Part shown: positions 1-64,000 of the stretch, piece by piece
Layout: each line of letters starts with the position of its first letter
How positions within the stretch are numbered: position 1 is the first letter of the stretch
IMG/VR virus record: IMGVR_UViG_3300017598_000768
Span: 35,833 to 99,832 of that record
Strand: one strand, 5' to 3'
Length of the DNA: 64,000 bases
From: a virus
Position numbers and translations under genes: made by a program
The notes under the pieces: generated by a model
Database searches by the model: none
What the model was told of the DNA's origin: nothing
The model's input: only the letters and a program-made list of their open reading frames with translations

Positions 1-3000
1 TAGCGTAATCTTCTACCTTCGAATTATCTTTTACCTCGTATACCAGTTCGTCATGGATAAACAAGACGTTTCTGAACTCCTCCGGATTCAAATCCCTCTT
101 GTCAATTTCGTTGTTCGCCATCAATACAACATCTGACGACGGATTCTGGATTGGATGATTCACTGCCATCCTTTCTGCTCTCCTCTTAACGCCATAATTC
201 TTTGCATTAATTTCCGGTAGACGCCTTCTCCTGCCAAAGATGCTTTCTACATACCCCAGAATCTTGCACGACTCGATTATCCTACGGTGGTACTTCGGAA
301 GCCCCGGATACATACCAAAGAACACTTTGATGTACTCCTTCGCCTGCTTCAACGTCAGCTTCACTCCATACTCTCTCCACGAATACTCAACAAAACCGTC
401 TGGAGACATCAAAAACAACAGACCAAAATTCACTGCCTTTGCACTTTGCCTCCCTTTCTCAATTCCTGCCTTGTCAAGCCTATCCCATTTCGGATGCCCA
501 ATTAGCCTCTCCGCTGTCGCAAGGTGAATATCTCGGTGATCAATGAACACCTGTTTCATGTTCTTGTCTCCAGACACCTCAGCAGCCCATCTCAATTCAG
601 AGTTCTTCGACACAAGGCCATTCGCCAATACATACGTATGGACGTTCTCAACCTCAATCTGACAGGTTTCGACCATCCCAACCTCTCGTATTTCAACAAC
701 CTTATGGTTTCGCGGCCTCCTTGGAAAAAACAGATTGCTGCACCTTTTCGAACACGTTGTCTCATGCGCTTTCGACGGCGGCCTGTAAAACGTCGTTCCG
801 CACACAGGGCAGGTTTTCGTCGCCCCGCTCCTTCGACCATACATCGGGTTGTTTCTTCCAGACGCATGTATCGACTTATGCTGCGAAACAGTTAATACTT
901 CAATATTGCTCCGTACCCAGTTCACCTTGTCGAAATCTTCGTGGTGCGTCTCATACCCTTCAGGCACTTCACCTCCGGCTAAGTAGTTCGCCACTACGAT
1001 ATGCTTTCTCACTTGCTGCTTATCTTCGACCCACCATCCTCGGCTTGAAATGCCCCAAGTCGGATAGTCACTACCACTCGACCAGACATGCATTAGCTTA
1101 TCTCCGACGACAATTTGATCTGCAAACTGCCACTCCCCAGACCACATTCTAAATCTGTGATCTACGGAACACTTCGTACTGGAGCCATCTTCCAGCACAA
1201 TCTCGATTACTTTCTTGAGACCTGTACTGCCTCCACTCACAACATTCTGGAACGTCAGCTCTCCGTCGTCGTCAACCGTCAGAACTGGCGTCAGTCTTTC
1301 AATAACCTGAGCCAGTGTCTGCACACCATCTATCGTGATAAGCTCCGTCTCCGGGACTAAACATTGCTCTTGATCTGACGCCATCAACAGATAGCCTGGC
1401 CTTGCAACAATTAAACGCCTTATCTGTTTTGACGCCTCGGACCTTTTGGGATTGTTCATCATGTTCGGGTCGCTGCTTGCAACCCTTCCAGTAACCGCCC
1501 TCGTCAACGTATTCGACGAATGGACTCTCCCGTCATACTTCACATGCTTTCTGAATCCATTCAGATAGCGGCTATCCAACGTGTGATACTCGCTCCACTC
1601 GTCAAAAGCCTTCAAGAATCGTCGCGCCGGTGCTGGAATACGTGAAGCCAGCAATTTCTTCCTGACCTCCTTGTCAACAGACCATGCATCTCCACCCTTC
1701 GTTTTCTTTACAGGCGGAAGTCCAAAACCTCTTTCATTAAACAACACGTCCCTTACCAAATCGTCGCGTGTCAGCTTTAGCCCTTTTTTCTGGTGAAGCT
1801 CCATCTCCTTGACTGCGTCAGGGGCTACATTCATCGCAATGTTAAAATTCTTCTTGATCACCTTCCTCACTGCCTTCTGCACTTCAGGAAGCTCCTCAAG
1901 ATCAATCGCGGCTCCGTTCTCTTCAAGCCAAAACAGCGATCGGTGTAATGTCGGCTGGACAAAACGCGCCGTGTAGCGGAGAAGTCTGAAATTCTCCTTC
2001 TTTCTCAGCTCCTCTCTAATTGCAAGACCAGCCTGCAACGTTATGTCAGCATCAGCACACGCATACGGCGTCCTATCGTGCGTTGGGACCGCAAGCATGT
2101 CTGCTTTGTCGTGCTTCTGCTCGAACACCAGATTGTAGTTCCCTCTTACATCAGTGAACGCTCGCTGAACAGCAACCAGACTTGCCAACTGGAAATTATT
2201 TTCGTCTATGACGTGTGCCGCCGCCTGTACATCCATAGCATAGCCTTGAATCTTCGGCGGCTCAATTTCATTACGTCTGCATAGAGCATGAATCGAATGC
2301 AGATCGTAATTCCCGGCAAACAAATACTTTCTGATCTTCGGGTTTTCAACAAACGATAGCAGATCGAGCACCTTCCGCTCAAAATTATCCGCTCGCTTCA
2401 CGTACACCGTTGTCGGTGCTTTCCGCTTCTTACCTTCCTCCTTTCGAGGCCATGTTATCGTAAAATCGTAATCGTCCTCATCACCTTCTTCATACAATAT
2501 CACATCATACGCCTGCCCCTTCATCAAAGATATTGAATAAGACAACATCAGAAAGTTTTCGTCCATCCAATCTTTGCCTTGGGTTTCTGTATCAATACTT
2601 GCGTCAAATGGCAAGACCATCTCACGCAAAAAATCCAAGGACTGAACTTCCTGATAGTCTGTCTCCCTGTCCTCCTTCAGTGGCTTAAACTTATTCCGTA
2701 TAAACGCAATCAGCGAATCCATGCTCTGCTCAAATATGAGCTTCTTCGACGGATTTCGCAGAATGTATGCTGGGTGAAACATCGGTAATACCCAGCAGTT
2801 AAACTCCTTGTTCCACCTCCAGCCCTCGTCTATCGCCTTCGTGATTCCACTCTTACGTTCAATCTGCCTAAGCGCAATGTCTCCCAAACAAACAACCGCT
2901 TTTGGCTTCATGAAATGCAACAACTTCTCAAGCTTCACTCTGCAACATTTGAGAACCTTTGTAATTTCTTTCGCCGACATTTCATCTTTATTAATCATGC

Positions 3001-3232
3001 AACGTCCCGAGTTTGCCAGCATTGTCTTTGGGATACTCAAACCTTTGCCCTTCGCCGTTTCTCGTAAAAGCACTCCTGCATCACCGATAAAAGGTTTCGG
3101 CGGCCTTGCAAATATCTCACTCTTACCAGGCGATTCTCCGACCCATACTATCTTTGCGTTTGTTGGCCCTGAATACGGAACCTCTGTTTTCTTGCGAAGG
3201 GGACACTCCAGACACAACCCTGTCTTTGCCAT
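1..3232 (-). CDS. UDG-fused family A DNA polymerase, intein-interrupted (3' end outside window)
   Basis: Replicative DNA polymerase. The frame is open from an ATG at 3232 (GGAGGAG ribosome site just upstream) to the window edge, 1077 codons. Residues 1-170 look like a family 4 uracil-DNA glycosylase: a CLECPL cysteine pair, GESPG, PFIGDAG and FHPAYILRNP. A 3'-5' exonuclease follows (DTET near 214, NYDLHSIH near 307, YACADADIT near 390). The polymerase domain has motif A split by the intein, motif B RQSAKAVNFG, and motif C HDEL near 1062. Motif B reads LLFLMS where YGMS is usual, so the O-helix tyrosine is replaced by phenylalanine. The UDG part may be active in repair or uracil recognition, or may be structural; the sequence does not decide this. 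Confidence 0.93.
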   Translation of the reverse strand, partial: MAKTGLCLECPLRKKTEVPYSGPTNAKIVWVGESPGKSEIFARPPKPFIGDAGVLLRETAKGKGLSIPKTMLANSGRCMINKDEMSAKEITKVLKCCRVKLEKLLHFMKPKAVVCLGDIALRQIERKSGITKAIDEGWRWNKEFNCWVLPMFHPAYILRNPSKKLIFEQSMDSLIAFIRNKFKPLKEDRETDYQEVQSLDFLREMVLPFDASIDTETQGKDWMDENFLMLSYSISLMKGQAYDVILYEEGDEDDYDFTITWPRKEEGKKRKAPTTVYVKRADNFERKVLDLLSFVENPKIRKYLFAGNYDLHSIHALCRRNEIEPPKIQGYAMDVQAAAHVIDENNFQLASLVAVQRAFTDVRGNYNLVFEQKHDKADMLAVPTHDRTPYACADADITLQAGLAIREELRKKENFRLLRYTARFVQPTLHRSLFWLEENGAAIDLEELPEVQKAVRKVIKKNFNIAMNVAPDAVKEMELHQKKGLKLTRDDLVRDVLFNERGFGLPPVKKTKGGDAWSVDKEVRKKLLASRIPAPARRFLKAFDEWSEYHTLDSRYLNGFRKHVKYDGRVHSSNTLTRAVTGRVASSDPNMMNNPKRSEASKQIRRLIVARPGYLLMASDQEQCLVPETELITIDGVQTLAQVIERLTPVLTVDDDGELTFQNVVSGGSTGLKKVIEIVLEDGSSTKCSVDHRFRMWSGEWQFADQIVVGDKLMHVWSSGSDYPTWGISSRGWWVEDKQQVRKHIVVANYLAGGEVPEGYETHHEDFDKVNWVRSNIEVLTVSQHKSIHASGRNNPMYGRRSGATKTCPVCGTTFYRPPSKAHETTCSKRCSNLFFPRRPRNHKVVEIREVGMVETCQIEVENVHTYVLANGLVSKNSELRWAAEVSGDKNMKQVFIDHRDIHLATAERLIGHPKWDRLDKAGIEKGRQSAKAVNFGLLFLMSPDGFVEYSWREYGVKLTLKQAKEYIKVFFGMYPGLPKYHRRIIESCKILGYVESIFGRRRRLPEINAKNYGVKRRAERMAVNHPIQNPSSDVVLMANNEIDKRDLNPEEFRNVLFIHDELVYEVKDNSKVEDYA
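602..1363 (-). mobile_element. Intein with HNH homing endonuclease, inserted in polymerase motif A
   Basis: In-frame 254-residue insertion (host residues 624-877). Block A starts with Cys in CLVPETELITIDG. Block B contains CSVDHRFRMWSG followed by ADQIVVGDKL. The C-terminal block is HTYVLANGLVSKN, and the next extein residue is Ser, a valid nucleophile. The core holds an HNH-type segment (THHEDFDKVNWVRSNIEVLT) and a four-cysteine finger (CPVC..CSKRC), as in mobile HNH endonucleases. The penultimate residue is Lys rather than the usual His, which may slow or change splicing. The host sequence on either side (SDQEQ and SELRWAAE) rejoins as a polymerase motif A. Confidence 0.93.
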
Positions 3233-3241
3233 GGACTCCTC

Positions 3242-4006
3242 CTATTTCTTCAACCTTTTGAGTGTCTTTCTCGCAATCTCTTCTTCCGACTTAACTGACA
3301 GCAGCGCCATTACAAAACCCACACAACCGTTCTTCAGACCATGCCCCTTCTTTCTCGATCTAATCTGCACCGGATCTCCAACAGTATTCGCATACCAGTC
3401 GGATCGTGGAAATCGCCCAAACAAGAAATCATAATACTGAGACTGTATCGCAAACAGCCTGTCTCTTTTCTTGTCTTGCATCCATATAAGCTCAAGCTCT
3501 CCCAAATCCTTCAAATACCACAGCACCGGCTCTATTTTTACAAAGTCCTTCGTCTTGCACCAACTAAGCACAACCTGAGTCGCTTTCTTTTTGAGATCGT
3601 CCTCTGCCCTGCCAACAGGCACCATCCCTTTCATCGGCTTCCCGAGATACATGACCTCTTTGTTAGTCGTTATGAGCTTCCCTCCTACTGACAGCTGAAT
3701 CCACGGATGTACTGACACCAACGCCTTGTTCGAATCCCTGCTCTTTCTGGCACCAAACGGAACTCCTTCCTGCAACGGCTTCAACTTCTGCCGCGTCTGT
3801 TTTACCACCTCCTTCCCTTTCTCCGTCACTTGTCCACCAGTTACAATTAATCCTGCTTCAGTCAGTCGTGGCACCGTCTCTGGATCTCTAATCACTTCGC
3901 GATCGTTTACAGCTACTTTCCACTTGCTGTTGTGAGACAGCAACGCCACCAAGTCGGCTTTCTTCAAATTCTTCACATCGCTCCTCCTTCCTCTGAATTT
4001 TAGCAT
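3242..4006 (-). CDS. Conserved hypothetical protein, 254 aa
   Basis: No family recognised. The N-terminus is basic, and residues 15-65 (ADLVALLSHNSKWKV, then PRLTEAGLIV) read like a winged-helix segment. The rest is mixed alpha/beta with a Lys/Arg-rich C-terminus (TLKRLKK). It lies 9 bp upstream of the polymerase gene and is probably co-transcribed with it, so a replication role is possible but is only inferred from position. Confidence 0.8.
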   Translation of the reverse strand: MLKFRGRRSDVKNLKKADLVALLSHNSKWKVAVNDREVIRDPETVPRLTEAGLIVTGGQVTEKGKEVVKQTRQKLKPLQEGVPFGARKSRDSNKALVSVHPWIQLSVGGKLITTNKEVMYLGKPMKGMVPVGRAEDDLKKKATQVVLSWCKTKDFVKIEPVLWYLKDLGELELIWMQDKKRDRLFAIQSQYYDFLFGRFPRSDWYANTVGDPVQIRSRKKGHGLKNGCVGFVMALLSVKSEEEIARKTLKRLKK

Positions 4007-4354
4007 TACCTCTATTATAATAAGGTACCATTTCGTCCTCTAAATGTCAATAATTTTCCGTTCAAGCCAGAAAAATGCTGACTCGCTCAATCAGGTTTGA
4101 ATATAAGTATAAGGGGTGTCCTGAGATCTTTTGACATGAGGCTTTACATAGCCCTTTTGAAATTCGCGTGGCGGTAGGAATGATAAGGGTTTACAATGAT
4201 TCGCACGCTTTCGGTATCTCACCAAAGCCCTTTCTGGTTCAACTTAACTTCAAAACGCGCGAAACGCTTTATTTGCGCATGGAACGCTATTTTTTTGGCT
4301 CAGCGCATTCCCGCCAAATATTTCCTACGAAGGGACGGTTGCAAGCGATTGCAC
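4007..4354. promoter_or_regulatory. Intergenic control region with operator-like palindrome
   Basis: This 348-bp gene-free stretch separates the glycan island from the polymerase operon. It holds a TTGACA-like box on the minus strand (4045-4050), a TATAAT at 4014-4019 whose spacing to that box (25 bp) is not canonical, and a copy of the TTGCAAGCGATTGCA palindrome at 4339-4353 directly after the upstream gene's stop. No convincing terminator or small gene was seen. Confidence 0.5.
4339..4353. promoter_or_regulatory. LacI/cre-like palindromic site, copy 1
   Basis: TTGCAAGCGATTGCA, one mismatch from perfect symmetry with a central CG. It lies just 3' of the glycosyltransferase stop codon and about 330 bp upstream of the 3242-4006 gene. 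It belongs to a family of similar sites in this window. Confidence 0.6.
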
Positions 4355-5272
4355 TTAATGAGGCCAATTCGACAGCCAGTCTTCGATATCCTCCGTCATC
4401 TGACCTCTAATAATTTTTCTGTGATCTTCGCAAGTCGACAGAACACTGTCCAAAATCGAAAACCAAATTCGCCTGCTGCCTCTCCTCTGACTGTCAATAA
4501 ATCGTGTGGCGAGATCTACACCTCCAAATAAATAATTCGCGATCGTTCTATTTCGAACATAATCGTCTTTGTTCCAGCTATACCCTCTCCTGTCTCCATG
4601 GTGATACAACGGCTCGCCCGGCATGATCCACTTCTTTCTGCCAGTAACAGCAAGGGCAAAATTCATAAAATTTTCGCCTCCGCCATAGATCCCAAGCTCG
4701 GCAGGCCAGCCTCCCAATTCATCATACAGTTTTCGGGTCATCATCATTCCGCACGTAGACATGCACGGAACCTCGTATGGAAAATCTGCATCCCAATACC
4801 CTTTAAAGGTATAATGAATATCTCCGACTGAGAGGTCTGACTTCAGCCCATAAATCAGCTTCTTCCTTTCAAGGATTTGATACGTGAGCGGAAGATGCAT
4901 CGTGCCATTCAAAGATTCGTGGTTTTCTCTGTAATACTCGAACATCTTCCAAAGAGCCCCTCTCCCAACCATGCAGTGGGCGTCGCAATGCCACAGGAAC
5001 TTCCCGGACGAATTTTCTATTCCGACTCGCTTTGCATTCCAATGCGACAGCTTATCATTATATTTCACAACCTTCAGCCATGGATGATACTTCCTGATCC
5101 CCCACATGTACGGGGTCCCTCTATCTTCTTTGCCTACTGACGGGTGAAAGTTATCGATCGCAATGATCTCAAAATTCACTCTTCCTCTAAGCTCCTCTAC
5201 AATGCTCCGGATCGTGAAAACCACTTGAGCCCATTCATTCACGAACGGCACGATGCAACTAAGCTCTATCAT
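4355..5272 (-). CDS. GT-A glycosyltransferase resembling polypeptide GalNAc-transferases
   Basis: 305 aa; clear GGAGGGAGG ribosome site. The N-terminus LSCIVPFVNEWAQ is the GT2/GT27 nucleotide-binding start. DAHC at 97-100 matches the DXH metal-binding motif of polypeptide N-acetylgalactosaminyltransferases, and GGGEN at 197-201 followed by YHHG at 223-226 matches their WGGEN...VGH region. It should transfer a sugar from a UDP-sugar. The acceptor is unknown; the Thr/Ser-rich virion tails encoded further upstream are an attractive candidate. A generic GT2 enzyme acting on a glycan is the alternative. Last gene of the glycan island; overlaps its neighbour by 4 bp (ATGA). Confidence 0.85.
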   Translation of the reverse strand: MIELSCIVPFVNEWAQVVFTIRSIVEELRGRVNFEIIAIDNFHPSVGKEDRGTPYMWGIRKYHPWLKVVKYNDKLSHWNAKRVGIENSSGKFLWHCDAHCMVGRGALWKMFEYYRENHESLNGTMHLPLTYQILERKKLIYGLKSDLSVGDIHYTFKGYWDADFPYEVPCMSTCGMMMTRKLYDELGGWPAELGIYGGGENFMNFALAVTGRKKWIMPGEPLYHHGDRRGYSWNKDDYVRNRTIANYLFGGVDLATRFIDSQRRGSRRIWFSILDSVLSTCEDHRKIIRGQMTEDIEDWLSNWPH

Positions 5273-5673
5273 ATCCTCCCTCCTTGTCTTCTGAAGCCAC
5301 GTGCTTTCAACACTTCTTGCTTGAACTTCGGAAAATCACCTACCAACGCACTTGACAGATCAAGCACATCCTCCACCTTAATCGACGCAAAATGGACAAC
5401 GTGAGCAGAAGCGAGTCTCACCTGCTTCCCCTTCATCTTCTTTATCTTCGCTTTAAAACCTGCCGACTTCTTGATCAGACCATAATAATCTAAAGCGAGA
5501 ACCAAATCTGTACCAACTGTTGTCCCTATTATCTTCCCAAATGACGAAGCCGTCAATCTTCCGTCACGAACGGCTACAAGTTCAAGCTGCCCGAGCACAC
5601 CTTTGCGAACTCCAGACAACATCACCTCTTCTTCAAACCTGCCTAAATACTTTCTGAAGTCTGTTCTTTTCAT
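5269..5673 (-). CDS. Hypothetical protein, 134 aa
   Basis: No family recognised. A basic protein whose first 70 residues (FEEEVMLSGVRKGVLGQL ... DYYGLIKK) could form a small helical or winged-helix domain. It overlaps both flanking sugar-modification genes by 4 bp, so it is translationally coupled within the glycan island. Confidence 0.75.
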   Translation of the reverse strand: MKRTDFRKYLGRFEEEVMLSGVRKGVLGQLELVAVRDGRLTASSFGKIIGTTVGTDLVLALDYYGLIKKSAGFKAKIKKMKGKQVRLASAHVVHFASIKVEDVLDLSSALVGDFPKFKQEVLKARGFRRQGGRI

Positions 5674-6170
5674 TTTGGTCTCTTTATCATCCTTGCGGGC
5701 GATCCAACATAAATGGCTCCTGGAACGTCGCAGTTCTTTGTCACGTATGACATTGCCCCGATTTTTACCCTATCAGCAATCTTGATACCGAAGTTTATCA
5801 CAGTCGCCGTACCTATAAAAACATCTTCACCTACTATGATCGGGTTCTGGTGAGGATCTCCTTTGGCATCCATGTAAATCGTCATCACGTTCGGAGAGAT
5901 AAAAACATTCTCACGCACAATCACATTTCGCGCAATCGTAACCCCGTACTTCAGAATCGACCCGTCGCCGACTTCGTTACTTCCAGAGCTTCGCACATAG
6001 CTGTCAAGGATAACTCCGTGTCCGATTTTAGTCCCTGCCTTCAGATGTACGTAGCTTCCAATAACAGCTCCATTCCCAATAACAACTCCGTCTTCTATAA
6101 CGCAGAAATGCCCAATGTTGAAATTGACACCTATATCAACATGCTTTCCTATGACATTACCATTCACCAT
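5670..6170 (-). CDS. Left-handed beta-helix (hexapeptide) acyltransferase 1
   Basis: Hexapeptide-repeat protein ([IV]-G-x4 turns throughout, e.g. IGKHVDIGVNFNIGHF, VIGNGAVIGSYV) ending in the typical VGSPARMIKRPK. Such enzymes O- or N-acylate sugars as trimers, usually with acetyl-CoA. The start is placed at 6170 because GGAGG lies 5 nt upstream of that ATG; the longer reading frame to 6272 lies inside the neighbouring gene. First of three acyltransferases in a row; the sugar substrate cannot be read from sequence. Confidence 0.85.
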   Translation of the reverse strand: MVNGNVIGKHVDIGVNFNIGHFCVIEDGVVIGNGAVIGSYVHLKAGTKIGHGVILDSYVRSSGSNEVGDGSILKYGVTIARNVIVRENVFISPNVMTIYMDAKGDPHQNPIIVGEDVFIGTATVINFGIKIADRVKIGAMSYVTKNCDVPGAIYVGSPARMIKRPK

Positions 6171-6918
6171 CATAACCTCCAATCCTTCTTGCGGGCGATC
6201 CGACATACGTTCCCGGCTTCTCAATATCTTTTGACGCCACAGACCCGATGCCCAAACGCACTCCAGAAGCAATCTTGATGTTATCCCTCACCAACGCACC
6301 CATCCCAAACCAACAGCCTTCCCCTATCTTTGCCGATCCTCCGATATGAACATTCTCCGCCAACATCGTTCCAGCCCCTATTTCGACGTTATGTCCAACA
6401 TTGCAATGGCCTCCAATTTTCACCTCTTCCATAAGAACCGTCGAGTCAATAGTCCCTCTGTTGACTATACTAAGCGGCCCCACTTCAACAGCATCTCTCA
6501 TTACAATATTGCCCATGTGCTTCATACGAACCAGCCCAGACTCTCCACGAACAAATCGCATTCCTTCAGCACCAATCACCGCTGTTGGGTGTATCACAAC
6601 CGATGGAGCAAATTCATTCGCTGCTGGAGTCCTATGCCGGTTTACCTCGTTGTGAAACAACACGAACGTCTTTATCAAACCATCCACAACTATCGGCCTA
6701 ATCTTCTTCTTAACTTCCACAGGCAACTGCTGAGCACGATATGAAAGCTCCTTCGGCACCAACGTGAACAAATCTACACTCATCGCACTTAGAATTGACA
6801 ACCACCGCTCATCCTTCGCAAACGTCACTGAGTTGCGTTTCGGATTCTTTATCGTACATGTCGCACGAAAACCGTGAGTCAGCCTAATCAGCTCATCTAA
6901 CGTTACATGCCCTATCAT
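6157..6918 (-). CDS. LpxD-like hexapeptide acyltransferase 2
   Basis: 253 aa: an N-terminal non-repeat domain (about 1-100) followed by a left-handed beta-helix with [31 protein letters not shown] and [11 protein letters not shown]. This order matches UDP-3-O-acylglucosamine N-acyltransferase (LpxD), including the histidine in the HNVEIG turn. It ends [16 protein letters not shown]. In context it more likely N- or O-acylates an amino-sugar used by the adjacent glycosyltransferases than takes part in lipid A synthesis. It overlaps both neighbours. Confidence 0.82.
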
Positions 6919-7628
6919 ATTATCTCCAATGCATTCACTTGATCAATAATCTTCGCCGGAACTCCATAAACAACTGCATACGGTGGGACGTCCTTCGTCA
7001 CGACGGCACCCATCCCAACCATCGAATTAGCTCCAATCTCTACGCCCGGAGCAATCGTGACGGAACAAGCAATCCGAGCAGCTCGTCTGATTATAAAAGG
7101 CTCATCTACATAATTGATAATATGCCTTCGCTGGTGCGCCATGCGCGGATCGTTCGCCCCAGTAAAAAGCATACCTATAAATACCTTGTCTTCTATAACC
7201 ACGCCCCTCGTAATGCTACAGTGCGTATGAATAAGCACATCGTCTCCAATTTGACTTAGTCCCTCGAACACAGTCAAGTGACCTACCCTCGTATTATTTC
7301 CTATCTTTGTTTTCGGTCGTAGTACACATCCATTCCCTATGAACGAGTTCTCCCCTATTTCGCACTCCTCCTCTATCACAACATTGTGGCAGATTCGAGT
7401 TCCTGCGCCTATCTTACAGCCTCCACTAATCACGCAGCCTCTTCCGGTTGAAACGTTCGGACCTATCTGAACTATTCCGCTGCTCTTGCTGAAATCAAAA
7501 ACCAAGTCGCCGCTTATCTCGGTGTCCACTCCATGCCGCACGCTGCCAGCCTGTATCCCTTGATGGATAGAGAAAAACTTTCTAAACTCCGGAGGCGGCA
7601 TTGGCTCAATTTTTAGTCTGTCCTCCAT
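6915..7628 (-). CDS. Hexapeptide sugar N-acetyltransferase-like protein 3
   Basis: 237 aa from the ATG at 7628, chosen because GGGGGAG lies just before it; the upstream ATG at 7649 has no such site. Long hexapeptide helix with an insertion [16 protein letters not shown], similar to the loop of WlbB/WbpD-type UDP-amino-sugar N-acetyltransferases, and a C-terminal VYGVPAKII. It probably acetylates a nucleotide-linked amino sugar. Its 5' end overlaps the preceding glycosyltransferase by about 23 bp. Confidence 0.82.
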
Positions 7629-8559
7629 TACTCCCCCTTTCGCGCTCAAATAGCTTTAGCAACTGCGCTGCCTGAACCTCACAGCTGTACTTCTCTCTGA
7701 CAAATGACTGCCCCTGCTTTGCAATCCGCTCCCGCTCCTCCTCATGCTCCAAGTAATACCTTGCCTTTGCTTCAAAATCCTCCAACCCATTGAACAGCAC
7801 AAGGTGCTCGCCGTCTATCAGCCCAACTTTCTTGAAATCGTTTGGCCTCTCTGTCAGCATGAACGTTCCACTTGCCAGGCATTCAAAATACTTCAACGTC
7901 ATCTCATTCCATTCACCATTCGCACACGCGAAAATCTTTGACTTTACAATCGCGTCTCTGTAACCCTCCGCAGGCAGTCTTTCTTTTCCAACTCCTCCGA
8001 CAAGCGTTGATACTCCGCTCATCTTACTTATGTGCTGCTGCAACGGTCTCCTTCGTGGATAAGCCCAGCTCACAGTGGCAAAAACTGCCATAATGTCTAT
8101 GGACTTCTCTGCTTTCTTCCCATCAAAGAACTTCGTATCTACCGACCAAGGAAACCAATACGCTTTGATGCGGGCAGGCAGTGCTTCATCATTCTGGTGT
8201 TTCTGAAAAAATCTCAACATCTGCTGGCTTCGTAGAATCGCAATATCATATCTGTTTTTTCTGATGTGCTTGTGCATCGCTTTGAAATTGCGCGGTAGAT
8301 AATCACCAAGAAAAATCACCTTCAGCGCGTTCATTGATCCGATCCCTTCAAACTGGTGGTTGTACTTGAAATCTCCAGTGATCACTACATCGAACGGCCC
8401 AAGCTCCTTCTCTACCTGAGGCACGAACAGATTTCCGCTATGCTTCCACCTCCAGCCATACATCAAAGCATTGGACTGATTCTCTACTTCTTCCAGCACT
8501 GACTGGACAGCCCAGCTGTACCTCGCTGTCAGATTCGGATGAATGATCAGAATTCTCAT
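7606..8559 (-). CDS. CgeB-like glycosyltransferase (GT-B fold)
   Basis: 317 aa. N-terminal Rossmann-type start [20 protein letters not shown]. The C-terminal half carries the glyco_trans_1_2-type block ([33 protein letters not shown], then [20 protein letters not shown]) seen in CgeB-like glycosyltransferases. Donor and acceptor unknown. It overlaps the next gene by 4 bp and shares the operon with three acetyltransferases. Confidence 0.83.
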
Positions 8560-9215
8560 ATCGTCACTCTCTTTGGCGGCTTTACTTCATCCTTGTAAAC
8601 AAAGCACATGCTGTCATAGAAATGCATCGACGTTATAAACTGCTCAGTGTACCTGTACGTTTGTGGATTCTTCTCCGCAAACTTCTCTGCGCGTGGGCTT
8701 CTGCGAGCCCATGGGCACAAATCATCTATCAGGTCTCTCAATAAATTGATCGTATTTGCTCCACTCTTGCTCCAGAACTTAGGCCAGTACGATGTATGCA
8801 GATCCTCAAACACATAAATCCCGCCCAGTCGCATCAGAGGGAACAGCACCGCAAAAGACGTGATCTGGTCATCCATAACATGACTGCCATCATCAATGAC
8901 TATGTCGAATCCTCCAGCCTCCTCTGATACCTGTCGAAGAAACTTCGGATCGCCTTGACTTCCTATAGAAGCCCTGATGCGATCCCCTTCATGCCGCTTG
9001 CAGTACTTGTCTACGTCAATCCCAAAAATCTGTGCGTTTGGAAAATACTTCTGCCACATCCACAGCCCACCTCCATTCTGAACTCCTATCTCTAAGAGAT
9101 TCAACTCACGGTGCTTCAACGGCTGGAAATGATGCTGATACGCTTTGAAATAATGCATGTATTTATCAGTCGTCTTGCCAACTTTCTTAGTCCTCGCTGC
9201 ATCCAAAACAGTCAT
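8556..9215 (-). CDS. SAM-dependent O-methyltransferase (CmcI/TylF-like)
   Basis: 219 aa. SAM-binding motif LLEIGVQNGGGLWMW near residue 40, FGIDVD at strand 2, and FDIVIDDGSHVMDDQ. This arrangement is shared with sugar and macrolide O-methyltransferases of the macrocin/CmcI type. The DDGSH motif supplies metal ligands in that family. Probably methylates a sugar hydroxyl of the phage-modified glycan. Confidence 0.82.
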   Translation of the reverse strand: MTVLDAARTKKVGKTTDKYMHYFKAYQHHFQPLKHRELNLLEIGVQNGGGLWMWQKYFPNAQIFGIDVDKYCKRHEGDRIRASIGSQGDPKFLRQVSEEAGGFDIVIDDGSHVMDDQITSFAVLFPLMRLGGIYVFEDLHTSYWPKFWSKSGANTINLLRDLIDDLCPWARRSPRAEKFAEKNPQTYRYTEQFITSMHFYDSMCFVYKDEVKPPKRVTI

Positions 9216-9823
9216 ATCTTACCCCTCCTCCCAAGAAAAAGATCTGGAATAAACACCTGCCTGCGCACCTCCAGCTCCGGATCTATTTTCCTCCACTTCG
9301 CAAAGTCTTTCATTAGTCGGTGCATCGCCGCATTATGATGCATACAGCCTTCAGGCGGCTTCTCAGTCCTATATCCTCCTTGCGCAATGAAGCCCTTGTT
9401 CCCTTTATCATGCCAGAATCCTCCGGAACCTTTAACTACATTCAGGAACTTACTGGAACAAAATACTGCTCTCCCATGGCCTCCGCTGTTGTACGCTGCC
9501 TCTCTTCCATTATTAAAGACGAACGCCTGATCTGCATCGATCGTCGCTATTCGGCTGAACACTCTGGTGTCCTTTACCTCAGTATCGTCATGGATGAACA
9601 GTACTGAAGACTGCCCATCCCACAAGTTCATCAGAAAATAATTGTACGCTCCCCACTCCAATCCTACGTTCTCCTTTAAAACCCATGCCAGATCAAGCGC
9701 ATGCTTTGGAGGCATACGGTGAGCCACAATCGTTACCGTAAATCTATGGCTGACTTGCATCAGCGACGTCAGAAACGATTTTCGGAAATACCAACCACAA
9801 ACGCAAATATTCATTATCCCCAT
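9212..9823 (-). CDS. Putative GT-A-type glycosyltransferase, small
   Basis: 203 aa. MNICVCGWYFRK opens a Rossmann-like strand, and VLFIHDDTEVKD near residue 73 resembles a DxD-containing GT-A nucleotide-sugar site. Then comes a glycine-rich acceptor-like region (GGFWHDKGNKGFIAQGGY). It is shorter than most GT2 enzymes, so the assignment rests on the HDDTEV block and on location between a GT4 enzyme and a methyltransferase. Confidence 0.6.
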   Translation of the reverse strand: MGIMNICVCGWYFRKSFLTSLMQVSHRFTVTIVAHRMPPKHALDLAWVLKENVGLEWGAYNYFLMNLWDGQSSVLFIHDDTEVKDTRVFSRIATIDADQAFVFNNGREAAYNSGGHGRAVFCSSKFLNVVKGSGGFWHDKGNKGFIAQGGYRTEKPPEGCMHHNAAMHRLMKDFAKWRKIDPELEVRRQVFIPDLFLGRRGKI

Positions 9824-11097
9824 AAAGCACTCTCCGCCATCGCTGGTGCATAAACTCGCTTGTACAGCGCATCGTAATTATACCTTCTCCTGTGAAACGT
9901 TGACGCCTGCAACGCATCATCTTCCCTGATCCTACCGATGATTATCGCCGCAACATCTCTATAATAGGCATCTTCATTATCAACGTTGTGAGCTGACGAA
10001 AATGACCCAAAATCGACGTACAGCCCAGTCACTCCATTTACCTCGAACATCATGTCGAGACTTCTGTTGAGCACCATCATCTTACCTCCAGACAGTGCTG
10101 CCTCCGGGCCTACGAGCCCGAAACTTTCATTCAGCGTTGGGAATATAAAAAGATTGGAACACAGCCAAAGCTCTCTTAGCATGCGCTTTGAGATCCCTGT
10201 TTGGTACTTCTTATCCCATGTAGAAGTAAAGATAAACTCTTCATCTCGCCTGATGCCGTTTCTGTGTGCAATCTTGTAATACTTCTCCAGATCTTCCCTC
10301 CTCTGTCTTCCAGTTGCCCATTGGTTCGGTACTACAAGACATACAGAATGATTATACACCGACTTGAAATACTTGAATATCATAATCACTTCACGCAGCC
10401 GTTTGCTCTTCAGTCTGTCAGACGACGCCGGATAAATCTGTACTATCTCTGATTGCATAACTGCTGGGAAGTCGTCAAGGAATCGATACGTCTCCGGAGA
10501 AAAATCAAACCATGTTCGAAGGTCTTTGATGTGCGGAATTACTACGACATGCTTCATTGATCCTCTGAACTGTTCTGCCACTCGCAGCCGATCAGTGGCA
10601 TTCGGAAACACCAGCTTGTGTCGTGGCCCATATGCGCGAATCGTCCACCAATCCTTCAACCCACTCGGAATGCTGTGAATCCAATGGAACCATCTTAAAT
10701 CCTTGTAGAAGCTTGCCTCTTTCAAAATTCCAAGCGCATAAGGCATATTCCATCCGGTAAAAACCAGATCATGTGTAAACACAAAATCAAAGCCTTCAAG
10801 CTCATCTCGCACGAACTTCGCCGTCTGATCTACGAGCTTCTTGTGATCATCTGTGAGCTTCTCCTTCGTCTGGTAGTCAATTAGGCTCCCGAACGGAATT
10901 CGAGGCTTGATTTCTGCTTTCTCATACGGGGAATAAGGAATTTGATCTTCAAACTTTGGATTGTACTGCTCGCAAACATAAATCGTGACTTTGTGACCGT
11001 ACTTGCTGAGCATCTGGGCTTGATCGAGGACTATCCCTGACAGGGAATATCCGGGGTTCAGATCCTGAAAATTCGTCAGAATTGCTACATTACTCAT
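9814..11097 (-). CDS. GT4-family glycosyltransferase
   Basis: 427 aa from the ATG at 11097, which has a GGAGGAAAG site; an ATG 18 nt upstream does not. GT-B fold: MSNVAILTNFQDLNPGYSLSG at the start, a retaining-GT4 E-x7-E block ESFGLVGPEAALSGG near residue 345, and a C-terminal Rossmann domain. It transfers a sugar from an activated donor with retention. Largest enzyme of the island and probably the second or third step in building its glycan. Confidence 0.88.
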   Translation of the reverse strand: MSNVAILTNFQDLNPGYSLSGIVLDQAQMLSKYGHKVTIYVCEQYNPKFEDQIPYSPYEKAEIKPRIPFGSLIDYQTKEKLTDDHKKLVDQTAKFVRDELEGFDFVFTHDLVFTGWNMPYALGILKEASFYKDLRWFHWIHSIPSGLKDWWTIRAYGPRHKLVFPNATDRLRVAEQFRGSMKHVVVIPHIKDLRTWFDFSPETYRFLDDFPAVMQSEIVQIYPASSDRLKSKRLREVIMIFKYFKSVYNHSVCLVVPNQWATGRQRREDLEKYYKIAHRNGIRRDEEFIFTSTWDKKYQTGISKRMLRELWLCSNLFIFPTLNESFGLVGPEAALSGGKMMVLNRSLDMMFEVNGVTGLYVDFGSFSSAHNVDNEDAYYRDVAAIIIGRIREDDALQASTFHRRRYNYDALYKRVYAPAMAESALWG

Positions 11098-11155
11098 CTT
11101 TCCTCCTTTCATCAACAGTTCCCTTACGGGCTGATGCTATGAAAAAATCGTTCTG

Positions 11156-11797
11156 TTACAATTTTAGCAATATCGCCCAGTAGCCTGATGTCTTCTCATA
11201 AAGCACCCGCGCTGGGCTAATATAATCAACAATCTCCTTTCTCGTCACCGTCAGAACATGGGAACCACAGTAGTCATCCCAACTTGGTCTGATCGGGATC
11301 TCCAATGCAGCATAGCGGCTGCATTCTTTCATAAGATCAAACGTCTTCTTCGCCTGATCCCAGTTCAAATGCTCGATCGTATGAGACGACACAAAAACAT
11401 CGAACTTCTTCTTGACTTTCATGTCATGCCACCACGTCTTGAGCGCATGTCCTTGATACCTGCTATCATCCGTCACCGGCTCCGCAATAGCTCCCTCCAT
11501 TATATCAAACCCGGTCCACGAAATGATGCCCTGGAAATCAGTCAGCATTTTGCTTGCGAGGAATCCCTGGCAGCATCCCAGCTCAATAACTTTAGTCCAC
11601 TTCCTATTCTCGCAGATCATATCAAACATATCATTCCATCTTGCCTTGTGGAAACAGTTTTGCTTCGGGATCTTTCGGTACACCCCATTGTTGATCTGCT
11701 GGAGCTGGTCGAACGTAAGGTCGTCATACACCTCGCGAAACAAATTCCAGTCCTTAACCTTCGTTATCCTTGCAACATCTTTTTCGTCAGCAGGCAT
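11156..11797 (-). CDS. SAM-dependent methyltransferase with N-terminal 30-aa repeat module
   Basis: 213 aa. The start at 11797 (MPADEKD) is chosen because AGGAGG lies immediately upstream, preceded by the palindromic operator; the longer frame would begin inside the preceding gene. Motif I is VIELGCCQGFLASKML, then FDIMEG, and SSHTIEHL as the acidic post-motif. The first 40 residues (VKDWNLFREVYDDLTFDQLQQIN) are repeated as a separate 57-aa protein next door. Substrate unknown, probably a sugar of the glycan island. Confidence 0.82.
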   Translation of the reverse strand: MPADEKDVARITKVKDWNLFREVYDDLTFDQLQQINNGVYRKIPKQNCFHKARWNDMFDMICENRKWTKVIELGCCQGFLASKMLTDFQGIISWTGFDIMEGAIAEPVTDDSRYQGHALKTWWHDMKVKKKFDVFVSSHTIEHLNWDQAKKTFDLMKECSRYAALEIPIRPSWDDYCGSHVLTVTRKEIVDYISPARVLYEKTSGYWAILLKL

Positions 11798-11805
11798 GAT
11801 CCTCC

Positions 11806-11823
11806 TTTGCAAGCGATTGCAAA
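11806..11823. promoter_or_regulatory. LacI/cre-like palindromic site, copy 2 (abuts Shine-Dalgarno)
   Basis: On the plus strand TTTGCAAGCGATTGCAAA, placed between the stop of the 57-aa gene and the AGGAGG of the methyltransferase gene. It could act as a DNA operator or, in RNA, as a hairpin next to the ribosome site. Confidence 0.7.
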
Positions 11824-11997
11824 TTACGGCTTTTCTTTGATCTTCATCTTGACGTCCTTCTCCCACTTGTTAGGAGGAACGAGGTCAGTCACTCCATTGA
11901 TTTGCTGAAGTTGTTCAAACGTAAGGGCATTGTAAATACCCCTGAACAAGTCCCAATCCTTTACATCAATAATGCGCTGAATCTTCTGCTCAATCAT
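11824..11997 (-). CDS. Small 57-aa paralogue of the methyltransferase N-terminus
   Basis: ATG at 11997 overlaps the preceding stop (TAATG), so it is translationally coupled. The sequence IIDVKDWDLFRGIYNALTF aligns with residues 10-40 of the next protein (KVKDWNLFREVYDDLTF), followed in both by the same QLQQIN, after which the two diverge. It looks like a duplicated helical adaptor module standing alone. No function known. Confidence 0.75.
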   Translation of the reverse strand: MIEQKIQRIIDVKDWDLFRGIYNALTFEQLQQINGVTDLVPPNKWEKDVKMKIKEKP

Positions 11998-12308
11998 TAC
12001 AGCTCTTTGATCCTCATACTTATATCCAACTCGTACTTATTAACAAGACTTGTCACAGCGCGAAACGTAATCTTGTAAGGTGTCAAATTCTCCGTTCCGT
12101 CCTTAACTCTGATCTTCAACAGCCCTTCGTCAACTACCTTTGCTCCGATTGTCAGTACATCAGAAGTCGCATCATCTCCATTCTTATCTTCTGCTATCAC
12201 ATCTGATGTACCTTCAGTAATAGTTTCGCCAGTATCCAGATCTGCTGAGAAATCAGCCGCCACCATAAAAGTCTCGTATGGTTGCTTAGTGAAGTATTCT
12301 AACGCCAT
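11997..12308 (-). CDS. Probable small virion protein, 103 aa
   Basis: Beta-rich sequence with ADFSADLDTGETITEGTSDV followed by a domain with IKVRVKDG-like strands. Proteins of this kind are common among tail-region accessory proteins and resemble a short immunoglobulin-like fold. GGAGGAACC ribosome site. Exact family not identified. Confidence 0.7.
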   Translation of the reverse strand: MALEYFTKQPYETFMVAADFSADLDTGETITEGTSDVIAEDKNGDDATSDVLTIGAKVVDEGLLKIRVKDGTENLTPYKITFRAVTSLVNKYELDISMRIKEL

Positions 12309-12316
12309 GGTTCCTC

Positions 12317-12640
12317 CTATGATGAACAGGGAAATATCGGAAAATCAAATACTTTCTGCTCTGCTGTTTTAACAAAAACCTTTTGCTCTGCCGTCTTGAT
12401 GTATGTTTTCACAACTGCTGTCTTCACATACTCTTTTACTACTGCCACTTTGACATAATCCTTGTCATATGCAGTTTTAGTAAACAGTTTCGTTGCTGCT
12501 TCTTTGACGAATATACAATGAGGCTCTGAATCAGGTATCTGAGCAAGAGACTCTAAAACATAAATTCTTCCCGCTGTTGCTGTCGACTTGGCAGAGCGAA
12601 CCGCCCTCCCTTTTGTCGCTATCGATAGGGAATGGCTCAT
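12317..12640 (-). CDS. 107-aa protein with internal 8-10 residue repeats
   Basis: Residues 50-98 are repeats of a Lys-Thr-Ala unit (YVKTAVVKTYIKTAEQKVFV), alternating hydrophobic and charged residues in a way that suggests stacked beta strands, as in fibre stalks. Overlaps the neighbouring fibre-like gene by one base. Probably a virion accessory protein. Confidence 0.65.
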   Translation of the reverse strand: MSHSLSIATKGRAVRSAKSTATAGRIYVLESLAQIPDSEPHCIFVKEAATKLFTKTAYDKDYVKVAVVKEYVKTAVVKTYIKTAEQKVFVKTAEQKVFDFPIFPCSS

Positions 12641-14022
12641 TATGCTTTCACAACCTTATAGGTGTCAAGCTCGTCATCTGTCCATGTTGCTGTGATAGTA
12701 TAGGTTGCAAGCACATCGCTGGCAGTTCCAACAGATCCGGCAACACTGTATACCCTCATTCTTGCAGATGTCAACAACTTCACATCAAAACCGGACGGAT
12801 GAGCATAAGTACTATACACCGTCTGATCCATATAATGATTCTCTTGATTCAATCCAAGAGCTCTCAGCAACTCCGCCTGTTTTGCAAGAATAGTACTTGC
12901 CTCAATTTCTACGAGGGTCGGTAGTCCAGAGACATCAGCCTTAAAGTCATCAACGTCCGTGACGCCAACCCCTTTAACTGCTCCAATATCTACTTCTCCA
13001 GTCAAAGTTCTTGTGACAGCTCCCCATACTGCAGTTGCCACATCAGCTACTAACGTCCCGAATGAGGTCAGCGTCCGTGTTCCTGAAGCCCATATATCAG
13101 TGACAAGGGTTCCAAAGGAAGTCAGGGTTCGAGTTCCCGCCGCCCATACATCCGTTACCATCGTTGATAATGTGGAAGTTATTGCATCAATCTTTGTCTC
13201 ATTGGCATCTACCTCTACTATGATCTCATCCTTGTTTGAAGTAGCATTTGCTTCTGTAGCCAATGCTGAAACATCTGCTTTGAAGTCATCAATGTCAGTA
13301 ACTCCAACTCCTTTGACAGCACCGATATCTACTTCACCTGTCAGTACTCTGGTTCCATACGCCCAAATATCAGCAACTAAGGTTCCGAACGAAGTCAATG
13401 TTCGAGCTCCTGCTGCCCATACCGCAGTAGTAATATCTGCTACAAGAGTTCCGAATGAGGTCAAAGTTCTCGTACCAGCAGCCCATATGTCTGTCACCAA
13501 AGTCGAGAGTGTGGTTGTTATTGCATCAATCTTAACTTCATTCGCATCCACTTCAGCAATGATGTTTGTCTCTGCCGCATCTAACTCTGCCTTCGTCGGT
13601 GCCGTATACGTTCCCAAACCTGCGGTAACATGTCCCTCTACATTGGCTTCAATAGCAAGAGCACTAACATCCGCCTTGAAATCTGCTACTCCAGCGACGC
13701 CGACACCTTTTACTTCACCAATATCAACCTCGTCTGCAGCGGGATCAAATACGCTTGCGCCATCCAATAGTCTAAACGGTTCAATATCTTCTCTTGCATA
13801 GACAGGACTCCCTCCACCTGTGTCCCATTCAATTCCAACAGCATTATCAGGAACATTGACCGCTGGAACTCCATAACCACCATTGCCCAAATCAACAACT
13901 CCGGTAGTCGTTCGGGCTACAGAATCCGTGTTATCATTCTGATACAGACGATATCCAGTTGTTGCGATTGCGGCATAATTACTTCCGAAATCTGCTTCGA
14001 ACCATGGTTGTGTAAAAGCCAT
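12640..14022 (-). CDS. Repetitive tail-fibre-like protein, 460 aa
   Basis: The middle consists of duplicated modules: EVDIGAVKGVGVTD, DFKADVSALA, EVDANETKIDAIT and several copies of a 16-19 residue motif ending in GTRTLTSFGTLV. The N-terminal 80 residues and C-terminal 90 residues are non-repetitive and beta-rich. The pattern is that of an elongated trimeric fibre or whisker. Receptor specificity, if any, would lie in the C-terminal part. Confidence 0.72.
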   Translation of the reverse strand: MAFTQPWFEADFGSNYAAIATTGYRLYQNDNTDSVARTTTGVVDLGNGGYGVPAVNVPDNAVGIEWDTGGGSPVYAREDIEPFRLLDGASVFDPAADEVDIGEVKGVGVAGVADFKADVSALAIEANVEGHVTAGLGTYTAPTKAELDAAETNIIAEVDANEVKIDAITTTLSTLVTDIWAAGTRTLTSFGTLVADITTAVWAAGARTLTSFGTLVADIWAYGTRVLTGEVDIGAVKGVGVTDIDDFKADVSALATEANATSNKDEIIVEVDANETKIDAITSTLSTMVTDVWAAGTRTLTSFGTLVTDIWASGTRTLTSFGTLVADVATAVWGAVTRTLTGEVDIGAVKGVGVTDVDDFKADVSGLPTLVEIEASTILAKQAELLRALGLNQENHYMDQTVYSTYAHPSGFDVKLLTSARMRVYSVAGSVGTASDVLATYTITATWTDDELDTYKVVKA

Positions 14023-14025
14023 AAT

Positions 14026-14253
14026 TTACATCCTTGCGATCTGCTCATTTAACATGGCGATCTGTCTTTTTGTTCTTGCTGTTAAATCTTTCTTAACCAA
14101 ATCGTACAGTTTCTCTCTTGTGTCGTCACTCATCTCGTCAACCAACTTCTGAAGATTGATCATTGCTGACTCACTTTGCGGATTAATTAGCAAAAACGCT
14201 GGCAGTATTGCCATGAGTTTATTGCTTTGATCTTCGCCAAGTAATTTCTCCAT
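14026..14253 (-). CDS. Hypothetical small helical protein, 75 aa
   Basis: Strong AAGGAGGAG ribosome site. The N-terminus is hydrophobic (MAILPAFLLINPQSE), the rest is charged and helical (LYDLVKKDLTARTKRQIAML). No family recognised; lies between fibre-like genes. Confidence 0.7.
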   Translation of the reverse strand: MEKLLGEDQSNKLMAILPAFLLINPQSESAMINLQKLVDEMSDDTREKLYDLVKKDLTARTKRQIAMLNEQIARM

Positions 14254-14263
14254 TTTCTCCTCC

Positions 14264-14977
14264 TTACAGATAGTCTTTCGGCACTACACGTACCTCAACT
14301 TCTCTTATCCTTATTTCGTTTCCTGCATGTGCAGAACCGAATCCAGTTAATCTCAAGTAGCTTCCCCTCTTGGAAGCACTAAATTCAATTTCATTCCAAT
14401 CGTTATCAGTCGATATCGTTATTCCGGTAGCAACCAAATTACTCGCATCGTCTAACTCGTTTAATGTGCGAGAAAAGTAAACATCAAGGTTATTGAGCGC
14501 ACTTCTTACATTCGTTTGTCTCCTGATTCTTATCTTGGTCACTTTCTTCCAATAAGATCGGAGTCTGAAATCTATCTGGTGGGCTTCATCAGTATTATGC
14601 TGCCAGAATGTAGTAGTACTACCATCAATCGCAAGGACAGCTTCGTTCCCAGTCTCTTCTCCGCAGTGTGCTTCAACTGCTTCTGGAGAATACCACTCTC
14701 CATCGTACAGCGTCATGTTATGCACTATCGTATCATAATCCAAAGCGTCGAGCTGGTCTTGTCTTTGATCCAGTTCATCCTGAATTACCGCATCAAAACT
14801 TTCGACACTACTTAAACCCATACCCGCAAACATCATTTCTTTAATTCGGTCATCTAATGCGAGCAATGCTGTAAAAAAAGTAATGTCATCTTCCAAGACC
14901 GAACGCTCAAGCAACTCCGGATCAGTCCATATTTTAATGTTGTCCGCACCCTGCTTTTCAAATAGTTTTTGTGCCAT
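14264..14977 (-). CDS. Virion protein with F5/8-type C (discoidin-like) domain
   Basis: 237 aa. Residues 1-100 are helical (virion-anchor-like). Residues 105-235 contain AVLAIDGSTTTFWQHNT, IDFRL and the closing strand IREVEVRVV, the signature order of coagulation-factor 5/8 type C or galactose-binding-like domains. Likely binds a carbohydrate on the host surface or on the modified virion. Confidence 0.75.
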   Translation of the reverse strand: MAQKLFEKQGADNIKIWTDPELLERSVLEDDITFFTALLALDDRIKEMMFAGMGLSSVESFDAVIQDELDQRQDQLDALDYDTIVHNMTLYDGEWYSPEAVEAHCGEETGNEAVLAIDGSTTTFWQHNTDEAHQIDFRLRSYWKKVTKIRIRRQTNVRSALNNLDVYFSRTLNELDDASNLVATGITISTDNDWNEIEFSASKRGSYLRLTGFGSAHAGNEIRIREVEVRVVPKDYL

Positions 14978-14988
14978 TTACTTTCTCC

Positions 14989-16395
14989 TTACGTAGTTGT
15001 GGTGGTCGTACTGGTTGTCGACGTTGTTGTTGTGGTGGTGGTCGTGGTCGTCGTCGTAAATGTACTATCAGTCGCCAGTCCAAGGTTCACCAGCGCAGCG
15101 ATGAGAGAGGCTAAAATGGCCTTGGCGGCAGGGTCTGTAACGGACGATAGAAGACCAGTAATGTCCTGCTGAATCGTCGGTGCGGTACCGAAGAATCCCG
15201 CATTCGACCCATCGTGATTCAAGTCACCGTCAATCTCTATGGCATTGAGCAACATGTCGTCGTCGCCAGTGGCACCGATGAGTACCCTTCCTCCTCCCAC
15301 AACGTCAGGATCAATTATTAAGTTCGTGGCATTGTAGTAAATCTTCGAATCATATCCGCCACCGAACCAGATCGCACCGCCACCGGGATCATCACTGTGC
15401 AGCACTATGCCGTAATCGTCAGTTGCTCCTGCTACAACTCCGATGTAAATACCGTAGTTGAGTGCCGATGTTCCAACAATACTGTTGATCCATAAGCCAC
15501 AATTCTTCGTATCGGCAGTTGAGAGATCTCCGACATACGCACCATACTGATTAACTAATGTCATTGTGCCAGTAGCAGTAGGTGATTTTTCAGTATTCTC
15601 AACCCATAGTCCAGCTCTATTTGTAATTGCTAAGACTGATGTGTCCTCGGCATTAAGCTGTCCAAAAGGTGAAAGTGGAGTAGGCGGAATCATGGCGAGA
15701 ACCCAATAGTCTATCGTCATTACTGCATTATTAGTTGTTCTTGGTCTGGCAATATCACGAACAGCCAACATATAGTCCATCGTTCCAACAGCAGCTCCGT
15801 CAGCGACAGCTTTGCCACGCTGATCCATTCCTACCATATCGCAAGGTGGTGCTCCGAGAGTATTAGAAAAGCACGTTCCTTCCTGTGCTAAAACCGCCAT
15901 AGCATTAGACCACGTGGGACTCTTAGCTCCAAGCGATGTAACGACTACGGACATTACTAAACTTGAGGTATATGCCAAGCCCGACAGATGAGTATAATCC
16001 ACGGTTCGCTGGTCATTTATAAGATGACTTGAACCAAGTGTACCTGCTACTGTGCTGCCAAATGCTTCTACGCAAATAGCACCCGCACCAAATAATACGG
16101 GATTGTGTATGTTGGGATAGAGCGATACACGTCTATCTATTATAAAACTTCCGCCTGTATATACGCCACCTGTCAGCTCTGCGGCGGTAGCATCAAGCGT
16201 TAAATCGTTACCATCCGCCACGAGCGACCAAGTATTTATGCCAAGTTCCTCAAGTGTAATGCTCGGAGCTGCATGCTGAATAAGCAGACCACCAGTCATT
16301 GCCCTTGAGCCATCGATCAGTAAGTAATTAACATGATCATCGTCTCCCAGTCCTCCCAGTTGATCATGTTCACTTATTACTAATTCTGCTGTCAT
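14989..16395 (-). CDS. Fibre-like virion protein with C-terminal Thr tail, 468 aa
   Basis: Starts TAELVISEHDQLGGLGDDDH, a type of N-terminus common in phage fibre proteins. The body is beta-rich and Gly/Asn-rich. The last 22 residues are Thr with two Ser, ending at the stop, which is followed at once by the next gene's ribosome site. Likely an adsorption or decoration protein; the tail is shared in kind with other virion genes here. Confidence 0.75.
   Translation of the reverse strand: MTAELVISEHDQLGGLGDDDHVNYLLIDGSRAMTGGLLIQHAAPSITLEELGINTWSLVADGNDLTLDATAAELTGGVYTGGSFIIDRRVSLYPNIHNPVLFGAGAICVEAFGSTVAGTLGSSHLINDQRTVDYTHLSGLAYTSSLVMSVVVTSLGAKSPTWSNAMAVLAQEGTCFSNTLGAPPCDMVGMDQRGKAVADGAAVGTMDYMLAVRDIARPRTTNNAVMTIDYWVLAMIPPTPLSPFGQLNAEDTSVLAITNRAGLWVENTEKSPTATGTMTLVNQYGAYVGDLSTADTKNCGLWINSIVGTSALNYGIYIGVVAGATDDYGIVLHSDDPGGGAIWFGGGYDSKIYYNATNLIIDPDVVGGGRVLIGATGDDDMLLNAIEIDGDLNHDGSNAGFFGTAPTIQQDITGLLSSVTDPAAKAILASLIAALVNLGLATDSTFTTTTTTTTTTTTSTTSTTTTTT
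14992..15057 (-). repeat. Thr/Ser tail tract 1
   Basis: 66 bp encoding 20 Thr and 2 Ser at the C-terminus of the fibre-like protein. Codons are a mixture of ACG, ACC, ACA and ACT, so it is not a simple trinucleotide expansion. Confidence 0.9.
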
Positions 16396-16405
16396 GGTTT
16401 CACCT

Positions 16406-16750
16406 TTACTTTCCTTGCAATTTTCTTTGCCTTTCTTCAGCCAACTGCCTTTGTTTTATCGCCTCCTGAAGCTGAGCTTGATTACCTGCATGTGGCAATT
16501 TCTGACACTGTACTCTCCAGAACATTTCCATCTTCAGCCAATACTGTACGTCCCTTTGGGCATCATGAATCGCATTCTGTTTGCTGATCTGCTTGAACTG
16601 CTCTACAGTCGACTGGGCAAACAGATCGTGGATCTCTCTCGGCGTCCAGTGCCGATCCATTGCCCATGTAAATCCAAGCAAAGTCGCCAACATAGCAATC
16701 AGGGTAGCAGCTCCGCATGCTGCTTTCTTCATGTTCGACCAATTATTCAC
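16406..16750 (-). CDS. Membrane-anchored coiled-coil protein (possible inner-membrane spanin)
   Basis: 114 aa; the GTG start at 16750 follows AGGAGGGTGTT. One transmembrane segment (ATLIAMLATLLGFTWAM) near residues 15-31, then a charged helix rich in Gln, Glu and Arg to the C-terminus. This N-in, C-out layout fits an Rz-like spanin. The identity is inferred from topology and closeness to lysis genes only. Confidence 0.6.
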   Translation of the reverse strand: MNNWSNMKKAACGAATLIAMLATLLGFTWAMDRHWTPREIHDLFAQSTVEQFKQISKQNAIHDAQRDVQYWLKMEMFWRVQCQKLPHAGNQAQLQEAIKQRQLAEERQRKLQGK

Positions 16751-16759
16751 AACACCCTC

Positions 16760-17068
16760 CTATGGCCTTCGTTCGTACTCGACCCATGCCAGCGCCCCGG
16801 TCCCGGTCAGAGCAATATACAGCCCATTGTCTATCGGAACGTCGTCAAAAGGCACCCACCCAGGCGTATCAGCCCCAGCAATTGCATACTCAGCAAGAAC
16901 CTTTCCACTTGCATCTTCGCTGTCATACAAAGTCACTGTTATCGCATTCGACCCGTCTGTTGCCCACTTCAGTTTCTTCATCCAATACTCGACACCAGTC
17001 ACCAATGTGAGGACCTTGGCAGAAGCGTCAATCTTATCCGTACTAACAGTTCTTCGTGGCTCCTTCAT
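16760..17068 (-). CDS. Hypothetical beta-rich protein, 102 aa
   Basis: GGAGG site. Sequence with ITVTLYDSEDASGKVLAEYA and GLYIALTGTGALAWVEYE suggests a jelly-roll or Ig-like domain of the type found in small virion accessory proteins. Not assigned. Confidence 0.7.
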   Translation of the reverse strand: MKEPRRTVSTDKIDASAKVLTLVTGVEYWMKKLKWATDGSNAITVTLYDSEDASGKVLAEYAIAGADTPGWVPFDDVPIDNGLYIALTGTGALAWVEYERRP

Positions 17069-17095
17069 TTATGCCTCCTTCAATATTTTTTGATA

Positions 17096-17148
17096 CACTG
17101 CCCAGCCATGGAGAGTTTGCGCGCGCAAAGTCCTATCACTGGGCAGTG
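17096..17148. promoter_or_regulatory. Strong intergenic hairpin with nested palindrome
   Basis: Perfect 10-bp inverted repeat CACTGCCCAG (17096-17105) and CTGGGCAGTG (17139-17148), enclosing a 14-bp palindrome TTTGCGCGCGCAAA (17116-17129). No T-run follows on either strand, so it is not a standard terminator. It lies between the 59-aa gene and the next gene's ribosome site and could be an attenuator, RNA-processing site or operator. Confidence 0.65.
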
Positions 17149-17156
17149 CAGGCTTG

Positions 17157-17336
17157 TTACGCCCCGTGCGCGTCAAGCCGTTCTCTTAACGACTTTTTCA
17201 CTTCCACTTGAGCATCGAACTGAGCATCGCACTCTTCGTCAGTCATGCCTTTCACTTTATTCATAAGCGAAGCATACTCGATGATCTCCGTAGCAACAAA
17301 TTCAATTAATTTTACCTGCGCTAATGTCAACGACAT
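17157..17336 (-). CDS. Hypothetical small protein, 59 aa
   Basis: ATG at 17336 with GGAGGAGTGAT upstream, beginning at the stop of the lipoprotein gene. Acidic and helical (MTDEECDAQFDAQVEVKKSL). No family recognised. Confidence 0.72.
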   Translation of the reverse strand: MSLTLAQVKLIEFVATEIIEYASLMNKVKGMTDEECDAQFDAQVEVKKSLRERLDAHGA

Positions 17337-17337
17337 A

Positions 17338-17703
17338 TCACTCCTCCTTTATGTCAAGACCGTATTCAACGAAAAGCAAAAATGCTTTGTCCTTGATACC
17401 CATATAAAGCCGATGTTTCGCCTCCGGATCATCACCAGCTTTCACCGAGTCGACCCACAGGCCCATAACATCATCAAGCTCCTTCACAACCGGATCAACC
17501 TTCACTCTGAGCATCTGTTGCATCTCTGGACTTGCTGCATCATAGCGATTGAGGTAATCCCCCATAATCCTGTTATGCGTGCTGATAGCCGTAAGCTGCT
17601 TTTGCTTTGGTGTCAAAGCGCAGCCACTAACATGCGCCAGGATCAGCATTAGCGACAGCACTCCTATCGCAATGCCAGTGAAACGATACGAAATTCTTTT
17701 CAT
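17338..17703 (-). CDS. Lipoprotein, possible outer-membrane spanin
   Basis: 121 aa. Signal sequence ITGIAIGVLSLMLILAHVSGC-like with a lipobox ending HVSGC near residue 28, followed by a helical mature domain. It lies next to a small two-helix membrane protein and near an endolysin, so an Rz1-like role in outer-membrane disruption is plausible, although it is longer than typical Rz1. Confidence 0.7.
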   Translation of the reverse strand: MKRISYRFTGIAIGVLSLMLILAHVSGCALTPKQKQLTAISTHNRIMGDYLNRYDAASPEMQQMLRVKVDPVVKELDDVMGLWVDSVKAGDDPEAKHRLYMGIKDKAFLLFVEYGLDIKEE

Positions 17704-17705
17704 CC

Positions 17706-17993
17706 CTATCCTCCTTCCGTAATTGCATTAATCTTCTTGTCTTTGTCCTGAGAAGACTGACTCGTGCCAAAATAAAACGTGAAGATTGACGTCACCAGCG
17801 TAATAACAGCACCAACTATCATCATTCGCGTCTCTCCCTTCACTTTCATGGCTACATCGAATAGAAAGTTTCCTCCAAAAAGTACTATGGTCAGAGCAAA
17901 CAGCTTTCTAAACAGCCCGTCAGTGATAGCCTTGAAGACCGCTAAATTCTCTTCAGCGGTTCTCACCTTCTTCGCCAATAATTCTTCAGTCAT
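17706..17993 (-). CDS. Putative holin, two transmembrane helices
   Basis: 95 aa. Charged N-terminus, then hydrophobic segments at about 30-47 (LFALTIVLFGGNFLFDVA) and 58-75 (MIVGAVITLVTSIFTFYF), and a charged C-terminal tail (DKDKK). This is class II holin architecture. GGAGGGAC ribosome site; in the lysis neighbourhood. Confidence 0.7.
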   Translation of the reverse strand: MTEELLAKKVRTAEENLAVFKAITDGLFRKLFALTIVLFGGNFLFDVAMKVKGETRMMIVGAVITLVTSIFTFYFGTSQSSQDKDKKINAITEGG

Positions 17994-18016
17994 TGTCCCT
18001 CCTTTCTCCCCGTCTG

Positions 18017-18751
18017 TTACTCAGCAATCTTAATGTGCAGATCCATGATCTCGCTCGGAGCTGTGTCTCTGAAGATGTCAACTTCTATTTCTGCCGAGTT
18101 GACTGAGACTATATCCCAAGCAGCATATCCCACCACGACAAAATACTTCTTCAGCTGTACGTCTGGCGGAAAAGTGGACGCAGGTACTTCTGCTGTAACG
18201 TCATCTTCATTCCCTTGCACATTATCAACCTGCAAAAGCTCCGTGTACGGCCCTCCAGCAGCATCTGACATAAGCACCTTCCAGTACGTCACCCTTCCTG
18301 CTGGAGTCTGAGCCCAGTGAAGATCCACTGCATCAGTCACATCATTATAAACTCCAGTCAAGTCACCAACAGGCGGAAGGATCGTCAAGTCCACTTCTAA
18401 ATCTACCTCATTCGAATCTCCTGAGAAGTTGCCTCCTCCATCATAAGCGCGGGCCACAAAATGGAACACTGACAGCACTCCCTCTACGGCATCTACATGT
18501 GACGGCTTTACACATTCTCCGTCCGAAGTTTCTTCCGTCAGACACTCACTGGCTTGGATCGTACACGCTACAGTCTCCAAAGGATTCTCATAGTCGTAGG
18601 CTCCGCTGTTGAGCCGGTCATATAACGTATACCCTGCCATGTCTTCTTCTACGTTCGGAGACCACTGGAGCGTAAAATCAATTCTCTTCGCTGATACAGC
18701 ACCAGCCACCAAAAACACACTTGCCAGTAAAATCAAAAATGCTTTTTTCAT
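18017..18751 (-). CDS. Secreted protein with fibronectin type III-like domains
   Basis: 244 aa. Sec signal peptide at 1-21 (KKAFLILLASVFLVAGAVSA). Two Fn3-like domains follow: LQWSPNVEEDMAGYTLYDR in the first and VDLHWAQTPAGRVTYWKVL in the second, each with the expected W and Y core residues. An exported Fn3 protein in a phage lysis region is unusual; it may act at the host surface. Confidence 0.75.
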   Translation of the reverse strand: MKKAFLILLASVFLVAGAVSAKRIDFTLQWSPNVEEDMAGYTLYDRLNSGAYDYENPLETVACTIQASECLTEETSDGECVKPSHVDAVEGVLSVFHFVARAYDGGGNFSGDSNEVDLEVDLTILPPVGDLTGVYNDVTDAVDLHWAQTPAGRVTYWKVLMSDAAGGPYTELLQVDNVQGNEDDVTAEVPASTFPPDVQLKKYFVVVGYAAWDIVSVNSAEIEVDIFRDTAPSEIMDLHIKIAE

Positions 18752-19143
18752 CCCTCTTCCTCCTTTTTAAATCGTTTGCAGTAATAATTAAACACACCGC
18801 GTTTCATTCCAAGTAGTTTTGCACCTTTTGTAATATTGCCTTCAGCTCTCTCCAAAGCCTTTAGCGCTACATTATTTTGAAATCTTGCGGTCGCCTGGCC
18901 TATTGTGAGCCCTTTATGGGGCACCATTAGCAATAAATCATCAACTATTTGCTTGGCTTCTCCAATATCATCTCTCAACTGATTTACAATGACAGACACC
19001 TGATTGACCTCAATTTTCGCTCCATCTCCCATTACTTTGGGAAGGTTATCGATCTTTATGCTCTGGTTGCTTGAGCCAGAATTGTTACAGGACACCAAGC
19101 ATCTTGACAATAAAAATTGCAGCCGTTCAATTTGCTGATACAT
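18748..19143 (-). CDS. Fis-type helix-turn-helix protein
   Basis: 131 aa. The C-terminal 40 residues (ALKALERAEGNITKGAKLLG, then MKRGVFNYYCKRF) match the HTH_8/Fis DNA-binding domain found at the end of NtrC-type activators. The N-terminal 80 residues are helical and could dimerise. Probably a late-gene or lysis-region regulator. It overlaps both neighbours by 1-4 bp. Confidence 0.75.
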   Translation of the reverse strand: MYQQIERLQFLLSRCLVSCNNSGSSNQSIKIDNLPKVMGDGAKIEVNQVSVIVNQLRDDIGEAKQIVDDLLLMVPHKGLTIGQATARFQNNVALKALERAEGNITKGAKLLGMKRGVFNYYCKRFKKEEEG

Positions 19144-19559
19144 TACCTCACTCTTTCGTAGTGGACCAGATCTTGAAAGTCCTGATCAGTAATCGGTTCG
19201 GCATCCATGTCCCAGTTCCCTCCCCACCTTATCTTTATACCAAGTTTCACCGCACAAGTCAAAACAATTCCTGCCAAGACGCAGCAGTGCAACTTATTCC
19301 ATGATATCTCACCGTTTATATAAGGCGCGGCATCAACAGCGTCTGACGGATCGCTGTTGTGCTTCCCATCAGGCCACTTCGCTCTTGACTTCTGTGGCCT
19401 GCCGTAGTAATACTCGTTTTGCTTCTTCTTCCCACGATGCCCACAAACGATCGCGATATCAATTATACCCATCGCAAGCGCTTCCCTCAATACCCGCTGG
19501 ACGTCGAGGTGGCATGTCCCAAGCCTACGCTCCGACGTTGCTCCATAATAGAATTTCAT
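19143..19559 (-). CDS. Endolysin, M15-type peptidase
   Basis: 138 aa. Zinc ligands of the L-alanyl-D-glutamate / D-Ala-D-Ala carboxypeptidase family are visible: H67 and the following aspartate in KHNSDPSDAVD, RWGGNWDMDAE at 111-121, and H133 in DLVHYER. Cleaves peptidoglycan cross-links at lysis. It has no signal peptide, so it needs the holin. Confidence 0.88.
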   Translation of the reverse strand: MKFYYGATSERRLGTCHLDVQRVLREALAMGIIDIAIVCGHRGKKKQNEYYYGRPQKSRAKWPDGKHNSDPSDAVDAAPYINGEISWNKLHCCVLAGIVLTCAVKLGIKIRWGGNWDMDAEPITDQDFQDLVHYERVR

Positions 19560-19966
19560 GATGTGTCCTTCACTCCGGCCTTCTTAATAGCACTCAGTTT
19601 GTCTCGATCCGCCTGGTCTTTCATATACTGCTGTACCCGGCCCATGAACAATGTAAAATTACTGATGTGGACTTCAATCTTTTCAATATCAACCTTTGTC
19701 TCTCCCACATCACTTACAACCACATCGATTTTTCTGCATAGCGTAGAAGATAATACTTCATGCTTGTCTTCACAATCACCTTTATCAACCAGCTCTGCCG
19801 TAGACGGACACTTCTCTTTACAGTCGTCTTTCGTCATGAACCGAGCCTTGCTGATCGCAACAACCACCCCTCCCACAAAAATCGCTATCGCTATCAACGT
19901 TGACACATAATACAACGGGGTAGTTAAAATTGCTTGGGCCGCGTTAACAACTGCTCCATTATCCAT
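19556..19966 (-). CDS. Membrane protein with coiled coil (holin or spanin candidate)
   Basis: 136 aa from the ATG at 19966, which has GGAGGTGAG upstream. A transmembrane segment at about 18-40 (YVSTLIAIAIFVGGVVVAIS) is followed by a Cys-containing helical domain and a coiled coil (DIEKIEVHISNFTLFMGRVQ). Overlaps the endolysin by 4 bp. The topology suits an accessory lysis protein. Confidence 0.65.
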   Translation of the reverse strand: MDNGAVVNAAQAILTTPLYYVSTLIAIAIFVGGVVVAISKARFMTKDDCKEKCPSTAELVDKGDCEDKHEVLSSTLCRKIDVVVSDVGETKVDIEKIEVHISNFTLFMGRVQQYMKDQADRDKLSAIKKAGVKDTS

Positions 19967-19980
19967 CAAATCTCACCTCC

Positions 19981-20361
19981 TTATGCTTCAACCAAGAAAC
20001 CAAAGAGGTCTACTGCGTTTGTCGCTCCACCAACATTTGTCCCAACGTCCATCTGAAATACAACTCCCGCCGCATACGTTTTGAGCTTGACTGGCGTGGC
20101 GACAGGGACTGGCTGCAAAATCACCATGTCTCCATCAGCATCCAAATTGGAAAGGGTCTGCGTATTGAGGAAATCGGTCAAAGCCCCAACCCTTCCAACA
20201 GTAACAGTAGTAACAGCTGCATCCGCTCCACATCTTACCACAAGCAAGATCGGAATAAACAGCTTCCCAACCGGCACAGTAAAAAGCGTGATCGCCGCTA
20301 TAGCGTCAAAAGGTACATTTGTGGTGCTTATCAACGTCAGTGCGTTTTCTTTTAACTCCAT
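19981..20361 (-). CDS. Hypothetical beta-rich virion-like protein, 126 aa
   Basis: The start at 20361 (MELKEN) is chosen because GGAGGGCGAA precedes it. The beta-strand pattern (VPVGKLFIPILLVVRCGADA, VTVGRVG) is typical of small capsid- or tail-associated proteins. No family assigned. An 18-bp palindrome lies directly upstream of the ribosome site. Confidence 0.65.
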   Translation of the reverse strand: MELKENALTLISTTNVPFDAIAAITLFTVPVGKLFIPILLVVRCGADAAVTTVTVGRVGALTDFLNTQTLSNLDADGDMVILQPVPVATPVKLKTYAAGVVFQMDVGTNVGGATNAVDLFGFLVEA

Positions 20362-20373
20362 TTCGCCCTCCTT

Positions 20374-20389
20374 TTGCAAGCGCTTGCAA
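20374..20389. promoter_or_regulatory. LacI/cre-like palindromic site, copy 3 (abuts Shine-Dalgarno)
   Basis: TTGCAAGCGCTTGCAA, perfectly palindromic. It starts where the 58-aa gene ends and finishes where the GGAGG of the 126-aa gene begins. Confidence 0.7.
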
Positions 20390-20566
20390 TTAGCTGAATC
20401 TTACCAGGATCTCTCCTTCGTGAGTCACCACTTCTCCGTCGTGGACAATGACCCCAGTATGTAGGCTATTCACAAACGCTTCTATTAAATCAAAATTCGT
20501 CTGCACAACACTGATCCAACCAGACGTTCCGGTTGGAACTGTTTCAAGTACTAATTCTTCTGTCAT
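20390..20566 (-). CDS. Hypothetical small protein, 58 aa
   Basis: ATG at 20566 with AGGAGGTTGTT. Sequence TEELVLETVPTGTSGWISVV continues into VIVHDGEVVTHEGEILVRFS, a short all-beta protein. It immediately follows the tail hub half gene and is probably a small tail-associated protein. Confidence 0.7.
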   Translation of the reverse strand: MTEELVLETVPTGTSGWISVVQTNFDLIEAFVNSLHTGVIVHDGEVVTHEGEILVRFS

Positions 20567-20575
20567 AACAACCTC

Positions 20576-21988
20576 CTAAACGAGTGTCACCGTGATCTCT
20601 TCCACCAGCGAGGTGTAAGTCACTCCAACCTCTGCTATATAATTATACACCCGTATTGTCAAATCCTTCGGGCCTCCATCAGCAATATTCATCGCATCTG
20701 TGTATGTCCACGTCTCTGCCGTGATCCCAGTCGTCGATCTCACTACAGCAGCATCCATCAAGACGTCAACTCTGAACTCACCTTCATACGTACCCGGACT
20801 GTCAGTCTCTTCCGGCAGCTGGGAGCCTGCGCCCTGCCCTCTGACTCTTGCATCCCACGTCAATACAACATCTTCTCCACCATCATAGATCGGGTACTCC
20901 TCAGCCAGCTCGTCATTCGCCCGTAAATTTGCCACTGGATACGGCGCTTTTCCGCGTCCACGGATCGTTACGCTATCACTGGGAGCTTCTGATATATCCC
21001 CAAGCGCAAGCGTCGTGGCAGGAACTGGCTTGAAATATATATCCGATCCTACAAGCATGTTTGCGTCACCCTGTGAGAAAGCGGTCGTTCCTATAAACCA
21101 GAAATCTTCACCAGCTGCATGTTCTACGATTTCTGTGTCAAACCTCCCTCCCCAGATTCCTATTACATGATACCTGCCCGAAACTACTGGATCTGGGGTG
21201 ATCGTCTGAAAACAAACGATCTCTTCACCAATCAATGCCATGTTATACCCTGCAAATAGGGAATCTCGTGTTATCGATTCTACGCTGCTCCAATCTGCAT
21301 TATAACTCGCGTCGAACGTAAATCCCCATTTATCATCAATCCTCGTTCGGTCTGCTCTATATGCAGAAACCAGTGTGCCGTGGGGAATGAAGTTATTCAC
21401 CGCAACTAATGAAGTATACGACGTTCCTCCATCCAACGACATGTATAGGACATATCTTGCCTCCTTACCACTAACCCTTGCTGCCAGCGGAGTCACACGG
21501 ATCACATCGCCAACCAGAACATAAGGCGCTTCTAAAACCTTAAAATTAACTAACGGGTCCACATCCAGCAGGCTCGCATCAGGTGATGAATGGCTGCTGT
21601 ACCCACTGCTGTCATATACCGAAACTGCCGTCGTCACGTAATTCGGATCTCTGATGCACGTGATCGTGAGAAATTCGTCGTCCAACGCTCCTTCATCTAT
21701 CTCTTGTATTCTCACAACCATGTCAGTTATCCCATACTTCGTTGAAGACCACTTAAAACATTGTCCCGGATACAAATCAAATGCTTCTCTGTTTACTTTT
21801 AATCTCACCTCAAACGCTGGGAAGCACAACGACCTCACAGCTCTGTCAGCCGCCCACAGAGCATTTTCAGTGTGCGTAAAATACATCAGCTTAATACTCT
21901 TGTGGTTGATCTTCCCAAGAAGCTGCAAGTTGGCAATGTCATCGACCTTGATGGTCTCCGCCTGTATGTCGTAGTATTCATCAGCCAT
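20576..21988 (-). CDS. Tail-tip hub, C-terminal half (Phage-tail_3-like)
   Basis: 470 aa. Residues 1-125 (IQAETIKVDDIANLQLLG; RAVRSLCFPAFEVRLKVNRE; LYPGQCFKWSSTKYGITDMV) match the part of gpJ/GTA-type tail proteins that usually follows the FNDLKV region within a single polypeptide. Here it starts a separate gene, and the two upstream genes end shortly after that region. The rest is beta-rich, with an Fn3-like end. Probably assembles with one or both N-terminal hub proteins at the tail tip. Confidence 0.78.
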   Translation of the reverse strand: MADEYYDIQAETIKVDDIANLQLLGKINHKSIKLMYFTHTENALWAADRAVRSLCFPAFEVRLKVNREAFDLYPGQCFKWSSTKYGITDMVVRIQEIDEGALDDEFLTITCIRDPNYVTTAVSVYDSSGYSSHSSPDASLLDVDPLVNFKVLEAPYVLVGDVIRVTPLAARVSGKEARYVLYMSLDGGTSYTSLVAVNNFIPHGTLVSAYRADRTRIDDKWGFTFDASYNADWSSVESITRDSLFAGYNMALIGEEIVCFQTITPDPVVSGRYHVIGIWGGRFDTEIVEHAAGEDFWFIGTTAFSQGDANMLVGSDIYFKPVPATTLALGDISEAPSDSVTIRGRGKAPYPVANLRANDELAEEYPIYDGGEDVVLTWDARVRGQGAGSQLPEETDSPGTYEGEFRVDVLMDAAVVRSTTGITAETWTYTDAMNIADGGPKDLTIRVYNYIAEVGVTYTSLVEEITVTLV

Positions 21989-24285
21989 TATTTCACCCTA
22001 AATGTTTTCATATATCCATCAGTTGAAACGCCTGTATAAACAACCGCAAATATCTGCTGACTGATTTGAACAATGTAAGGATTTGCTCCAAGCCCTAACC
22101 CTGTGTCAAGTGTGAGATCATCCAAATCATCCCCGATTATGCCAAGAGATGAAATTTTCATTGTTTGAATTTCCAAACTGTTTGAATATGCGTGAGCCCT
22201 GACATGACCCTCACCAAGAACGTGATGCAAATTGCTGTGGGATGCAAACTTCAATTTTTCATCCATCTTTGTGATGGCTCCGCCACTGCCAATTTTATAT
22301 GTACCAAACCTTTCATCTCCGCCTGTGATCTGATAAAATGACGCAACCCCGTAAAACCCCCCCTTAATGTCCCTTAAAAAATGACCTTCACCAACAGGCA
22401 ACCCGGTTGGTGACAAATAAATGTTCAACCTGTCACTGACACCTGTGAAAGTCCCGGCTGCTGAACATCCGATTGTGACCAAATCAATCCCATACCTGCT
22501 CGGCCCTGCCGGGGCTCTTATGTATTGCTGCACAACAATTTCATCTTGAAATCCAAATCCCCTTTCATGCAATTCAATGGCAAAAGTATTGCTTGACCAT
22601 GCTGCTGTCGGCCTTGTCCAAATCTGAAGGCTGTCAATTTCTGCTGAAATATTTCCCAAAACATCAATTCCCCAACTTGACAAAAACACATGGCCTGAAA
22701 CCCCATGCATATAAGGAACAATAAATGTGCCGAATGCTTCACTGAAATGACATATTAAATCTGTTCCGCCCACTTGAGATGCATTGACGGAAATTGCCTG
22801 ACTGTCAATGATTGATTTAGCAATTGTTCCATCATCATTGATCTTGAATGTGAAAAGTTCCGGCCTGTTGTTGTTGGATGATTGAATATATACCACAAAT
22901 ATTGCATGGTCTGATCTAAGATAAGCCCGCTTTATATCCCCCATATTACTGAAACCAATTGCCGGGTTCCATGTGTCAATATAAGGTTCTGTGATTTCCC
23001 CGTCTGTTGCGATTTCAACTGTCCTGACAGTGTTTGTGCTATAATAAAAGATCACATAAATATTGCCCATGACATGCCTGATGATCTGGAACAATGATTG
23101 AGTCGTGTCATATTCATAAAAATCAATTTCACCTTTAATCTCACCTTGGAACACCACAAAGTTGTGATTAATCTTACTATACAGCACTTTGAGATCATTG
23201 AACGTGTCCTCCCATGATCCCACGTTAAGCACCGGAACTTCCGCAACCATGTCGTCGTCAATCGTCTCCATAGATGACACAGACACATCATCACGCAGGA
23301 CTCCCAGCTGTAGCTCTCCCTCGACCTCAACTAAGGAGGCTCCAACATGAGTCATTATTCCTTCTACGTATGACTCCGCATTGATCTGCCTGTTCATAAG
23401 CAAACTCACCCCAACATAATCAGTGCCCTTGAAATAATTTGCCGTTGATGCAAATGTCACTGCGTCCAGAAGCGCTGTTGGCATACCAACATGATTCTCT
23501 GACAAATACCATATCGCATGCGCTGGATTGTAATCTATATCATTGATCTTCGCCAACGAAGCCGATCCTATGGCTGAAATTTCGGGCCACTTGCCCAAGA
23601 CTATCTTAACGGATGGCGCTTTTGCATAACTTCCTATCATAACATCATCAAAACAAGCATACACCATTCCTCTGTACGCCGAGCTATAATTTGAATCTTC
23701 CAATGCAGCCGTGGCTTTCGCATTCGGGATCTGGTTATTCGTCCCAAAGTAAAAAGTCATTGAACCTAAATTCTGACCAGAAGTATCTCCAAGCTGAACT
23801 GTCTCCTCCCCGTCTGCATCGTCGTCTGTTAATTCGCCGTACCACACTACCGCATCATTAAACAAAACTGAAAATAGAACTTCTGCCGGATCTGGACCAT
23901 AAGAAAACGACAGGAGCCAAGACAGATAATGCTGATAGCCTACAACCACCGTCTGCGTCTCTTCACCTCCCCCACCTTTAGCCCCCGGCGTTGACTGTTG
24001 CTCAGTTATCTCCACTACTCGATGTCCCCAGTTATGAATAATATTTCCGGCGACCTTTACTGTTCCAACAAAATCAGGCAGGGGATCTCCGTACCCAGCA
24101 AGCGTAATATCCAGAGTATCAAGCTGTGAAGAACCAGCCGTATCAGATGCGTCCGGATCTATTGCACTGACCATCGAGCCGATCGCCATCCCAGCAGCAA
24201 ACCCGATTACAGCACCTGCCGGGCCTCCAATAAAGAAGCCAGCAACGCCTCCAATTACTCCAGTCAGTAGTCCTTTTCCACTCAT
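21988..24285 (-). CDS. Tail-tip hub N-terminal half, paralogue A, with repetitive C-terminal domain
   Basis: 765 aa. Residues 1-375 are the hub domain: glycine-rich hydrophobic GFFIGGPAGAVIGFAAGMAI, then DPLPDFVGTVKVAGNIIHNW, GGGGEETQTVVVGYQHYLSW and VLNVGSWEDTFNDLKVLYSK. They are largely identical to paralogue B. Residues 390-765 differ and contain repeats of the type ATDGEITEPYIDTWN, suggesting a beta-propeller. The DNA of this C-terminal part (22.0-23.15 kb) has far fewer TCG and CGTC words than its surroundings, hinting at separate origin. Weak ribosome site. Confidence 0.8.
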   Translation of the reverse strand: MSGKGLLTGVIGGVAGFFIGGPAGAVIGFAAGMAIGSMVSAIDPDASDTAGSSQLDTLDITLAGYGDPLPDFVGTVKVAGNIIHNWGHRVVEITEQQSTPGAKGGGGEETQTVVVGYQHYLSWLLSFSYGPDPAEVLFSVLFNDAVVWYGELTDDDADGEETVQLGDTSGQNLGSMTFYFGTNNQIPNAKATAALEDSNYSSAYRGMVYACFDDVMIGSYAKAPSVKIVLGKWPEISAIGSASLAKINDIDYNPAHAIWYLSENHVGMPTALLDAVTFASTANYFKGTDYVGVSLLMNRQINAESYVEGIMTHVGASLVEVEGELQLGVLRDDVSVSSMETIDDDMVAEVPVLNVGSWEDTFNDLKVLYSKINHNFVVFQGEIKGEIDFYEYDTTQSLFQIIRHVMGNIYVIFYYSTNTVRTVEIATDGEITEPYIDTWNPAIGFSNMGDIKRAYLRSDHAIFVVYIQSSNNNRPELFTFKINDDGTIAKSIIDSQAISVNASQVGGTDLICHFSEAFGTFIVPYMHGVSGHVFLSSWGIDVLGNISAEIDSLQIWTRPTAAWSSNTFAIELHERGFGFQDEIVVQQYIRAPAGPSRYGIDLVTIGCSAAGTFTGVSDRLNIYLSPTGLPVGEGHFLRDIKGGFYGVASFYQITGGDERFGTYKIGSGGAITKMDEKLKFASHSNLHHVLGEGHVRAHAYSNSLEIQTMKISSLGIIGDDLDDLTLDTGLGLGANPYIVQISQQIFAVVYTGVSTDGYMKTFRVK

Positions 24286-24287
24286 AA

Positions 24288-26552
24288 TTATTGCACTTTA
24301 TAAGTATTGATTGCTGCTGTAGCACCCCTTGCACTCGCATATATAGAACCATCCACATTAACCAATGCACAGTATTGTGAGCCTCCCAATGCTCCAGACT
24401 CGGTGAAGTTGCACTTCTCAATGAGAGTGATAGTTCCGTCGCTTTCAACTTTTAATGATCGTAAATGAAAATCTGGCTGCACAGACGGCGGACCGCTGTA
24501 ACCTACAAGAACCCCATTACCAAGCGCGTTTAAAAATCGCTGATGAACTACATACGTATCTAAGTCTTCAGAATCCTCAAGCGCAAGTGAGGAACCTCCA
24601 GTCACACTTACCGCCTTGAGTTTTCCGCCTGAAGTGTGCAATCCATATCCAACCAAACATCCTGAAAACCCATCTATGTCAGTAATGATCTGAGGGGTTG
24701 CATAATAATATATTATCGAATCCCCGGCTGAAATATCAAGCGAATCTAACTCTGCCGCGAGAGTATTACCAGTACTGAGTAATTTCACCCTCACAACAGA
24801 AGGAGAGCCTGTTACATAAGTGATAACACTTACACCCTCTGAAAGTCTTGCTATTGATGGCGCTAAGCCATCAGCACCAAGCTGATATTGATAGCCTGCA
24901 CCTCCATTTTGTGTGACCAAACCAATGAGTCCACCAGCAGAAATAGAAAATATCTCAATTCGTGCAGATCCAGAAAATCCTTCATAAATAGCTGCATATT
25001 CAGACCCTTTAACCCTTGTGAAAGTCTCCATTGAATACCCACTAATTGAACGGCTCGGTCTTGAATACTGATCTATATAGCTTTTCGTTATCGTTCCGTC
25101 ATCGGCGATGGTAAAAGTTACAATTTCTGCGTTACTCCATCCAACACCTTTTAAAACTGCAAATATATTAGTACTGCCAAGTACTTTTAGAAACCCACCA
25201 TTCTGTGCAACGCCTGCGTCCAAATTCCATGAATCTATCAAACTTCCGATATTACCATCAGAATCTATATCGAAAGTCTTCAGCCACATGCTTGCTGAAT
25301 TACGTCTGTACAGGACTGCAAAAACATCACCGTGAACATTCAATAAACTGTGATCCATCGCAAAAATTGAATCATGGACCCACGAATCGATGGCACCACA
25401 AGCTATTTCTCCGCTAAACGTTGTAAAGTTATGATTAATCTTACTGTAAATCACTTTTAAGTCGTTGAATGTGTCTTCCCACGACCCAACATTTAGCACT
25501 GGAATTTCCGCAACCATCGCATCATCAATTGATCCCATGGAACCTATATCAACATCGTCTCGCAGAACGCCCAGATGCAACTCTCCTTCAATCTCAGACA
25601 GGGACGCTCCTACATGAGTCATTATCCCCTCAACATAAGACTCTGCCACCACTTGACGGCTGATGAGCATACTGATCCCAACATAGTCCGTCGCTTGAAA
25701 ATAACCCGCTGCTGCTGTAAACGATGCGGCATTCAAAAATGCTGTCGGAACACCAGAAAGGGTCTCCGCCAAATACCATATTGCAAATGCTGCGTTGTAG
25801 TCTATGTCATTAATCTTCGCCAACGAGTCTGACCCTATCGCTGCTATCGAAGGCCATTTACTCATGACAAACTTAACAGACGGGGCTCTGGCATAGTCGC
25901 CAATCATAACGTCGTCAAAACAGGCGTAAACCATTCCGCGATAAGCAGAACTGTAATTCGCGTTACTAAGAGCAGCTGTAGCTTTTGCATTCGGCGCTTG
26001 ATTACTTGTCCCAAAATAGAACGTCATCGAACCAAGATTCTCGCCAGATTCAGAACCAAGCTGAACCGTCTCTTCACCATCAGCGTCGTCATCGGTCAGC
26101 TCCCCATACCACACAACTTTATCGTCGAACAGGATAGAGTGCAACACTCCCGCTGGGTCTGGCCCATACGCAAGAGCATGTACCCACGACAGATAATGCT
26201 GGTATCCAACTACTACAGTCTGTGTCTCTTCGCCTCCTCCCCCTTTCGCTCCCGGCACTGACTGCTGTTCCGTTACCTCCACTACTCGATGGCCCCAGTA
26301 TTGGATAATATTTCCTGCAACTTTCACAGTTCCTAAAAAGTCAGGCAATGGGTCTCCATACCCAGCCGTTGAAATATCCATCGACTGCGTCTGTGAAGCA
26401 CCCGGAGTATCGACAGCATCTGGTGTCGTCGCATCAACCATCGCTCCTACTGCCATTCCAGCAGCAAAGCCTATCACTGCCCCAGCTGGGCCTCCAATAA
26501 AAAACCCAGCGACTCCTCCTACTAAACCTGTTACTATACCTTTTCCGCCCAT
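24288..26552 (-). CDS. Tail-tip hub N-terminal half, paralogue B, with repetitive C-terminal domain
   Basis: 754 aa. Same hub domain as paralogue A over the first 375 residues, then a different C-terminal domain with repeats such as IDSDGNIGSLIDSWNLDAG and IADDGTITKSYIDQYS, again propeller-like. Two complete hubs in tandem could give mixed tips or alternative receptor specificity. It overlaps the NlpC/P60 gene's stop, and its stop lies 2 bp before paralogue A. Confidence 0.8.
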   Translation of the reverse strand: MGGKGIVTGLVGGVAGFFIGGPAGAVIGFAAGMAVGAMVDATTPDAVDTPGASQTQSMDISTAGYGDPLPDFLGTVKVAGNIIQYWGHRVVEVTEQQSVPGAKGGGGEETQTVVVGYQHYLSWVHALAYGPDPAGVLHSILFDDKVVWYGELTDDDADGEETVQLGSESGENLGSMTFYFGTSNQAPNAKATAALSNANYSSAYRGMVYACFDDVMIGDYARAPSVKFVMSKWPSIAAIGSDSLAKINDIDYNAAFAIWYLAETLSGVPTAFLNAASFTAAAGYFQATDYVGISMLISRQVVAESYVEGIMTHVGASLSEIEGELHLGVLRDDVDIGSMGSIDDAMVAEIPVLNVGSWEDTFNDLKVIYSKINHNFTTFSGEIACGAIDSWVHDSIFAMDHSLLNVHGDVFAVLYRRNSASMWLKTFDIDSDGNIGSLIDSWNLDAGVAQNGGFLKVLGSTNIFAVLKGVGWSNAEIVTFTIADDGTITKSYIDQYSRPSRSISGYSMETFTRVKGSEYAAIYEGFSGSARIEIFSISAGGLIGLVTQNGGAGYQYQLGADGLAPSIARLSEGVSVITYVTGSPSVVRVKLLSTGNTLAAELDSLDISAGDSIIYYYATPQIITDIDGFSGCLVGYGLHTSGGKLKAVSVTGGSSLALEDSEDLDTYVVHQRFLNALGNGVLVGYSGPPSVQPDFHLRSLKVESDGTITLIEKCNFTESGALGGSQYCALVNVDGSIYASARGATAAINTYKVQ

Positions 26553-27029
26553 TTATTTTTTAATCCTAAACCCAGTCGAGAGTCGGTCTATCTCAAGACG
26601 TAGGCTATTTTTTAAAACTCGACTTCTTGCAAGCGCTTGCCACACATACCCATCAAAATAAATAGTCGCATGTGCTGCCGCCCTCCCATATCTAAAAAGC
26701 AGTATGTCTCCATTCATAGGCGGAGTGACCCGTGGATCAAATTCTTCACAGAAAGGGAACTGATTAATCCCTTGGCTTAACAGCTCGCTCGTTCTGTGTA
26801 AGTGCCAATCAGATGCATAGTCTGGAACCACGAACTTACTCAGGACTCCGACTTCAACCATCACTCTTCCTACGAAATGGATACAGTCAACTCCCTTCCC
26901 CTTCACCGCAGTCTTATGTTTATACGGCGTACCTTCCCATGACTTCAAGATTGTCAGCAGCTGTTGCTGCTTCTTTTCTGACTCAAAAAAGTTCGTTAAG
27001 CCAGTGCTGTCGTTACTGGATTGTCCCAT
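26553..27029 (-). CDS. NlpC/P60-family tail peptidase
   Basis: 158 aa. Catalytic Cys49 in KGVDCIHFVGR and a histidine in AAHATIYFDG match the NlpC/P60 papain-like fold. In lambda K and GTA gp14-type tail proteins this enzyme opens peptidoglycan during DNA entry. Its place between the DUF2163 and hub genes is the canonical one. It contains an in-frame copy of the TTGCAAGCGCTTGC sequence, probably coincidental. Confidence 0.88.
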   Translation of the reverse strand: MGQSSNDSTGLTNFFESEKKQQQLLTILKSWEGTPYKHKTAVKGKGVDCIHFVGRVMVEVGVLSKFVVPDYASDWHLHRTSELLSQGINQFPFCEEFDPRVTPPMNGDILLFRYGRAAAHATIYFDGYVWQALARSRVLKNSLRLEIDRLSTGFRIKK

Positions 27030-27832
27030 GGAACCTCTGTAAACCCTAAAAAATTAAGTACGTTGTCAAACTTCTCATAACACATCTCTACCGTCCCATC
27101 ACAGCCAGCAAAAACTGTCACTGTGTGACCTGCCTCCAGCCCCGGAATTGCGTATCTTAGATAGAAATCGGCACCGTCTTGCTTCGCAATCATTCTTTTG
27201 TAGTTTCCATATTGCGCAAATCCATATCTCGTCCAATTATCAGTGCTCTTTCCAGCAGCAATCATCAACGTCTCTATGTCTGTCGACTCAAAATACAATC
27301 CATCAGACGATATAGCTGACACAACTCCCGAAAAATCGTAATCAGTAGAAACTATTCCGCACGGAGTCGTGTAAAGCAGGTGATTACATGTCGCCTGGTA
27401 TCGATATTGTGGAACTGCTTTCTTGAAGAGACCCTTCAGACCAGACGCAGTCACTTTCAATGACAATCCTTCAAAACTCGCCGTCTTTACTCTTCCAACA
27501 AATCTTATGTTGGCTTCGAACGGACTCATATCACGGTGGATCTTCATGATCTTAATCCACACCGTATCTACAATCGTCTGGTCTATGTAATCACTCATCG
27601 GCTCCCCGACATCTATGAAGTCAATCGTCACCTTCGATTCTTCCATCGTAGACGTCTGTCGGAAGCTGCCTCGCTTGATCGTCGCCGGAAGATACGTATC
27701 TCCGTCATATACCACTGCAACATCTCCGGACGTGAAATACTTATCTACAATTCCTGTTTGCCACAGGTGGTATAGCTCTGCCGGTCGTCGCTCCTGATCT
27801 TTTTCCGCATCTATGAAATCTTGGCTTACCAT
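26996..27832 (-). CDS. DUF2163 / phage_BR0599-type minor tail protein
   Basis: 278 aa. The C-terminal signature FAGCDGTVEMCYEKFDNVLN followed by FLGFTEVPWDNP is the conserved Cys-containing end of the BR0599 family of distal-tail/hub-linker proteins. GTGAGGA ribosome site. It lies between the DUF2460-type protein and NlpC/P60, as in gene transfer agents and many siphoviruses. Confidence 0.87.
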   Translation of the reverse strand: MVSQDFIDAEKDQERRPAELYHLWQTGIVDKYFTSGDVAVVYDGDTYLPATIKRGSFRQTSTMEESKVTIDFIDVGEPMSDYIDQTIVDTVWIKIMKIHRDMSPFEANIRFVGRVKTASFEGLSLKVTASGLKGLFKKAVPQYRYQATCNHLLYTTPCGIVSTDYDFSGVVSAISSDGLYFESTDIETLMIAAGKSTDNWTRYGFAQYGNYKRMIAKQDGADFYLRYAIPGLEAGHTVTVFAGCDGTVEMCYEKFDNVLNFLGFTEVPWDNPVTTALA

Positions 27833-27839
27833 TCCTCAC

Positions 27840-30800
27840 CTACGTCGTGGTGGTTGTAGTCGTGGTTGTCGAGTAAGCTGGATCTGAGAACGTGATCAAC
27901 GCATCGTCATTACTGTAATAGGTTGCTTTAATCCATTCATCAGCTCGAACGATTTTTGAGAGTCTTATTTCATCAAGCTCACCAGCATACTCCCTTTCGT
28001 TTCCTAAGTCGTCCTGTGCACCTATTCTAAAGTCCTGCGTATGTGTATCAAGAGCACTTGTCTGGGTGTTGTCTGTACCCTGTGAAACTCCATTTCTCCA
28101 CAGTTCGCTACCAACCCCAGCTTCAAACGTTCCAGCTATGTGCTGATATCCTGACGTGTGTCCAAGCAAGGTTAATACGAAATTATAAGTGCCTGAATCC
28201 ATGTGAACCGCAGCAATCTTATTTGATGTCGTTTGATAGTAAAGGCAGAAACCATCAGCCGCCCCATCATTATACCTACCAACGACGATCATGTTCACAC
28301 CGGGAGTAATTCCTTCTATTATGGCTTCCAGAGTATAATCGTCATCCATATCCAACGACGAGTCGTCACCATGGTCAATCCAATCCCCAGACCCGTCAAA
28401 GTCAATCGCTTTTCCTATTGCTCCGTCTACCAAATCTGCACTTGTCATACCTGCCGTTGCTTGACCATGATTCTCATTCCGCGTCGAGTCTTTTATAAAA
28501 TCTGCCGCTCCCGAACTCGGGTCTTGTGCCATGTGGCAGACCAAGATAAAATCATCATCCCAGACCTGTTCGCACGTTCTGGCAAGCCATTCAATTCCGT
28601 CAAATGAATGTGTATGACACCCTCTATAAGGGCCAGCATTTCCAGAATACCACATCTCATATCGATCAGTGTCCTTAACAACTGTCGGTCGTACAACTCC
28701 ATTCCAGTCAACCAAAGGAAGTGAATTTATATCGAGCGAAAGCTGATGACTTGACCAACTCGTTCCATTAGCCGAAGCACAGTAAAGGATTCTCCAGTTA
28801 GAACCGTTAAACCCTCCATACCACAGCTTATATGTGGAGCCATCTTTAATAACACAAGGCCATTGAGAACGTTGCGAATCGTATGTTCCTTCGGCTCCTT
28901 CTTTAAAGCAAAGGGTGTGACCTGTCCAACTCTTTCCGTCAGACGACGTGCAGTAAATTATAGAGTAATTCACCACTGCATTCTTTCCTGAGTACCACAT
29001 CTTGTAAGTTGCGCCGTCTTTGATAACAGCACAGCACCCTGCGGAATCAGTATCGTATGTTCCTTCATCCGAAAGATCTACAACCATCTCATGGTTTGAC
29101 CAAGTTTTACCATCAGATGAATCGCAATAAATTACTCTATTATTAGAACCATCATATCCTTGATACCACATTTTATAAGTTGAGCCATCTTTAATTACCC
29201 AAGGATCAAGTGCTCTGTCAGTGTCATAAGTACCTTCATCTCCGATGTCTACAACCATTTCAAAATTCGACCACGATAACCCATCTTCAGAATCGCAGTA
29301 AATAATTCTATAATCTGAGCCATCAAATCCGCCATACCACATCTTGTAAGTGCCGTCGTCTTCTTTTAAGACATGCGGTCTTAGTATGTGTGTGGTGTCA
29401 TACGTACCTTCGGAAGAGAGATCCACCACCATAGAAATTTGATGTCCGTCAGTGTCCCCTACGTAATCATAATTTTTAAGCTGGGCTGAATCATAATATA
29501 AATACAACGTCGTGGTAGTTCCAGCATAAACACTCGGAACCTTGACCCATAACCATGCATCCTCGTCGGCATCCACCCAACGCTCTATTTCTACGTGACA
29601 CTGACTCAGCCCATCACATTCTGTCACTGCAATTTTAAATCGATTAGCGTCAGAAGCCAGCTTGTCAAAAACATCCGTGACGTCTTTGCTCGTGATCCCA
29701 GACGAAGATGACAGGTAGATCAGAACCGGGAAGTCAGACAGGTTCGAATCTACATTCGTATTATCGACTTCAAGCTCAATCCTGTTTGCCCAGTCACCGA
29801 GCCACTGTCCTTGAGCCACCGTCGTAGTGGTCGTCGACGACGTGCTCGATGTGGTCGTGCTCGTTGTGCTCGTCGTGGTGCTGGACGACGTTGTGGTCGA
29901 TGACGTGGACGAAGTGGAAGTCGAGGTCGTCGTCTGGGTGACCGTCGTGCTCGTGGTCGACGAGGTAGTACTGGTCGTGGTCGAAGTCGAGGTAGACGTG
30001 GAAGTGGTCGACGTGGTGCTGGTCGTGCTGGTCGTCGAGACAGTCGTACTGGTGGTCGAGCTGGTCGTGGACGTCGATGTGGTGCTGGTCGTGGTCGATG
30101 ACGACGTGGTGGATTCTGTGACGGTCGTCGATGTGGTGGACGTCGAAGTCATCGTCGTGGACGTTGTCGACGTGGACGTGGTCGAAGTCGAGGTCGTACT
30201 GGTCGAAGTTGAGGTCGTCGACGTAGTCGTCGTGCTGGTCGTAGTCGTGCTGGTCGTAGTCGTTGAAGTGGTGGTCGTCGTTGTTGGTCCGCGCGTATCG
30301 ATGCGTGGGATCGAGGTTGTTCTTAGCGTCACCTCGGACACGTCCTCTGTTAGATATTCAATTCTGAGCGTGTCGTCTGCAAACCTTGAGATCGGCATGA
30401 GCGATGCAAGCAGATATCCAAGTTCTTCCGCAGTACAGTTAAACCCAGTCGGCCCGCTGAGCTGCAACGACGTTGGCGTTGGAGCACTGAGAATATTTCT
30501 CGTAACCTTCGTTCCGTCCGGAGCAAACAAGAAAATATTACTTCCAGCCGGTCCGACCTCATATCCTAAATCCCAGTACGTATCCCAGTCTATGTCCTCA
30601 ATGTCAATAATCGAGTCTGCTGCACCAACAGCTGATGTCACCTCAATATCTCTCTGCCACGACGGAAAATAAAACTTCTTCCATTTTCCACGCACAAAGT
30701 CGAAAAACTTGATCAGTTCGTACAACTCCGCCTTGCTGCCGAACGTGTACTTTGCCTCAATCCCTGTCAAACTTTCGAGATACGAGAAGTCTACCGTTTC

Positions 30801-31496
30801 TTTTCCAAGGAAGCTCCAGATGTCATAAGGTCGGGCAATGACTTCCTTCAGCCCGTCTCTCCAGTTTGGCTCCATATCCATAACCGGGAACCCTTGGTGA
30901 AGGGGGAACTCATTCACCCCTAAATATTCTTTAACTATATCAACATCAAAAGCTTCTTCCACATTAAGGCTGAACTCTCCAATTGCACTGGTCAGCCTAC
31001 GCGTCTGCTGCTGCCAATCAAACCTTCCTTGTAACACCGGATATACGCTTGAGCCAAGTGCCCAAGTCGCAGCAAGATTATCAACCAGCGTAATCTGAGT
31101 CGCAGCTATCGAAGCTATCTCTCCATATTCATACGAAGAAAACGATCCCCAGATAAGGCAAGGAGCGCCGACCTCAAAATTCCGGTACTCAGTCGCCCCG
31201 ACCTGGAGGATCTTCTGCCCAGAGGCAGCCTGCGCAGTCAGTGTCGTGCGATCCATCCAAAACGGAACTCCTACTACCTGATGAATTCGCTGGTACAACA
31301 CACGTTTCAACAACGCCGACTCCGCCGATGTGAAAGGATTCACACGAAACTGCAATGACTTACGTGGGTACGTAAACAGAGCACTTCGTATCTCATTCCC
31401 TACAATCGACGTCTGTATCCCAGTCTTCCAGTACCTTTCAAGGTACACTGATGCGCTCCAGTTCGGGGGCAAAGTCAGGATATCATTTATTATCAC
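27840..31496 (-). CDS. Giant tail-tip protein: minor tail domain, Thr/Ser linker, DUF2341, propeller, LamG, Thr tail
   Basis: 1218 aa; GTG start at 31496. Residues 1-395 resemble DUF2460-type distal tail proteins (LPPNWSASVYLERYWKTGIQ). Residues 405-559 are an almost pure Thr/Ser linker. Next come a DUF2341-like domain (FPVLIYLSSSSGITSKDV) and about five repeats of the type YKMWYGGFDGSDYRIIYCDS, as in five-bladed glycosidase-like propellers. A LamG/concanavalin-like domain follows (AIDFDGSGDWIDHGDDSSLD), then nine C-terminal Thr. Best candidate for the main receptor-binding protein, with glycan-binding modules displayed on a mucin-like stalk. Confidence 0.85.
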   Translation of the reverse strand: MIINDILTLPPNWSASVYLERYWKTGIQTSIVGNEIRSALFTYPRKSLQFRVNPFTSAESALLKRVLYQRIHQVVGVPFWMDRTTLTAQAASGQKILQVGATEYRNFEVGAPCLIWGSFSSYEYGEIASIAATQITLVDNLAATWALGSSVYPVLQGRFDWQQQTRRLTSAIGEFSLNVEEAFDVDIVKEYLGVNEFPLHQGFPVMDMEPNWRDGLKEVIARPYDIWSFLGKETVDFSYLESLTGIEAKYTFGSKAELYELIKFFDFVRGKWKKFYFPSWQRDIEVTSAVGAADSIIDIEDIDWDTYWDLGYEVGPAGSNIFLFAPDGTKVTRNILSAPTPTSLQLSGPTGFNCTAEELGYLLASLMPISRFADDTLRIEYLTEDVSEVTLRTTSIPRIDTRGPTTTTTTSTTTTSTTTTSTTTTSTTSTSTSTTSTSTTSTSTTSTTMTSTSTTSTTVTESTTSSSTTTSTTSTSTTSSTTSTTVSTTSTTSTTSTTSTSTSTSTTTSTTSSTTSTTVTQTTTSTSTSSTSSTTTSSSTTTSTTSTTTSSTSSTTTTTVAQGQWLGDWANRIELEVDNTNVDSNLSDFPVLIYLSSSSGITSKDVTDVFDKLASDANRFKIAVTECDGLSQCHVEIERWVDADEDAWLWVKVPSVYAGTTTTLYLYYDSAQLKNYDYVGDTDGHQISMVVDLSSEGTYDTTHILRPHVLKEDDGTYKMWYGGFDGSDYRIIYCDSEDGLSWSNFEMVVDIGDEGTYDTDRALDPWVIKDGSTYKMWYQGYDGSNNRVIYCDSSDGKTWSNHEMVVDLSDEGTYDTDSAGCCAVIKDGATYKMWYSGKNAVVNYSIIYCTSSDGKSWTGHTLCFKEGAEGTYDSQRSQWPCVIKDGSTYKLWYGGFNGSNWRILYCASANGTSWSSHQLSLDINSLPLVDWNGVVRPTVVKDTDRYEMWYSGNAGPYRGCHTHSFDGIEWLARTCEQVWDDDFILVCHMAQDPSSGAADFIKDSTRNENHGQATAGMTSADLVDGAIGKAIDFDGSGDWIDHGDDSSLDMDDDYTLEAIIEGITPGVNMIVVGRYNDGAADGFCLYYQTTSNKIAAVHMDSGTYNFVLTLLGHTSGYQHIAGTFEAGVGSELWRNGVSQGTDNTQTSALDTHTQDFRIGAQDDLGNEREYAGELDEIRLSKIVRADEWIKATYYSNDDALITFSDPAYSTTTTTTTTT
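27843..27869 (-). repeat. Thr tail tract 2
   Basis: Nine consecutive Thr codons directly before the stop of the giant tail-tip protein. Confidence 0.9.
29820..30284 (-). repeat. Thr/Ser linker tract (155 codons) inside the tail-tip protein
   Basis: Nearly all codons are Thr or Ser, with a few Val, Glu, Gln and Met. It contains TTVTQTTTSTSTS, almost the same as a stretch in the 84-aa basic protein's tail at 37.3 kb, so sequence exchange between tracts is likely. Plus-strand frames here are open but reflect only the reverse complement of the repeat. Confidence 0.9.
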
Positions 31497-34400
31497 TTCT
31501 CAAATCTCCTTATTCTATCCTGATTTGAGCTGATTATATTCAGCACGGAATCTGCTCCAGCCGGTGTCGCCAGATAAGCGTCAAACTCACTGGTATCAAG
31601 CACATTCACGATAGTTATAGCTCTGCTTTCTTCACCAGTCGGCGCTGCCGCACTCCCAGTCACCTGCCCTCCCTCAGCATATGCATACTGTGGAGTCGGT
31701 ACCATAACTCTTGGAACCTTAAGCATTGAAAACATTTCCTTCGGATACAATCGTTTCTGAATCCCTCGCATCACATCCGCACCATAATACATCGCCGACG
31801 CTACAGGCATCATCCACTCTTTTGCTGTAGCCCATATCGGAATATTATCAGCCTTCGCATGCGGAGATCTTCCACCAATCTCGCCACCTTCAGCAACAGA
31901 CTGACGTCTGATCAACTCAACACGCGCCAGACCTGCTGCAACCGCTGCCGCTGCCGCCGCTATTCCAAGCGCCGGTCCTATAATCGGAAGCTCTACGAAC
32001 GCTGCGTATGCTTTCTGCGCCGCCGAGTACGTGCTCATTATCGTCTCTGCGATCGCAGCTGCTTTCTGCGCGATCAAGAACTCCTTACGCTTACTTCCAG
32101 TGGCTTCATACAAGGCTCCAAAATCTGTTGCCATCTGACCCATTGCGGAAGTTCTTTCTTCAAAAATTGACTTCTCAGCATCTGCTATTCTCTTGTTTTC
32201 AGCAATCTCATCATCGGCAGCAGTCTTCGCCGCTTCCGCTCTGGTAATATGCGCCTGTTCAATCAGCTCATTTAACTCCTGCAACCGTAGTGCGATGTCT
32301 TGTTCCGCCAGTTCAATATCAATCATAATGCGTGGCTTCTCCGCATCCGGAACCATCTCCAACTGTGCTTTGAGAGCATCAATTTGCTTCTGCCCTTCCG
32401 CCTGAATCATCAGCACAGCTTCGTCATAATACTGCTGCATCGTGATCTCATTTGCGTCGAGCTGTTTCTTCAAATATGTCAGTTTCTGCTTATTGGTCGA
32501 CTCCAGCAACTGCAACTCTGCCTGAGCCAACTGCTGCTGGTTCTGAAATACCTTTTCCGCCTCTGCTTTATTAAAATCAGTAATCTGCTTATCATACTTC
32601 GCATGGATTGCGGCTTCCATCGCCTTCGCCGCTTCTGTTCCCTGAACCTTCTTACTCAAATTGGATCTGAACTCCTCCAGCTCTTTTTCTCTTTCAGCCG
32701 TTATCTTCGCCAGACCTTCTAATATATTCTCAAGTCGGTACTCTTCAACTTCAGCAAGCAACTCCTTCTCCGCCTCTGCCCTGGCCCTGGCTTCTTCAAG
32801 TCGTTTCGCCTCCGCATCAGCCTGATCCTTTGCGCTTTTCGCCGCCGCAGCTCCTTGCTTGGCTTCAATATCTGCCAGACCTTGCAGCTCTTGGGACACT
32901 AACCCAAGCGCCTTCTGCCTTTCTTCCAGTTTTTCAGTGATCCCGCGAATTGCCTCTTGCGCCTTCAAAGCAGCAGCAGTCGGGATTGCTTCAATTCCTT
33001 CTGTCTCCTTCGCCGTCTCTACCCACTGTTCTCGCATGCTTCGCAATGCTACAATGGATTTTCTAAGATTCGATACAAGCTCTTGGAGATCTGCTTTTGT
33101 CTTCTCCTTCAAATCATCCGGAATCGCAACGTCAACGTAGTCTTTATACTTCTCCGCCAACATCTTGCTCTGCTCCAGCAATCGTTCTCGTGCGTCTGCT
33201 GCTTCCTTCAAGGCATCGCTCATGCCCAGATACGCCTGTGTCGCCTTGTAAACCGCCGTTGTCGTCGCAAGTATCGTCGCTATCGGGAATGCCGCTGAAA
33301 GCAAGCCTCCAGCCGCTGTTACTGATGCAATCATCACACCGAGTGATTTAAACAGACCTATCAACTGCGGGATACGCAATAACAAAGTGGCAAATGTTCC
33401 GCCAATAACTGCAAAAGCCTTCGTCACGAGTGCAAGAGGCACGGCAATAGCCCCAAGCCCTATCAACAGTGCCGCCAAAGCCGCTGACACCTTGAGCAAA
33501 GTAGTTGTCAGTTTGGGATTCTCTTTCACCCAGGCCGCCATTCCTGAAAACACCGTTGCTAACGACTTCGTCATGTCTGCAAGCGTGACTAACAACGGCT
33601 CACCGGCCTCGATCATGAAGCCTACAATAGCTGAGATCAGCAGTTTGACCGCTCCAACAAGGTTATCCTGAATAACCTTGCGCATCTTCTCCGCTGCCCC
33701 CAGTGCTCTCGGTCCTGTCAAAGCATCGGTAAAATCTGCGACCTCTAAGGTACTTTCCGCAAGAGCACTTCCTGCACCAGCCGCGAGTCTTCTGAAGATC
33801 TGGAAAAACTTTGTAACATCCGGTTCTGCTGCTCCAATATCAGCAAGTGTCTTTGATAAAGCTATCCCTCCATCAGTAGTGCGTGAGACCTCTACTCCAA
33901 GGTCTTCCAATGCTTTCGCAACTTTCGGCGTGGGATCTGCAAGCGATGCGAGAACTCCACGTAGACTCGTTCCAGCAATCGACGCCGACAGACCGTTTTT
34001 CGCGAGGACTCCGAGGAAAGCTGCTACGTCTTCAAAAGGCACTTTCGCCGTTCTTGAAATATTACCCGCATACTTCAAAGCATCCGCAAGCTGTGCTACA
34101 TTAGTATTCGAATTCGACGCAGTATACGCCATGACGTCCATGATGTGGCTGAGGTCTGATACCTCCAGCCCAAACGCCGTCATAATATTCGTCGCCCAGT
34201 TTGCAGCGTCTCCAACCTCCACCTCACCAGCTGCCGCAAGGTTCAGGGCCGGTCTGATCGATTCCAGCACCTGTCCTACTTCAAGGCCAGCATAGCCAAG
34301 ATACTGCATTCCCTCCCCAACCTGTTCAGCCGTGAATTCCGTAGTTCGGCCCAGTTCCTTCGCCTTGGCTTCAAGCGCATCCATATTCCCAATCGCACCT

Positions 34401-34750
34401 GTAGTTACCGCCTCGACTCTGGACATCTGACGCTCAAAATCCGCTGCTGATTTTATAGGGAAAAATGAGACTGCACCAAACGCGGCACCCGCTGTCGCGA
34501 GCTGCGTTCCTACAGATAATAGCTTATCTGCTGATGCGCCAACCTGTGTAAACTTCGCCTGAAGGCTGGTCAATGCAGACTCAAACTTACTGACTGCTGC
34601 TGCACCTTCAGACCCCATCCTTCTCGTCTTGGCATTCGTCCTATCCGCTTCCGATCCTATAGTTCGGAGCTTCTGACTAACGTCGGTGAGCGCTCTGCCT
34701 GCGTTGTCGTATGCCTCTATAAGAAGTCTTAACTGTACGTCTTTTGCCAT
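31493..34750 (-). CDS. Tape measure protein
   Basis: 1085 aa, which predicts a tail of roughly 160 nm by the usual length rule. The TP901-type core has AKELGRTTEFTAEQVGEGMQ and NTNVAQLADALKYAGN, then hydrophobic helices (about 400-520) and a long Ala/Glu/Lys coiled coil (about 600-900). Sets tail length and probably enters the host envelope. Starts inside the chaperone extension gene, as is normal. Confidence 0.93.
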   Translation of the reverse strand: MAKDVQLRLLIEAYDNAGRALTDVSQKLRTIGSEADRTNAKTRRMGSEGAAAVSKFESALTSLQAKFTQVGASADKLLSVGTQLATAGAAFGAVSFFPIKSAADFERQMSRVEAVTTGAIGNMDALEAKAKELGRTTEFTAEQVGEGMQYLGYAGLEVGQVLESIRPALNLAAAGEVEVGDAANWATNIMTAFGLEVSDLSHIMDVMAYTASNSNTNVAQLADALKYAGNISRTAKVPFEDVAAFLGVLAKNGLSASIAGTSLRGVLASLADPTPKVAKALEDLGVEVSRTTDGGIALSKTLADIGAAEPDVTKFFQIFRRLAAGAGSALAESTLEVADFTDALTGPRALGAAEKMRKVIQDNLVGAVKLLISAIVGFMIEAGEPLLVTLADMTKSLATVFSGMAAWVKENPKLTTTLLKVSAALAALLIGLGAIAVPLALVTKAFAVIGGTFATLLLRIPQLIGLFKSLGVMIASVTAAGGLLSAAFPIATILATTTAVYKATQAYLGMSDALKEAADARERLLEQSKMLAEKYKDYVDVAIPDDLKEKTKADLQELVSNLRKSIVALRSMREQWVETAKETEGIEAIPTAAALKAQEAIRGITEKLEERQKALGLVSQELQGLADIEAKQGAAAAKSAKDQADAEAKRLEEARARAEAEKELLAEVEEYRLENILEGLAKITAEREKELEEFRSNLSKKVQGTEAAKAMEAAIHAKYDKQITDFNKAEAEKVFQNQQQLAQAELQLLESTNKQKLTYLKKQLDANEITMQQYYDEAVLMIQAEGQKQIDALKAQLEMVPDAEKPRIMIDIELAEQDIALRLQELNELIEQAHITRAEAAKTAADDEIAENKRIADAEKSIFEERTSAMGQMATDFGALYEATGSKRKEFLIAQKAAAIAETIMSTYSAAQKAYAAFVELPIIGPALGIAAAAAAVAAGLARVELIRRQSVAEGGEIGGRSPHAKADNIPIWATAKEWMMPVASAMYYGADVMRGIQKRLYPKEMFSMLKVPRVMVPTPQYAYAEGGQVTGSAAAPTGEESRAITIVNVLDTSEFDAYLATPAGADSVLNIISSNQDRIRRFEK

Positions 34751-34985
34751 CGTCTTTTCCTCGTCGGTCCATAGCTTCTCTCTGGGCTTCCGCTTCCCTT
34801 ACATAACGGTTCCCAGTCAAAACTGTAAACAGCCTCAGCTGTGGTACACTGAACTGCTTAATCTCAGTAAACGAATGGCCTTCACTAATCAACAATTCAA
34901 TTCCAGAGGCTATTGACGCTTCGAGGCTACGCTCTGACTCAAACCTCCGAACCTTTTTGTGACCATGTCGGCCAGAGCGCTCCAT
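34677..34985 (-). CDS. Tail assembly chaperone, frameshift extension (T-like part)
   Basis: 102 codons in the -1 frame relative to the upstream chaperone, overlapping it by 76 bp and the tape measure by 74 bp. The segment SFTEIKQFSVPQLRLFTVL resembles the T-like part of G/GT chaperones. It is probably expressed mainly as a fusion by -1 frameshifting at the AAAAAG run (plus-strand T-run 34954-34958), not from its own ATG. Confidence 0.78.
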   Translation of the reverse strand: MERSGRHGHKKVRRFESERSLEASIASGIELLISEGHSFTEIKQFSVPQLRLFTVLTGNRYVREAEAQREAMDRRGKDDGKRRTVKTSYRGIRQRRQSAHRR

Positions 34986-35311
34986 TTTCCCACGGCTGCA
35001 TCCGTGATGTTCTGCTGGAGAATGATCTGCAATACTTCAGCGGCGTCCGCCGCGAGGATTTCTTCTGGTTTTCTGTCGATGCAGAAGGGGAGGAGCGCAA
35101 ACAGCTCTTCCATACCAAGGAGGGCCATCTCTACCGGATCTGCTACCTTCATTTTTTCGGAACGTTTCATCAACTTACTAAACGCTGCCGCAACTTTGGG
35201 AAGATCCGGAAGAACAAGGGGCTTTATTGTAACAACACTCCCATCACTGAGAGTAATTTTTTTGTCCGGAAAAAGTACATCTAATTCTGTTCGCTTCTCG
35301 TCTTTACTCAT
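34910..35311 (-). CDS. Tail assembly chaperone (G-like)
   Basis: 133 aa. Helical protein with ITLSDGSVVTIKPLVLPDLP at the N-terminus and EILAADAAEVLQIILQQNI near the end, typical of tail chaperones located between tube and tape measure genes. GGAGG ribosome site. The 3' end overlaps the extension frame, forming the conserved frameshift arrangement. Confidence 0.83.
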   Translation of the reverse strand: MSKDEKRTELDVLFPDKKITLSDGSVVTIKPLVLPDLPKVAAAFSKLMKRSEKMKVADPVEMALLGMEELFALLPFCIDRKPEEILAADAAEVLQIILQQNITDAAVGKWSALADMVTKRFGGLSQSVASKRQ

Positions 35312-35387
35312 AAATAACCTCCATTACAAGCGTTCTACCGCTTTCACAGTAGCGCTGAATTTAATGGCACGTCCCGATACGCGACCT

Positions 35388-35942
35388 TTAGGTCGTCGTA
35401 GTCGTAGTCGTGGTGGTTGTTGTAGCAAACGTTACGTCAAAATACGGTGAACTCGCATGAAGCGAAGAGTCCGCAAGGCCATCACCTGTAAACGAGAGCA
35501 ACTGCCATTCATCACTTAGCAGATTAAACGCCCCTCCAGGAGACAAAGTACACTTCCAAAACTCCCACGTTTCATTCTGGCCCGCTGGCTTGTCTCCAAC
35601 AAACTTCAGCGCATACTCCTTGTCCAAGGCCGTGTTCGCCCGGAGCACATTTGCCGTGGCCCCAACCGTCGCCTTTAGGAACATACGCATGTTCAGCAGA
35701 CTGATCTCATCAAGATCAAAGTTCAGCGTATACCCAGTTTCCAGTACTACTTGTTTATCCTTAACTTTCAGTCCGGATCTTGAGCTGTAGTGATCGAGTT
35801 TCTCCTCCGTCACTTCAACTTCAAATCTCGGACAGTTACCCACGTCTGTAAGAGCGCCGGGAGGAGTATCACCGCTCCATTCTCCAATGCTCAGGATTCC
35901 CCTTCCGAGCGCATACAACTGGGTACTCGGGCTGCTTATCAT
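35388..35942 (-). CDS. Major tail tube protein with Thr tail
   Basis: 184 aa. Beta-rich tube-type protein (FEVEVTEEKLDHYSSRSGLK, VVLETGYTLNFDLDEISLLN) at the canonical position upstream of the chaperones. It ends in 11 Thr with mixed codons. The stop codon sits in the loop of a small CGACC-TAAA-GGTCG hairpin. Hundreds of copies would coat the tail with Thr tails. Confidence 0.88.
   Translation of the reverse strand: MISSPSTQLYALGRGILSIGEWSGDTPPGALTDVGNCPRFEVEVTEEKLDHYSSRSGLKVKDKQVVLETGYTLNFDLDEISLLNMRMFLKATVGATANVLRANTALDKEYALKFVGDKPAGQNETWEFWKCTLSPGGAFNLLSDEWQLLSFTGDGLADSSLHASSPYFDVTFATTTTTTTTTTT
35391..35423 (-). repeat. Thr tail tract 3 (tail tube)
   Basis: Eleven Thr codons (ACA, ACC, ACG and ACT all used) before the stop of the tail tube gene. 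Confidence 0.92.
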
Positions 35943-35955
35943 ATCTCAAACCTCC

Positions 35956-35973
35956 TTTGCAAGCGCTTGCAAA
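35956..35973. promoter_or_regulatory. LacI/cre-like palindromic site, copy 4 (abuts Shine-Dalgarno)
   Basis: TTTGCAAGCGCTTGCAAA, perfect 18-bp palindrome, directly upstream of the GGAGG of the tail tube gene and directly downstream of the tail terminator gene. Confidence 0.75.
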
Positions 35974-35975
35974 TC

Positions 35976-36413
35976 CTAAAACAGATCTGCAACCTTCTCT
36001 ATGTATTCGATTTCGAGCACTAACCCTATACCTACAACATGCCCTTCAATCGGCGGTCTTAAAACACGACTCGCCTCTTTTTCAACAAAGACACATCGGT
36101 TTCCAAGGTTCGCGCCCCCTTCATAGAGCTTCTTCTTCAATTCTTTTCCAAAAGCATGAAGCTCTTGTGTTTCCGCGCCTCTCGCGGATGCGTTGATGAA
36201 AAACTCCAGAACAACCTGCAACTTTCGAGCATATTCTGGAAACTTCGATCTGAATCCTTTGAGAATCGCCTCATCTGGCATCTCAAAAATCTGGATCGCC
36301 GGGAGATCATCTATCGACGGTGGCTCGTCAGGATTTCTTGCTACCCAACTAACAGTCGGAACTGTCCACATTCTATTTAACAACTCCGTTACTATTTCTT
36401 CACGCTCTTCCAC
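35976..36413 (-). CDS. Tail terminator / tail completion protein
   Basis: 145 aa; GTG start with GGAGGG upstream. Alpha/beta protein with LPAIQIFEMPDE and LQVVLEFFINASARGAETQE, the pattern of minor tail protein U-type terminators, located just before the tube gene. Likely caps the tail at the head-proximal end. Confidence 0.75.
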   Translation of the reverse strand: MEEREEIVTELLNRMWTVPTVSWVARNPDEPPSIDDLPAIQIFEMPDEAILKGFRSKFPEYARKLQVVLEFFINASARGAETQELHAFGKELKKKLYEGGANLGNRCVFVEKEASRVLRPPIEGHVVGIGLVLEIEYIEKVADLF

Positions 36414-36813
36414 TCGTCATTCCCTCCAAAATGCTCCTTACAACAACGTCCAGCACTCGATTCAGAATTTCTTCATTCTCCAGCAGCGGAGTCAGCATTC
36501 CACCAGGCGCTTGTCTGGAATAAATGCCTCCAGCCACCGATATCGTCCTGGGACCCACTGATGGGTACAAACCCTCTTCAAGTATCGTCGCATACTCCAC
36601 TGGATTCGAAAACGAAAAACCTTTTTCTGTCGGTCGCACTGCTCCCCAGCCACGTTTCAAGTGACCAGTTAAATATGGAGTTCTGCCAAGGGCAAGATTT
36701 CGCAGTGTAGTAGCGGCGTCACCTATCGCTGCTTTCACAGCTTTCGGAACAGACGCCAGCACCCTCACAGCTTCATCAATTCCATCTACTCGAAATCTTA
36801 CCTCAGCAGGCAT
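36400..36813 (-). CDS. HK97 gp10-like neck protein
   Basis: 137 aa. N-terminal VRFRVDGIDEAVRVLASVPK and PYLTGHLKRGW, then SNPVEYATILEEG, match the gp10 family of head-tail joining proteins (typical LTGxLxxS...YAxYxExG order). Its neighbours are the head closure protein and the tail terminator. Confidence 0.85.
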   Translation of the reverse strand: MPAEVRFRVDGIDEAVRVLASVPKAVKAAIGDAATTLRNLALGRTPYLTGHLKRGWGAVRPTEKGFSFSNPVEYATILEEGLYPSVGPRTISVAGGIYSRQAPGGMLTPLLENEEILNRVLDVVVRSILEGMTSGRA

Positions 36814-37199
36814 TAGCCACCACTTCCATCAACGGTTACGGTTATTGCAATATCGAAAATGTTATCTACCGATTTCGCATTGTGTATCTTTGACGACTCG
36901 TCAACAATCCGATCCTTCAACGACAGTCCAGTTGGCAGATCGTCGAACTTGAATATAAAAAGCTGATCTCCAACTTCCAGCTTGCCTGTAAAAACTTGTA
37001 CACTTTCGTTCGTGTGGCGCAGACGTATCGCCTTCACAGCAGCATAATCCGTCGTCGTCACCACATTTCGTTTGAGAACTGTGTCATACTCCTGCGACGC
37101 AAACTTCTTATACGTCACCAGCTCTCTTAGTTGTGTATCTGCAAGCAGGGCGTCCAACACCTTTTTAATAGGTGGGACCACTTGTCCAAAAAGACCCAT
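36813..37199 (-). CDS. Head closure / head-tail adaptor protein
   Basis: 128 aa. Beta-barrel-like sequence (VQVFTGKLEVGDQLFIFKF, GLSLKDRIVDE) at the position of head-closure proteins between connector and neck protein. The exact family is not certain. Confidence 0.72.
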   Translation of the reverse strand: MGLFGQVVPPIKKVLDALLADTQLRELVTYKKFASQEYDTVLKRNVVTTTDYAAVKAIRLRHTNESVQVFTGKLEVGDQLFIFKFDDLPTGLSLKDRIVDESSKIHNAKSVDNIFDIAITVTVDGSGG

Positions 37200-37213
37200 A
37201 TCATTTCCACCTA

Positions 37214-37468
37214 CTATACGGTCGTAGTTGTTGTCGTGGACGTCGATGTCGTGGACGTCGATGTCGAGGTCGTCGATGTCGTCTGGGTCACAGTAGTCGT
37301 GGTCGTCGTAGTCGGGTACACTCCTGAATAATCCAGCTTCGATTTCTGTCCGGTATAATCCGGCATATACTTCGACCCAGATCTTCCTCGCGCTTTTCTT
37401 CCAATGCCACCAGTTTTTCGACCTGGCCTACCTACCGAGCCTGTCCTGCTGGCTTTTCCAATTGCCAT
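37214..37468 (-). CDS. Small basic virion protein with Thr/Ser tail, 84 aa
   Basis: The start at 37468 (MAIGKASRTG) follows AGGAGGTGAAAG. The first 50 residues are Gly/Arg/Lys-rich (GRPGRKTGGIGRKARGRSGS), suggesting nucleic-acid contact or a flexible peptide. The last 32 residues are Thr/Ser with terminal Val. Sits between head connector genes. The longer upstream frame is only an out-of-frame reading of the neighbouring Thr tract. Confidence 0.75.
   Translation of the reverse strand: MAIGKASRTGSVGRPGRKTGGIGRKARGRSGSKYMPDYTGQKSKLDYSGVYPTTTTTTTVTQTTSTTSTSTSTTSTSTTTTTTV
37217..37312 (-). repeat. Thr/Ser tail tract 4
   Basis: 32 codons ending TTTTTTV before the stop, with TVTQTTS inside, similar to part of the 29.8-30.3 kb linker. 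Confidence 0.9.
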
Positions 37469-37479
37469 TCTTTCACCTC

Positions 37480-38142
37480 CTATGTGGTGGTGGTCGTGGT
37501 GGTCGTCGACGTAGACGTTGTACTCGTCGATGTCGTGGACGTTGTGGAAGACGTGCTCACCGTCGTCGACGTCGTCGACGTAGTTGTTGTCGTCGTCGAG
37601 CACGTAATCTCATCTTCATCAGGAACTGACCTTCCACGAAACTGTGTTAAATATCTACTTAACTCTGCGAAAATTGGAAACTGAACAGAACGTACTATCC
37701 TATCGAGCACATTCCCTGACGTGGGAGAAGTTCCGGAAAACGATACAGACAGTAATCCTCCAAGAGACACCTGCGTGACTCTCGACGCGCTGATCTCACC
37801 TTCAGCTAAATCAGGGCGTGACTGTGCTGCCCTCCAAATAGTTCCGTAGGCAATAAACGCCTGTGCGCGCCTTATTTCTATCGGTATCTCATTTATTCTG
37901 TCTTGACACGTTCGTGGAAATGACAACGCCTGACCACAATACACTTTCCTGCCACGCCACATCAAATATCGCATCAGCTGCGCAGCTGTTCGAACCATGG
38001 CCTCCTTTATCACATCGTCTTCAGCATCCCAGTCGTCTACAGAATCGGGATACTCATCTTCAAGAAACGTGTCCGCTTCCGCCACTGTGATAAAACTATC
38101 ACTTTCTCTGCCACCTATTTTAGTTTTCAGTGCCACTTTCAA
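37480..38142 (-). CDS. Head-tail connector protein with Thr/Ser tail, 220 aa
   Basis: The first 175 residues begin SFITVAEADTFLEDEYPDSV, followed by RRAQAFIAYGTIWRA and QVSLGGLLSVSFSGTSP. This matches the DnaT-like/gp6-type head completion protein that sits just after the major capsid gene. The last 39 residues are Thr/Ser with one Val. The stop merges into the next gene's ribosome site (TAGGAGG). Confidence 0.83.
   Translation of the reverse strand: MKVALKTKIGGRESDSFITVAEADTFLEDEYPDSVDDWDAEDDVIKEAMVRTAAQLMRYLMWRGRKVYCGQALSFPRTCQDRINEIPIEIRRAQAFIAYGTIWRAAQSRPDLAEGEISASRVTQVSLGGLLSVSFSGTSPTSGNVLDRIVRSVQFPIFAELSRYLTQFRGRSVPDEDEITCSTTTTTTSTTSTTVSTSSTTSTTSTSTTSTSTTTTTTTT
37483..37599 (-). repeat. 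Thr/Ser tail tract 5
   Basis: 39 codons of Thr and Ser with a single Val at the C-terminus of the connector protein. Confidence 0.9.
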
Positions 38143-38374
38143 AAAACCTTTGTTGGTAGGGTTCTCCGTTCACGTTCTGCCCTTCACTCACAATTTTCGG
38201 CATGTCTTCCACCAAAAACATTGGCCCATCATCATTCTTGAGTCTCTGTAGACGCAGAGCAACATGAACCGGACAGGGCTTCTTCTCCCCACCGAAAAAT
38301 TCAATTGTTCTGTTACCTACAGGCACCAAATAATTCTGATACGGAGCCTTGAGCAGCGTAACCTTCGGCATCAT
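38120..38374 (-). CDS. Hypothetical head-region protein, 84 aa
   Basis: Small beta-rich protein (YLVPVGNRTIEFFGGEKKPC). Proteins like this between capsid and connector genes are often head decoration or assembly factors. GGTGAGGT ribosome site. Confidence 0.7.
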   Translation of the reverse strand: MMPKVTLLKAPYQNYLVPVGNRTIEFFGGEKKPCPVHVALRLQRLKNDDGPMFLVEDMPKIVSEGQNVNGEPYQQRFFESGTEN

Positions 38375-38398
38375 ACCTCACCTCATTTAATAAACGAT

Positions 38399-39340
38399 TT
38401 ATACAGTCGTGGTCGGTGCGTCATTCGGATTCAGTCCGATACACTTCACCACAGAGTCCTCTTCCTCGTACTTAATATCAATACGAAGCGTCAGGACAAC
38501 GATCAGCACTCTGGCCCGGATGTCACGATCCGTCTCGATCATAATCTTTCTCTGAACGCCGAGGATCATGTTTTTCGGATAAGTGAAAATATACTTATCG
38601 TCAGGCATCAAGGCTGCTGGTACAACAGGGACTCCATAAGCCGGATTCGGCGTCCATCGTGCAATCTTCGAATCGCCGAGGGCCGTTTCACGATCTGCCA
38701 GCGAATCAGCATACTCTGTCTCTGCATCCGGAGATACATAGAAACGCATGGCTGCGCGGTTTCTCATGTACTTATTCGGCATAGCTTTAATGCCTTGTTT
38801 GAACACCGCTTTGGTAATCGTGGGCTGCACGTCTGTGTAATCCACCACATGACTTATAGACTGTTTCAGCATTCCGTCTTTCAACTTCAGGAATGCATCC
38901 GCACCGGCAGCAATGTCTCCCTGAATCAGCAACTCTTCAAGGTCGAGCGACGCACGCTCGGTGATCAGTACCATGATCGTATCCTCAAGCCGCCCTCTCT
39001 CGATGTTATCTTCGAGAACGTCATAGGGGATATGAACTTCGGCGATGACTTCGCTGGTGGTCAATGTCACCTGCTCAGTAGTCGGCTTTGATCTGTCTGA
39101 TGCATCCAGCGCTGTTCCTGATGCCGGGGCAACCTTCAAAATTCGACTTCCAAAACCGATCTTGTTGATCTCCATCGTCGGAGCGTCCATGGGCACTACC
39201 CTTACTTCCTTGATGAGAGTTGGCTGATCAATCAACATCCGGATAAACGTGTTCGCTTGGATCGGATTCAGATAACCACCTGTACCTGTTAAATCTCCAA
39301 CCGCAAGGTCAGCTTTCTCAACAATGCTTCTGTTAGACAT
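38399..39340 (-). CDS. Major capsid protein (HK97-fold type), ends TTTV
   Basis: 313 aa. FIRMLIDQPTLIKEVRVVPM and MEINKIGFGSRIL at the N-arm, IPYDVLEDNIERG in the spine helix region, FYVSPDAETEYADSLADRE in the P-domain, and a final strand RIDIKYEEEDSVVKCIGLNP. Preceded by the protease and scaffold genes. The last residues DAPTTTV form a short version of the Thr tail on other virion proteins. Confidence 0.87.
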   Translation of the reverse strand: MSNRSIVEKADLAVGDLTGTGGYLNPIQANTFIRMLIDQPTLIKEVRVVPMDAPTMEINKIGFGSRILKVAPASGTALDASDRSKPTTEQVTLTTSEVIAEVHIPYDVLEDNIERGRLEDTIMVLITERASLDLEELLIQGDIAAGADAFLKLKDGMLKQSISHVVDYTDVQPTITKAVFKQGIKAMPNKYMRNRAAMRFYVSPDAETEYADSLADRETALGDSKIARWTPNPAYGVPVVPAALMPDDKYIFTYPKNMILGVQRKIMIETDRDIRARVLIVVLTLRIDIKYEEEDSVVKCIGLNPNDAPTTTV

Positions 39341-39370
39341 TTTTTTAGACCTCCTTTGTTTAAATTCTTT

Positions 39371-40477
39371 TTACTTCTGAACCACCAGAAGGCCAGCGAA
39401 CGGACTCTTGTTTTTATCTTCCTCGTCCTTGATCACTTGGTCTTCAATTTCAGTGGCAGTACGATCGGTTGCAGGCTGGCTCTCCAAATTCTCCTGCTTT
39501 TCAGCGATCACCTTAACCTGCGCTCCGAGATCAGTCACCAACGTCCGGATCTCCGTGAGACTCTTGCCGATATCAGGTTCGTCCTGAGTTTCCCCGGTTG
39601 GGGCATCTTGCGTCTCATCCTTCTCCGTGGTCTCAGTATCATCCTTCTCCGTGGTCTCATCCTCGGGGTCCTTGATCAGCTCAAGCTTCTTCAAGACGCC
39701 GGTAATAACCTCAGTAGTCGCTTCTGTAAACTCTTCCATGCTCTTGAACATCTTTTTCATTCCTCCTTTCGGTTTAATCAGTAATTCAGACGGCTCGCCC
39801 ATTTCAACTTCCGACTTCCCGATATTGTCAAGGCTCATCGCCAAGAACATTCGGAAAGCGTCAATGGAGTCCAGAACCATCTTCTTACGCTTCTTCGGAT
39901 CTTGCGCCGACTGTTTGAGAGACCCATAAACAACGTCAAGCATACTTGACAGCTCACGCTCAAAAACATCACGGAACGTGTTTACCACACCCATAACAGC
40001 TGGTCTTTCAACAACTTCATCCAGCGGAGTTACCAATGCGAGCTTCTCGACTTCGGCCTTCCCCAGCGTTAGAACATTCTCATCAGTGCTGCCCTCTTTC
40101 AATGCACCAATAAGTGCATACGCTCCACTATCATCGAGCTTCGTTAACTGGAGCGTGGCCTGGTCAAACTTCTCGATCTCCAGCTGGGTGTGACGCACGT
40201 ACTCTTCGAAGTTCTCTGGAGCATCGACCTTCGCTTCAGACAACCACGCAAGTTCCTCCTTCTGCGTAAGGTCTTCAACCTTCTTCCCTGTTGGAAGCAA
40301 AATGCTCTGTACCACTACCATCTTTTTCTCTACACCTCCTTTCACCTCCGACTTGACAATCCTGAAAGGTGTTCTATTTGCCCCATGTCTTACCAACGAA
40401 ATGAACTCGACATCTGTATCTACCAGAAAATCGACTTTTCTTTTCGTCGTTTCCTTCTCAACGATCTTTACTGCCAT
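39371..40477 (-). CDS. Scaffold / capsid assembly protein
   Basis: 368 aa, acidic and helical, with a Glu/Asp/Thr-rich linker (DDTETTEKDETQDAPT near 290) and a C-terminal coiled coil (TEIRTLVTDLGAQVKVIAEK). It lies between protease and capsid genes. A GGAGGA followed by ATG codons at 39760 and 39751 lies inside the gene and could give a shorter C-terminal scaffold, as in lambda C/Nu3, but the spacing is short for the first ATG. Confidence 0.8.
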   Translation of the reverse strand: MAVKIVEKETTKRKVDFLVDTDVEFISLVRHGANRTPFRIVKSEVKGGVEKKMVVVQSILLPTGKKVEDLTQKEELAWLSEAKVDAPENFEEYVRHTQLEIEKFDQATLQLTKLDDSGAYALIGALKEGSTDENVLTLGKAEVEKLALVTPLDEVVERPAVMGVVNTFRDVFERELSSMLDVVYGSLKQSAQDPKKRKKMVLDSIDAFRMFLAMSLDNIGKSEVEMGEPSELLIKPKGGMKKMFKSMEEFTEATTEVITGVLKKLELIKDPEDETTEKDDTETTEKDETQDAPTGETQDEPDIGKSLTEIRTLVTDLGAQVKVIAEKQENLESQPATDRTATEIEDQVIKDEEDKNKSPFAGLLVVQK

Positions 40478-40493
40478 GGAGACACCTCCTTTC

Positions 40494-41084
40494 TTATTCG
40501 TTCTCTACGAGAACTAATCGATGCGAATGGTCAAGGAACCTCTCAGTCGCAGTTGTGCGACGAATGTCATGCTCGTGCCCAAGCTCCTCTTCGGTCACGG
40601 TAGGCACAACTTTCCCATTCTCATCGAATTCAACCATCATCTCATGTACGTGGGGTGGTAGTGGTGTACTGTCCGCCGACTTCTCAGTTACTCCTTGAAG
40701 TTTCTTCCAGATCACCACCTCTACTTCGGCTGGAACTTTATTTGACCCGCCTTTCAGCGAAAAACCGTTCAACTCGCCTTTCTTGACTTGCGCCCATAAC
40801 TCATCAGGTTCTATCTTCGCCCCGATAACCCAAGCGCCTTCAATGAATCCGTCCGGGTCTCCTTTGCGGGCAATAAACGATTCTACTATAACACAACCAG
40901 AGGGTAGCCCGTCGTGACTTACATCAACATTATGCGTCGACCTCTCCACCATAAATCTGTAAGCCATCTTCTTAATTTCTTCCGCAGTTGCAACCTCCTC
41001 ATCAGTGTCTACTATCATTGGAGAATACACTTCTCCTAATACCAGCCTTTCTTCTTCTGACTTGATTACGACTTTTTTTCGCAT
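40494..41084 (-). CDS. XkdF-like prohead serine protease
   Basis: 196 aa. VLGEVYSPMIVDTDEEVATA, AYRFMVERSTHNVDVSHDGL, IVESFIARKG and GAWVIGAKIEPDELWAQVKK follow the order of the XkdF (peptidase S78_2) family. The likely catalytic pair is His in DVSHDG with Ser in GFSLKG. Cleaves scaffold and capsid during head maturation. The C-terminus is His-rich. Confidence 0.88.
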   Translation of the reverse strand: MRKKVVIKSEEERLVLGEVYSPMIVDTDEEVATAEEIKKMAYRFMVERSTHNVDVSHDGLPSGCVIVESFIARKGDPDGFIEGAWVIGAKIEPDELWAQVKKGELNGFSLKGGSNKVPAEVEVVIWKKLQGVTEKSADSTPLPPHVHEMMVEFDENGKVVPTVTEEELGHEHDIRRTTATERFLDHSHRLVLVENE

Positions 41085-41273
41085 GCTCGACCTCTTATCG
41101 GATTGAGTTATTTGTCAATCGTATCTTACTTGCACAACCCTTGTCAAGCACAGCAATGATATCAAGCACTTATCAAAAGTATGATATGGGATATTTAAAA
41201 CTCTCGAACCACGCATACAACGCGTAACATGGCCCTTTACAAAACGCTAACGATCTCAAATAATTGCACCATA

Positions 41274-41291
41274 TTTGCAATCGCTTGCAAA
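41274..41291. promoter_or_regulatory. LacI/cre-like palindromic site, copy 5
   Basis: TTTGCAATCGCTTGCAAA, one central mismatch. It lies about 190 bp upstream of the protease gene and upstream of the predicted promoter. Confidence 0.7.
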
Positions 41292-41373
41292 TGATGCATG
41301 TGCCCTGAACGCTGCATCACACCGCTACACAAAAATTTTTTAGCTCTTTTACATAAAAATAAGGCGCTTTAAC

Positions 41374-41405
41374 AAAAAAAGGGCCGGATTTCTACAACCC
41401 GACCC
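41374..41405 (-). terminator. Rho-independent terminator of the early arm
   Basis: On the minus strand GGGTCGG and CCGGCCC form a 7-bp stem (one G-U pair) with an 11-nt loop, followed by seven T. It lies 27 bp after the stop of the 160-aa gene. Confidence 0.85.
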
Positions 41406-41431
41406 TCTTAGTACCGTTCCTGTTTTTTATC

Positions 41432-41914
41432 TTACTTCTGTTTCAGCGACACCGATCCGTATTTCTCCGTGTTCACATCCCAGATTGTCTCCAGTACGTC
41501 GTCTCCGAGATACTTCTTCGCATCACCAACTTTTACCGCAACAAAATCCTTTAGCTGCTTTACTTTCTTCATCTTGTGAAGCAATTTGATAAACGGCTCC
41601 ACTGGAATACTGGTGGACGTGCTCGGCGAAATCTTAGCTTCGGCATTCGCTGAGGTCGTCTTTGATTTCCAGCCAGACGCCTCTGCCTCCTTCAGCAAAA
41701 TCGCTTTAGCCTTCTTCACAGACTTCGTCAGATCTTTACACTCCGCGTCTTTTCGGGCAGCAATGTCAATCAACGTCTCGACTTCGACTTCAGACAACGT
41801 CCCCGCCAGTTCCGTTGGCGTCATCGACGTCAAGTCGCTGTACGCTCTTTCTCCCTTTCTCTTGACCCGGATCTTTCTTACCTTCTCCTTGGCGGTCCTC
41901 GTTTTTGTCGTCAT
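41432..41914 (-). CDS. Hypothetical basic protein, 160 aa
   Basis: Lys/Arg-rich N-terminus (KEKVRKIRVKRKGERAYSDL), a helical middle, and a C-terminal domain KYLGDDVLETIWDVNTEKYG. No family recognised. Last gene before the early terminator. Confidence 0.75.
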   Translation of the reverse strand: MTTKTRTAKEKVRKIRVKRKGERAYSDLTSMTPTELAGTLSEVEVETLIDIAARKDAECKDLTKSVKKAKAILLKEAEASGWKSKTTSANAEAKISPSTSTSIPVEPFIKLLHKMKKVKQLKDFVAVKVGDAKKYLGDDVLETIWDVNTEKYGSVSLKQK

Positions 41915-42261
41915 TACTTGCTACTCCTTTCGCAAATCGGGCAGTACACCCGCTTTTTGCTTCCTCTGCCTTCAACAACCATGACAAGGCCGTGTACCCA
42001 GCAATATTTCTGATAGTCTCGTGAGTGCAACTTGATCAACCTCCATCCGTCTTTCCCATCAATCGTATCCGCCAGACCCTTTCGCTTCAGCCATTTCATA
42101 GCATTGGCTGCTTGCTGAACGTCAAGTCCACTTACATCACGGATCTCGGCGATCTGGATCGCTTCCTTCTTAGCCTTACCTTTTCGGCCTTCGACAATTT
42201 CTACGCATGCATCGTAAGCTCGTTTCTTCTCCTCGATATAATCGCGTTTCTTCTTCGCCAT
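41914..42261 (-). CDS. HTH plus zinc-finger-like protein, 115 aa
   Basis: The start at 42261 (MAKKKRDY) follows GAGGTGGAAG. A winged-helix-like segment (IAEIRDVSGLDVQQAANAMK, WLKRKGLADTI) is followed by a possible metal site CWVHG...CPICERSSK. Possibly a DNA-binding regulator. Confidence 0.72.
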   Translation of the reverse strand: MAKKKRDYIEEKKRAYDACVEIVEGRKGKAKKEAIQIAEIRDVSGLDVQQAANAMKWLKRKGLADTIDGKDGWRLIKLHSRDYQKYCWVHGLVMVVEGRGSKKRVYCPICERSSK

Positions 42262-42274
42262 AACTTCCACCTCC

Positions 42275-42814
42275 TTATTCCTTGTGCGCTTCATAACCCC
42301 AAGCATCCCACCCAGAAACCTTCTCTCTTGCAAACAGCTCGATTTTTCTTCTTTCGCTGCTTCCACTGACGTGATCAATCATCCTACGCATCCTCTCTGG
42401 CTTCTGGGAATGTCGTCTTCTTCGGGCACCAAAGACTGTCACGCCTTGCGCCCGTCTTCCATCCTTAATCAAAAAAGGCAGCTTGCCTTTTCTGGCAAAT
42501 AAGCAGTGCTCGGTTTGTCCTCGAAAATACTGCCCAAGCCCTATCTTATCTTTCACCCAAGTTATCATCGTTATATAACTGAAGCCCCATGCTTCAATAA
42601 CCAACAATCCATCCGGAAGGAAATTATTCGTCACCCATAAATACAGGTGGCAATCTTTATCTGCGATTTCGCCAACCGGCAATGCGCATACTTCCTTCGT
42701 CTTCATTAACGGATAATGACGCTGTGCCCCTCGTACAATCTTGCCTCCGCCACGCTCGTTCCATGGCGGGTCCGCCAAAATAACATGATACTTCCCTCTC
42801 GGGAATGGAATCAT
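42275..42814 (-). CDS. MT-A70-type adenine N6-methyltransferase
   Basis: 179 aa. Catalytic DPPW at 15-18 (HVILADPPWNERGGG), YLWVTNNFLPDGL, and FFGARRRRHSQKP-like target region with the family's HSxKP motif. Probably methylates adenine in phage DNA, which can protect it from host restriction. Confidence 0.9.
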   Translation of the reverse strand: MIPFPRGKYHVILADPPWNERGGGKIVRGAQRHYPLMKTKEVCALPVGEIADKDCHLYLWVTNNFLPDGLLVIEAWGFSYITMITWVKDKIGLGQYFRGQTEHCLFARKGKLPFLIKDGRRAQGVTVFGARRRRHSQKPERMRRMIDHVSGSSERRKIELFAREKVSGWDAWGYEAHKE

Positions 42815-42987
42815 CTACAGGATCGGCACCAAGACTGGCGAATCCACAATGGGTCTTCCCTGTCAATACATCGCAACCCAAAATCCTCAATCCTTTTCAT
42901 TAGCATACATTTCGGGCATTCCCATAACGGGTATAGCCCACCAGACTCCTCCTCTGTTCCTTCTGGCTCTTCCAATCTGACCTCCAT
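42811..42987 (-). CDS. Zinc-ribbon protein, 58 aa
   Basis: The start at 42987 (MEVRLEEP) follows GGAGGTGTGGTG. CPKC and CRSC pairs flank a short helix, a typical zinc ribbon. Overlaps the methyltransferase by 4 bp. Confidence 0.7.
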   Translation of the reverse strand: MEVRLEEPEGTEEESGGLYPLWECPKCMLMKRIEDFGLRCIDREDPLWIRQSWCRSCR

Positions 42988-43000
42988 CACCACACCTCCT

Positions 43001-43546
43001 TCAGCTCTTGTTCCATTTTCGGGGATCTCCATACACATCCCGATCATTCGGAGAAACGAACTTCATTCCCAATGCCTGGAAAATCAAATCCTCTTCCTTC
43101 GCCGCTATCAGTGTCTCTCCATGCCATAACCCATACTGATTCAGCTTGTATCCTTCTTTTTTCGCCTTCGTCCTCATCAGTATATTGAACTTCTGACTGC
43201 CAGTCAAAAACAGAAGCATCGCACCCCAAGCTTCGTCAGTCGAGTAGTACAAATTGAATAAAATGTCTCCTCCGACCATAACATCGGCAGTCTTTGTCGC
43301 CTTCTCCAGATTCGATACAACCTCTACCGAAACACTCGCCCTCTCGCCCCATAAGACAATGCAATTACAGACGTCTCGCAGCGACGCATGCCCAACGACT
43401 AAATCCACGTCGCCTATTTCGTTCCTGCCTCTTCGCAGCGATCCAGCGACTTCGCAACGCAACTGGCATTCTTTCCACAGCCACAATGATACAGCCATGG
43501 CAGTCGGTTCTATTTCTTCTCTTGGCCTCTTCACTTTCTCTGCCAT
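43001..43546 (-). CDS. Minimal PolX-type nucleotidyltransferase
   Basis: 181 aa from the ATG at 43546, which has GGAGG 5 nt upstream. AGSLRRGRNEIGDVDLVVG is the GS...GDxD palm motif of DNA polymerase beta-like enzymes. FNILMRTKAKKEGYKLNQYG matches the PolX thumb block. It lacks the 8-kDa lyase and fingers domains, so it is close to a palm-thumb minimum. Possible roles are gap filling with the nearby ligase. Confidence 0.85.
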   Translation of the reverse strand: MAEKVKRPREEIEPTAMAVSLWLWKECQLRCEVAGSLRRGRNEIGDVDLVVGHASLRDVCNCIVLWGERASVSVEVVSNLEKATKTADVMVGGDILFNLYYSTDEAWGAMLLFLTGSQKFNILMRTKAKKEGYKLNQYGLWHGETLIAAKEEDLIFQALGMKFVSPNDRDVYGDPRKWNKS

Positions 43547-43568
43547 TGTTGCCTCCATGTTTATTTTA

Positions 43569-43596
43569 ATTATACCACTTCAGCCAAAAATGTCAA
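43569..43596 (-). promoter_or_regulatory. Sigma70-type promoter
   Basis: TTGACA (43591-43596) and TATAAT (43569-43574), spacer 16 bp, A/T-rich leader; 23 bp upstream of the PolX-like gene start. Confidence 0.85.
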
Positions 43597-43608
43597 GGAT
43601 TTTTCGAG

Positions 43609-44052
43609 TTACGGCCTGACCCAAATAGTCTTGGTTGAATTCAACCTGTCCACTTTCTGGGCTCCCACGACGGTTCCGTCTGGCTTCTTGAATAAAAGTT
43701 TGGAGTGATCGAGCAGGCTTCTTTGGTAATAACCTTTGACCTCTCCATCTTTATTCTTCAACAGCAACTTCGTCTTGTCGAGATACGACTTTTGCAGGTA
43801 GTCTCCTCCAGTTACTGTCGTCGGATCTCCTGCTCTCCACGACTTCTGTGTAGGGACACATCCTCCAATGAACATCGCAATGAGAAAACATATCGCCGTC
43901 ATTACCACGCCTTCCCAAAAAGCCTTCCAACGCTCGTAGCTCACCAGCCTTGAGAAATCTTCATACTTGACGAACTCACCATTTGCGTCCCATACAACAT
44001 CTTCTCCGAACACATAATCATGGGCTATCGTCCATCTGTGCATCTTTATCAT
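43609..44052 (-). CDS. Membrane protein with central transmembrane helix, 147 aa
   Basis: N-terminal 45 residues soluble, transmembrane segment about 49-67 (GVVMTAICFLIAMFIGGCVP), then a basic C-terminal domain with two similar repeats (YLDKTKLLLKNKDGEVKG and LLDHSKLLFKKPDGTVVG). These repeats resemble short beta-hairpin repeats seen in bacterial envelope proteins. Function unknown. Confidence 0.75.
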   Translation of the reverse strand: MIKMHRWTIAHDYVFGEDVVWDANGEFVKYEDFSRLVSYERWKAFWEGVVMTAICFLIAMFIGGCVPTQKSWRAGDPTTVTGGDYLQKSYLDKTKLLLKNKDGEVKGYYQRSLLDHSKLLFKKPDGTVVGAQKVDRLNSTKTIWVRP

Positions 44053-44299
44053 CGTCCCCTCCTGTTACCACAAGCTCAATCGGCAATCCAGCTGCTCTGC
44101 CATAACTCTCCATTGCATTCACCAAATGCTTCTTAGCATGGTTGACAGTTGCGTTGATCATCACTGGCCCTATACTTTTTGGAATCGCAACCTTCTCCTT
44201 CAGTCTGGCAAGATGTTCCTGTACGTCTGACAAGATCGACATCGCCGCCATCATTTCTGAGAAGATTTCGTCCTTCAGCATATCATCTTCCGTCATCAT
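44018..44299 (-). CDS. Small helical protein, 93 aa (paralogue pair member 1)
   Basis: The ATG at 44299 has AGGTGA 5 nt upstream. DEIFSEMMAAMSILSDVQEH, then NHAKKHLVNAMESYGRAAGL. It aligns with the protein at 46571-46846 along its whole length. Unknown function; the duplication suggests related but separate partners. Confidence 0.72.
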   Translation of the reverse strand: MMTEDDMLKDEIFSEMMAAMSILSDVQEHLARLKEKVAIPKSIGPVMINATVNHAKKHLVNAMESYGRAAGLPIELVVTGGDDDKDAQMDDSP

Positions 44300-44308
44300 T
44301 TTTATCAC

Positions 44309-44524
44309 CTATCCCCAGCCCATGAGCCGCTTGATCTGCGCCTCGGCTTCTTTGAATTTTTTGCTCCCCTTCTTCGCTTTCTTTCTTACATCCAACCAAT
44401 GGTCAACATCATTTCTAAAATCTTCGCGCTGCTCGGCATTCATTCCGGTCCCGGCTGTCAACGCTTCGTCCAGTGTCGCCGTGTACCCTGCCTTCTTCGC
44501 TGCTTTTTCTTCTGGGCTTATCAT
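44309..44524 (-). CDS. Hypothetical small charged protein, 71 aa
   Basis: Helical and Lys-rich (VRKKAKKGSKKFKEAEAQIK). GGAGAATC ribosome site. No family recognised. Confidence 0.7.
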   Translation of the reverse strand: MISPEEKAAKKAGYTATLDEALTAGTGMNAEQREDFRNDVDHWLDVRKKAKKGSKKFKEAEAQIKRLMGWG

Positions 44525-44537
44525 TTTCTGATTCTCC

Positions 44538-45128
44538 TTACCAACAATTTACGTCAAAAGCTGTCGCTATTTTCATCGTTGCTCTCGCAGCTTCCGCATG
44601 ATTTCCAGTGAACTGCTGAACTTCATTCACACACCAGACAATCTGATTCACCATATCTAACGGCGTCTTCTTCCTATCAGCCGCCTTGAATGATTCGCCT
44701 TCTCTTGCGCTTTCAAAACCTTCCTTATGTCTGACAACTTCTCGCTTCAGCCTGTCAATGCTATCAATCAGCTGACCAAAATACTCATCGCCTGCTTTGA
44801 GTGCAAATTTTCTTTCAGACTCTTTCACTCTATCGTCGAACTTATCCAGTCTTGCCATCTCTTCATCATCTTTCAAATCTGTCTGGGAATCATCATAGAC
44901 TGAAAATTCGCCTTCCTTAGCAAACTCTATTCGCAAATCCAACTCGGCGCACAATTCCTTCAACCGACTATTAACTGAATTAAACAACACCCACTCTTCA
45001 TCATCTTTCAAATCTCGTATGTCTACAAAAACAGCAGGTGCATAAGAGTTGGAATCGATACACCAATCGCCTTCTATTCCTTCCATGATTTCCATTGCTT
45101 TTGTTTTGAACTGCTCTGTTTTTTTCAT
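44538..45128 (-). CDS. Hypothetical acidic protein, 196 aa
   Basis: First gene after control module A. A mixed N-terminal domain, then a long helix (ESERKFALKAGDEYFGQLID) and WCVNEVQQFTGNHAEAARAT. GGAGGCAG ribosome site. No family recognised. Confidence 0.75.
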   Translation of the reverse strand: MKKTEQFKTKAMEIMEGIEGDWCIDSNSYAPAVFVDIRDLKDDEEWVLFNSVNSRLKELCAELDLRIEFAKEGEFSVYDDSQTDLKDDEEMARLDKFDDRVKESERKFALKAGDEYFGQLIDSIDRLKREVVRHKEGFESAREGESFKAADRKKTPLDMVNQIVWCVNEVQQFTGNHAEAARATMKIATAFDVNCW

Positions 45129-45146
45129 TTTCTGCCTCCTGATTTT

Positions 45147-45341
45147 TTGTTTTTATTTTATTATAATGCAACCGGCGTGCCAAAAATCGCATCATAATAA
45201 AAAAATCAGAATTTTTTCAGCTCATATCCAGTTAAAAATATTGGAAAATCAAGCCACTCATTGCAAGCGCTTGCAAATTCTAAACGGCTTTTCGCAACGA
45301 GAGCATAACCGACTATTTTTGTCATTTAGTGACATTTACTG
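45147..45341 (-). promoter_or_regulatory. Control module A (promoter box, palindrome, TGACA/TGTCA repeats)
   Basis: Contains a 39-bp box at 45147-45185 with TATAAT (45160-45165) and GGCACGCCGGTTGCA, nearly identical to boxes in modules B and C. Also the palindrome ATTGCAAGCGCTTGCAAAT (45260-45278) and inverted TGACA/TGTCA half-sites around 45319-45341, directly against the stop of the ligase gene. No canonical -35 is present, so a phage-specific or activator-dependent promoter is likely. Confidence 0.75.
45260..45278. promoter_or_regulatory. LacI/cre-like palindromic site, copy 6
   Basis: Perfect core TTGCAAGCGCTTGCAA within control module A, about 130 bp upstream of the 196-aa gene. Confidence 0.72.
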
Positions 45342-46325
45342 TCATTTCGAGCCAACTTGCTCACCAAACAGGCAGTCTCTCGGAGACTTGTCTTTTCTCC
45401 ATTTCTTATAGCGTGGGAACCGGAACCTTTCTCCGTCCCATCCCGATACATTCATCTCAACAACTCTGCCTCGGTAGTCGTGAAAATTTCTCAAGCCAAA
45501 CTCTACCGCGTCTTTCGGTAGATTCTCCAGCTTCCCGACTTCTACTACATGTCCGTCTTTCGCCAGTCCAACAGTAAACGTCGCCGCCTTCCCATTTGGC
45601 TGTGGAGCTATTCCTCTAATCCCAGACCCGCCTTCCTTCGCCTCCGTAACACCTATCACAAATGCATCAACCGTGCGATCATCGTCCCCTTTACATTTCC
45701 ACCAGTTCGGATTCGTTCGCTGATGCGTCGGGATCGTTGCGTCCCAACATTTCAGAATCGCACCCTCTTCATTGTCAGCAAACACCTTCTTCAGATTCTT
45801 CAGCGTTGCGGGCCAGTCCGGTAACAGCCTTACTTTCATTCCCATACGCCGCATTTCTTCAACAGCCATTCCAGCAAGCATCTTCCTTTCTTCGTCAGAC
45901 ATACCCCGGACATCTTCACCTTTCCAGAACATAACAGTCCATACTTCATATCCTACCCACTCGCCATTTTCAATTCGGCGGACGGTATCCTTGTCGTATT
46001 CGCCGTTCATCTTGTAGCTTTCAGTCAACTCTCCATCGAGAACTGTACCGTCAAGCATCGGATCTGTGTACGCCGCCAACACTGGACTCAGGCTCGCCTT
46101 GTCCGGAAAATCTCCGGCTTTTTCTACACCCTTCAGAAAATCTTGACGGTTTCTGCCTCTGAGCAACGACTTCCCATCACCTATCTGCATCGTGATTCGC
46201 TGAGCATCTTTCTTCGGCTCCATATACCATCTTGGATCGTCCCATATCCATTCGGGCACCGATTCAAGATACGCCCCTTTCGCTTTCGAACAGTCAACAT
46301 TGTATTCGTTTCGTATATCAATCAT
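45342..46325 (-). CDS. ATP-dependent DNA ligase
   Basis: 327 aa. Motif I is EPKKDAQR (nucleophile probably K38, where KxDG is usual and the Gly is Ala). Then LDGELT (III), EGAILK (IV) and WWKCKGDDDRTVDAFVIGV (V), followed by an OB-fold C-terminal domain. Seals nicks in phage DNA replication or repair. The Gly to Ala change in motif I is a mild departure from the family. Confidence 0.88.
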   Translation of the reverse strand: MIDIRNEYNVDCSKAKGAYLESVPEWIWDDPRWYMEPKKDAQRITMQIGDGKSLLRGRNRQDFLKGVEKAGDFPDKASLSPVLAAYTDPMLDGTVLDGELTESYKMNGEYDKDTVRRIENGEWVGYEVWTVMFWKGEDVRGMSDEERKMLAGMAVEEMRRMGMKVRLLPDWPATLKNLKKVFADNEEGAILKCWDATIPTHQRTNPNWWKCKGDDDRTVDAFVIGVTEAKEGGSGIRGIAPQPNGKAATFTVGLAKDGHVVEVGKLENLPKDAVEFGLRNFHDYRGRVVEMNVSGWDGERFRFPRYKKWRKDKSPRDCLFGEQVGSK

Positions 46326-46578
46326 TACTTCCCTCCAGAAGAAACACTGGCTTTAAAACTAAACTCTCTTCGTCTATCACCTTAGCGACCCTAAACACAT
46401 CCGATCCAAAAATAAAAAAAGGTACTCGGCTTCTCTTATCGACCAGCTGTATCAATACACCAACGTCAAACGCCTTTTCCACAGCAGCTCTTTGATAATC
46501 ATGCCATTCTGTCCTCAGAGGCATCGACAGCCACCTCACGAACATGTCATCCATCTCCACTTCACAAATTCTACTCAT
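46318..46578 (-). CDS. Hypothetical protein, 86 aa
   Basis: The start at 46578 (MSRICEVEMDD) follows GGAGAT. Contains WHDYQRAAVEKAFDVGVLIQ and VPFFIFGSDVFRVAKVI. Overlaps both neighbours. No family recognised. Confidence 0.68.
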   Translation of the reverse strand: MSRICEVEMDDMFVRWLSMPLRTEWHDYQRAAVEKAFDVGVLIQLVDKRSRVPFFIFGSDVFRVAKVIDEESLVLKPVFLLEGSND

Positions 46579-46846
46579 GTTCAAAATCTCCTGACGACAC
46601 AAGCAGCACTCCAGGCAACTTCTCCTTTTCGTGATACTGCTGCATCGCCTCCGACAGATGCGCCTTCGCATGGTTGATCGTATCATTCGCCCTTTTTCTT
46701 ACCCACTCACTCAACCTGCCTTCGTTTTTAAGCCACTCTAACATCGCCTGCGCATCAGACAAAATACTCATCGCCGACATCATGTTCGGGAAGATTTCGT
46801 CCTCTCCGCCATACGGCGCTTTATCTAAATCAGTCAACTTTCCCAT
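46571..46846 (-). CDS. Small helical protein, 91 aa (paralogue pair member 2)
   Basis: ATG at 46846 with GGAGAAGGTG upstream. DEIFPNMMSAMSILSDAQAM and NHAKAHLSEAMQQYHEKEKL align with the protein at 44018-44299. Unknown function. Confidence 0.72.
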   Translation of the reverse strand: MGKLTDLDKAPYGGEDEIFPNMMSAMSILSDAQAMLEWLKNEGRLSEWVRKRANDTINHAKAHLSEAMQQYHEKEKLPGVLLVSSGDFEHE

Positions 46847-46985
46847 CACCTTCTCCTTTCTTCTCCATCAACTCTCGGATTCCTTCGATTGCATCAGCCA
46901 GTCTTTTCAACTGCTTTGCAATTTCCGGAACATCGTGCCCATAAAACTTATGGCCCATCCGTGTCTCGAAAAATTTCGGTCCCAT
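46830..46985 (-). CDS. Hypothetical small protein, 51 aa
   Basis: ATG at 46985 with GGAGGCTGAGTG upstream, overlapping the next gene by about 17 bp. GHKFYGHDVPEIAKQLKRLA then a charged helix. No family recognised. Confidence 0.68.
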   Translation of the reverse strand: MGPKFFETRMGHKFYGHDVPEIAKQLKRLADAIEGIRELMEKKGEGDGKVD

Positions 46986-46988
46986 CAC

Positions 46989-47123
46989 TCAGCCTCCCAT
47001 CACACATCGCCAAATCGTTGCTATCATTATAACTATCCCGCCGACCTTCACCACAATTTCTCCAACCACCTTCCAGTTGACTCCGCTACTCGGCACGATT
47101 GGCTTGTACGGCTTCTTCGACAT
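46989..47123 (-). CDS. Small membrane protein, 44 aa
   Basis: ATG at 47123 with AAGGAGATGCTGGAAG. Short basic N-terminus, then one hydrophobic helix (VVKVGGIVIMIATIWRCV). Its stop lies 3 bp from the next start. Possibly a small inner-membrane peptide. Confidence 0.65.
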   Translation of the reverse strand: MSKKPYKPIVPSSGVNWKVVGEIVVKVGGIVIMIATIWRCVMGG

Positions 47124-47355
47124 CTTCCAGCATCTCCTTCCTTAGCACCTCTTTACAATTCTGGCAGTATCCATGGCTGATCTGGTCCGGCTTCGTCGCC
47201 TCCTTCTCTCCATACTGGACACCGCAAACACAACACACAACCTTCATCGGGAACTTCTCAACCATTTCAACCTGCCTACCTAACTCCTCCATCAGCGATG
47301 ACTTCGTAATCGGATCGTGTGTCTCACAAATTTTATCGATCAGTTCGTTAAACAT
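47086..47355 (-). CDS. Zinc-finger-like protein, 89 aa
   Basis: CCVCG and CQNC pairs around residue 41-67 form a likely zinc site, flanked by acidic helices. No specific family. Confidence 0.7.
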   Translation of the reverse strand: MFNELIDKICETHDPITKSSLMEELGRQVEMVEKFPMKVVCCVCGVQYGEKEATKPDQISHGYCQNCKEVLRKEMLEDVEEAVQANRAE

Positions 47356-47839
47356 CTTCGACCAACCTTTCGACTTCTTTCACCAGATACTCATACGTCA
47401 CATGAAGACTTTCTTGCTGCTTCTCAACTCGAATCATTTCTTCCTTCAGCATCTCCATCCGAGCCTCCGTCACCTTCTCCTCTATCATCTTCGCAACCTT
47501 AACAGCAATTTCGCCTTGGGAATCGAGCGAAAGCGCCCCAAACCACACTTCGCCTTGCATCTCTTCATAAGTACCAACCACACTGTCCACCAAATCATCT
47601 TTGTGCAACTCCTGATTCAACTCTATGTCAGCTGGCTTGTCTTCCGCTTCATTTATTATTAAAAGGTGATCACACTCTACCCAAACAGCGACTTCTTCTT
47701 CACGAGAATGAAAAAATACATCACCATGCGGCGCACGCATCGATTCATCCCAACTTACATTCTCTTCTCGCAGTGCGTCTTCAGCTTCTGCTCTTGATAA
47801 AATGTTTTCAATTTGTTTGCTTCCGATTTTTTCTCTCAT
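47348..47839 (-). CDS. Hypothetical protein, 163 aa
   Basis: The start at 47839 (MREKIGSKQ) follows GAGGAGACG. First gene after control module B. C-terminal coiled coil (EARMEMLKEEMIRVEKQQES); the middle part has GDVFFHSREEEVAVWVECDH. No family recognised. Confidence 0.72.
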   Translation of the reverse strand: MREKIGSKQIENILSRAEAEDALREENVSWDESMRAPHGDVFFHSREEEVAVWVECDHLLIINEAEDKPADIELNQELHKDDLVDSVVGTYEEMQGEVWFGALSLDSQGEIAVKVAKMIEEKVTEARMEMLKEEMIRVEKQQESLHVTYEYLVKEVERLVEDV

Positions 47840-47859
47840 TTTCCGTCTCCTCGATTTTT

Positions 47860-48059
47860 TTGTTTTTATTTTATTATAATGCAAGCGACGTGCCAAAAAT
47901 CCCTGCACCAGAAAAAACCGGAAATTTTTTTGCATCGTATGTGATTGAACCTGTTAAGAAAATCAAGTCTGTTTCGTTCTCTTTAAAATTCGCTCCATTG
48001 CCCAACCATTCTACCCTGAAACCGACTAAATTTGTCACAAGGTGACATTTACTGTCAAA
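47860..48059 (-). promoter_or_regulatory. Control module B
   Basis: 39-bp promoter box 47860-47898 (TATAAT 47873-47878) nearly identical to modules A and C, and TGTCAC-CTT-GTGACA-type inverted repeats at about 48034-48057, directly against the stop of the next gene. It lacks the 18-bp palindrome. Confidence 0.73.
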
Positions 48060-48362
48060 CTACTTCCAACTGTCAATCCACACCCTAATCGGCGACAATT
48101 TCAACGCGAGCGAAAGCGTCTGCATTGGGCTCGCTACATACAATGGAACTGCCAAAGAAAGATTTCCTTCAAATAGTTCATGTACTGGCTTCATTCTTCT
48201 AAACCAACCTTCCCCATATAATCTCCATGCCTCATACGCAGCAGCTCGTCTACCCTTCGCCAGTACCACAGTCTTATCCCAAACATCTGTGCCCTTGAAT
48301 TCATCGTCCTGCGTTCCATCTGGAAAATAAGCCTTCGGTGTAAAAACCGTAAATTTTATCAT
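48060..48362 (-). CDS. Hypothetical protein, 100 aa
   Basis: The start at 48362 (MIKFTVFT) follows AAGGAGATTG. Contains TVVLAKGRRAAAYEAWRLYG. No family recognised. Confidence 0.7.
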   Translation of the reverse strand: MIKFTVFTPKAYFPDGTQDDEFKGTDVWDKTVVLAKGRRAAAYEAWRLYGEGWFRRMKPVHELFEGNLSLAVPLYVASPMQTLSLALKLSPIRVWIDSWK

Positions 48363-48375
48363 AATCAATCTCCTT

Positions 48376-48684
48376 TCATCCCAAATAACTTGCGATGAAT
48401 CCGCCAGTTGATCCGTCTTCTTCCTGATCGAGACCAACTATTTCATAAATCGCTTCACAGTCATTCACCTGCACCGACATCGATCCGAGATTCGGCTGGA
48501 AATTCCATCCGTACCACTGCATGCCAAATCTTCCCACCAGCCAAATTCCACTAAAACGGATCAGATACAGCTTCTTCCTGTCTATGTCTTCTCTCTTCAT
48601 TTCTTCGCGCGTCATTCTTCTCTGCTTATAAGGCGGATTCTCTTCGCCCAACAGCGGAAGCTCTATCAGTTTCAGTTCCTTCAT
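48376..48684 (-). CDS. Hypothetical protein, 102 aa
   Basis: Beta-rich C-terminal part (LYLIRFSGIWLVGRFGMQWY) after a charged N-terminus. GGAGGAAAAAG ribosome site. No family recognised. Confidence 0.7.
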   Translation of the reverse strand: MKELKLIELPLLGEENPPYKQRRMTREEMKREDIDRKKLYLIRFSGIWLVGRFGMQWYGWNFQPNLGSMSVQVNDCEAIYEIVGLDQEEDGSTGGFIASYLG

Positions 48685-49063
48685 CTTTTTCCTCCATTCT
48701 TATCGACCTTACTTGTGTCGATCTCGTCTTTCCGGTCATATCTAACAGGATATCCACCAACTCCATGCGCGCACGCTCGATCGGCCCGGTACAAACGTCA
48801 CGTCTTCCAACTTCTATCCAGTCTATTACCTTCCGGATGCGCTTGATCATCCGTTTCTTGTCGAGCATCACCGCGCCTTCCCAACGTTTTGCCCCATACA
48901 CCTTTGCCTTCATGTTCAGCAATTCGTGCATCCTACATTGCCATGTACTGTCAGAGGCTCCAGATCTGCCGCACTCACGGATCATGCTCTTGCAATACGA
49001 AATCCGACCGTTTAGATACATTACAAGCGGAGTCTTCCCTATTCTTATCGACCTTTCATCCAT
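48626..49063 (-). CDS. Hypothetical basic protein, 145 aa
   Basis: Helical, Arg/Lys-rich (DKKRMIKRIRKVIDWIEVGR). Overlaps both neighbours. No family recognised. Confidence 0.7.
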   Translation of the reverse strand: MDERSIRIGKTPLVMYLNGRISYCKSMIRECGRSGASDSTWQCRMHELLNMKAKVYGAKRWEGAVMLDKKRMIKRIRKVIDWIEVGRRDVCTGPIERARMELVDILLDMTGKTRSTQVRSIRMEEKDEGTETDRASAVGRRESAL

Positions 49064-49326
49064 CAGTCAACCACCATGAAGTACTGAGTCGTTTTCTCCA
49101 CCAGTTCATTTCTGTCATTCAACATCAAATACACCGGCGTTCTTGAACCATCGTCAAACACATGATACGCTAAACCAACCGTCTTCCATCTACCCATCGA
49201 TGAAAATCCTACTTCTTTTGACAGGTTGAAAACTCCCAAACCCGACCCAAAATTGTGACGGCGTCTTCCTTCTTCCGTGAACTCCACCTGACGCTCAAAC
49301 TTCAAAATTTCTGTTTTCTTAGCCAT
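49063..49326 (-). CDS. Hypothetical protein, 87 aa
   Basis: Beta-rich with GRWKTVGLAYHVFDDGSRTP. It precedes the GHKL ATPase gene in the operon's downstream direction. No family recognised. Confidence 0.7.
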   Translation of the reverse strand: MAKKTEILKFERQVEFTEEGRRRHNFGSGLGVFNLSKEVGFSSMGRWKTVGLAYHVFDDGSRTPVYLMLNDRNELVEKTTQYFMVVD

Positions 49327-49340
49327 TTTCTTTTCTCCTT

Positions 49341-50834
49341 CTATTGAATTCTGCCAATCCTGCTGTACTCATCTTCACTCTCCCAAGTATTCGCTCTTAT
49401 CTGAGACATCTCTGACACGAAATACTCATCATGGTACGTGTGCTTCAAATGGGCTGACTCATGGATCGCCTTTTCTTTCAGATCTTCTCTGAGAAGTCTG
49501 CGATTGGACAGCTGCGTCTTCTCCCATCCGCCAGCCTTCCCTACCGCCTCCGGATTCAAATAGAACACAATACCCAAATTGGACGATTTCTCCAGCTGAG
49601 CCTCCACTCCTTTTTCAAACATGAAACCGGCTGTAAAATTGATGTACAACCTGTTGTCAAGCAGCACCTGCTTCACCATTTCCGTCCATACCTTCGCAAT
49701 CACTCTGGCTTTCTGTGTGTCCATATACTTCTCAACCTTTCGGCGCTGCCCCTCCGTATGCTTCAGTACAAAATCTGGCTTGTATCCTATGAACCTCAAC
49801 TCATCGTCAAATTCGTCAATATAACGATGACCTCCTTTCTCATCCGCAAGCGCCTTCAGTCTTCTCAACGCTGTCTCCCAATCCATTCCTTCCGCAGCCA
49901 GCTTAGCAGCCATCCGTTCCAAAGCTTCCAAGGGCTCCAGTTCATCACTTCCTTCAAGAATCTCATCGCCCTTCATCTGGACTGCTATATCACCATCTCC
50001 AATAAGTCTTCTTCTGACTTGAACTAAATCCGGCCTAAGCGCAGACTTTCTATCAGCCGCCAATTTTCTAATCCACCGATCGGCTTGTGTCTTCGCGTCT
50101 CTTTTTAAGCTGTCTCTGTTACTGGTCAGAACGTCTACTGACTTCCTTCTCAATTCGATTACTAATTTCGGAACGTTTCTGCCGACCCATAAATCAAACA
50201 TCCATATTCCGTCTACTCTGACCAGTGCATTCATTTTCTCACAGCTATCATCCACATAAACATCTGCGAAATCAAGCTCCTTCACCAGCCTTCCTCGGCT
50301 GTGACTGCACGGAACAGTATCGCCGTCCACAAAGATTTTACAGTCAGTTTCCATCTTTGCAGCCACATCTGCAAATACTCTCCGGAGACCTCGCATGAAC
50401 ATTCCGTCCTGGCCCTCTATCCAAATCATACAAACAGTGCCTTCGGGCCTGCTACTGTGCGTCTCGTCGATCGTATACTCCGAGCCACTTCCCTCAACAA
50501 TCCATCCATTCGTCCGGATCTGATACTTCGACCAGCTGAAGAACAACAACTCCTTCGCTTTTCCAAAAACACCGACGTTTCCTTTCTTCTTCTCGGACCC
50601 GCCAAGCATCAATAACTTATTCTTCAGGACGTCTCTGGTCATTCCATGTCCGTCGTCCGATACAATAACTGTCTTCGCTTCACTATTTACCACCACATCG
50701 ACCCGAGTCGCTTCAGCATCTATCGAATTCTGATAGAACTCTCTTGCCAATGCTTCCAAATAATTATTATAATCGGCTTTCGCCATCTTCAGAAAATAAT
50801 CTTTGGGGATTCCCACTGAGCCTGTCTCTCTCAT
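49341..50834 (-). CDS. GHKL (Hsp90-like) ATPase with C-terminal HExxH domain
   Basis: 497 aa. Bergerat-fold motifs are clear: N-box EFYQNSIDA (E32, N36, D39), DDGHGM at 60-65 and GVFGKAKELLFF near 90. After a helical middle part the C-terminal 130 residues contain HESAH (458-462) in IHESAHLKHTYHDEYF, a zincin-type signature. It would bind ATP and undergo lid closure, with a possible metalloprotease activity at the other end. Function unknown; anti-defence, exclusion or protein remodelling are all possible. Confidence 0.82.
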   Translation of the reverse strand: MRETGSVGIPKDYFLKMAKADYNNYLEALAREFYQNSIDAEATRVDVVVNSEAKTVIVSDDGHGMTRDVLKNKLLMLGGSEKKKGNVGVFGKAKELLFFSWSKYQIRTNGWIVEGSGSEYTIDETHSSRPEGTVCMIWIEGQDGMFMRGLRRVFADVAAKMETDCKIFVDGDTVPCSHSRGRLVKELDFADVYVDDSCEKMNALVRVDGIWMFDLWVGRNVPKLVIELRRKSVDVLTSNRDSLKRDAKTQADRWIRKLAADRKSALRPDLVQVRRRLIGDGDIAVQMKGDEILEGSDELEPLEALERMAAKLAAEGMDWETALRRLKALADEKGGHRYIDEFDDELRFIGYKPDFVLKHTEGQRRKVEKYMDTQKARVIAKVWTEMVKQVLLDNRLYINFTAGFMFEKGVEAQLEKSSNLGIVFYLNPEAVGKAGGWEKTQLSNRRLLREDLKEKAIHESAHLKHTYHDEYFVSEMSQIRANTWESEDEYSRIGRIQ

Positions 50835-51040
50835 GATTTTCTCCTTAGAACAAATCTGAATCTTGCATTAAACACATCAAGTTCGCCTTTGATCATCTCT
50901 TCGTCCATCAACTTTTTGAACAGATCAGCGAACCATCGCTCTGAGTTTTTATAACCTTTGCGTCTAAGCTTGTCTCTGAACTGCTTATACGACACTGGCC
51001 TTCTAAAAATATGCTTGCAATCATCAATGAGTCTTGACAT
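50831..51040 (-). CDS. Small winged-helix-like protein, 69 aa
   Basis: The start at 51040 (MSRLIDDC) follows AGGAGGGAAG. VSYKQFRDKLRRKGYKNSER and MDEEMIKGELDVFNARFRFV suggest a helix-turn-helix with wing. Coupled by 4 bp overlap to the GHKL gene, so it may be its partner. Confidence 0.68.
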   Translation of the reverse strand: MSRLIDDCKHIFRRPVSYKQFRDKLRRKGYKNSERWFADLFKKLMDEEMIKGELDVFNARFRFVLRRKS

Positions 51041-51048
51041 CTTCCCTC

Positions 51049-51717
51049 CTAATACGATACAACTCTTACACCGGCGTCTTTCAACAAATCTTTCATGAAT
51101 CTGATATTCTGCTCTGTATTCAGTCTCCACTTCAGAAGCAGCTCGCCGATCCTCTTCATGCTGACTCTTTCAAAAATCACACTATCCATCAGCTGGTCAA
51201 AAACTATCTCCAACACCTCGTCTTCTTCTTCGGCTTCGACTATCACCGTCGCTCCCGCTTCAATTACTTCATCAATTTCTTTCGGCGTCACCCACACCAT
51301 CGGCGGAGGCTTCGGAATTTCGGCTTCCACCTTGGCTTCAAGCGCCTCGTGATTCTCGTCCCACTTCGTCAACAACATTCGCTGGCATCTCTGGAACTCC
51401 GAATCATGCTTCCAACCCTCATGATGCGCCAATTCATGAATCAGGACTCCAACTGTTCTGCCTATTCTATAAAGTCTAAGCCACCCATCGTCCCAGCTAA
51501 CTTTCGCTCTCAATCGATACGTCGGCTCACTCCAAAACATCACTCGAATCCGCTCCCACTCCATGAGATCACAGAAAAAATCTGCTATGGTCTGCGCCTC
51601 TCGCTCCGTCGGAATTTCAAGAAGGTGGGTTTCATGGTATTCGGCACCAGCACAATCGCCAACTCCTCGTCTATAAAGTTTGAAATTTGCTACCGTCTCT
51701 GCTGCCATTTGTCTCAT
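51049..51717 (-). CDS. HELAH-type zinc metalloprotease
   Basis: 222 aa. HELAHHEGWKHDSEFQRC at 94-111 is a canonical zincin motif with downstream HD-x2-F, as in SprT-like or WSS1-like peptidases. The rest is helical and Glu-rich. First gene after control module C, leading the set with the winged-helix protein and the GHKL-HExxH protein. Confidence 0.82.
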   Translation of the reverse strand: MRQMAAETVANFKLYRRGVGDCAGAEYHETHLLEIPTEREAQTIADFFCDLMEWERIRVMFWSEPTYRLRAKVSWDDGWLRLYRIGRTVGVLIHELAHHEGWKHDSEFQRCQRMLLTKWDENHEALEAKVEAEIPKPPPMVWVTPKEIDEVIEAGATVIVEAEEEDEVLEIVFDQLMDSVIFERVSMKRIGELLLKWRLNTEQNIRFMKDLLKDAGVRVVSY

Positions 51718-51736
51718 TTTCTTGCTCCTCGATTTT

Positions 51737-51945
51737 TTGTTTTTATTTTATTATAATGCATGCGGCGTGCCAAAAGGCTCATACACCAAAAAAACCGGGA
51801 AAAAAATCAAGCCATATGCATGTAAAAATATTGAATAAATCAGCCCGTCTTCATTTGCTCTCCGAACTCCTTTTCTACTTATTACTCCTTGGCAAAAGTG
51901 ACTTTTACTGTCACAAAAGTGACTATTACTGTCGGTATCCGTTTT
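51737..51945 (-). promoter_or_regulatory. Control module C
   Basis: 39-bp promoter box 51737-51775 (TATAAT 51750-51755) like modules A and B, and two GTCAC/GTGAC repeats around 51896-51936 that can form GTCAC-TTTT-GTGAC hairpins. A weak reading frame (start 51963) crosses it without a ribosome site; I treat the region as leader rather than gene. Confidence 0.7.
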
Positions 51946-51976
51946 TTGCATTTTGTATCTCATTGTTTTTATTTTA

Positions 51977-52004
51977 ATTATAGGACACATGCCAAAAATG
52001 TCAA
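51977..52004 (-). promoter_or_regulatory. Sigma70-type promoter upstream of module C
   Basis: TTGACA (51999-52004), 16-bp spacer, TATAAT (51977-51982). It would drive a transcript through module C into the metalloprotease gene. Confidence 0.82.
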
Positions 52005-52039
52005 GAAAAATCCGCACTTTTCCGAAATTTTTTCATACT

Positions 52040-52395
52040 TTCCGTGTGTATAATAAGGTAGGAACTGAAGGGTGCTGGCTGGCACGTAACTGTCTGCACT
52101 GACATAAGTTTAATATATAAGGAAGTGTTTCTTGCGAAAGCCCTTTTACGAGGATTACACCACTCCTCATAGAAGGTTGGTATTATTGACCTGACGGAGA
52201 TTTGACCCATCAATACACTCCATAGGCTTTTTCGGTAGGTTATTCTTCGGGAGTTCTCGCAAAATCGCTGGCATGAGGCAGTCAAGCCTTTCCAAAAGGC
52301 GTCAGGGCAGATCGTGCCTGGCATACACGAGAGCTGCCCTGACTTCAGATAGAAGAATAGAGGATATGACTGAAGCTTTCCAGCTTCCAAATACA
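52040..52395. ncRNA. Candidate structured non-coding RNA, strand uncertain
   Basis: About 350 bp without a credible gene but rich in hairpins: a 10-bp perfect stem GTCAGGGCAG/CTGCCCTGAC (52301-52310, 52334-52343) with a nested TCGTG/CACGA, a 6-bp GCCTTT/AAAGGC stem (52286-52300), and GAAGCT/AGCTTC (52372-52387), whose minus-strand loop is GGAA, a GNRA tetraloop. A TATAAT sits at 52049-52054 on the plus strand; on the minus strand TTGACG (52419-52424) and TAGTAT (52398-52403) flank the other end. No known RNA family was recognised. Confidence 0.5.
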
Positions 52396-52431
52396 CCATA
52401 CTATATACTTGCCCTACTCGTCAAGCATTTT

Positions 52432-52650
52432 TTATTCTTGCTCAAATAACTCATTAAATACTGGTTGATAAACAGGCCACATCTTCGAATAGTCCAGCTT
52501 GGCAAGCTCCACTTTCAGATTTCTCTCATACTTCTCTATGCCTTCACACTTGAACTTTCGATTGCACCTGCTGCAAACTCTGCTATGCTTCCAACATTCG
52601 TGATGGGAATCCGTTCCCAGACACCACAAGAAGTTTTCTATTTTGATCAT
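52432..52650 (-). CDS. Small Cys/His-rich protein, 72 aa
   Basis: HHECWKHSRVCSRCNRKFKC near residues 16-35 is a likely zinc-binding knuckle. C-terminal helix. GGAGGAGTGATGG ribosome site. No family assigned. Confidence 0.7.
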   Translation of the reverse strand: MIKIENFLWCLGTDSHHECWKHSRVCSRCNRKFKCEGIEKYERNLKVELAKLDYSKMWPVYQPVFNELFEQE

Positions 52651-52892
52651 CCATCACTCCTCCGAACAGTTATCCCTTCTTTTCTGAGATACTCAATCAT
52701 CTCATTAACTGAGCATGTACAGCCATAATATCGGAACACTTTGACAGCATACTCAAGCGACACGCGACTTCCTGCCTTGTCTAACAGCAAGTCTGCAACG
52801 GTTTCCGCAAGCTCCTCGTCATAACTCCTTACCTTCTTCCCTGTCGTCGGTGGAGGCTGCGCAACTCCGTTTGGCTTCGATCTTTGCCTCAC
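52647..52892 (-). CDS. Hypothetical small protein, 81 aa
   Basis: GTG start with AGAGGGTGAAG. DEELAETVADLLLDKAGSRV then EMIEYLRKEGITVRRSDG looks like a helix-turn-helix-sized domain. No family recognised. Confidence 0.65.
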   Translation of the reverse strand: MRQRSKPNGVAQPPPTTGKKVRSYDEELAETVADLLLDKAGSRVSLEYAVKVFRYYGCTCSVNEMIEYLRKEGITVRRSDG

Positions 52893-53313
52893 TCTTCACC
52901 CTCTCATCCAGATGCTCTGTCGGCAGCCCAAGTCTTCCCCAGGCCGTATCACAAACGAAACTCATTCTGGCTTCCAGTATATTCTCTATCAACTCCGGAG
53001 GGCTGAACGCTTCTTTAATCACACACTCTTTTACTACGCACCATCCTCCGGTCCTATACGGATTCTTCCCTCCTTCTCCGTCACGAACTGAAATCAATAT
53101 AACGCCCTGCTTCATATACTCTTGGCATTTCTGGCAAGGCTCCGTATCAACCACCCCGATCTCTCGGTTCATTTCCCCATCACTGCTTGCAAGTCCTGCC
53201 TCTTTAAACCTTCCAGTCCTTGCCCCGATCAGCCAGATATCTTTTGCCTCTCCACAAAAGAAACAGTTCGACATCGTCGGATTCAGACCATATTTTTTAT
53301 GCACTCTTACCAT
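52819..53313 (-). CDS. Cys-rich phage protein, 164 aa
   Basis: NPTMSNCFFCGEAKDIWLIG and DTEPCQKCQEYM provide two Cys pairs, a pattern common in conserved small phage proteins of unknown function. Longer frame begins with GTG; the ATG at 53313 is preferred. Confidence 0.72.
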   Translation of the reverse strand: MVRVHKKYGLNPTMSNCFFCGEAKDIWLIGARTGRFKEAGLASSDGEMNREIGVVDTEPCQKCQEYMKQGVILISVRDGEGGKNPYRTGGWCVVKECVIKEAFSPPELIENILEARMSFVCDTAWGRLGLPTEHLDERVKSEAKIEAKRSCAASTDDREEGKEL

Positions 53314-53322
53314 CACCGTCCC

Positions 53323-53589
53323 CTAATTGTCTATAAGCTCATCTGGATTCGTGTCCGCAATCTTACAGAATCCAGTCGTCTGCTGGAAATGAGTAACCCT
53401 CTCCTTCAGCACCAGCATCTGCTCCACATGGAAATCACTGCAACCAATGCTTCTGCATTCATCAGCATAGAACTGAAGCATCGCTGGCACAGCCCTGTCT
53501 TTTGCCCTGAAGACAATCATTTCTTCTTCCGGCACCAGTGTTCCGTCATTCTTAAAAACCTCACCATAATACTTCCTGTCAATCCTCAT
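53323..53589 (-). CDS. Hypothetical protein, 88 aa
   Basis: MIVFRAKDRAVPAMLQFYAD, then CSDFHVEQMLVLKERVTHFQ. Conserved-looking but not assigned. GGAGGTGACAGG ribosome site. Confidence 0.7.
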   Translation of the reverse strand: MRIDRKYYGEVFKNDGTLVPEEEMIVFRAKDRAVPAMLQFYADECRSIGCSDFHVEQMLVLKERVTHFQQTTGFCKIADTNPDELIDN

Positions 53590-54104
53590 CCTGTCACCTC
53601 CTCATGCTCTTTGTACTGCATCCAAGTAGGGGGAGCGCCAATCAAAATAACGGGCGTCCTATTAATAAGGTACGGGCCAACAGCATCACTACTATTCAAG
53701 CCCTTCTCTATCACTCCCGGCAAAGCAAAATCTACAATCCCTTTATAATAAGGATTATCTCCGATTCGCAACCATGAGTGAAACTCATACGGCGGATTAA
53801 AATAATAACCATAAGCGCTTTTGCTGTCTCCACTTACAACCATCAGGCTTCCTACCACCTGCGTCAACGGGAGCCCAACAAAAGCGTCTCTTAACATCTT
53901 CTTTGCCAGCTTGTTCTTTTCAATGCAGTCCCAATACGTTCTCAGGCCAGACAGTAGCTTCTGAACCTCATCAAGAGAACGCCTTCCCACCAACTGCCAC
54001 ATATGTCCAGTCAACGGATACCTTTCCTCTCCGGTCAGACGAGCATCGTCGCCAACAAAAGTTGTAAATCCTGTCGTTGCCTTCGGGTTCATTACAAAAT
54101 TCAT
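53586..54104 (-). CDS. Hypothetical protein, 172 aa, downstream of tRNA
   Basis: The start at 54104 (MNFVMNP) is chosen because GGAGA lies 7 nt upstream, immediately after the tRNA's CCA end. Aromatic-rich (YYFNPPYEFHSWLRIGDNPY). No family recognised. It may be co-transcribed with the tRNA and released by 3' processing. Confidence 0.7.
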   Translation of the reverse strand: MNFVMNPKATTGFTTFVGDDARLTGEERYPLTGHMWQLVGRRSLDEVQKLLSGLRTYWDCIEKNKLAKKMLRDAFVGLPLTQVVGSLMVVSGDSKSAYGYYFNPPYEFHSWLRIGDNPYYKGIVDFALPGVIEKGLNSSDAVGPYLINRTPVILIGAPPTWMQYKEHEEVTG

Positions 54105-54116
54105 ATACATTCTCCT

Positions 54117-54203
54117 TGGTGCGGGGAACAGGAGTCGAACCTGCACATCCATTTGGCGGGGCGTTTACAGCGCCTTGTCTTCACCACATAGTCGAGTCCC
54201 CGC
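54117..54203 (-). tRNA. tRNA-Tyr (anticodon GUA), CCA encoded
   Basis: 87 nt. Acceptor stem GCGGGGA pairs with TCCCCGC and is followed by A and an encoded CCA. Anticodon arm GGCG-CTGTAAA-CGCC shows anticodon GTA. A long variable arm (class II) precedes the T arm GCAGG-TTCGACT-CCTGT. The D arm is irregular, so function is likely but not certain. It sits alone between two protein genes on the same strand. Confidence 0.85.
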
Positions 54204-54204
54204 A

Positions 54205-54699
54205 CTAATCTTCAAACGTCAGCTTCTGCTGCACTGGCCCTTCACTCTTTCTGAACCTGATCGTCCGGATCTCCGCCTTCTTTTTCACCGGCTCTGGTTC
54301 TTTAGTCGACTTCATTCTTTCCATGACTTCTGATGCCTGCCTTGCCTGCTCTGCGCTAAACTGAACATCCTGATGCTCGACTCCCCTAATCCTCGTCTCT
54401 GATCTTCCAGGCATCTCCCCTACAAAAGCAGGCACAGTACTTATTGGCTGAAGACGCACTGGCTCTTGGACTACCTGTGTCGCATCACGCAAATGCCATG
54501 GAGGGGTAAACCCAAGCGCCTCCATTCTCTCACGGCATCTTGTCGCCAAGAATCTATTTCCTTGCGCGATCGCCATTTCCAAAAAACACTCAAGCTTCAT
54601 CCCGTTGGTTATTTTCGCCAGTCTGCGATTCAATCTTCGCTCATCCATGTAACTCCAACGATGTCGCTCGTGATTCATCAACTGTACACGACTTGGCAT
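54205..54699 (-). CDS. Hypothetical protein, 164 aa
   Basis: Arg-rich N-terminal half, C-terminal Glu/Lys-rich tail. FTPPWHLRDATQVVQEPVRL in the middle. It ends 2 bp before the tRNA gene. No family recognised. Confidence 0.7.
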   Translation of the reverse strand: MPSRVQLMNHERHRWSYMDERRLNRRLAKITNGMKLECFLEMAIAQGNRFLATRCRERMEALGFTPPWHLRDATQVVQEPVRLQPISTVPAFVGEMPGRSETRIRGVEHQDVQFSAEQARQASEVMERMKSTKEPEPVKKKAEIRTIRFRKSEGPVQQKLTFED

Positions 54700-54701
54700 G
54701 A

Positions 54702-54956
54702 TTACGCCTCCCCAACCACTGGTGGAATCACTTCTCTCTTTTCAATCCTGTCAGCAGTCTCTCTCAGCGCTGTGATCATATCATCTCTTACCGCGTTTGA
54801 AATATAATTGGATACTCCCGGCTCATTAAACTTGAAAATGACCAATGCAAAGCCGTACTCTCTTGCGTCTGTAGGATTGACAAGCATTTCAATCGCCTTC
54901 GCCAACGCTCTCATCATCGACTCTGTCTCTTTCAAATCCATCATCTGCTCAACCAT
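54702..54956 (-). CDS. Conserved small phage protein, 84 aa
   Basis: ATG at 54956 with GGAGG 5 nt upstream. FALVIFKFNEPGVSNYISNA then DDMITALRETADRIEKR, a pattern seen in many phages, function unknown. Confidence 0.75.
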   Translation of the reverse strand: MVEQMMDLKETESMMRALAKAIEMLVNPTDAREYGFALVIFKFNEPGVSNYISNAVRDDMITALRETADRIEKREVIPPVVGEA

Positions 54957-54977
54957 TTCCACCTCCGTTTATTATTG

Positions 54978-55005
54978 ATTATACCACATACAAGCCTTTT
55001 GTCAA
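54978..55005 (-). promoter_or_regulatory. Sigma70-type promoter
   Basis: TTGACA (55000-55005), spacer 16 bp, TATAAT (54978-54983), 22 bp upstream of the 84-aa gene; probably also transcribes the tRNA. Confidence 0.85.
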
Positions 55006-55023
55006 GTGATTTCCATGGCTTAA

Positions 55024-55578
55024 CTAATCTGATGTCCACGGCTGTATCGGAGACAATCCAACAGATTCCCCAAAATGCCACTCGCTTTTATGCACATAAG
55101 ACATCCCTTCCTTTGTCTCTATATCTCCAAGCATCAGCCCAGACCTTCCATCAGAAAGCATGACCCCTACACTCAACACTCGCTTGCAATTCTCCATATC
55201 TCCAGGCGAAACAAAATCGGCAGCATTCACATCAGATTTGGCAATGGGATACGCAGCCGCCTTCGCTTCTCCTACAATAGCGACTGCCACAACCCCTACT
55301 TGCATGCAGATTTCTCTAAGCCTTGTTTGAGCAAATTCCGACATGAACTCTCTGAACATTCCCATCGTCGGTAGCGCTGCATACACCAGCTGTAAGCCAT
55401 CAGCAGCTTCCTCACCTTCCTTTGCTTCTCTTTCCATTCTACGTTTCATCTCGTCTTCTTTTTCAAAACGGGCAAAGAAATACACCGGATGCATAAAACC
55501 ACCTTCTTTAAATACTGCATGCTGACCAATTTCAAAAACCATACTGGCAAAGTCTTTCGCAATCTCTTCTGGCTCCAT
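55024..55578 (-). CDS. Hypothetical protein, 184 aa
   Basis: ATG at 55578 with GGAGGTAGTG. Alpha/beta protein with VGVVAVAIVGEAKAAAYPIA and CKRVLSVGVMLSDGRSGLML. No family recognised. Overlaps RNase HI by a few bases on the upstream side. Confidence 0.72.
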   Translation of the reverse strand: MEPEEIAKDFASMVFEIGQHAVFKEGGFMHPVYFFARFEKEDEMKRRMEREAKEGEEAADGLQLVYAALPTMGMFREFMSEFAQTRLREICMQVGVVAVAIVGEAKAAAYPIAKSDVNAADFVSPGDMENCKRVLSVGVMLSDGRSGLMLGDIETKEGMSYVHKSEWHFGESVGLSPIQPWTSD

Positions 55579-55580
55579 CA

Positions 55581-56024
55581 CTACCTCCCTACTGCATACC
55601 TGGCTTCTCTCGCAAGCTCATCCGCTCGCTCATTCTTCCTGATGCCTACATGTCCGGGCACCCATTTGATCTTAAAATTGAATTTCACAAACAGCTTCGA
55701 CAGTTGCTGCCACAAGTCCTTATTCTTAACTGGCTTATTGTCCGCTGTCTTCCAACCATTCTTCTTCCACTTCTCCAGCCAACCCTTTGTGAAAGCATTT
55801 CTAACGTATTTCGAGTCAGTGTAAACAGTAACAGCTACCACTTGCCTCAACGCCTCAAGACCGGCTATTACCGCCATCATCTCCATTCGGTTATTCGTCG
55901 AAGACAATTCACTTCCGCTGATTTCCTTCACGTGCTTCCCATAACTCAAAATCGCCGCATACCCTCCTGGACCGCCTGGATTCGGGTAGCACGAGCCGTC
56001 TGTATAGATCGTCACTTTCTTCAT
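55581..56024 (-). CDS. rnhA: Ribonuclease HI
   Basis: 147 aa, full length for bacterial RNase HI. YTDGSCYPNPGGPGGYAA supplies the first Asp, NNRMEMMAVIAGL the Glu, YTDSKYVRNAFTKGW the second Asp, and WVPGHVGIRKNERADELA the His and last Asp. Removes RNA from RNA-DNA hybrids during replication. Confidence 0.95.
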   Translation of the reverse strand: MKKVTIYTDGSCYPNPGGPGGYAAILSYGKHVKEISGSELSSTNNRMEMMAVIAGLEALRQVVAVTVYTDSKYVRNAFTKGWLEKWKKNGWKTADNKPVKNKDLWQQLSKLFVKFNFKIKWVPGHVGIRKNERADELAREARYAVGR

Positions 56025-56407
56025 TCAAGTTCCTCAATCTTGTAGTTTCCTGATGCCATCAAATTTGCTTTTGTGGCCTCGGCTATCGGCGGGAAGCTGC
56101 CGTCTTCATTCTGCTCTTGCGTCTCGCATGCCAGCCAACCATCATGTTCTGCAATGGCGTCAAGGAACCCTTTTTTCTCCAACTCGGATTCAAAATGCCT
56201 GACCTCCATAACCTGCGGGCACTGGCCCCATATAACCCGGACTGGCTTTACATACGGGTACACCAGACTTGCGCAGCCGGGGCACTCTCCAGACGGAACC
56301 ACTCCTCCCGGCTCTATCCTTTCAGACAGCTTGTCCACTCTTGCCAGATCTATCAGATAATCTTTCGCATCAATCATCCTCTGGCAGTTCTCACACCTAT
56401 GCAACAT
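56021..56407 (-). CDS. Zinc-binding protein, 128 aa
   Basis: The start at 56407 (MLHRCENC) follows GGAGACGG. CENC near the start and CPGC near residue 40 form a treble-clef-like zinc site. C-terminal half acidic. Overlaps RNase HI by 4 bp. Confidence 0.72.
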   Translation of the reverse strand: MLHRCENCQRMIDAKDYLIDLARVDKLSERIEPGGVVPSGECPGCASLVYPYVKPVRVIWGQCPQVMEVRHFESELEKKGFLDAIAEHDGWLACETQEQNEDGSFPPIAEATKANLMASGNYKIEELE

Positions 56408-56585
56408 CTTCCGTCTCCTTCTTCTTCGGTTTGTAAGACATACACTTGCCGTCTTCTCCAATCTCCACTTCCTTTAAACCACACACGAAACTCCGATGGT
56501 CAAAACTCTCACAGTCTGAAGCCATGCAATATACCATTCTCGTGTCCTTCAACCACTTGTCGATCTCTATCTTTATTTTTTGCAT
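56397..56585 (-). CDS. Small Cys-containing protein, 62 aa
   Basis: GGAGAAAGG ribosome site. YCMASDCESFDHRSFVCGLK, then CMSYKP: four cysteines in a spacing that could bind iron-sulfur or zinc. First gene downstream of the repeat array. Confidence 0.7.
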   Translation of the reverse strand: MQKIKIEIDKWLKDTRMVYCMASDCESFDHRSFVCGLKEVEIGEDGKCMSYKPKKKETEDVA

Positions 56586-56624
56586 AACCTTTCTCCTATC
56601 AATTCAGAGCAATTCAACCCATCA

Positions 56625-57470
56625 CTCGTCGCCGCTACAACACATTACAAATCAATTCTCGACGTCATCGCACGCCAATCTCTCATCCTGCCAACTCTCG
56701 TCGTCAAAACACCACTCCACAGGCCATTGCACCACGCTCCTCGCAGCCAGTACAAATCAGGACCTTCCAAATCAAGGCTCGTCGCCACCACAAATCATTC
56801 TCGCCCAAATCGCTGCACAACTCGTCGTCAAATCATCCCTTGTCAAATCACAACTCGTCGTCAAGTCGCTTCCCGTCATTACAATTCTCGAAGGCATCAC
56901 ATGCCACAGCCTATCCACGTCCGCTTCATTTCTCGTCGCCGTTACAACACCATGCATTACAATACGGGCCTCGACGTCAATCCGCTGCGTTACAACTCAC
57001 AGCCGCTCGCAACATATCATTGCTCGTCGTCAGAACATAACACATCAATACATTGCTCGAAGTCACTGCCACTACAATACAGCCCAGTACTCGGCGTCAC
57101 TACAATTCCTCCCCTTCGGACCAATACTCGTCGTCATTCGTTTCAAAGCCATGCATTCCACTACTCGGCGTCATCTCATACCTCAACATACCGCAACCAC
57201 TCACATCACCACTCGGCGTCATGGCACATAAGTACAATTCATCTCCAACCATACCACTACTCGTCGTCACTACAATGCTGATCATGTCATTTCTCGAAGC
57301 CAAGTCATGACATTGCCATCCAGCTCGCTCCTCGTCGTCAGATCAATCCTTAACATCGCAGTACTCGTCGTCATGTCAGACCAACGCACATGAGACCAAC
57401 TCATTTCTCGTCGTCAGCTCGGATCAACACAGTTCTCGTCGACAAATTCTTCACATCGTTCTCGTAAGAA
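56625..57470. repeat. Pentamer-phased direct-repeat array, non-coding
   Basis: About 850 bp, 23 units. Each unit begins with the core CTCGTCGTCA or a 1-4 base variant (nine exact copies at 56697, 56821, 56854, 57023, 57127, 57260, 57331, 57364 and 57407). After the core come 3-8 pentamers of the form NNNCA, and then 3 bases. Unit lengths are therefore mostly 28, 33, 38, 43, 48 or 53 bp (16 of 22 intervals equal 5n+3 exactly). The fourth base of each pentamer is C nearly throughout. Stops in all frames exclude a protein. Its right edge overlaps the 3' end of the 57-aa gene. Confidence 0.88.
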
Positions 57471-57587
57471 TTCAAGCGCTTTCGTATAGTGGCTGAAATA
57501 CAACGACTGGAGATTTTCAAGTCTGCCGGTCTGTATTACTGAATCTCCTTCCTTTGTTACACTGAAGCTGAATATCTTATCTTTCAT
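57414..57587 (-). CDS. Small protein, 57 aa, 3' end inside repeat array
   Basis: ATG at 57587, 7 bp after the stop of the 217-aa gene, weak AGG ribosome site. IFSFSVTKEGDSVIQTGRLE, then YTKALEFLRERCEEFVDENC. Its last codons contain the array cores (GTCGACGAG) and its TGA stop is part of an exact core copy, so the array may have grown from this gene's 3' end. Confidence 0.68.
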   Translation of the reverse strand: MKDKIFSFSVTKEGDSVIQTGRLENLQSLYFSHYTKALEFLRERCEEFVDENCVDPS

Positions 57588-57593
57588 TTCAAC

Positions 57594-58247
57594 CTACATT
57601 TTCTTGATCGTGAACTTGTACCTGCCTTCACCCATACCACGCTCTCCGCCATACCCATGAACCGAGCCATATTCAAAAATGGCCTGAAGATTCTTGAACG
57701 TCACTTCCTTGTGGTCCATCAAAAGCAGCACGAACTCAAACGATGGCTTCTCCACATAGTTGATAACTTTCAGTGCATTCCTCGGCCCCTGCCTCGTCAT
57801 GATATGAACCGGCTGTTCGTACGAACCGTCAGGTTCTCTAAAGGCCTTGCTCTTCCCTTTTATCAGGTAGACCTTGTAATCTTCGAGATACACCATATTC
57901 GCTACTTTCGACTTGAATGCCTTGATCTTCAAAACATCCTTGATCTGGTTCGCACAGTCTTTCAGGTGGGCTTTGATCGTTCCTCCCCTGACCCAGAGCC
58001 CGACATCATCCATCTGAAACCCGAGCGTCGTGCGCTCCACGGTATCTTCGATCGAGTCCTGTACTTCCTTTTCTATCTCCTCGATCGGCTTTGCGTCATC
58101 AGGCTTCTTCTTCGGCATTCGTGACTGAAGCCACAACGGAACAATCTGTTTCGACTGCGGGACTGAACCACAGAGCCTGTAATTAAAACGCATCTTCACC
58201 TTGTACCTTGCCCATAATGCCAATTTCTCATCTTTCTTCTTTGCCAT
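57594..58247 (-). CDS. 217-aa protein with RAMP-like features
   Basis: Gly-rich C-terminal loop EYGSVHGYGGERGMGEGRYK, and VGLWVRGGTIKAHLKDCANQ in the middle. These recall the Gly-rich loop and the GSSLKG-type segment of RAMP (Cas5/6/7-like) RNA-binding proteins. The resemblance is by eye and could be chance. The gene lies upstream of the pentamer-phased array on the same strand. Otherwise function unknown. Confidence 0.72.
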   Translation of the reverse strand: MAKKKDEKLALWARYKVKMRFNYRLCGSVPQSKQIVPLWLQSRMPKKKPDDAKPIEEIEKEVQDSIEDTVERTTLGFQMDDVGLWVRGGTIKAHLKDCANQIKDVLKIKAFKSKVANMVYLEDYKVYLIKGKSKAFREPDGSYEQPVHIMTRQGPRNALKVINYVEKPSFEFVLLLMDHKEVTFKNLQAIFEYGSVHGYGGERGMGEGRYKFTIKKM

Positions 58248-58470
58248 TTCCGCCTCCTTCTTCTATTTTCGCCGTATCTATCACCACCTTGCAGTTCGGA
58301 CACGGCACTTGGATATCATCAACCGCGTCGAGATACGAGGCATCCAGCCCTATGTGAAAACCACAACTGCATTGGAACACACAGAGCGAGTACTCCACCG
58401 TCTCTACACTCTTCAGCTCTTTGGTCTCCTTCGGTACGAACTCGTCTATCGGTGCTATCACGTCATTCAT
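58228..58470 (-). CDS. Zinc-ribbon protein, 80 aa
   Basis: CSCGFHIGL and CPNCKVVID: two CxC/CxxC knuckles about 25 residues apart, as in rubredoxin-like zinc ribbons. Overlaps both neighbours. Confidence 0.75.
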   Translation of the reverse strand: MNDVIAPIDEFVPKETKELKSVETVEYSLCVFQCSCGFHIGLDASYLDAVDDIQVPCPNCKVVIDTAKIEEGGGNGKEER

Positions 58471-58745
58471 GCTGGCACCCCCTCCTGTGCGACTATATCG
58501 TACTTCTTCGACATCTTCTCCACAGGCCCGAAGTCAATAACGATATGCTTGATATTCACTCCCGGAATCGGATGCATGTCTTCACCACGCAGGCCCTCTT
58601 TTTGCTCCTGCCTCATTATCATCATCAGCGCTTCTTCTTTCGAGAAATGATTTGCGATCACCAGATGCTTCACAGTCACCGCTTTCTCAATCACATACCC
58701 CTTCACTCCTACAGCGCCGACAACCTTTTTGCTTTTCTTTCCCAT
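58467..58745 (-). CDS. Hypothetical protein, 92 aa
   Basis: ATG at 58745 with GGAGGTGAGTG. Basic N-terminus, then VKHLVIANHFSKEEALMMIM and NIKHIVIDFGPVEKMSKKYD. No family recognised. Confidence 0.7.
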   Translation of the reverse strand: MGKKSKKVVGAVGVKGYVIEKAVTVKHLVIANHFSKEEALMMIMRQEQKEGLRGEDMHPIPGVNIKHIVIDFGPVEKMSKKYDIVAQEGVPA

Positions 58746-59263
58746 CACTCACCTCCAGCTGGCGGCGGAATTGGCTTCCAGTGCGTCACTTTCCTGACAA
58801 GTGGCTCACCCTTCCCTGCCTTGCGATCTTTCCACCACTTATGAATTGCGTCTGGGTTGAACCACAAATATGCAACGGCTTTGCTTGGCGGATCATCAGC
58901 CGTCAGGTACGTCGCCAGGCACCACATCGCTTCAGGAGGTACTCCTTCGGACCACTGTTCCTTCTCCACGGCGTCCATTAGCTGATTCGTCCGGATTTGC
59001 CACGTCCCGGTCTGCCCATAACACATAATCGCATGCATTTTATCAACACGCTCGACCATCCATTTTACATTCTTCCCGAGCTGCTCATTCTGATTCAACA
59101 GGGCGTCGACGCCGAACAACGGATCGCACACTTTATCGACCGCCATCTCCTGACGCCTTTTCTCTTCCATGAGGACTTCCGAATCTTGCCGAGCAATGAA
59201 ATCATCCATGACGTTCTCCCTGCCAAGATCAATTACAATACTTAGCGCTTCTTTAAGGTCCAT
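58745..59263 (-). CDS. Hypothetical protein, 172 aa
   Basis: ATG at 59263 with GGAGAAGGTG. Helical N-terminal half with a coiled-coil part (NEQLGKNVKWMVERVDKMHA), C-terminal Trp-rich stretch (AYLWFNPDAIHKWWKDRKAG). No family recognised. Confidence 0.7.
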   Translation of the reverse strand: MDLKEALSIVIDLGRENVMDDFIARQDSEVLMEEKRRQEMAVDKVCDPLFGVDALLNQNEQLGKNVKWMVERVDKMHAIMCYGQTGTWQIRTNQLMDAVEKEQWSEGVPPEAMWCLATYLTADDPPSKAVAYLWFNPDAIHKWWKDRKAGKGEPLVRKVTHWKPIPPPAGGE

Positions 59264-59600
59264 CACCTTCTCCTTTCGCTTTGCATACTATACAGACTTC
59301 TCCAGATTCAACAAACTCCTCCACACCATCGCGGTCGAGGCAGTCAAACCATACACGTTCTCCACACTCTGGACAGTTCGCAAATATCTGCCCATCACGC
59401 GACCCGTATATCGGTTCACTCACCTCATACTTTTCTCTGGCTGCGTCCTTGTCTACACTCCATGACCCATCAACATACGTGGGGTATTTGACCTGCACCG
59501 GAATCGCATCCTCGGCCTGTTTTATCGCCTCCTCCAGAGAATCGGCTTCTATTTCAACATCCCCACCTACCATCCAGAAAACCGGAATCTTGAAATTCAT
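59253..59600 (-). CDS. Zinc-ribbon phage protein, 115 aa
   Basis: VEIEADSLEEAIKQAEDAIP followed by VDGSWSVDKDAAREKYE, and CPECGERVWFDCLDRDGVEE plus CIVCKAKG: two Cys pairs. This combination is frequent in phage proteins of unknown function. Confidence 0.75.
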   Translation of the reverse strand: MNFKIPVFWMVGGDVEIEADSLEEAIKQAEDAIPVQVKYPTYVDGSWSVDKDAAREKYEVSEPIYGSRDGQIFANCPECGERVWFDCLDRDGVEEFVESGEVCIVCKAKGEGDGP

Positions 59601-59609
59601 GGCCTCTCC

Positions 59610-59834
59610 TTATCTGCATCGGGGCATCACATGCTGCTGGAACTCACTTTCCTTTGCTCCATTTACATACTGTGGGAAGCCACAAAGCCCACACTTCTTC
59701 CAGCCGCATTCGTCATAACATGACAATAATTCTTTAATGTTCGGGTCATCCTTCTTGATCCCTTCCCTGATCTGCTGCAATTCAGCCAATGTACGTCCGA
59801 TTAACAACAATGGACAAACCGTTATTTCTACCAT
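59610..59834 (-). CDS. Small Cys-rich protein, 74 aa
   Basis: CYDECGWKKCGLCGFPQYVN contains four closely spaced Cys. GGAGGTGTAAG ribosome site. Similar short Cys-rich proteins occur in many phages; function unknown. Confidence 0.7.
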   Translation of the reverse strand: MVEITVCPLLLIGRTLAELQQIREGIKKDDPNIKELLSCYDECGWKKCGLCGFPQYVNGAKESEFQQHVMPRCR

Positions 59835-59837
59835 AAC

Positions 59838-60008
59838 TTACACCTCCTTGAAACCTCCGCACACAACCCTGTGCGCAGCCTCTGTATTTTCTTTTTCGCT
59901 ATCAGACATAGCATTCCACCCAGCTTTGGCTTGCACATCGGTCTCCACAACACCAGCCGTGGCTTGCAAAGCTATAATCGCCTTGATCCCTAATTCCTCT
60001 GTCAGCAT
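59838..60008 (-). CDS. Hypothetical small protein, 56 aa
   Basis: ATG at 60008 with GAGGAGGG, overlapping the preceding gene's stop. LGIKAIIALQATAGVVETDV, then SDSEKENTEAAHRVV. No family recognised. Confidence 0.7.
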   Translation of the reverse strand: MLTEELGIKAIIALQATAGVVETDVQAKAGWNAMSDSEKENTEAAHRVVCGGFKEV

Positions 60009-60190
60009 GGCATACCCTCCTCTAATTTATTTCTATACTGCGTTCCTTCCTTATACCCATCAGCGTACTCGTCTTTGTTAAACGGTCCCGGCTCTTCAAG
60101 CTTATCGTAAAGTGCTGCCAAGAACCCAGTTACAAACTCCGAATGCTGCGCTTTAAGGTACTCTCCAATATCCGCTTTAACCTCCTTCAC
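60002..60190 (-). CDS. Hypothetical small protein, 62 aa
   Basis: GTG start. Helical (GEYLKAQHSEFVTGFLAALY) with an acidic/aromatic end (YADGYKEGTQYRNKLEEG). No family recognised. Confidence 0.65.
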   Translation of the reverse strand: MKEVKADIGEYLKAQHSEFVTGFLAALYDKLEEPGPFNKDEYADGYKEGTQYRNKLEEGMPC

Positions 60191-60626
60191 CTCTCTCCAT
60201 CTCCTTTCTTTTTTTAATCAACTCCTCGTCTTCCACCGCCCTCCTGTAATCACGCATCCTACCATTCAACCACGACTCGGTCGGCACTTTTCCCTCCGAC
60301 CATGTCGAGCTGAAGCTGTTATACTCGTTCTTCAACATCATCCGGATCATCTTATCCCGCAACATAACCTCCGGATAGACGCTCACAAGATACTTGTCAG
60401 TTCTGGCGTTCGAGATATTCTTGAACAGCTCATAAATTTCATGCACGTCTTTCTGTTGAGACAGCTCCCATAAATTAGCCATCAACATCGAAGCTTCAGT
60501 TTCCCATGCCCCATCGGACTTCTCCGGATCGGCCTGCTTCAACGCCACGATCTGCTCAAACACATAACAGATCTTATCTGACAGCCGCTCGATTTTTGCC
60601 GCCTTCTCATTATCAATCACCAACAT
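60177..60626 (-). CDS. Hypothetical helical protein, 149 aa
   Basis: ATG at 60626 with GGAGG. Almost entirely helical (CYVFEQIVALKQADPEKSDG; LKNEYNSFSSTWSEGKVPTE). No family recognised. Confidence 0.7.
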   Translation of the reverse strand: MLVIDNEKAAKIERLSDKICYVFEQIVALKQADPEKSDGAWETEASMLMANLWELSQQKDVHEIYELFKNISNARTDKYLVSVYPEVMLRDKMIRMMLKNEYNSFSSTWSEGKVPTESWLNGRMRDYRRAVEDEELIKKRKEMERGEGG

Positions 60627-60637
60627 AAACACCCTCC

Positions 60638-60805
60638 TTAAATCAAACCTTCATTTTCTGCCAACCACTCCGGTACGGATATCGTCATGTCATCCTCGTC
60701 GAATTCGCACTCACTCTTCGGGAACCATATAAGCTTACCGTCCAGCATGCAGCCCCATGCGTCGTCAGACTCACCGACAAAAACATCGATCTGAAAATCA
60801 ATCAT
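60638..60805 (-). CDS. Hypothetical small acidic protein, 55 aa
   Basis: ATG at 60805 overlaps the preceding stop by 4 bp (ATGA). IDVFVGESDDAWGCMLDGKL, then ISVPEWLAENEGLI. No family recognised. Confidence 0.7.
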   Translation of the reverse strand: MIDFQIDVFVGESDDAWGCMLDGKLIWFPKSECEFDEDDMTISVPEWLAENEGLI

Positions 60806-61002
60806 CCGATTCTCTCCTTATGGAAACAGCCGTGCCTCTCACAAGCAGCCACACATTCCACCAGCTCGGCTTCCGTGACATATCGCCAGTCACATCCCTC
60901 ATGCCCTGCGTCTTCTATTGAGCCATACTTCCAAAGGTCTACAAACATCTTGCACGTCTCGCACCAAATATAATCCGTTACAAGCTTCGTGATTTCTACC
61001 AT
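60802..61002 (-). CDS. Zinc-binding small protein, 66 aa
   Basis: The start at 61002 (MVEITKLV) follows GGAGGCAGAC. CETC and C-x-C/H pairs (CVAACERHGCFH) suggest a metal site. No family recognised. Confidence 0.68.
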   Translation of the reverse strand: MVEITKLVTDYIWCETCKMFVDLWKYGSIEDAGHEGCDWRYVTEAELVECVAACERHGCFHKERIG

Positions 61003-61202
61003 GTCTGCCTCCAATATAAACTGCGTTCTTCTTCTGTAGGCCGTACACACTCAGAAGCAAGCACTCTCATTAGTTTCCAGTCTTTATCTCTGACGATGAT
61101 CTCATCCTGTACCGGATCACCAAAACCAGACTGGTTCGATACTAACCCCGCCTTTGGATGCTTCAAAACATCCGCTATCGCAACCCTCCTAAAGTCTACC
61201 AT
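60996..61202 (-). CDS. Hypothetical protein, 68 aa
   Basis: AAGGAGCC ribosome site. VSNQSGFGDPVQDEIIVRDK then a charged helix. No family recognised. Confidence 0.68.
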   Translation of the reverse strand: MVDFRRVAIADVLKHPKAGLVSNQSGFGDPVQDEIIVRDKDWKLMRVLASECVRPTEEERSLYWRQTW

Positions 61203-61213
61203 ATAACGGCTCC

Positions 61214-61435
61214 TTAAACAAATTCTGACAGATCATCGAGAGCGTCTCTGAAAGCACGGATGCCTTCATCCAGCCCCTCAATCCCACTATCCCACGACTC
61301 GATCAAATCTTTTATCTGATCAACCAAGTCGCGCAACTCGTCCCGGCATAACTCCACGATCTTCTTTTTTTCTTCGACCGCCGCCGTCAATTTTTCGATT
61401 TTCTTTTTCATTACCAGTTCCCTTTCTGCTTCCAT
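61214..61435 (-). CDS. Coiled-coil protein, 73 aa
   Basis: Heptad-like helix over the whole length (KKIEKLTAAVEEKKKIVELC; LIESWDSGIEGLDEGIRAF). A later start at 61411 has a better ribosome site. No family recognised. Confidence 0.65.
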   Translation of the reverse strand: MEAERELVMKKKIEKLTAAVEEKKKIVELCRDELRDLVDQIKDLIESWDSGIEGLDEGIRAFRDALDDLSEFV

Positions 61436-61617
61436 CGATACCTACTTTTCGTCAACCACTGCCACAGGAAGCACCATCTATAAACAAAGAAAGCTCCATA
61501 GTGCGCAAAGCCACATTTCGGGCATGCTCTGTCTGCCTTCCACCCTCCCCAATACGTATACTCACAACTTGAACAGGTTCTTACCGGAAACTTCTTATTC
61601 TGCCACTCAATCAGCAT
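61411..61617 (-). CDS. Zinc-ribbon protein, 68 aa
   Basis: The start at 61617 (MLIEWQNKK) follows CGGAGA. CSSC and CPKCG around a short loop, followed by an aromatic-rich stretch (FFVYRWCFLWQWL) that may touch the membrane. Confidence 0.7.
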   Translation of the reverse strand: MLIEWQNKKFPVRTCSSCEYTYWGGWKADRACPKCGFAHYGAFFVYRWCFLWQWLTKSRYRWKQKGNW

Positions 61618-61879
61618 AAATTTTCTCCGGATCATACTCAAGCGAAATCCTCATACTTTTAACCACGGCGTCAACATTCCACCCAGCCTCGTCGTTATTG
61701 TTCTCACAATCTTTGCAGTAAAAATAAAGGCTGACAGTCTTACCGACGAACGGATAGCTTAGATAATACTCCTTCAGGTCTGACACCAGCGTCTTCTTAC
61801 ATCTCGGGCACGCAATCACAACTTTCTGATCTACATAACATCTTTTGATCTCTGACTTGATCTCTCCTCCAACAATCAT
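61607..61879 (-). CDS. Zinc-ribbon protein, 90 aa
   Basis: CPRCKKTLVSDLKEYYLSY and CKDCENNN form a zinc ribbon. GGGAGGAGAC ribosome site. No family recognised. Confidence 0.72.
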   Translation of the reverse strand: MIVGGEIKSEIKRCYVDQKVVIACPRCKKTLVSDLKEYYLSYPFVGKTVSLYFYCKDCENNNDEAGWNVDAVVKSMRISLEYDPEKIYAD

Positions 61880-62121
61880 TGTCTCCTCCCAGCAGCGGAA
61901 GCTCCCTTAGCTCCAAGGACTTCATCATCCGCCTCCTCTAACGGCTTTTCTATTAAATCAACCAGCTTCAGGTCTAACACCTTATCTACCATTTCTTTGG
62001 TTAGCCCAAAACTCTTCCCATACTGTATAGATAAATCAACAAGCCTTTTTATGCTTTTCGGATTCTTCTTTAAAGCCAGCAAAATCATTTCTGCAATTAG
62101 AAGTTCTGTTTTTTCTTTCAT
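61876..62121 (-). CDS. Hypothetical helical protein, 81 aa
   Basis: LLIAEMILLALKKNPKSIKR, then MVDKVLDLKLVDLIEKPLEE. 4-bp overlap with the next gene. No family recognised. Confidence 0.68.
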   Translation of the reverse strand: MKEKTELLIAEMILLALKKNPKSIKRLVDLSIQYGKSFGLTKEMVDKVLDLKLVDLIEKPLEEADDEVLGAKGASAAGRRQ

Positions 62122-62130
62122 CCAGCCCCT

Positions 62131-62424
62131 CTACAACGCCTTTCTCACGAACTCCATGGCGTCCTCGCCGTAATATTTGACAATGGCCTGCTTCATACTT
62201 AGCCCGTCTCGGACGTTATAATCAAACCCCAACTCTCTCATGAGCCAGCCGTCTAACTTCACGATATCCAGACGAGCTTCTCTGTGCTCCAGAAATATCT
62301 TACACAGGTATTCACCAGCACCATCCTTAATTCCAAAATACTCCCGCATTCCTTTATGAAATTCGTGCGTGTTCAAAACAACCCCTGAAACCATAAACTT
62401 AAGCGGACTCCAAACCACATCCAC
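62131..62424 (-). CDS. Hypothetical protein, up to 97 aa, start uncertain
   Basis: The first in-frame start is a GTG at 62424 without ribosome site; an ATG at 62391 is possible. HEFHKGMREYFGIKDGAGEY, then LMRELGFDYNVRDGLSMKQA. No family recognised. Confidence 0.6.
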   Translation of the reverse strand: MDVVWSPLKFMVSGVVLNTHEFHKGMREYFGIKDGAGEYLCKIFLEHREARLDIVKLDGWLMRELGFDYNVRDGLSMKQAIVKYYGEDAMEFVRKAL

Positions 62425-62522
62425 AAGGCAATCAACGCAACCACGAGTGCCACTATCAAAACATCACACACCCTCTGCATTGTCATGCTCCTAATTCGTA
62501 ATCTGGCTCCTAAGTTTGACAT
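62373..62522 (-). CDS. Small membrane protein, 49 aa
   Basis: ATG at 62522 with GGAGG upstream. Basic N-terminus, then a hydrophobic helix VLIVALVVALIALWMWF. Overlaps the next gene in another frame. Confidence 0.65.
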   Translation of the reverse strand: MSNLGARLRIRSMTMQRVCDVLIVALVVALIALWMWFGVRLSLWFQGLF

Positions 62523-62530
62523 CATGCCTC

Positions 62531-62947
62531 CTAAATCGTATCATTCAAAGCCCACCCCGTCTTAAACATTTGGTTCGGAACAACTTCTTCAACTGTTACC
62601 TTTACGTCGGTCGTCTTCAACCCGTCGATAGTATTGATTATCTCCTCAGCTGCTTTTATTTCTTTTTCCGCCTGCTCTATATAAAAATCCGTGGCGTACC
62701 GTTTGCACGATTCTTCTTGGCTCCTTTTATACTCCTTCCCACAGAGGCATTTAAAAAGCAGCGCCGCACGGAGAAGCATCCTCGCGTCTTCTTCATCCAT
62801 CGCCGGTATCAGTATGCTGATCGAAATGTGCCTACTCGACCGCACCTGAACATAAAATAACTTGGCGATCTTTCTCGGCTCGAACGTAAACTTCTTCGTC
62901 GTGTTCGCGTCGACAAAAAACCTCGCCGGATTCGAATAACCTGCCAT
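62531..62947 (-). CDS. Hypothetical protein, 138 aa
   Basis: Beta-rich N-terminus (KLFYVQVRSSRHISISILIP), helical middle with two Cys (LFKCLCGKEYKR). GGTAGGTG ribosome site. No family recognised. Confidence 0.7.
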   Translation of the reverse strand: MAGYSNPARFFVDANTTKKFTFEPRKIAKLFYVQVRSSRHISISILIPAMDEEDARMLLRAALLFKCLCGKEYKRSQEESCKRYATDFYIEQAEKEIKAAEEIINTIDGLKTTDVKVTVEEVVPNQMFKTGWALNDTI

Positions 62948-63189
62948 TACTTTTCACCTACCTTTCTTCGGTACTTCGCTACCATATCACTCGGAGCAAA
63001 CACCCCGAGACGGTCAACCAGCTTCCTGTTATCATATTCAAGCTGGGCATTACATACTTCACACTGATACAGCGTCTCTTGCATCTTAGAAAAACGGTCA
63101 TTAATAACAACTCCTCCCAGTACCGCCAACACAGACGCTGCCAACACGATTACAATAATTAAAGCTGTCATAGCGTCATGCCTGTTCAT
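62947..63189 (-). CDS. Membrane-anchored coiled-coil protein, 80 aa
   Basis: The start at 63189 (MNRHDAM) follows GGAGGAAGAAATC. Transmembrane segment about 8-30 (TALIIVIVLAASVLAVLGG), then a helix with CEVC. N-in topology. Function unknown. Confidence 0.7.
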   Translation of the reverse strand: MNRHDAMTALIIVIVLAASVLAVLGGVVINDRFSKMQETLYQCEVCNAQLEYDNRKLVDRLGVFAPSDMVAKYRRKVGEK

Positions 63190-63373
63190 GATTTCTTCCT
63201 CCATCGGATATCACCCGCCATTCATGAGCAGCCTTATCTGATTCATACTTGGCGATCCTTCCAGCCAACATCCGCTTGGTGCCGGTTACGCTTAACCCTC
63301 GTTCCTCCGCCTTCCGGATCAACCACGTATGCTTCAATTGCATCAACATCTTTACATCAGGGCTCATCTTCAT
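63176..63373 (-). CDS. SAP-domain protein, 65 aa
   Basis: LIRKAEERGLSVTGTKRMLA followed by GRIAKYE is the helix-extended-helix of a SAP DNA-binding domain, which here makes up most of the protein. A likely small DNA-binding factor. First gene after a strong promoter. Confidence 0.78.
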   Translation of the reverse strand: MKMSPDVKMLMQLKHTWLIRKAEERGLSVTGTKRMLAGRIAKYESDKAAHEWRVISDGGRNHEQA

Positions 63374-63390
63374 TCCTTGTTTTTATTTTT

Positions 63391-63419
63391 ATTATAACAC
63401 ACAACCCGCCTTATGTCAA
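63391..63419 (-). promoter_or_regulatory. Sigma70-type promoter
   Basis: TTGACA (63414-63419), spacer 17 bp, TATAAT (63391-63396), followed by an A-rich leader like the other promoters. Confidence 0.87.
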
Positions 63420-63452
63420 GTGTTTTCCGTAGTTTTCCTTGAATACTGCGTA

Positions 63453-63854
63453 CTACTTTTCTGACTCGTCTGATACGGTCTCGCCAACCATTTTCTCACC
63501 AGTAACTATAATGCTATATATGTCTGACATCAACCGTAAGAGGGCAGACGACAGCCTCGAATGAAAACGATGCCACTCCCGGATATTCGCATTGGTCGGC
63601 TTGTGGTGCATCATGACATTCTCAATCCTCCCCACAATTTTCAACGCCTCTCTATGACCGTCAAAGTCCGGCTTTTCTTTTCGAGCGGTTTTCACCGGCC
63701 CGCCAGCTTCGTTCTGTAATGCCGCGCCGATCGTTGCCAGGCAGATTTCACATATTTCGAACCGACCACTGACCGTTCCTTCTTCCGACGTTCTCTTGGC
63801 ATTACATACATTGCAGTGGAACCTTATCCAACCGTCATTCTCACGTCCCAACAT
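63453..63854 (-). CDS. Cys-rich hypothetical protein, 133 aa
   Basis: CNVCNAKRTSEEG and CEICLATIGAAL near the start form a zinc-ribbon or treble-clef site; the C-terminal 80 residues are helical. GGAGGTTGTC ribosome site. No family recognised. Confidence 0.72.
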   Translation of the reverse strand: MLGRENDGWIRFHCNVCNAKRTSEEGTVSGRFEICEICLATIGAALQNEAGGPVKTARKEKPDFDGHREALKIVGRIENVMMHHKPTNANIREWHRFHSRLSSALLRLMSDIYSIIVTGEKMVGETVSDESEK

Positions 63855-63880
63855 GACAACCTCCTTTAATTTTTAAATTA

Positions 63881-63908
63881 ATTATATCACATCACCATCT
63901 TATGTCAA
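63881..63908 (-). promoter_or_regulatory. Sigma70-type promoter
   Basis: TTGACA (63903-63908), spacer 16 bp, TATAAT (63881-63886), 27 bp upstream of the 133-aa gene. Confidence 0.85.
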
Positions 63909-63940
63909 GTTATTTCCGTGGATTTCCGCATCCCTCATAA

Positions 63941-64000
63941 CACCAGATCAGTCCGGGTCATAACAGTCCAATCCGGTCCACACCACACCACTCCACACCA
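63941..64000. repeat. Second pentamer-phased tract, runs off the window
   Basis: Twelve consecutive pentamers in register from 63941; the fourth base is C in all twelve and the fifth is A in ten (G in two). This is the same NNNCA phase as in the array at 56.6-57.5 kb, but no CTCGTCGTCA core is seen in these 60 bp. It lies upstream of the 63.88 kb promoter. Confidence 0.8.

What the first reader, a model, noticed from the sequence alone, without database searches (positions are those of the whole stretch)
56625..57470. Non-coding array with 10-bp core plus variable number of 5-nt steps
Seen directly: 23 units whose lengths follow 5n+3 (28, 33, 38, 43, 48, 53) in 16 of 22 intervals, with core CTCGTCGTCA (nine exact copies). 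Between cores, pentamers have C at position 4 nearly always and A at position 5 in most. The intervening bases are otherwise variable, so the array is neither a simple tandem repeat nor CRISPR-like. A strict 5-nt phase kept over 850 bp while sequence drifts suggests selection by a binding partner with a 5-nt step: an oligomeric protein on single-stranded nucleic acid, or a half-turn DNA phase. On the minus strand the pattern reads TGNNN. I know of no described element of this kind.
Basis: seen in the sequence. Interest (0 to 1): 0.93.

Follow-up and report, generated by a model that had tools for sequence, protein, structure and literature searches.

The report
Phage guide-RNA array beside Cas7-like protein
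A phage carries a long non-coding array of short programmable guides, written in five-letter steps, next to a gene for a CRISPR-like (Cas7-family) RNA-binding protein; it appears to be a new variant of the very recently described VIPR systems that phages seem to use against rival phages.

Summary
On the minus strand, window 56592-57444 reads as (YGNNN)n pentamers punctuated by TGNCKNCGAG cores, mostly 5n+3 apart; lag-5 TG-TG pairs: 47 against 17.2 +/- 3.6 in shuffles. The gene just upstream (57594-58247, minus) encodes a 217-aa protein with the Cas7/RAMP backbone fold. Searching IMG/VR with that protein alone gave 51 loci: 47 carry such an array on the same strand by detector, three more by eye. 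Array content turns over while the neighbouring gene is conserved, and whole units are gained or lost. In one guide shared by five phages the triplets are conserved while linkers vary. In one relative, a 20-pentamer guide matches 33/40 positions of its own terminase gene if two bases per pentamer pair and every third target base, the codon wobble, is skipped; 500 permutations reach at most 26. That is the rule published in 2026 for VIPR systems (PMC13142463). The window locus works like VIPR, but with YG(NN) instead of GGY/NN and CRISPR-like arrays of many short guides. No target of the window's own guides was established.

The parts
56592..57444 (-). guide array: 22 cores TGNCKNCGAG (two begin CG) each followed by NNN and 3-8 YGNNN pentamers
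   Evidence: parser and autocorrelation; 853 nt; no more folded than shuffles, no Rfam match
57594..58247 (-). RAMP / Cas7-fold protein, 217 aa (Vipr-like), with KAHLKDCA and G-rich loop YGSVHGYGGERGMGEGRY
   Evidence: alignment of 23 relatives, AlphaFold2 model pLDDT 86, Foldseek to Cas7/Csm3/Cmr4
57414..57587 (-). small ORF, 57 aa (...ENCVDPS*), whose TGA stop is the start of the second core; sits where many relatives have a small helical accessory gene, but no similarity to it was shown
   Evidence: read from the sequence; relatives; no family match
56397..56585 (-). next ORF after the array (62 aa, MQKIKIEIDK...), with AGGAGA ribosome-binding-like site at the array's end; shows the array fills an intergenic space inside a gene run
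   Evidence: read from the sequence
63926..64000 (-). second, core-less tract of YGNNN pentamers (15 here, cut by the contig end; 16 in G001:9263-9342): candidate single guide RNA
   Evidence: parser; non-coding, no target found
63881..63908 (-). promoter-like TTGACA-16-TATAAT just after that tract, ahead of the leftward genes
   Evidence: read from the sequence

Best explanation
The locus is a phage-encoded RNA-guided targeting system of the VIPR kind. The array is transcribed on the minus strand together with the upstream RAMP gene (inferred). The Cas7-like protein coats the RNA, one subunit per five bases, holding the constant YG (inferred from fold and period). The TGNCKNCGAG cores separate many short guides and act as handle or processing site (inferred). 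In each pentamer the two bases after YG pair with the target, and the target is read in steps of three: two bases paired, the third skipped, typically at the codon wobble position (shown by a sequence match in a relative, not in the window). The likely purpose is repression of genes of competing phages or satellites, by analogy with experimentally tested VIPRs.
For: Cas7-family fold of the neighbour. Linkage found from the protein side: 47 of 51 loci by detector, three more by eye. Guide-like turnover: L180/L186 genes 84% identical, arrays not alignable beyond the first part; whole-unit gain and loss among L306/L314/L318. Shared guide in five phages with 1/21 triplet columns but 5/12 linker columns varying. 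1-nt-skip target: 33/40 in own terminase of G039, permutations at most 26 of 40, skip on wobble; top score -13.4 against best -10.3 in 43 shuffled sets. Published precedent with the same logic (PMC13142463).
Against: No expression data. No target for the window's own guides: the single decoded hit has the skip off wobble and about one such hit is expected by chance. The decisive target is one case; the next hits (19/20, 16/16) are each no better than the best shuffled hit. Constant motif is YG, not GGY; guides are shorter and no structured tail is seen. Profile similarity to SUSP1 Vipr is weak (hhalign probability 3.9%, E 0.011). In the shared guide the fifth base is conserved too, which a pure skip does not predict.
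Confidence: 0.83

Rival explanations
1. Same two-component RNP, but the code differs from VIPR: all three bases NNN of each pentamer are read, so that five guide bases correspond to three contiguous target bases and protospacers are contiguous.
For: The fifth base is conserved in the guide shared by five phages. The contiguous 21-mer of that guide has one IMG/VR hit where I estimate about 0.04 by chance; step-3 NNN also gives outliers.
Against: In the decisive terminase match the third bases agree in only about 4 of 20. The 21-mer hit (L339:3058) lies in no clear gene and the other NNN outliers are close to shuffles.
Confidence: 0.1
2. The array is not a guide but a structural scaffold or decoy: the Cas7-like protein polymerises on the YG-phased RNA, which titrates a host factor or builds an RNP, and NNN is neutral filler.
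For: Strict phase with freely varying NNN in most comparisons; no target for the window's guides.
Against: Conserved triplets with varying linkers in shared guides; gapped terminase match far beyond permutations; whole-unit turnover.
Confidence: 0.05
3. A DNA-level element (origin, centromere or packaging site) with half-turn protein phasing.
For: Periodic non-coding repeats often mark such sites (general knowledge).
Against: Spacing 5n+3 does not keep helical phase; strand always follows the RAMP gene; up to five arrays in one phage (L209, L210); content turnover.
Confidence: 0.02

Closest known systems
VIPR (Viral Interference Programmable Repeat), e.g. Escherichia phage SUSP1 (PMC13142463; KT454805)
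   Same: Phage-encoded single small RAMP protein; adjacent non-coding RNA of tandem pentanucleotides with constant and hypervariable positions; minimal locus with a small accessory gene in many relatives; gapped decoding with 1-nt skip at codon wobble positions (tested here in a relative).
   Different: Constant motif YG (last base often G), i.e. gYG/NN, not GGY/NN; units of mostly 3-9 pentamers, not 9-16; many units (up to about 40) in one array separated by a constant 10-base core; no structured 3' tail seen; weak sequence similarity to SUSP1 Vipr. Seven VIPR types with 'related consensus' and varied arrays are mentioned in a supplement I could not read, so this may be one of them.
Class 1 CRISPR-Cas (types III and VII)
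   Same: Cas7-family backbone fold; array of variable units between constant elements; rapid turnover of units.
   Different: Pentamer-phased guides with constant bases inside; 10-base non-palindromic core instead of a long repeat; no other cas gene recognised near the array.
TIGR-Tas (PMC12045711)
   Same: Phage-encoded guide array outside CRISPR.
   Different: Protein is a RAMP, not a Tas protein; no pentamer grammar reported in the abstract read.

Membership tests
VIPR | Phage-encoded RAMP homologue with RRM core and G-loop | tested here: met
   AlphaFold2 and Foldseek to Cas7/Csm3/Cmr4; G-rich loop invariant in the family
VIPR | Adjacent non-coding RNA of tandem pentanucleotide repeats with constant and hypervariable positions | tested here: met
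VIPR | Constant motif GGY alternating with NN (or a related consensus) | tested here: inconclusive
   Strict GGY/NN not met: consensus is YG-NN-(G). SUSP1 itself reads YNNGG. Whether 'related consensus' covers this could not be read
VIPR | 9-16 repeats per vrRNA followed by an invariant structured tail | tested here: not met
   Mostly 3-9 pentamers between 10-base cores; array RNA folds no better than shuffles. Described for type II VIPR; other types vary
VIPR | 1-nt-skip target rule, skip at codon wobble | tested here: met
   Met in relative G039/L241; not established for the window's own guides
VIPR | Protein belongs to the Vipr clade | tested here: inconclusive
   hhalign to SUSP1 Vipr E 0.011, probability 3.9%, aligned at the G-loop; no tree made
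VIPR | vrRNA expressed and bound by Vipr; represses target | not testable with these tools
   needs experiment
CRISPR-Cas class 1 | Array of near-identical long repeats with contiguous spacers | tested here: not met
   10-base core, pentamer-phased units
CRISPR-Cas class 1 | Several cas genes at the locus | tested here: not met
   Six neighbouring window genes scanned against Pfam and PHROGs, no cas gene; no recurrent cas-like gene family among 45 loci by clustering
TIGR-Tas | Tas protein beside the array | tested here: not met
   RAMP fold instead

The most novel reading that the evidence does not exclude
A separate, unreported type of VIPR-like system: CRISPR-like arrays of many short guides separated by a constant handle, with a different constant motif (YG, perhaps YC in a cyanophage), i.e. 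an intermediate between single-guide VIPR and CRISPR arrays, including a guide that resembles the phage's own terminase gene.
Probability: 0.4. Interest if true: 0.88.

Novelty: new variant of a known kind. Interest (0 to 1): 0.77.

Why it matters
RNA-guided recognition that reads its target with gaps was described only in 2026. This locus and about 50 relatives show such a system organised as long multi-guide arrays with a constant separator, which bears on how CRISPR arrays arose. They give sequence-only support for the gapped, wobble-skipping code in a family with a different constant motif, and offer compact candidates for programmable DNA binding and for decoding phage-phage conflict from metagenomes.

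Tried and rejected
Triplets as codons of a hidden protein: stop triplets are common in the array. Co-linear target with 2-nt gaps (NNNxx): in IMG/VR only the arrays themselves, and one sense-strand hit in nadB in the genome collection where I estimate about 0.25 by chance. Self targets with gaps 0-3 reading all three bases: no excess. Codon-phase signal inside guides: none. Small accessory protein as Cas11: helical model, no PDB fold match. The period-15 and period-21 repeats at 29.8-30.3 kb as a second array: a coding Thr/Ser-rich stretch. Pentamer run at 19247-19311: inside a coding gene. Relatives in GTDB genomes: none confirmed; plasmids: none. Other terminases close enough to test whether a competitor matches the L241 guide better: none local, only about 29% identical phages in GenBank.

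Full report
Check of the observation. There are 22 cores and 21 intervals, 16 of them 5n+3. A near-identical phage contig (G001) has one more base and 17 of 21 in phase. A token parser places the array at 56592-57444, minus strand.

It is a family. A pattern scan for core plus pentamers gave mostly chance hits, but among them were arrays of the same grammar and no other resemblance. A stricter pattern brought in about 30. Over 2171 pentamers the consensus is Y G N N (G 49%), with G at position 2 in 97.6%. The core is TGACGNCGAG in most of those arrays, with lineage variants such as TGAAGYCGAG, TGTAGYCGAG and TGATGCCGAG. Across all arrays 410 of 513 core intervals are 5n+3.

The partner protein. 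The gene upstream of the array (57594-58247, minus) has no curated family match; weak Csm4 and Cas6 hits of it or a relative fall on the C-terminal glycine-rich loop. Its AlphaFold2 model (pLDDT 86) matches Cas7 backbone subunits (type VII Cas7, Cmr, Csm3), with 107 PDB chains at E up to 1e-3. Among viral models the top hit is named a Cas-associated RAMP superfamily protein. Searching IMG/VR with the protein alone gave 51 loci. The detector finds an array on the same strand in 47; in L179, L181 and L217 an array is visible by eye, upstream or with variant core or degenerate, and L208 is cut by its contig end. Some of the 51 are the same phage recovered twice. Between RAMP gene and array many loci carry a small helical ORF, and the array begins at its stop codon. 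The Microcystis phage Mae-JY09 has a distant homologue followed by non-coding DNA that by eye looks like NNNYC pentamers; its lag-5 signal is weak.

Content behaves like guides. L180 and L186 are 84% identical through the RAMP gene and the first part of the array, then show only short weak matches. Three close relatives differ by whole units. Comparing units on their variable triplets, five divergent phages share CAC-TTG-TCG-GCG-AAG-TTT-TCG: 1 of 21 triplet columns varies, against 5 of 12 linker columns. Units were matched by triplet similarity, which favours conserved triplets, but identity of this depth is not expected by chance among 569 units.

Decoding. With all three bases read at the guide's own spacing no target appeared. 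A literature search then found VIPR (PMC13142463): YNNGG repeats, NN paired, one target base skipped, so that five guide bases correspond to three target bases. Applying this rule to our units (bases 3 and 4 of YGNNN paired, the fifth skipped), a 20-pentamer unit of phage G039 (L241:1423) matches 33/40 paired positions of that phage's own gene for a terminase-like protein (717 aa; similar to annotated terminase large subunits), antisense, with the skip on the codon wobble position. Permuting its triplets 500 times gives at most 26. Across all units only step-3 readings give strong outliers: top -13.4 against a best of -10.3 in 43 shuffled sets. Two weaker hits follow the same rule and codon phase: 19/20 in a capsid-like gene (L023) and 16/16 over the DPPY motif of methyltransferase-like genes of several phages. 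Taken one at a time these two are no better than the best shuffled hits. For the window array itself, one 18-base decoded guide has a single IMG/VR hit, but with the skip off wobble and about one expected by chance. I therefore infer the rule for the window from its relatives.

Mechanism. Shown: array grammar, RAMP fold, their linkage, turnover of content, and one decisive gapped target in a relative. Inferred: co-transcription, coating of the RNA with one subunit per pentamer, cores as handles or processing sites, DNA rather than RNA as target, and repression of rival phages; the last two rest on the VIPR experiments. The array RNA is not more structured than shuffles and matches no Rfam family, in keeping with a coated guide. 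That one phage's guide resembles its own terminase could mean that a competitor's terminase is the real target and self is spared by mismatches, or that it is self-regulation; this is open.

Classification. It works like VIPR. In the strict sense it does not meet the GGY motif or the guide-and-tail architecture described for type II, and similarity to SUSP1 Vipr is weak. The preprint allows related consensus motifs and varied arrays in a supplement that I could not read, so this may be one of its seven types. I file it as a new variant of a known kind.

Noticed in passing
window 63881-64000: A second, core-less YGNNN tract (16 pentamers in the near-identical contig G001:9263-9342) lies next to a TTGACA-16-TATAAT promoter at the end of the contig; possibly a single long guide RNA of the same phage.
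   Followed up: partly
window 27840-31496, minus strand: 1218-aa protein with a long Thr/Ser-only stretch (TTTSTTTS...) that explains the period-15 and period-21 DNA repeats near 30 kb.
   Followed up: yes
L241:1403-1548 (phage G039): A promoter-like TTGACA ends just before a single 20-pentamer guide placed directly upstream of the terminase gene that it resembles; other short arrays are scattered in the same phage.
   Followed up: partly
L220:12700-13237 (Microcystis phage Mae-JY09, PP395641): Non-coding DNA after the RAMP homologue looks like NNNYC pentamers with a CCGACTACCC-like core, i.e. the same logic with other constant bases.
   Followed up: partly
L337:3001-3564 (MT835477, human gut phage): Distant RAMP homologue at the end of an unannotated scaffold; no array visible in the available sequence.
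   Followed up: partly
window 55581-56024, minus strand: Phage-encoded RNase HI (Pfam PF00075, E 7e-46) two genes downstream of the array.
   Followed up: no
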